From positions 1-12,115 of the forward strand of contig JACQCN010000015.1 of the NCBI GenBank assembly GCA_016201575.1: a DNA stretch of 12,115 nucleotides, in the 5' to 3' direction. The stretch's first letter is position 1; each line of letters begins with the position of its first letter. This document shows, one piece after another, positions 1-12,115 of this stretch. The DNA is from Candidatus Rokuibacteriota bacterium (lineage in GTDB: Bacteria; Methylomirabilota; Methylomirabilia; Rokubacteriales; CSP1-6). Below the pieces are notes generated by a model. It saw only the letters and a program-made list of their open reading frames with translations, was not told the DNA's origin and did not search any database. The position numbers were made by a program, and so were the translations under genes.

Positions 1-899
1 TGTGGGTCGCGGTGCGCCGTACGTGCGTCGGTGGCCGGCCGTGGCCCTTCCAACGCTTGGGGGGCCGCGGCGCCTCGCCCGGCGGCCACGCCGTCGTCTC
101 CTTCTTCACGCCGACGACGTACGCCAGTCCCGCCGTCGTGAGCGCCTCGCGAAATGCGGTGGTGTCGCCGTAGCCGGCATCCGCGAGCACGGGGCCGGGC
201 GGCACGCCCTCGGCCTGCACGGCCTGGATCTGCCCGAGCGCGATCTGCCACTTTGGCTGGAACGTGATGTGATCGGGCACCCCGGCGGCCCGCCGCCGCC
301 GGCGGTCGCCCGCCCAGCTCTCCGGCAGGTAGAGCTGATAGGCGACCGGCAGGCTCACCGCCTCGTTCGCCACCGACACACTCACCGCCACTTGGCAGTT
401 GTCCTGTTTGCCCAGGACGCCGCAGTACTGCCGGGCCACGCCCACCGAGTGCTGGCCTTTCTTGGGAAACCCGGTGTCGTCCACGATCCACGCGGCCACG
501 GGCCCATGCCGGGCCATCGGCGCCAGCACCCACTCCCGCGCGACGCCCAGCACCGCGCTGGCCTTTCTTGGGAAACCCGGTGTCGTCCACGATCCACGCG
601 GCCACGGGCCCATGCCGGGCCATCGGCGCCAGCACCCACTCCCGCGCGACGCCCAGCACCGCGGCGGCGTCCCAGGGCGCGTCGGCGACAAAATGATGCA
701 TCGACTGGTGGCGGGCGCGGACATGCCGCGGATCGATGCGTGCCGCCATCGGCTCGATGCTCTTGCGCTCCCCGGGCAGGCACAGGCCGGTGACGTAGGC
801 GCGCAGCGGCTCATGGCGATCCCGGTGGCCGAGCGCCGCGGCCAGGCGGTCCACATAGGCGGCGAAGCGTTGGGCACAAGCCGTCTCGGAGGTAGGCAT
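1..899 (-). pseudogene. IS701-family transposase, frameshifted and truncated by the window edge
   Basis: DDE transposase that would excise and insert the element. The ATG at 899 opens a frame with typical IS701 segments: an early helical part, LPGERKSIEPMAAR at about residues 41-54, HQSMHHFVADAPWD at 64-77, and WIVDDTGFPKKG at 102-113, which holds the first catalytic Asp. An exact 106-bp tandem duplication (451-556 and 557-662) then shifts the frame. The native sequence resumes only in another frame, with VGVARQYCGVLGKQDN, then VLADAGYGD holding the second Asp. The shifted frame stays open to the window edge but no longer encodes transposase. Deleting one copy restores one continuous family-like protein. 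The third acidic residue lies outside the window. The product is almost certainly inactive unless the duplication is an assembly error. Confidence 0.85.
451..663. repeat. Exact 106-bp tandem duplication inside the transposase
   Basis: Bases 451-556 are repeated without mismatch at 557-662, and one further base (663) continues the match. The period of 106 is not a multiple of three, so the second copy shifts the reading frame by one. The duplicated block encodes the segment from about AVLGVAREW to TGFPKKGQ, including the DD motif with the first catalytic Asp. The copies are identical, which suggests a recent event or an assembly artefact. Confidence 0.95.
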
Positions 900-1048
900 A
901 CGTCCAGCCTGGCAGGGTACCCCATGAATTCCCTAGCTTTTTTAACACAGTAGTATTAGTCCGGCACGCCGCTCAACTGGCCGGTTTTCTCAGCAGAGAC
1001 GGACGCGCGTGTCCGCTTGAGGCAGAGTCCCGGGTCAACCTCTTGCGA

Positions 1049-1067
1049 GCGCCGGCTCGGCCGGCGC
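1049..1067 (-). terminator. GC-rich hairpin 20 bp downstream of the OMP gene
   Basis: A perfect 8-bp inverted repeat (gcgccggc / gccggcgc) with a 3-nt loop lies just beyond the stop codon of the barrel gene. In the minus direction it is not followed by a T run, so it is not a textbook intrinsic terminator. Its position at the end of the pal-OMP pair makes a transcription-ending or mRNA-stabilising role plausible. Confidence 0.4.
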
Positions 1068-1086
1068 AATCCGAGGGGAGAGGTTC

Positions 1087-1746
1087 CTAGAAGCGGACGG
1101 AAATGCCGTAGAGGAGGTCCGACGTGTTCGCGTCGCGACCGATCGCCCGGCCGAGCGGCAGGAACTTCTCCGGGCCCGAGTTCGTGAACCGGTACTCGCC
1201 GAAGAGCGACGCGTTCTCGGCGAACTGCCAGGCGAGGCCGGCGCCACCGAGCACGCCGAGCGACAGCGACAGGTCGCGCTGGCTCGTGAGCGGGCCCACG
1301 GCGGTCACGTCGTCAGGCCGGACGACGAAGAGCGCGGGACCGAGCGACAGGTAGGGCTGGAGCTGTGTCTTCGCCGACGCGTCACGCGCCAGCGTGGGCC
1401 AGCGCAGCCTCAGGTCGAACGAGATCGCGTCGAAGTGCAGCCCCGTGTCGATCAGCCGGGTGGACCCGTCGGACGGACCCGACGCCGGCGCGAGCCCCTT
1501 CGAGGGCACGTTGGGCTGGATGCGCGAGACGTCCACGCCGACACCGAGCGAGCGGGAGCTGTCCAGCCAGTACCCGAGGCCACTCGGGAGCGACGCCGCC
1601 CCTGACCGGGCGGCGTCGCTTCCGGTCTTCGCGTCTTGCGCCGCGTCCGGCGCCGCCGGCGACCCGGCGCTAGCGACTCCCGCGCCGCTGGCCAAGCCGG
1701 CCAGGACGACCGCGCAAACCAGAACCACTCGGAACCAGCGAGTCAT
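1087..1746 (-). CDS. Outer-membrane beta-barrel protein (OMP_b-brl/OmpA-barrel type)
   Basis: Predicted small outer-membrane beta-barrel of unknown specific role. The N-terminus is a signal peptide: basic start (MTRWFR), hydrophobic core VVLVCAVVLAGLAS, and a likely cut after the VASA segment near residue 28. A low-complexity Ala/Asp/Ser stretch (about 30-52) follows. The remaining ~165 residues alternate polar and apolar residues in strand-like runs such as LGVGVDVSRIQ, ISFDLRLRW, PYLSLGPALFVV, ASLFGEYRF and LLYGISVRF. It ends in the aromatic residue (Phe) expected of a beta-signal recognised by the BAM complex. Length and pattern fit an 8-stranded barrel. A GTG one codon upstream (1749) is an alternative start; neither has a strong ribosome site. 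It lies 38 bp downstream of pal on the same strand, so the two are probably co-transcribed. Confidence 0.75.
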   Translation of the reverse strand: MTRWFRVVLVCAVVLAGLASGAGVASAGSPAAPDAAQDAKTGSDAARSGAASLPSGLGYWLDSSRSLGVGVDVSRIQPNVPSKGLAPASGPSDGSTRLIDTGLHFDAISFDLRLRWPTLARDASAKTQLQPYLSLGPALFVVRPDDVTAVGPLTSQRDLSLSLGVLGGAGLAWQFAENASLFGEYRFTNSGPEKFLPLGRAIGRDANTSDLLYGISVRF

Positions 1747-1787
1747 CACTCTGCTTCAAAGTCCCCGGAAAGGATAGCACGGGATCT

Positions 1788-2618
1788 CTACCGGCGCCGG
1801 ACGAGGGTGTGCGCACGCCGGTTCTTGGCCCAGCACGCCTCGGTGTCGTCGGTGCAGAGGGGCCGCTCCTCGCCGTAGCTGATGACGGTGATCCGGCTGG
1901 CCGGCACGCCCTGCGCGACCAGGTAGTTCATCGCGGACTCGGCCCGGTGGTGGCCGAGGGCCAGGTTGTACTCGTTGGTGCCCCGGTCGTCGCAGTGGCC
2001 CTCGATCAGGATCGCCGCCGACGGGTGCGCGCGCAGCCACTCCGCGTTCGCGTTGAGGACATTGGCCGCGTCGGGACGGATGTCGTACCGGTCGAAGTCG
2101 AAGTGAATGTCCCGCAGCTCCGGTACCGCGGCGAACTCCTTCGGCTCGGGGCGCATCGCCCCCGATACGCCCTGCCCGCCGCCGGCACCGCCCACTCCGC
2201 CGCCGCCGGCCGCGCCCGCGGCACCGGGGCCGACGCCCGATGCGCCCGTGCCGCCGCCCGTCGCCCCACCCGCGCCGCCCCGGCCGTCGCCCCGGCCACC
2301 CGCGCCGCCGGCGTCGCCCTGAGCCCCTCCGCTCCGCCAGTCACTGCCGTCGCCGCCACCCCGGCCGCCAGCTCCCTGGCCGGAGCCGGCGCCACCTCGC
2401 CCCTCGCCTCCGGCCATGTCCCCGCCGCCCGCACGGGCCGAGCCGGCGGCACCGCCCTGTTCCGAGCCATCGGCGCCGCTGCCGGCCCCCGATGCTCCGA
2501 CTCTTCCGGGCGCCACCGCCATCGACGTCGCCGGCTCTTTGGCGCAGCCGAAGAGGCAGAGAACCGCGATGCAGATCGGTACGACTACCGCGTGGAGTTG
2601 CCGTTGTGAGTGATCCAT
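1788..2618 (-). CDS. pal: Peptidoglycan-associated lipoprotein (Pal/OmpA C-terminal domain) with long Gly/Ala linker
   Basis: Outer-membrane lipoprotein that binds peptidoglycan and, in the Tol-Pal family, links outer membrane to cell wall during division. Residues 1-24 form a lipoprotein signal ending in LFG before the lipidated Cys25. Residues about 40-153 are an extraordinary Gly/Ala-rich low-complexity linker; canonical Pal has only a short tether. The OmpA-like domain covers about 164-276: DIHFDFDRYDI near 170-180, EGHCDDRGTNEYNLALG around 206-222 (peptidoglycan-binding loop), then HHRA and SYGEERP. C255 and C262 form the Cys pair common in Pal proteins (PLCTDDTEACW). The ATG follows a purine-rich leader (gagcgaggg) and directly starts the signal peptide. 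tolB, tolA and ybgF are not in the window. It is upstream of the OMP barrel gene in the same direction. Confidence 0.85.
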   Translation of the reverse strand: MDHSQRQLHAVVVPICIAVLCLFGCAKEPATSMAVAPGRVGASGAGSGADGSEQGGAAGSARAGGGDMAGGEGRGGAGSGQGAGGRGGGDGSDWRSGGAQGDAGGAGGRGDGRGGAGGATGGGTGASGVGPGAAGAAGGGGVGGAGGGQGVSGAMRPEPKEFAAVPELRDIHFDFDRYDIRPDAANVLNANAEWLRAHPSAAILIEGHCDDRGTNEYNLALGHHRAESAMNYLVAQGVPASRITVISYGEERPLCTDDTEACWAKNRRAHTLVRRR

Positions 2619-2702
2619 ACCCTCGCTCTATCTCCCCCTTACCCACGCCCGAGCAGTAACTGCGCCCGAGAAAGTTCGCTGCCTGAGCAGACTCTACGGC
2701 AG

Positions 2703-2718
2703 CGGTCCCCCGGGACCG
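2703..2718. other. Small inverted repeat between pal and the broken SBP56-like gene
   Basis: The arms cggtcc and ggaccg enclose a 4-nt loop. On the plus strand a short T4 run follows a few bases later, but no plus-strand gene precedes it. On the minus strand no T run follows. It could separate transcription of the upstream fragment from pal, but support is weak. Confidence 0.25.
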
Positions 2719-2748
2719 AAGTTTTGTGTGCGCGGCCGCGCGCCGGTG

Positions 2749-3024
2749 TCAGTTCGTCTCGGCGAGCAGGGTGCGGACGTCGAGGAAGGCCTGGCGGGAT
2801 CCGCCCCTGGCGGTCGACCAGGTAGAGGAGGTCGGAGAGGCGAGGTTCACGTCGATCACGCTCAGGAAGTCCGGCCCCTCACCGGCGGGCAGCGTCCAGG
2901 CGTACACCACCTTCTCGGGCTGGCGCAGGCCCCTGATGTACGGCGACAGGCACGTCTCCGCGTACACGGCGCCGGCGGCGAGCGCGACGGCGAGGAGCGA
3001 GCCGAGAGCGATCGAGCGTCCCAG
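2749..3024 (-). pseudogene. N-terminal fragment resembling selenium-binding protein SBP56 (methanethiol oxidase)
   Basis: The frame contains a signal-peptide-like run (SLLAVALAAGAVYA), then ETCLSPYIRGL, VVYAWTL and FLSVIDVN. These match the start of exported SBP56-family proteins, normally about 450 residues. Here the frame ends after about 91 codons. The last part does not look like SBP56. From 2839 to 2798 another frame reads LSDLLYLVDRQGRI, and from 2796 the original frame reads RQAFLDVRTLLAETN. Together they faintly recall a sorbosone-dehydrogenase-type beta-propeller with a one-base shift. There is no ATG, GTG or TTG ahead of the signal peptide. A CTG at 3024 sits 6 nt after a perfect ggagg and is the only well-placed start; the GTG at 2967 would cut off the signal. 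I read this as a decayed or chimeric remnant 78 bp behind the aminotransferase gene; a short functional peptide is less likely. Confidence 0.5.
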
Positions 3025-3102
3025 GAGCGACCTCCGTGTCCGATCGCTTCGCGGACTTGTACCCGGCTTGCGGGCGCGGCGCTCTGCGGGCGGAAGGCTC
3101 GC

Positions 3103-4419
3103 TCAGGAGACTTCGAGGGCGCAGACGGTGGCGAGGGCGCGCTCCAGGACCCGGAGCCCCGCGTCCAGCTCCTCGTCGGTGATGCTGAGCGGGCCGAGGA
3201 AGCGCACGACGTTCTTGTGCGCCCCCGCCTTGACGAGCACCACGCCGGCTCGGAGCGCCTCGGCGACGACGGCGCTCGCCGCCTCGGGCGCGGGCTCCTT
3301 GGTGCGCCGGTCGGTGACCAGCTCCATCGCCACCATGGCGCCGAGCCCCCGGACGTCGCCGACCAGCTCGTAGGCGGCCTGCCACGCGCGGAACCGCTCG
3401 AGCACGCGGGCGCCGATCGCGCGCGCCCGCGCGCCGCAGTCCTCCCGCTCGAGAATGTCGATCACGGCCAGCGCGGCGGCGCAGGCCAGGGGGTTGCCGC
3501 CGAACGTCGTGCCGAGGCCGCCGGGCGGCACGGCGTCCATCACGTCGCTGCGCCCTACCACCGCCGAGAGCGGCAAGCCGTCGGCGACCGACTTCGCGAC
3601 CGCGACGAGGTCGGGGACGACGTCGAAGTGCTCGATGCCGAAGCGGCGCCCGGTGCGATAGAAGCCGGTCTGGATCTCGTCGGCGATGAAGAGGATGCCC
3701 CGCTCCCGGCAGCAGGCGGCGATGCCCTGGACGAACGCGGCGGGCGGCACGATGAAACCGCCCTCGCCCTGCACCGGCTCCATGATGGTGGCCGCGACGC
3801 GATCCGCGCCCACGTCGCCGACGAGACGGCGGAACGCGTCGAGACAGGCGGCGACCGTCTCCGCCTCGGAGCCGAGGCTCGAGCGGTAGAGATACGGGAA
3901 CGGGCTCCGGTAGACCTCCGGCGCCAGCGGGCCGAAGCCCTCGCTCTTGGCCCGGCTCGTCAGCGTGAGGGTCAGGAGCGTCCGACCGTGAAAGGCGTTC
4001 TCGAACGAGATGACGGCCGGCCGGCCCGTCGCGTAGCGGGCGATCTTCACCGCGTTCTCGACGGCCTCGGCGCCCGAGTTGATGAGCATCGCCTTCTTGT
4101 CGCCGCGCCCCGGCGTGATCTCGCACAGGCGCCGGGCCAGGCGCACGTAGGGCTCGTAGGGCAGGACATGGAAGCAGGCGTGGAGCATGCGGCCGGCCTG
4201 CTCCCGGATCGCCTGGACGACCTCGGGGTGGTTGGCGCCCGCGTTGAGCGCGCCGATGCCGCCGCCGAAGTCGAGGTAGCGGTTGCCGTCGACGTCGGTG
4301 ATGACGGCGCCGCTGGTGGAGGCGACGAAGACCGGGTGCTGCTGGTCGACGCCGCGGGCGACGTATCGCTCCCGCAGCCGCATCAACTCCTGGGACCGGG
4401 TACCCGGAATATCCGCCAT
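3103..4419 (-). CDS. gabT: Class III PLP-dependent aminotransferase, 4-aminobutyrate (GABA) aminotransferase-like
   Basis: Cytosolic fold-type I, class III aminotransferase expected to move an omega-amino group from a donor such as GABA to 2-oxoglutarate, giving a semialdehyde and glutamate. Its 438 residues match the family length. Visible landmarks: DVDGNRYLDFGGGIG at 42-56; phosphate-binding NSGAEAVENAVK at 114-125; NAFHGRT at 141-147; EPVQGEGG at 214-221; IADEIQTGFYRTG at 245-257 with cofactor-contacting D247; the PLP-binding lysine K276 in AVAKSVADGLPL; and TTFGGNPLACAA at 304-315. The ATG follows a strong ggaggagg ribosome site. An aldehyde dehydrogenase gene lies upstream on the same strand across a repeat-filled spacer, so the two may form a degradation pathway. 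Acetylornithine, beta-alanine, 5-aminovalerate and putrescine enzymes are close relatives, so the substrate is inferred. Confidence 0.85.
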   Translation of the reverse strand: MADIPGTRSQELMRLRERYVARGVDQQHPVFVASTSGAVITDVDGNRYLDFGGGIGALNAGANHPEVVQAIREQAGRMLHACFHVLPYEPYVRLARRLCEITPGRGDKKAMLINSGAEAVENAVKIARYATGRPAVISFENAFHGRTLLTLTLTSRAKSEGFGPLAPEVYRSPFPYLYRSSLGSEAETVAACLDAFRRLVGDVGADRVAATIMEPVQGEGGFIVPPAAFVQGIAACCRERGILFIADEIQTGFYRTGRRFGIEHFDVVPDLVAVAKSVADGLPLSAVVGRSDVMDAVPPGGLGTTFGGNPLACAAALAVIDILEREDCGARARAIGARVLERFRAWQAAYELVGDVRGLGAMVAMELVTDRRTKEPAPEAASAVVAEALRAGVVLVKAGAHKNVVRFLGPLSITDEELDAGLRVLERALATVCALEVS

Positions 4420-4467
4420 GGCCGCCTCCTCCTCCCGAGTCTACTCCCTGGGCGGCGCCAACCCGAG

Positions 4468-4493
4468 GATCGCTCAAGAGCACCCAGATGCGA
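4468..4493 (+). repeat. Dispersed spacer repeat, copy A
   Basis: The segment gatcgctcaagagcacccag and its continuation agatgc resemble copy B (4603-4627) and, inverted, copy C (4692-4719). It shares the core gatcgctcaa-ag-cccagatgc with two or three substitutions. It lies near the aminotransferase side of the spacer, so the spacer carries three related units. Confidence 0.6.
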
Positions 4494-4503
4494 GCCGCCG
4501 GCC

Positions 4504-4574
4504 GTTCGAGCGAGCGCCGAAGGCGCGAGGCGAGGGCCGGCAGTTCGAGCGAGCGCCGAAGGCGCGAGGCGAGG
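4504..4574. repeat. Direct repeat, two 32-bp copies with 39-bp period
   Basis: The unit beginning gttcgagcgagcgccgaagg is present identically at 4504-4535 and 4543-4574, separated by 7 bp. Each copy contains a small palindrome (gcgcc-gaa-ggcgc) that could form a hairpin. No gene covers it. It resembles the GC-rich repetitive extragenic elements that multiply in bacterial spacers. Confidence 0.8.
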
Positions 4575-4600
4575 CCGTTACTCCCCGGCCGCCGACCGCG

Positions 4601-4721
4601 CAGATCGCTCAAAAGTGCCCAGATGCTAGGCGGCGAGGAGCGACGACTGAGGCGTACATCTGGTACGCCGCAGGGAGGAGCGACGAGCCAACGACGCAGA
4701 TGGGTACTTTTCAGCGATCTG
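4601..4721. repeat. 121-bp imperfect palindrome with central hairpin (repetitive extragenic element)
   Basis: The outer arms are 4601-4630 and the inverse of 4692-4721; the first 20 bases of each match at 18 positions (cagatcgct-aaaagt-ccc). At its centre is a perfect 7-bp stem, ggcgtac (4651-4657) and gtacgcc (4663-4669), with loop atctg. The midpoints of outer arms and inner hairpin differ by only one base, so they are concentric. Between them the 12-mer gaggagcgacga occurs as a direct repeat at 4635-4646 and 4675-4686, flanking the hairpin. The right arm runs into the aldehyde dehydrogenase gene and supplies its stop codon. It may act as a transcript-end structure, and its order suggests a mobile palindromic element. 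Confidence 0.75.
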
Positions 4722-6204
4722 CGGAGTCGATCTGGGCGCGCTGGAGACGGCCGGAGTAGTCGACGTACACCGTCTTCCACTCCGTCATGATGTCGAGCAC
4801 GGTCCACCCGCCCTCGCGGTGCCCGTTGCCCGTCTGCCGGACGCCCCCGAAGGGGAACTGCACCTCGGCCCCGATGGTCGAGGCGTTGACGTAGATGATG
4901 CCGGTGGCCAGCGCCTCGATCGCGCGAAAGGCGCGGTCGATGTCGCGCGTGTAGATGGCCGAGGAGAGCCCGTAGCTGGTGGCGTTGGCGATCTCGATCG
5001 CCTGGTCGAAGCTCTTGGCCCGCAGCACGGCCACGGAGGGCCCGAAGATCTCCTCGCGCGCGACCCGCATCGCCGGCTCGACGTCGGCGAAGATCGTCGG
5101 CCGGTAGAAGTGGCCCCGGGCGAGCGCCCCGTCGGTGGCGGGCTCGCCGCCGATCAGCACCCGCGCGCCCTCGCTCCGCCCGACCCGCGTGTACTCGTGG
5201 ATCCGCTGGAGCTGGCGGGCGTTGATGACGGGACCGACGTCGGTGCTGGGCTCGAGCCCCGAGCCCAGGCGCAGCCGGCGCGCGCGCTCGACGAAGCGGT
5301 CGGTGAACGCGCCCGCCACCGCCTCGTGGACGATCACGCGGCTCGCCGCCGTGCAGCGCTGGCCCGTGGTCCCGAAGCCGCCCCACACCGCGCCGTCGAC
5401 GGCGAGATCGAGCGCCGCGTCATCCATCACGATGATGGCGTTCTTCCCGCCCATCTCGAGTGACACCTTCTTGCCCTCCGCGGCACAGATCGTCGCCACC
5501 TGCCGGCCGACCGCGGTGGAGCCCGTGAACGAGACGAGGTCCACGCCCGGATGGCGGACGAGGGCGTCGCCCGCCTCCTCGCCGATCCCGTGCACGAGGC
5601 TCACGACTCCGCCGGGCAGCCCCGCCTCCGTCAGGATCTCGACGAGCACCGTCGCCAGGAGCGGCGTGTCCTCGGCGGGCTTGAACACCACCGCGTTGCC
5701 GCACACCAGCGCCGGAAAGATCTTCCAGGTGGGGATGGCCAGGGGGAAGTTCCAGGGCGTGATGACGGCGACGACGCCCACCGGCACGCGCACGGCCAGG
5801 CCGAGCTTCTGCGGGAGCTCGCACGGGGCCTGGACACCGAAGAGGCGCCGGCCCTCGCCGGCCATGTAATCGGCGGTGTCGATGCCTTCCTGGACGTCGC
5901 CGAGCGCCTCGGTCAGCACCTTGCCCATCTCGCGCGTCATCAGCCGCCCGATCTCGTCCTTGCGGCGCCGCAGGATCTCGCCGGCGCGACGGACCGCCTC
6001 GGCCCGGCGCGGGGCCGGCACCCGGCGCCACTGCGCGAAGCCCTCCCGCGCGGCCTGGACGGCGCGGTCGACGTCGCGGGCGTCGGAGCGGGGGAACCGG
6101 CCGATGAGGTCGGTGGTGTCGGCGGGGTTGAGGTCGTCGAAGGTCTGGCCGGAGACGGCCGAGACCCACTGACCGCCGATGTAGTTCTGGTAGACCTCTG
6201 ACAT
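4711..6204 (-). CDS. NAD-type aldehyde (semialdehyde) dehydrogenase
   Basis: ALDH-superfamily enzyme oxidising an aldehyde to a carboxylic acid in the cytosol; 497 residues, standard length. Visible motifs: TPWNFPLAIP at 149-158 with oxyanion-hole N152; FKPAEDTPL at 174-182 with K175 and E178, an acidic residue where NAD-preferring members bind the adenine ribose; FTGST at 226-230; general base E250 in LEMGGKNA; catalytic C284 in GQRCTAASR; EEIFGPS; and PFGGVRQTGNGHREGG near the C-terminus, a signature of the semialdehyde/aminoadipate-type ALDH group. The ATG has a good aggggagg ribosome site 6 nt upstream. The last codons and the TGA lie within the palindromic repeat. With the GabT-like neighbour a semialdehyde substrate (succinic, glutaric or similar) is likely, but the sequence does not settle it. 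A 17-bp palindrome 114 bp upstream may be an operator. Confidence 0.88.
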   Translation of the reverse strand: MSEVYQNYIGGQWVSAVSGQTFDDLNPADTTDLIGRFPRSDARDVDRAVQAAREGFAQWRRVPAPRRAEAVRRAGEILRRRKDEIGRLMTREMGKVLTEALGDVQEGIDTADYMAGEGRRLFGVQAPCELPQKLGLAVRVPVGVVAVITPWNFPLAIPTWKIFPALVCGNAVVFKPAEDTPLLATVLVEILTEAGLPGGVVSLVHGIGEEAGDALVRHPGVDLVSFTGSTAVGRQVATICAAEGKKVSLEMGGKNAIIVMDDAALDLAVDGAVWGGFGTTGQRCTAASRVIVHEAVAGAFTDRFVERARRLRLGSGLEPSTDVGPVINARQLQRIHEYTRVGRSEGARVLIGGEPATDGALARGHFYRPTIFADVEPAMRVAREEIFGPSVAVLRAKSFDQAIEIANATSYGLSSAIYTRDIDRAFRAIEALATGIIYVNASTIGAEVQFPFGGVRQTGNGHREGGWTVLDIMTEWKTVYVDYSGRLQRAQIDSADR

Positions 6205-6317
6205 GGCGTGCCTCCCCTGGCGGCGATCTCCTCCTCATCATCGGAGAAGGCGCCGGGGAACACAACGCCTACGGACTGGGGCACCGGCTCGCGCCACCCA
6301 GGACGTCGCGCCCATCG

Positions 6318-6334
6318 TGACGAACGTTTCGTCA
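6318..6334. promoter_or_regulatory. Operator-like palindrome upstream of the aldehyde dehydrogenase gene
   Basis: The sequence tgacgaacgtttcgtca is a perfect 7-bp inverted repeat (tgacgaa / ttcgtca) with a 3-nt centre. It sits in the 233-bp spacer between the metalloprotein gene and the dehydrogenase, 114 bp before the dehydrogenase ATG. Size, symmetry and the acgaa-cgt-ttcgt core resemble sites bound by TetR/AcrR-type dimers. No regulator gene is in the window and no clear -35/-10 pair was found beside it, so regulation is inferred. Confidence 0.4.
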
Positions 6335-6437
6335 GCCGGGGCGCAAGATTTGCCGCCTTGCGCGCGCACGTCGCGAGGGCGAGCGCCCGAGCCCTGCGCG
6401 GCCGGCCACGCTCTTCGCGGTCCTCGTCGCGGACCCG

Positions 6438-6872
6438 TCAGTCGGCCGGCGGCTCCTCCCGGTCGCAGAGATCGACGGGCGGGAGCTGCCGCTGCAGCGG
6501 GTAGCGCCGGTGACGCTCGCGCAGCCACCTCGCCTGCAGCGTGTAGGCCTCGCGCTCCTCGGCGAGCCAGGCCCGGCAGCTTTCCTCGCGGAACCGCCCG
6601 CTCCGCTCCTGGACGTAGTGCGCCAGCTCGTGCAGCAGGACCGCGGAGTCGTACAGGTTGCCGGTGGGATCGAGGCGGTCGTCCATGTAGACGACGCGCG
6701 CGCGCAGGTACATGGCGCCCACCGCGCACTCCCGGCCGGCACACGCGGTGTCGCGGATGCAGGCGTGGCTCACGAACTCGACGGACGGGGGCGCGGCGGG
6801 CATCGGGTACCCCGTCGCGCTGACGATCCAGCCGAGCAGACCGAGCACCAGAGCCTCCATCTTGCCGACCAT
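6438..6872 (-). CDS. Small HExxH zinc-metalloprotein, possibly DUF6647-like
   Basis: Predicted 144-residue zinc-dependent hydrolase of unknown substrate. The N-terminus MVGKMEALVLGLLGWIVSA is hydrophobic and may be a signal or anchor. The metal site is HELAH at 81-85 within LLHELAHYVQ; E108 in AEEREAY, about 23 residues on, is a candidate third ligand, so the pattern fits gluzincin-like HExxH...E proteins. The segment YLRARVVYMDDRLDP before it recalls small secreted DUF6647-type proteins; this match is from memory. Cysteines at 38, 44, 49, 99 and 136 suggest disulfides and export. The frame is open further upstream, but an earlier start would overlap the divergent gene, and that extension looks like its antisense shadow. 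ATG at 6872 is preferred; ATG at 6860 is possible. Arranged head-to-head with the exported protein at 6937. Confidence 0.65.
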   Translation of the reverse strand: MVGKMEALVLGLLGWIVSATGYPMPAAPPSVEFVSHACIRDTACAGRECAVGAMYLRARVVYMDDRLDPTGNLYDSAVLLHELAHYVQERSGRFREESCRAWLAEEREAYTLQARWLRERHRRYPLQRQLPPVDLCDREEPPAD

Positions 6873-6936
6873 ATCACCCCGCGCCCGGTGGTATCCTCGG
6901 CATCCTGACCATCCCCGATCCGGAGGACACCGAACC
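6873..6936. promoter_or_regulatory. 64-bp divergent promoter region
   Basis: This short spacer separates two oppositely transcribed genes, so it must hold both their start signals unless promoters lie inside the genes. The plus-strand gene has a ggagg ribosome site at 6922-6926, 10 nt before its ATG. No convincing -35/-10 pair could be read by eye; tatcct near 6895 is a weak -10-like hexamer. Confidence 0.35.
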
Positions 6937-7443
6937 ATGCGACCCATCGCCCTGGCCGGAAGCCTGATCACCGCGCTGCTGCTTCTGGCCGTCCGCGCCC
7001 AGGCGGAGCCCATGCAGCCGATGACCACGGTGACCGTGGACGACCTCTTCCCCACCCGCACCCTCGAGGTCGAGGTCGGGACCGAAGTCGTGTTCTCGGA
7101 CCCCCGGTTCCTCCGCGTCGAGTTCGTGCCCGACGCCGGCGCGCCCGTCGCCTCGCGCATCGACGGCGGCTACCGCGCCGTCTTCGCGGAGCCCGGCGTC
7201 TTCCGGTTCCTCTCCACCGTGAGCGGCGTGGAGCGGGCGGGGGTCGTTCCCTGCCAGATCATCGTCCGGCCGCGCCCGGGCACGGCCTTCGCCCTCTTCG
7301 ACTCCTCGCAGGCGCGGCCGGGCGTGACCGAGGCCGAGTTCCAGCGCGCGCAGGAGGTATGCCTCCAGGAGCCGCGGACGGCGGGGTCGCGCCGGCTCTA
7401 CGAGATGTGCCTGCAGGCGCACGGCGTCCTGCCGTTCCAGTAG
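6937..7443 (+). CDS. Exported small beta-sandwich (cupredoxin-like) protein of unknown function
   Basis: A 168-residue protein with a clear signal peptide: MRPIALAGS, hydrophobic LITALLLLAV, and a likely cut after AQA at residue 23. Residues about 30-112 look like a beta-sandwich: VTVDDLFPTRTLEVEVGTEVVF, FLRVEFV, YRAVFAEPGVFRFLSTV and VVPCQIIVRP. This spacing recalls plastocyanin-like domains (EVGTEVVF ... PGVFRF). The usual copper ligands are absent; only C106 stands near the right place and no His flanks it, so copper binding is doubtful. The C-terminal part is helical with C142 and C158 (VCLQEP and YEMCLQAHG), perhaps a disulfide-bonded helical hairpin. The start is supported by ggagg 10 nt upstream and by the signal peptide. 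Divergent from the HExxH protein, which also appears exported, so they may work together. Confidence 0.65.
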   Translation: MRPIALAGSLITALLLLAVRAQAEPMQPMTTVTVDDLFPTRTLEVEVGTEVVFSDPRFLRVEFVPDAGAPVASRIDGGYRAVFAEPGVFRFLSTVSGVERAGVVPCQIIVRPRPGTAFALFDSSQARPGVTEAEFQRAQEVCLQEPRTAGSRRLYEMCLQAHGVLPFQ

Positions 7444-7444
7444 C

Positions 7445-7528
7445 CTCAACGCGGCCACGCTCGAGGGCGTCGCCAAGGCGGCCGCGAAGCTCGGGGCCGG
7501 GATGCCCGCCGCGTTCCCGGCAGCGTAA
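7445..7528 (+). pseudogene. Possible 3'-end remnant of an unrecognised gene
   Basis: Directly behind the preceding stop codon, in another frame, 27 codons read LNAATLEGVAKAAAKLGAGM then PAAFPAA and a TAA stop. The composition looks like the C-terminus of a real enzyme, but nothing in frame upstream supports a gene because that stretch is occupied by the exported protein. It may be a scar of a deletion or simply an open stretch in GC-rich DNA. Confidence 0.2.
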
Positions 7529-7558
7529 GTGGGCTGACCTCCGGCGTCTGGCCGCCGC

Positions 7559-7972
7559 CTACTCCCAGCCCAGCACGGCCGACCTGAATCGCGCGAGGTC
7601 GTCGAGGTGGTGGTTCAGGATCCTGACGACGATCGCCGGGTCCACCCGCGTGTACTCGTGGACGATCACGTTGCGACACTTCGCCATGCGGACCATGGCG
7701 TCCCTGAGCTCGGGTTCGAGCAGCCGGGCGTCGCCGAGGACCTCGAACGTCTCGGCGTACGTCGCGGGCACACGAAGTGCGCGGTCGGCGATGACGTGTG
7801 AGGCGATGTCCACGCCGGCCTCGATCGCGATCTGGAGGGTGCGCTCGACGATCCGCTGGGTTTTCCAGTCTCCCCGGTACTCCTCGACGCTGAGGCCGCG
7901 GTACTCGGAAAGCTGGCTCAGGTACAGCTCGATATCGGCGAGCTTCCGGAGGAGCAGGTCCCGGTCAACCAC
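7559..7972 (-). CDS. hepT: HepT toxin (HEPN-domain ribonuclease, DUF86)
   Basis: Toxin of the MntA-HepT type VII toxin-antitoxin system. HEPN dimers of this family cut RNA and are silenced when the partner MntA adds AMP to a tyrosine. The 137-residue length and all-helical sequence fit. The active-site motif R-X4-H-X-Y is present as RNVIVHEY: R100, H105 and the AMP-acceptor Y107, with the commonly conserved N101 after the Arg. Upstream helices include DIELYLSQLSEYRGLS and IAIEAGVDIASHVI, typical of DUF86. The start is a GTG whose first eight bases overlap the end of mntA (GTGGTTGA), so translation is coupled; cggaag 7 nt upstream may be the ribosome site. Antitoxin first, toxin second. It converges with the exported-protein gene at 7443. 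All key residues are intact. Confidence 0.88.
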   Translation of the reverse strand: MVDRDLLLRKLADIELYLSQLSEYRGLSVEEYRGDWKTQRIVERTLQIAIEAGVDIASHVIADRALRVPATYAETFEVLGDARLLEPELRDAMVRMAKCRNVIVHEYTRVDPAIVVRILNHHLDDLARFRSAVLGWE

Positions 7973-8396
7973 GCGAGTACTTCCGCGCGAGCAACCGATG
8001 CTCGACGATACGGAAGTCGAGGAACTTGCGGAGGGCCAGGGACTCGAAGCCGTGCCGGCGAAAGGGCTCGCGGTCGAGGATGACCCGTCGCGATTGCAGG
8101 ATCCGCCCGACCAGCGCCGTCGGAGCGGTGTTGAGCACGACGAGATCGACCTCGTCGGTGCCGAGGTGCCGACAGATCACCCCGAGCGCCTCGAGCTTGC
8201 CCTCGATGACGTCGACCCCCTCGTCGAGGTACACGGCGACGTCGACGTCACTCAGGGGCGCAAGCCGTCGCGTCGCCGCGCTCCCGAACAGGTACGCAAA
8301 CACCACGCCACGGCACCGCTCCAGCGCCTGGCCGAGTGTCCGCAGTCGCTCTTCGACGGTGTTGGGCAACGGGCCGTTCCGTATCACGTCCAGCAT
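7965..8396 (-). CDS. mntA: MntA antitoxin (minimal nucleotidyltransferase)
   Basis: Antitoxin that AMPylates the HepT tyrosine using ATP and Mg2+. The 143-residue protein has the minimal nucleotidyltransferase core: GSAATRRLAPLSDVDVAV at 38-55 gives the G-S-X10-D-X-D signature (G38, S39, D50, D52). A third metal-binding Asp is D84 in DEVDLVVLN. The C-terminal part (ILQSRRVILDREP, FRIVEHRLLARKY) matches the usual tail that packs on HepT. The ATG at 8396 has no Shine-Dalgarno sequence and is preceded directly by tata, forming TATAAT across the start. GTG at codon 4 (8387) is an alternative start and would be about +1 if TATAAT is a real -10. It overlaps hepT by 8 bp. The pair stands apart from the chaperone operon by 168 bp, as a mobile defence or stability module would. 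Confidence 0.87.
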   Translation of the reverse strand: MLDVIRNGPLPNTVEERLRTLGQALERCRGVVFAYLFGSAATRRLAPLSDVDVAVYLDEGVDVIEGKLEALGVICRHLGTDEVDLVVLNTAPTALVGRILQSRRVILDREPFRRHGFESLALRKFLDFRIVEHRLLARKYSRG

Positions 8397-8400
8397 TATA
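8395..8400 (-). promoter_or_regulatory. Perfect TATAAT -10 hexamer at the mntA start
   Basis: Read on the minus strand, the consensus -10 hexamer overlaps the annotated ATG of mntA. Perfect TATAAT is rare in DNA this GC-rich. No TTGACA-like element lies 16-18 bp upstream. If used, transcription would begin near 8387, at the in-frame GTG of codon 4, giving a leaderless mRNA. It may be chance. Confidence 0.35.
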
Positions 8401-8507
8401 GGCTGGCGGCCAGTGCCCGCACGCGTCCCTCGTCCGATACACCTTACGGACTCTGTCGGGCTCGATCACACGCTCGAAGGTCTCGACCGCGCTGGTGACG
8501 CAGTCAT

Positions 8508-8529
8508 GAGTGGCGGCGAGCCGCCACTC
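8508..8529 (-). terminator. Strong hairpin between the chaperone operon and mntA
   Basis: Arms gagtggcgg (8508-8516) and ccgccactc (8521-8529) pair perfectly around a 4-nt loop. The hairpin lies 36 bp beyond the stop of the zinc-ribbon gene and 112 bp before mntA. There is no T run after it on either strand, so it is terminator-like only by position. It could stop or weaken read-through from the chaperone operon into the toxin-antitoxin pair. Confidence 0.4.
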
Positions 8530-8564
8530 CCGGCTGGCCGCGATGGGACGAGCCGTGGTGACGG

Positions 8565-8906
8565 TCAGGTTGCCGTGTCGGCCGCGCTGCCGTCAGCGTC
8601 CGGGTCGCGCGCGATCGCGCGCGCGATGAGCGCGCGGGCCGGCGCCGTCCGCCCCGTCGCGAGGAGCGCGAGCGCCAGCAGCCGTTCACCCCGGGGCGTG
8701 GCGTGGAGCCGACAGGCGGCCTGAGCCGGGCCGAGCGCCTCGGCCACTCGATCGGCGGCGCCCAGCGCCACCCGCGCAGTCTCGCGCAGCTCCCACGCCC
8801 TGTGCGCGACTCGCATGACGGCGGCGAGGTCGGATCCGCAGCGGGGGCAGACGGTCGCGCCCCGCCACGGCGTCCGGCAGGTGGGGCAGCGGAAGCCCGC
8901 GCTCAT
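8565..8906 (-). CDS. Zinc-ribbon protein, last gene of the Hsp70 operon
   Basis: Unrecognised 113-residue protein. Residues 1-25 form a zinc ribbon with two CxxC knuckles, CPTC (7-10) and CPRC (20-23), only 9 residues apart. The rest is helical and Ala/Arg-rich (about 30-102), for example VMRVAHRAWELRETARVALG and LLALALLATGRTAPARALIA. The latter has the look of a TPR-like helical hairpin. The tail is Asp/Ala-rich. Its ATG overlaps the stop of the Hsp70 gene (ATGA), and the ggagga ribosome site lies inside the final Hsp70 codons, so the two are translationally coupled. Function is unknown. Since the operon's J protein lacks the zinc-binding domain of classical DnaJ, this protein might supply a zinc or substrate-contact module in trans; that is a hypothesis only. 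Confidence 0.7.
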   Translation of the reverse strand: MSAGFRCPTCRTPWRGATVCPRCGSDLAAVMRVAHRAWELRETARVALGAADRVAEALGPAQAACRLHATPRGERLLALALLATGRTAPARALIARAIARDPDADGSAADTAT

Positions 8907-10717
8907 CCCTCCTCCACGTAGAACAGCAGCTCCGCCAGCTCGGCCGTCGCCTTGCCGAGGCGGTCGTGGTCGCCGGCCCTCAGCGACTCCTCGATTCCCT
9001 CGTGCAGGGCGATCGCCTCCTCGCGATCTTCGGCATTCATCCGGTCGAGCAGGCGCCGGCTCCGCTCGAGGAGCGCGCGTGCCTCGGAGATCGCCACCCG
9101 GCGGTCGCGGCCGGCCCGTTCCTCCGTGTTCTCGGTCTCCGCCGGAGCGTCCGGCGCTTCGAGATCGTCCTCGAGGTCGGGATGGTCGAGATCCTCCTCG
9201 TCCTCGTCGCCGAACAGCGCGAGCATCCGGCGTCGCGCCTGGGCGATCTCCTCCTCGGAGAGGGCGGTCGTCGCGCCCTCGATCGCGACGTGCTTGGCGA
9301 GGCCGGTGCCCTTCTCGGTGGCGGTCACCTTCAGGATCCCGTCGAGGTCCAGGTCCATGCGGCAGAGGATCTCGTTGCCCGCCGGAACGCGCGAGAGCCC
9401 CTCGATCAGGAAGCGTCCGACCGGAATATTGTTGAGCGCGTTGGGATCGTTCCCCTGGTAGACGCAGACCTGCCACGCCTCCTGGTTATCCGCCATCGTG
9501 AAATAGGACTCGGTCCGGCTCACGGGCAACGGGGTGTTGCGGGAGATGATCGGGCGGTAGCAGTGCTCGGAAGGCCGGCCGTCGAGGAGTCCGAAGTAGG
9601 AGGGACCGAAGGAGTATGGGGAGATGTCGACGAGCACCCGATCGACATCATGGCCGGACAGCCGGGCCGCCAGCACGCCGGCGCCCAGGGCCACGCCCAG
9701 CTCCGGATGCAGCTCCTGGCGCGGCACCCGGCCGGTCTTTTCCTCGAGCAGCGCCGAGACGAGGGGCGTTCGGGTCGCGCCGCCCACCAGGAGGATCTCG
9801 TCGACCTGCTCGGGTCGCTTGCCCGCATCGCTCAGCGCCTGGTGCAGGCTGTCGAGCGTCCCTTCGATCAGGTGGCGGGTCAGCTGCTCGTACTCGGAGC
9901 GCGACACCTCGAGGTCCAGGTGGACCGGAACTCCATCGCGTTCGGCCAGATGTTCTTCGGTGATCCGCGCGTAGGGCTCGAAGCTCAGCCGCTTCTTGGC
10001 GGCCTCGACGGCGTGCAGGAGACGGCTCATCGCCCGGCGGTCCGCGCGCACATCGGCGCCGCCCGTCGCCATGAACCGGCCGAGGACGTGGTCCAGCAAG
10101 AGCCGGTCGAAGTCGTCGCCGCCGAGGTGGTTGTTGCCGTGGCTCGCCAGAACCTCCGTCACGTCGCCGTGCACCTGCACCAGCGAGACGTCGAACGTCC
10201 CGCCTCCCAGATCGTAGACGAGCACGGTCCGCTCGCCCTGCCGGTCGGCGCCATAGGCGAGCGCCGCGGCAGTGGGCTCGTTGAGGACGCGCACGACGTC
10301 GAGCCCGGCGATCGCTCCCGCGTCGCGCGTGGCCTGGCGCTGAGCGTCCGAGAAGTAGGCCGGGACGGTGATGACCGCGCGCCGCACTGGCGCCCCCAGC
10401 GCGGCCTCGGCGCGGTCCTTGAGGGCGCGCAGGATCATCGCCGAGATCTCGGGCGGCGAGTACGTCTGCGCGCCCACGGTCAGCCGGCGGTTGTCGCCCA
10501 TGAGGCGCTTGATCGATTTGATCGTCTGCTCCGGATACAGGACGTACTGGTTGCGCGCGGGAGTGCCGACGAGCAGCGTGCCCCCGGGCGAGAGCCCGAC
10601 GTACGACGGCATGATCTGCTCACCGTCGGCCGCCAGCACCTGCACCTTCCCGTCGACGAGCGCCGCCACTTCGGAGTTGGTCGTGCCCAGATCGATGCCC
10701 ACGATGACGTCACTCAT
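8903..10717 (-). CDS. dnaK: Hsp70-family chaperone (DnaK-like, divergent)
   Basis: ATP-driven chaperone, 604 residues against about 640 in DnaK. The ATPase domain is complete: GIDLGTTNS (7-15), catalytic K70 in IKRLMG, VPAYFSDAQRQATRDAG (118-134), NEPTAAALAYG (146-156), DLGGGTFDVS (169-178), HLGGDDFD (197-204) and LVGGATRTP (310-318). Asn196 stands where DnaK carries the autophosphorylated Thr199. The linker is RVLVDISPYSFG (about 360-371), a variant of the VLLLDVTPLSLG segment. The substrate-binding part (about 372-485) is unusual, with SYFGLLDGRPSEHCYRP and NTPLPVSRTESYFT. An acidic stretch (about 504-519) precedes a shortened helical lid, and the C-terminus lacks a DnaK-type tail. Its ATG overlaps the grpE stop (ATGA). 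This is probably a specialised Hsp70 paralogue rather than the housekeeping DnaK. Confidence 0.88.
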   Translation of the reverse strand: MSDVIVGIDLGTTNSEVAALVDGKVQVLAADGEQIMPSYVGLSPGGTLLVGTPARNQYVLYPEQTIKSIKRLMGDNRRLTVGAQTYSPPEISAMILRALKDRAEAALGAPVRRAVITVPAYFSDAQRQATRDAGAIAGLDVVRVLNEPTAAALAYGADRQGERTVLVYDLGGGTFDVSLVQVHGDVTEVLASHGNNHLGGDDFDRLLLDHVLGRFMATGGADVRADRRAMSRLLHAVEAAKKRLSFEPYARITEEHLAERDGVPVHLDLEVSRSEYEQLTRHLIEGTLDSLHQALSDAGKRPEQVDEILLVGGATRTPLVSALLEEKTGRVPRQELHPELGVALGAGVLAARLSGHDVDRVLVDISPYSFGPSYFGLLDGRPSEHCYRPIISRNTPLPVSRTESYFTMADNQEAWQVCVYQGNDPNALNNIPVGRFLIEGLSRVPAGNEILCRMDLDLDGILKVTATEKGTGLAKHVAIEGATTALSEEEIAQARRRMLALFGDEDEEDLDHPDLEDDLEAPDAPAETENTEERAGRDRRVAISEARALLERSRRLLDRMNAEDREEAIALHEGIEESLRAGDHDRLGKATAELAELLFYVEEG

Positions 10718-11409
10718 GCTGGTGTGGTCCTCTCACCGGATCGAGCGCCGGCGACCTTGACTTCGGCGTACCGGATGACCCGGCCGTTCACAACGTATCC
10801 CGGGCGGAACACCTCGACCACTGTTCCCACCACCCCCGATGTCGTCTCGGCCACGTCCACGGCTCGCATCACGGCGGGATCGAACGGTTTGCCCAGGCAG
10901 GGGACCTCGACCACGTCCAGCCGCCTCAGCACGTCGTCGAGCCGATCGCGCGCGAGCGTGGCGCCCTCGACCAGCGCGGCGAGCACCGGGCGCTGACCGA
11001 AGCGCGCGCGGATCCCCCGGAGGGCCGCCAGACGGCGCCGGGCCTCGTCGAGACCGCGGGTGAACCGATCGCGCACCTCGATCAGCTCGGCCACGAGCTC
11101 GAGGCGGGCGTCCCGCCGAGCGTCGGCCAGTGTCCGCGCGATCGCCTCCGGGCTCCTCTCGACCAGCCTGTCGAGCGCGGCGCTCACGTCCGCGTGGAGG
11201 CGATTGGTGGCGCGGCCCTGGAGCTGCGTCTCCCGGGTCAGCGCAGCGAGCTGGCCGAGCACCGAGAAGAGGTCCGGCACCGGCTCGGGCGACGCCGTCA
11301 CCTCGGGCGCCAGCCCCGGCGGTGGGGGTTCCGCCGCGTCCAGGTCGTCGAGCCACCGCGCGAGCGCCGCCCCCAGGAGGCGCCGGCGTTCGGGATCGGC
11401 CGCGCTCAC
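10714..11409 (-). CDS. grpE: GrpE-like nucleotide exchange factor
   Basis: Predicted ADP-release factor for the adjacent Hsp70. With the GTG at 11409 as start it has 231 residues. That start overlaps the J-protein stop by GTGA, as at the other junctions; an open frame extends 10 codons further to 11439 but would overlap more. Residues 1-45 are Pro/Glu/Ala-rich; about 46-165 are long helices (LAALTRETQLQGRATNRLHA, LVAELIEVRDRFTRGLDEA) like the GrpE stalk. The C-terminal beta domain is the most recognisable part: LGKPFDPAVMRAVDVAET (172-189), GTVVEVFRPGYVVNGRVIR (195-213) and AEVKVA, matching the GrpE wing that opens Hsp70. The helical part is longer and more divergent than E. coli GrpE. Its stop overlaps the Hsp70 start. 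Confidence 0.82.
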   Translation of the reverse strand: MSAADPERRRLLGAALARWLDDLDAAEPPPPGLAPEVTASPEPVPDLFSVLGQLAALTRETQLQGRATNRLHADVSAALDRLVERSPEAIARTLADARRDARLELVAELIEVRDRFTRGLDEARRRLAALRGIRARFGQRPVLAALVEGATLARDRLDDVLRRLDVVEVPCLGKPFDPAVMRAVDVAETTSGVVGTVVEVFRPGYVVNGRVIRYAEVKVAGARSGERTTPA

Positions 11410-11696
11410 CGGCGATCCCCGCGGAGGACCCGGAGCCACGGCTCGGGGCCGACGTGGTGCCGCTCATCGGGAAACGCGTCGAGCAGTGCCTCCAGCCGGG
11501 CGAGGGGCGGCGGGCCGAACAGCCGCAGCGCCAACCGGCGCTCCGTGTCCTGGATGGCTTCGTAGGCCTCGCGGAGCCGGCGAAACCCGTCCGCATCGCG
11601 GTCAGGCGGGTGGCGCCGTATCGCGACGACGTAGGCGGCGCGCACCGTCGCGTCGTCGGCGGTGTCGTCGACGCCCAGCACCGCGAACGGATTCAC
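11406..11696 (-). CDS. Minimal J-domain protein with interrupted HPD motif
   Basis: Hsp40-type co-chaperone expected to stimulate ATP hydrolysis by the neighbouring Hsp70. The 96-residue protein is almost only a J domain: MNPFAVLGVDDTADDATVRA (helix I), AAYVVAIRRH (helix II), and FRRLREAYEAIQD (helix III). It has no Gly/Phe region, zinc domain or C-terminal substrate domains. The invariant HPD tripeptide reads H29-P30-P31-D32, with an extra Pro between Pro and Asp and a short loop before helix III. After the J domain comes a short tail (LRLFGPPPLARLEALLDAFP). The start is GTG, overlapping the upstream stop as GTGA, and its own stop overlaps the grpE GTG the same way. Its place directly before grpE and hsp70 supports the call despite the altered motif. 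Confidence 0.75.
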   Translation of the reverse strand: MNPFAVLGVDDTADDATVRAAYVVAIRRHPPDRDADGFRRLREAYEAIQDTERRLALRLFGPPPLARLEALLDAFPDERHHVGPEPWLRVLRGDRR

Positions 11697-12115
11697 GAGT
11701 TCCCTTCCAGGAGCTCGACGAGCTCGTCGAAGAGATCCCGCTGGCGTGGCCGGCGTCGCCCCCGCGGCGCGGGCGGGCTCTGGTCGGCCGCGAAGCGGGG
11801 AATGTCCAGGCGCCGGCGCTCGGCCGCCACCGTGCGCATGATCTCCTCCTGCGTCGGGGCCATGTCCCCGGTGAACGGATCATCCCGCAGGGACGGATCG
11901 AAGCCGCTCCCCGGCGGCATCGCGTCGAGGGCGGCCGACGCCTCCCGCACCGCCTCCATGTCCCGGGCTCGGCCCGCGATCCCCCGCGCCGCGCGCAGAC
12001 ATCGCCGGGCGCGTTCGCGGTCTCGCTCGCTTCGCGCGGCTCGCAGCGCCCGCCCGCGGGCCAGGAGAAACCGGTGCAGGAGGGGGCCGTCGTCCGCGAG
12101 GCCGCGCCCGGACGC
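11693..12115 (-). CDS. Unknown helical protein, N-terminus beyond the window; first visible gene of the Hsp70 operon
   Basis: No family recognised. The frame is open from its stop at 11693 to the window edge (140 residues visible), so ATG at 11959 is probably internal and the true start lies outside. The visible part begins with charged helices rich in Arg/Ala (HRFLLARGRALRAARSERDR and on through CLRAARGIAGRARDMEAVRE). A Pro/Asp-rich connector follows, then QEEIMRTVAAERRRLDIP, a basic run RGRRRPRQR, and the acidic end LFDELVELLEGNS. The pattern of helices followed by a short amphipathic C-terminal segment suggests a partner-binding or adaptor role. The stop overlaps the J-protein GTG (GTGA), so it is part of the coupled operon. 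Function not assigned. Confidence 0.6.
   Translation of the reverse strand, partial: ASGRGLADDGPLLHRFLLARGRALRAARSERDRERARRCLRAARGIAGRARDMEAVREASAALDAMPPGSGFDPSLRDDPFTGDMAPTQEEIMRTVAAERRRLDIPRFAADQSPPAPRGRRRPRQRDLFDELVELLEGNS

What the first reader, a model, noticed from the sequence alone, without database searches (positions are those of the whole stretch)
8565..12115. Self-contained Hsp70 machine in a tightly coupled five-gene operon
Seen: five consecutive minus-strand genes joined by four 4-nt overlaps (GTGA at 11693 and 11406, ATGA at 10714 and 8903): unknown helical protein, minimal J protein, GrpE-like factor, Hsp70, zinc-ribbon protein. Known: Hsp70, J protein and GrpE act as one ATP-driven cycle. 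Inference: two extra subunits of unknown family, made in fixed ratio with the chaperone, suggest a dedicated machine with its own client rather than a heat-shock copy. The client and the role of the flanking genes are open.
Basis: partly seen in the sequence, partly recalled or inferred. Interest (0 to 1): 0.72.

Follow-up and report, generated by a model that had tools for sequence, protein, structure and literature searches.

The report
Hsp70 operon with HPD-less J protein
A bacterial protein-folding machine of the Hsp70 type is encoded together with two little-known partner proteins and with a helper that looks like the usual Hsp70 trigger but lacks the trigger motif, and nearly the same set of genes recurs in distantly related bacteria.

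Summary
In detail: five minus-strand genes joined by GTGA, GTGA, ATGA and ATGA overlaps. The window is a whole contig, so gene 1 is cut off; its relative in G011 is an 814-residue predicted helical solenoid. The genome has a separate dnaK, a separate grpE-dnaJ and an hscA-hscB locus. The five-gene order recurs in G011 (fifth gene cut by the contig end), G221 and G389, and with a different fifth gene in G230: three phylum groups by the tool's kinship. The operon Hsp70s form one clade, G230's as sister.

It reads PPD in 80 of 83 homologues (one reads PPR, two have no residues there), PPD in G389, SPE in G221 and G230. The Hsp70 keeps its catalytic and J-docking residues.

Best reading: a dedicated Hsp70-GrpE machine using a pseudo-J subunit as docking adaptor beside a solenoid scaffold. 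The docking-only mechanism is inferred, not shown; the client is unknown. A new variant of a known kind.

The parts
11693..12115 (-). 3' end (140 codons) of the solenoid (TPR-like) gene, cut by the contig end; full-length relative in G011 has 814 aa
   Evidence: 54% identity to residues 675-813 of the G011 protein, E 4.1e-31; fold model of the G011 protein; Foldseek hits
11406..11696 (-). 96-aa J-like (pseudo-J) protein, PPD in place of HPD (reads HPPDRD)
10714..11409 (-). GrpE-type nucleotide exchange factor, 231 aa from the GTG inside the GTGA overlap (an upstream in-frame GTG at 11439 is possible)
   Evidence: PF01025 E 2.2e-22 over residues 83-219; 71% to G011
8903..10717 (-). Hsp70, 604 aa, with divergent substrate-binding domain (8-residue insert, no DnaK-like tail)
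   Evidence: PF00012 E 4e-137; alignment to E. coli DnaK; tree
8565..8906 (-). 113-aa protein with a CPTC...CPRC zinc-ribbon-like start and a tail likely helical (by eye)
   Evidence: Cysteine pattern shared with G011 (partial), G221, G389; zinc-ribbon and TPR matches below cut-off

Best explanation
This is a dedicated Hsp70 machine conserved as a gene unit: TPR-like solenoid, HPD-less J-like protein, GrpE, Hsp70, and a small fifth protein (zinc-ribbon-like in four of the five loci seen). Shown here: the gene set, its recurrence, the loss of HPD, the presence of the Hsp70 catalytic and J-docking residues, and the separate housekeeping system. Inferred: the J-like protein docks on this Hsp70 through its retained aspartate (facing R167) but, lacking the histidine that contacts the interdomain linker, does not itself trigger ATP hydrolysis. 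It would hold ATP-state Hsp70 on the solenoid scaffold until a bound client, or a true J protein acting in trans, triggers hydrolysis; the operon's GrpE then resets the cycle.
For: Gene order in G000, G011, G221, G389 and (fifth gene different) G230. Four operon Hsp70s are one clade, G230's its sister. J-like PPD in 80 of 83 homologues, PPD in G389, SPE in G221 and G230. dN/dS of J between G000 and G011 is 0.19, so the gene is under purifying selection. The Hsp70 keeps K70, E171, T199, D201 and R167, N170, E217, L391, D393, P419 in all four aligned operon copies. Simulations report that H33A leaves binding intact but blocks the stimulating state (PMC13012618 passages), which is the logic of a docking-only J. 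J position 48 and Hsp70 position 477, a reported salt bridge (K48-D477 in PMC8215388), go together: R-D in G000 and G011, K-D in G230, but A-R in G221 and T-K in G389 (G230 Hsp70 read by eye).
Against: The J-like proteins of all five loci have lost the basic residues at DnaJ positions 26 and 27 of helix II. K26 is among the J residues listed as contacting the Hsp70 (PMC13012618 passages); the part of R27 is recalled. So binding may be lost altogether. In G221 and G230 the aspartate itself is glutamate. The 48/477 pairing rests on five loci and few independent events. No complex was predicted and nothing is known of expression. PMC13254874 mentions a designed J analogue without HPD that does stimulate Hsp70, so lack of HPD does not prove lack of stimulation.
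Confidence: 0.42

Rival explanations
1. The J-like protein is a working co-chaperone: the divergent Hsp70 has co-adapted so that a PPD (or SPE) loop still triggers hydrolysis, as HPE in DjlB and DjlC is tolerated by the divergent HscC.
For: The operon Hsp70s are divergent in the substrate-binding domain and linker (VLVD or ILVD for LLLD; Q378 is L in G000 and G011); HPE with HscC is the published precedent (PMC13254874 section 7); the whole cycle incl. GrpE is co-encoded.
Against: DjlB/C keep the histidine, whereas here the histidine is the residue lost; the Hsp70 residue facing D35, R167, is unchanged; the basic residues 26 and 27 are gone.
Confidence: 0.3
2. The J-like protein no longer binds Hsp70 and is a structural subunit of the solenoid complex; the Hsp70 is driven by client alone or by the genome's HPD J proteins.
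For: Loss of the histidine and of the basic residues 26 and 27; strongly conserved C-terminal part outside the J-domain (G61, P62, P64, L65, G83, P84, W87, L88 at least 90% conserved in 49 rows); HPD J proteins are encoded elsewhere in the genome.
Against: The aspartate facing R167 is kept in 80 of 83 homologues; the gene sits between the first gene and GrpE in all five loci seen.
Confidence: 0.17
3. A redundant or heat-induced extra copy of the dnaK operon without special function.
For: Patchy occurrence: 2 of 95 genomes of the phylum, plus one short 5' remnant of gene 1 in G017.
Against: Separate Hsp70 clade, purifying selection, conserved partners of its own. No CIRCE-like element upstream of the four loci scanned or in the window, but the two canonical loci of this genome and E. 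coli dnaK gave none either, so that scan is no evidence.
Confidence: 0.06
4. A biological-conflict (defence) module that uses Hsp70-GrpE, like the GAP1-N2 GTPase systems with DnaJ and TPR proteins.
For: Those systems combine HSP70, GrpE, DnaJ and TPR domains (PMC7159879 passages); a MntA-HepT toxin-antitoxin pair lies downstream here and a similar-looking pair, named by eye, downstream in G230.
Against: No GTPase was noticed beside the operon in the ORF lists of the four other loci (by eye only). PADLOC at E up to 0.01 gives one weak Hsp70 match (E 7e-4) and nothing for the G011 solenoid, J, GrpE or the fifth protein. No match in 72,556 plasmid records (solenoid and J queries) or 50,697 phage records (J query only).
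Confidence: 0.05

Closest known systems
DnaK-DnaJ-GrpE
   Same: Hsp70 with catalytic and J-docking residues present; co-encoded GrpE; J-domain fold
   Different: J protein lacks HPD and, at 96 residues, has no room for DnaJ's zinc-finger and client-binding domains; Hsp70 has an SBD insert and no DnaK tail; two additional genes; a canonical set exists elsewhere in the genome
HscC with DjlB/DjlC (E. coli)
   Same: Specialised Hsp70 with SBD-beta insertion, partnered with J proteins whose motif deviates
   Different: DjlB/C have HPE and are tail-anchored; HscC lacks the GrpE signature, whereas here a GrpE is co-encoded
Pam16 (J-like subunit of the mitochondrial import motor); type IV JDPs
   Same: J-domain fold with HPD non-conservatively replaced, in a dedicated Hsp70 machine
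   Different: Pam16 pairs with the functional J protein Pam18; no second J protein was found in this operon
DnaK1-DnaJ3-GrpE of cyanobacteria (PMC9239167) and the M. xanthus DnaK homologue SglK (recalled name)
   Same: Dedicated DnaK system with its own physiological task (pilus activity and polysaccharide)
   Different: The words TPR and tetratricopeptide do not occur in the cyanobacterial paper's main text; relatedness to either was not tested here
Thermus Hsp70-Hsp40-DafA complex (PDB 9dvi, seen as an entry title)
   Same: Hsp70-Hsp40 assembly with a third protein
   Different: Its J protein is a normal DnaJ (recalled); relatedness to DafA not tested

Membership tests
Type IV (pseudo) J-domain protein | Recognisable J-domain | tested here: met
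Type IV (pseudo) J-domain protein | HPD non-conservatively replaced | tested here: met
   PPD in 80 of 83; 1 reads PPR, 2 have no residues there. 17 of 83 read H-P-P-D, as the window does, and HMMER's gapped pairing puts HPP on HPD; no HPD under either reading
Functional (class C) J protein | HPD motif | tested here: not met
Functional (class C) J protein | Stimulates Hsp70 ATPase | not testable with these tools
   needs biochemistry
Hsp70 (PF00012) | Family match, catalytic residues and linker aspartate | tested here: met
   458.4 bits; K70, E171, T199, D201 and D393 kept in 4 of 4 aligned operon copies
DnaK equivalog | NCBIfam DnaK cut-off | tested here: not met
   TIGR02350 486.8 bits against a cut-off of 822.55; NF001413 493.6 against 648
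HscA | NCBIfam HscA cut-off | tested here: not met
   TIGR01991 397.2 bits against 708.55
HscC-DjlB/C | HPE motif in the partner J protein | tested here: not met
   PPD or SPE
HscC-DjlB/C | 4-8 residue insertion in SBD-beta | tested here: met
   8-residue insert relative to E. coli DnaK in 4 of 4 aligned operon copies; whether it is the same insert as in HscC was not tested
GrpE | PF01025 over cut-off | tested here: met
   79.9 bits against 25.8; also over cut-off in G221, G389 and G230
TPR repeat protein | Pfam TPR over cut-off | tested here: not met
   no family at E up to 0.1 for the G011 protein; not over cut-off in G389; over cut-off in G221 (TPR_14) and strongly in G230
TPR repeat protein | Helical-repeat solenoid fold | tested here: met
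   all-helical model, pLDDT 84.5, pTM 0.54; Foldseek best E 2.9e-6 with low TM-scores, to chains that I recall as TPR-type or related helical-repeat proteins
GAP1-N2 GTPase conflict system | GTPase gene beside Hsp70-GrpE | tested here: inconclusive
   none noticed by eye in loci L044, L071, L076, L138; no profile search done
SglK/GrpS of M. xanthus | Orthology | not tested
   no M. xanthus sequence was fetched

The most novel reading that the evidence does not exclude
A separate class of Hsp70 machine in which the J-domain has become an obligate docking subunit without trigger, and hydrolysis is triggered by the solenoid-bound client itself: an Hsp70 gated by its client rather than by a J protein, with its core of four genes kept together in at least three phylum-level groups.
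Probability: 0.25. Interest if true: 0.82.

Novelty: new variant of a known kind. Interest (0 to 1): 0.62.

Why it matters
A 2026 review says it remains enigmatic whether J-domains without HPD are accidents of evolution or selected, and asks whether they compete for or recruit Hsp70 (PMC13254874, section 7 and passages). Here an HPD-less J-domain is fixed in a family of 83 retrieved homologues, under purifying selection between the two copies compared, and co-encoded with one dedicated Hsp70 and one dedicated GrpE, in bacteria. This makes the question testable with five purified proteins. It also adds partners that lack a matching curated family: Pfam and PADLOC have none for the 814-residue solenoid, Pfam, NCBIfam and PADLOC none over cut-off for the fifth protein; NCBIfam was run on the 140-residue fragment of the solenoid only.

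Tried and rejected
Rejected: the only-copy explanation (separate dnaK, grpE, dnaJ; an isc-type locus with hscA and hscB, whose other genes I named by eye). Rejected for lack of support: mobile origin. No plasmid match with the solenoid or J query and no phage match with the J query; in viral contigs with the solenoid alignment, 10 stretches matched a pattern and none was confirmed; operon GC is 72.7% against 71.6% for the rest of the window. Third-codon GC is 0.88-0.90 in the operon genes against 0.96 in two neighbouring genes, a difference that I do not explain.

Led nowhere: the genome-contig scan with GrpE gave one spirochaete locus with an ordinary grpE-dnaK-dnaJ (named by eye). The G318 match (61 residues) was set aside as a probable generic repeat match. 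The CIRCE scan was empty, and so were its controls. The four-genome phylum of G230 gave no second copy of its J-like protein: the other five hits match about 60-70 residues in frames of 376-391 residues. Papers: no paper for sglK with grpS, for a DnaK-TPR-GrpE-zinc ribbon operon, or for 'PPD motif' with J-domain. Searches listed papers on J proteins and Hsp70 in general; I opened five of them by passages or one section, and none of what I saw describes this operon. This is an open-access library, so absence is not proven.

Against my reading, told in full. The solenoid profile built without distant rows finds G389 (E 9.6e-12) but not G221 or G230 among 384 sequences; G221 is linked through G389 (blastp E 2.4e-25), and one search's strong score for G221 is not independent, as its own sequence was in the query. 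G230's first gene is an ordinary TPR protein, placed by position only, and its fifth gene is a TPR protein with an apparent membrane helix and without the cysteines. HPD loss is not unique to this operon: of 35 J-domain hits read in five genomes (36 listed; one had no locus), 24 contain HPD and 11 do not: 4 operon proteins, 3 SPD proteins beside canonical dnaK, 4 others. Only 2 of 95 genomes of the phylum have the solenoid beyond a remnant; in the phylum of G221 2 of 5. The searches score few candidates per genome and genomes are incomplete, so these are lower bounds. The Hsp70 tree is a selection: G218 gave no usable row, a duplicate of G352 was removed, and G275, G335 and the shorter hits were not entered; the make-up of the G000 and G011 operon rows is flagged as deviant, and one row is very long. 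The solenoid gene of G000 is a fragment; its dN/dS of 0.54 is over 138 residues. The fifth gene's dN/dS was not computed.
Full report
1. The observation. The window is the whole of contig C196 of a genome in 471 contigs (2.57 Mb, 77% complete). The five minus-strand genes and the four 4-base overlaps are exactly as described. Pfam finds DnaJ, GrpE and HSP70 over their cut-offs; the first gene has no match, the last only zinc-ribbon and TPR matches below cut-off. The contig ends inside gene 1.

2. What gene 1 is. In G011 (same family, another genus) the unit lies on one contig: an 814-residue protein, J-like protein, GrpE, Hsp70 and the start of the zinc-ribbon-like gene, with the same GTGA overlaps at the first two joints. 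The 814-residue protein has 154 homologues at E up to 0.001 (the best 120 listed), no Pfam match, and a predicted all-helical fold (mean pLDDT 84.5, pTM 0.54). Its Foldseek matches (best E 2.9e-6, low TM-scores) are to chains that I recall as TPR-type or related helical repeats. One source calls several homologues TPR repeat proteins and others hypothetical.

3. Not the housekeeping copy. The genome has a high-scoring DnaK on C276, GrpE plus DnaJ on C266, and an Hsp70 and a J protein in an isc-type locus on C152 (isc genes named by eye). G011, G221 and G389 likewise have other, higher-scoring Hsp70s and HPD J proteins. The NCBIfam DnaK and HscA cut-offs are not reached by the operon Hsp70.

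4. Recurrence. In the 95 genomes held of the phylum, the solenoid is found in G000 and G011, with a short 5' remnant in G017. Among 388 relatives spread over the domain, a search with the Hsp70 substrate-binding domain matched 16 genomes, G000 and G011 included, at E up to 1e-20. Of the other 14 I opened the surroundings of four: G221 and G230 carry the operon, G352 an ordinary dnaK-dnaJ, G203 a lone Hsp70. G389, from the five-genome phylum of G221, carries the full set. Pfam confirms DnaJ and GrpE domains in G221, G389 and G230, and gives nothing for the fifth protein of G221 and G389. By source name, homologues come from MAGs called Rokuibacteriota, Tectimicrobiota, Binatia, Deltaproteobacteria and Nitrospinae. 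As a further, indirect sign of linkage, the longest-contig lengths listed for the homologues coincide: 12 shared lengths between solenoid and GrpE (null mean 0.38, maximum 3), 9 between solenoid and J (0.28, maximum 3), 7 between GrpE and J (1.42, maximum 6), 5 in all three (118, 120 and 82 lengths, all that the three lists gave).

5. One lineage. In a 32-row Hsp70 tree the four operon copies are one clade (100/100), G230's is its sister (100/99), then G203 (98/98); the rows are a selection and some make-up warnings apply. Between G000 and G011 the operon Hsp70 branches (0.14 each) are about as long as those between their DnaKs, which fits descent with losses; in G221 and G389 they are much longer (0.69, 0.57) than those of their DnaKs (0.15-0.20). 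dN/dS between G000 and G011 is 0.19 for J, 0.20 for Hsp70, 0.31 for GrpE and 0.54 for the solenoid fragment.

6. The J protein has no HPD. Of 83 homologues, 81 have residues at the motif: all 81 have proline at the histidine position and proline next; 80 then have aspartate, 1 arginine. G389 reads Y-P-P-D, and G221 and G230 read Y-S-P-E, in line with E. coli Y-H-P-D. Because the window reads H-P-P-D, a gapped pairing can place its H on the HPD histidine. The family column there is S in 57, H in 17, C in 4, A in 3 and a gap in 2, so I prefer the ungapped reading. The predicted fold puts the motif between helices II (15-28) and III (35-49), as in J-domains. As a control, 24 of 35 J-domain hits in five genomes contain HPD; the 11 without it include the 4 operon proteins but also 7 others.

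7. The Hsp70 looks competent. In E. coli DnaK numbering, K70, E171, T199 and D201, and R167, N170, E217, L391, D393 and P419, are kept in all four aligned operon copies. Differences: an 8-residue insert early in SBD-beta, F or L for M404, M or S for A429, Q378 replaced by L in two, and no DnaK-type tail.

8. Mechanism. H33 of DnaJ contacts L391 of DnaK, P34 P419, D35 R167 and Q378, and K48 D477 (PMC8215388, passages). Simulation finds that H33A still binds but cannot bring on the stimulating state (PMC13012618, passages). A J-domain that keeps the aspartate and loses the histidine is thus expected to dock without triggering. The partner pair 48/477 is consistent with continued docking but rests on five loci. 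Loss of the basic residues 26 and 27, and glutamate for aspartate in G221 and G230, speak against docking. I give docking-only 0.42, a co-adapted working J 0.30, a structural remnant 0.17. Which process it serves is unknown: by eye, no gene outside the five is shared at the same place between the loci.

9. Known or new. Each core part belongs to a known kind (Hsp70, GrpE, type IV JDP, helical solenoid). The combination, in bacteria, as a conserved operon with an HPD-less J, I did not find in print with searches. The nearest described cases that I saw are HscC with DjlB/C (HPE), Pam16, and a dedicated DnaK system for pilus-linked polysaccharide in cyanobacteria (PMC8215388 and PMC9239167 by passages, PMC13254874 by passages and section 7). 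I call it a new variant of a known kind.

Noticed in passing
window 7559-8396 (-): A HepT toxin / MntA antitoxin pair (NCBIfam, over cut-off; MntA also matches PADLOC candidate models PDC-S09) sits downstream of the operon on the same strand. G230 has a similar-looking pair about 5 kb downstream of its operon (L138 11102-11949, named by eye).
   Followed up: partly
L010 (G000:C276), L116 (G011:C119), L115 (G017:C257): The J protein encoded beside the highest-scoring dnaK reads SPD instead of HPD in all three genomes of this family that were read, so HPD loss is not confined to the operon.
   Followed up: partly
window 451-663: A perfect 106-bp tandem duplication (not a multiple of 3) inside the DDE_5 transposase frame at 2-925: a real frame-changing duplication or an assembly effect.
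   Followed up: no
window 4497-4577 and 8622-8693: Short tandem repeats between the aminotransferase and aldehyde dehydrogenase genes, and two 36-bp copies inside the zinc-ribbon-like gene.
   Followed up: no
L139 (G389:C854) 172-4964: Two very divergent Hsp70-like genes close together, one with an apparent von Willebrand A-like C-terminus (by eye); that one is the longest branch in the Hsp70 tree.
   Followed up: no
L073 6642-8483 (G203): An Hsp70 without J or GrpE neighbours in the ORF list (by eye) that branches just outside the operon Hsp70s and G230 (98/98).
   Followed up: no
L052 around 1501-1761 (G017): A short 5' remnant of the solenoid gene followed by sequence that looks unrelated (by eye), suggesting loss of the operon in a related genus.
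   Followed up: partly
window 8565-12115: Third-codon GC of the operon genes (0.88-0.90) is lower than in two neighbouring metabolic genes (0.96) although overall GC is alike; not explained.
   Followed up: no
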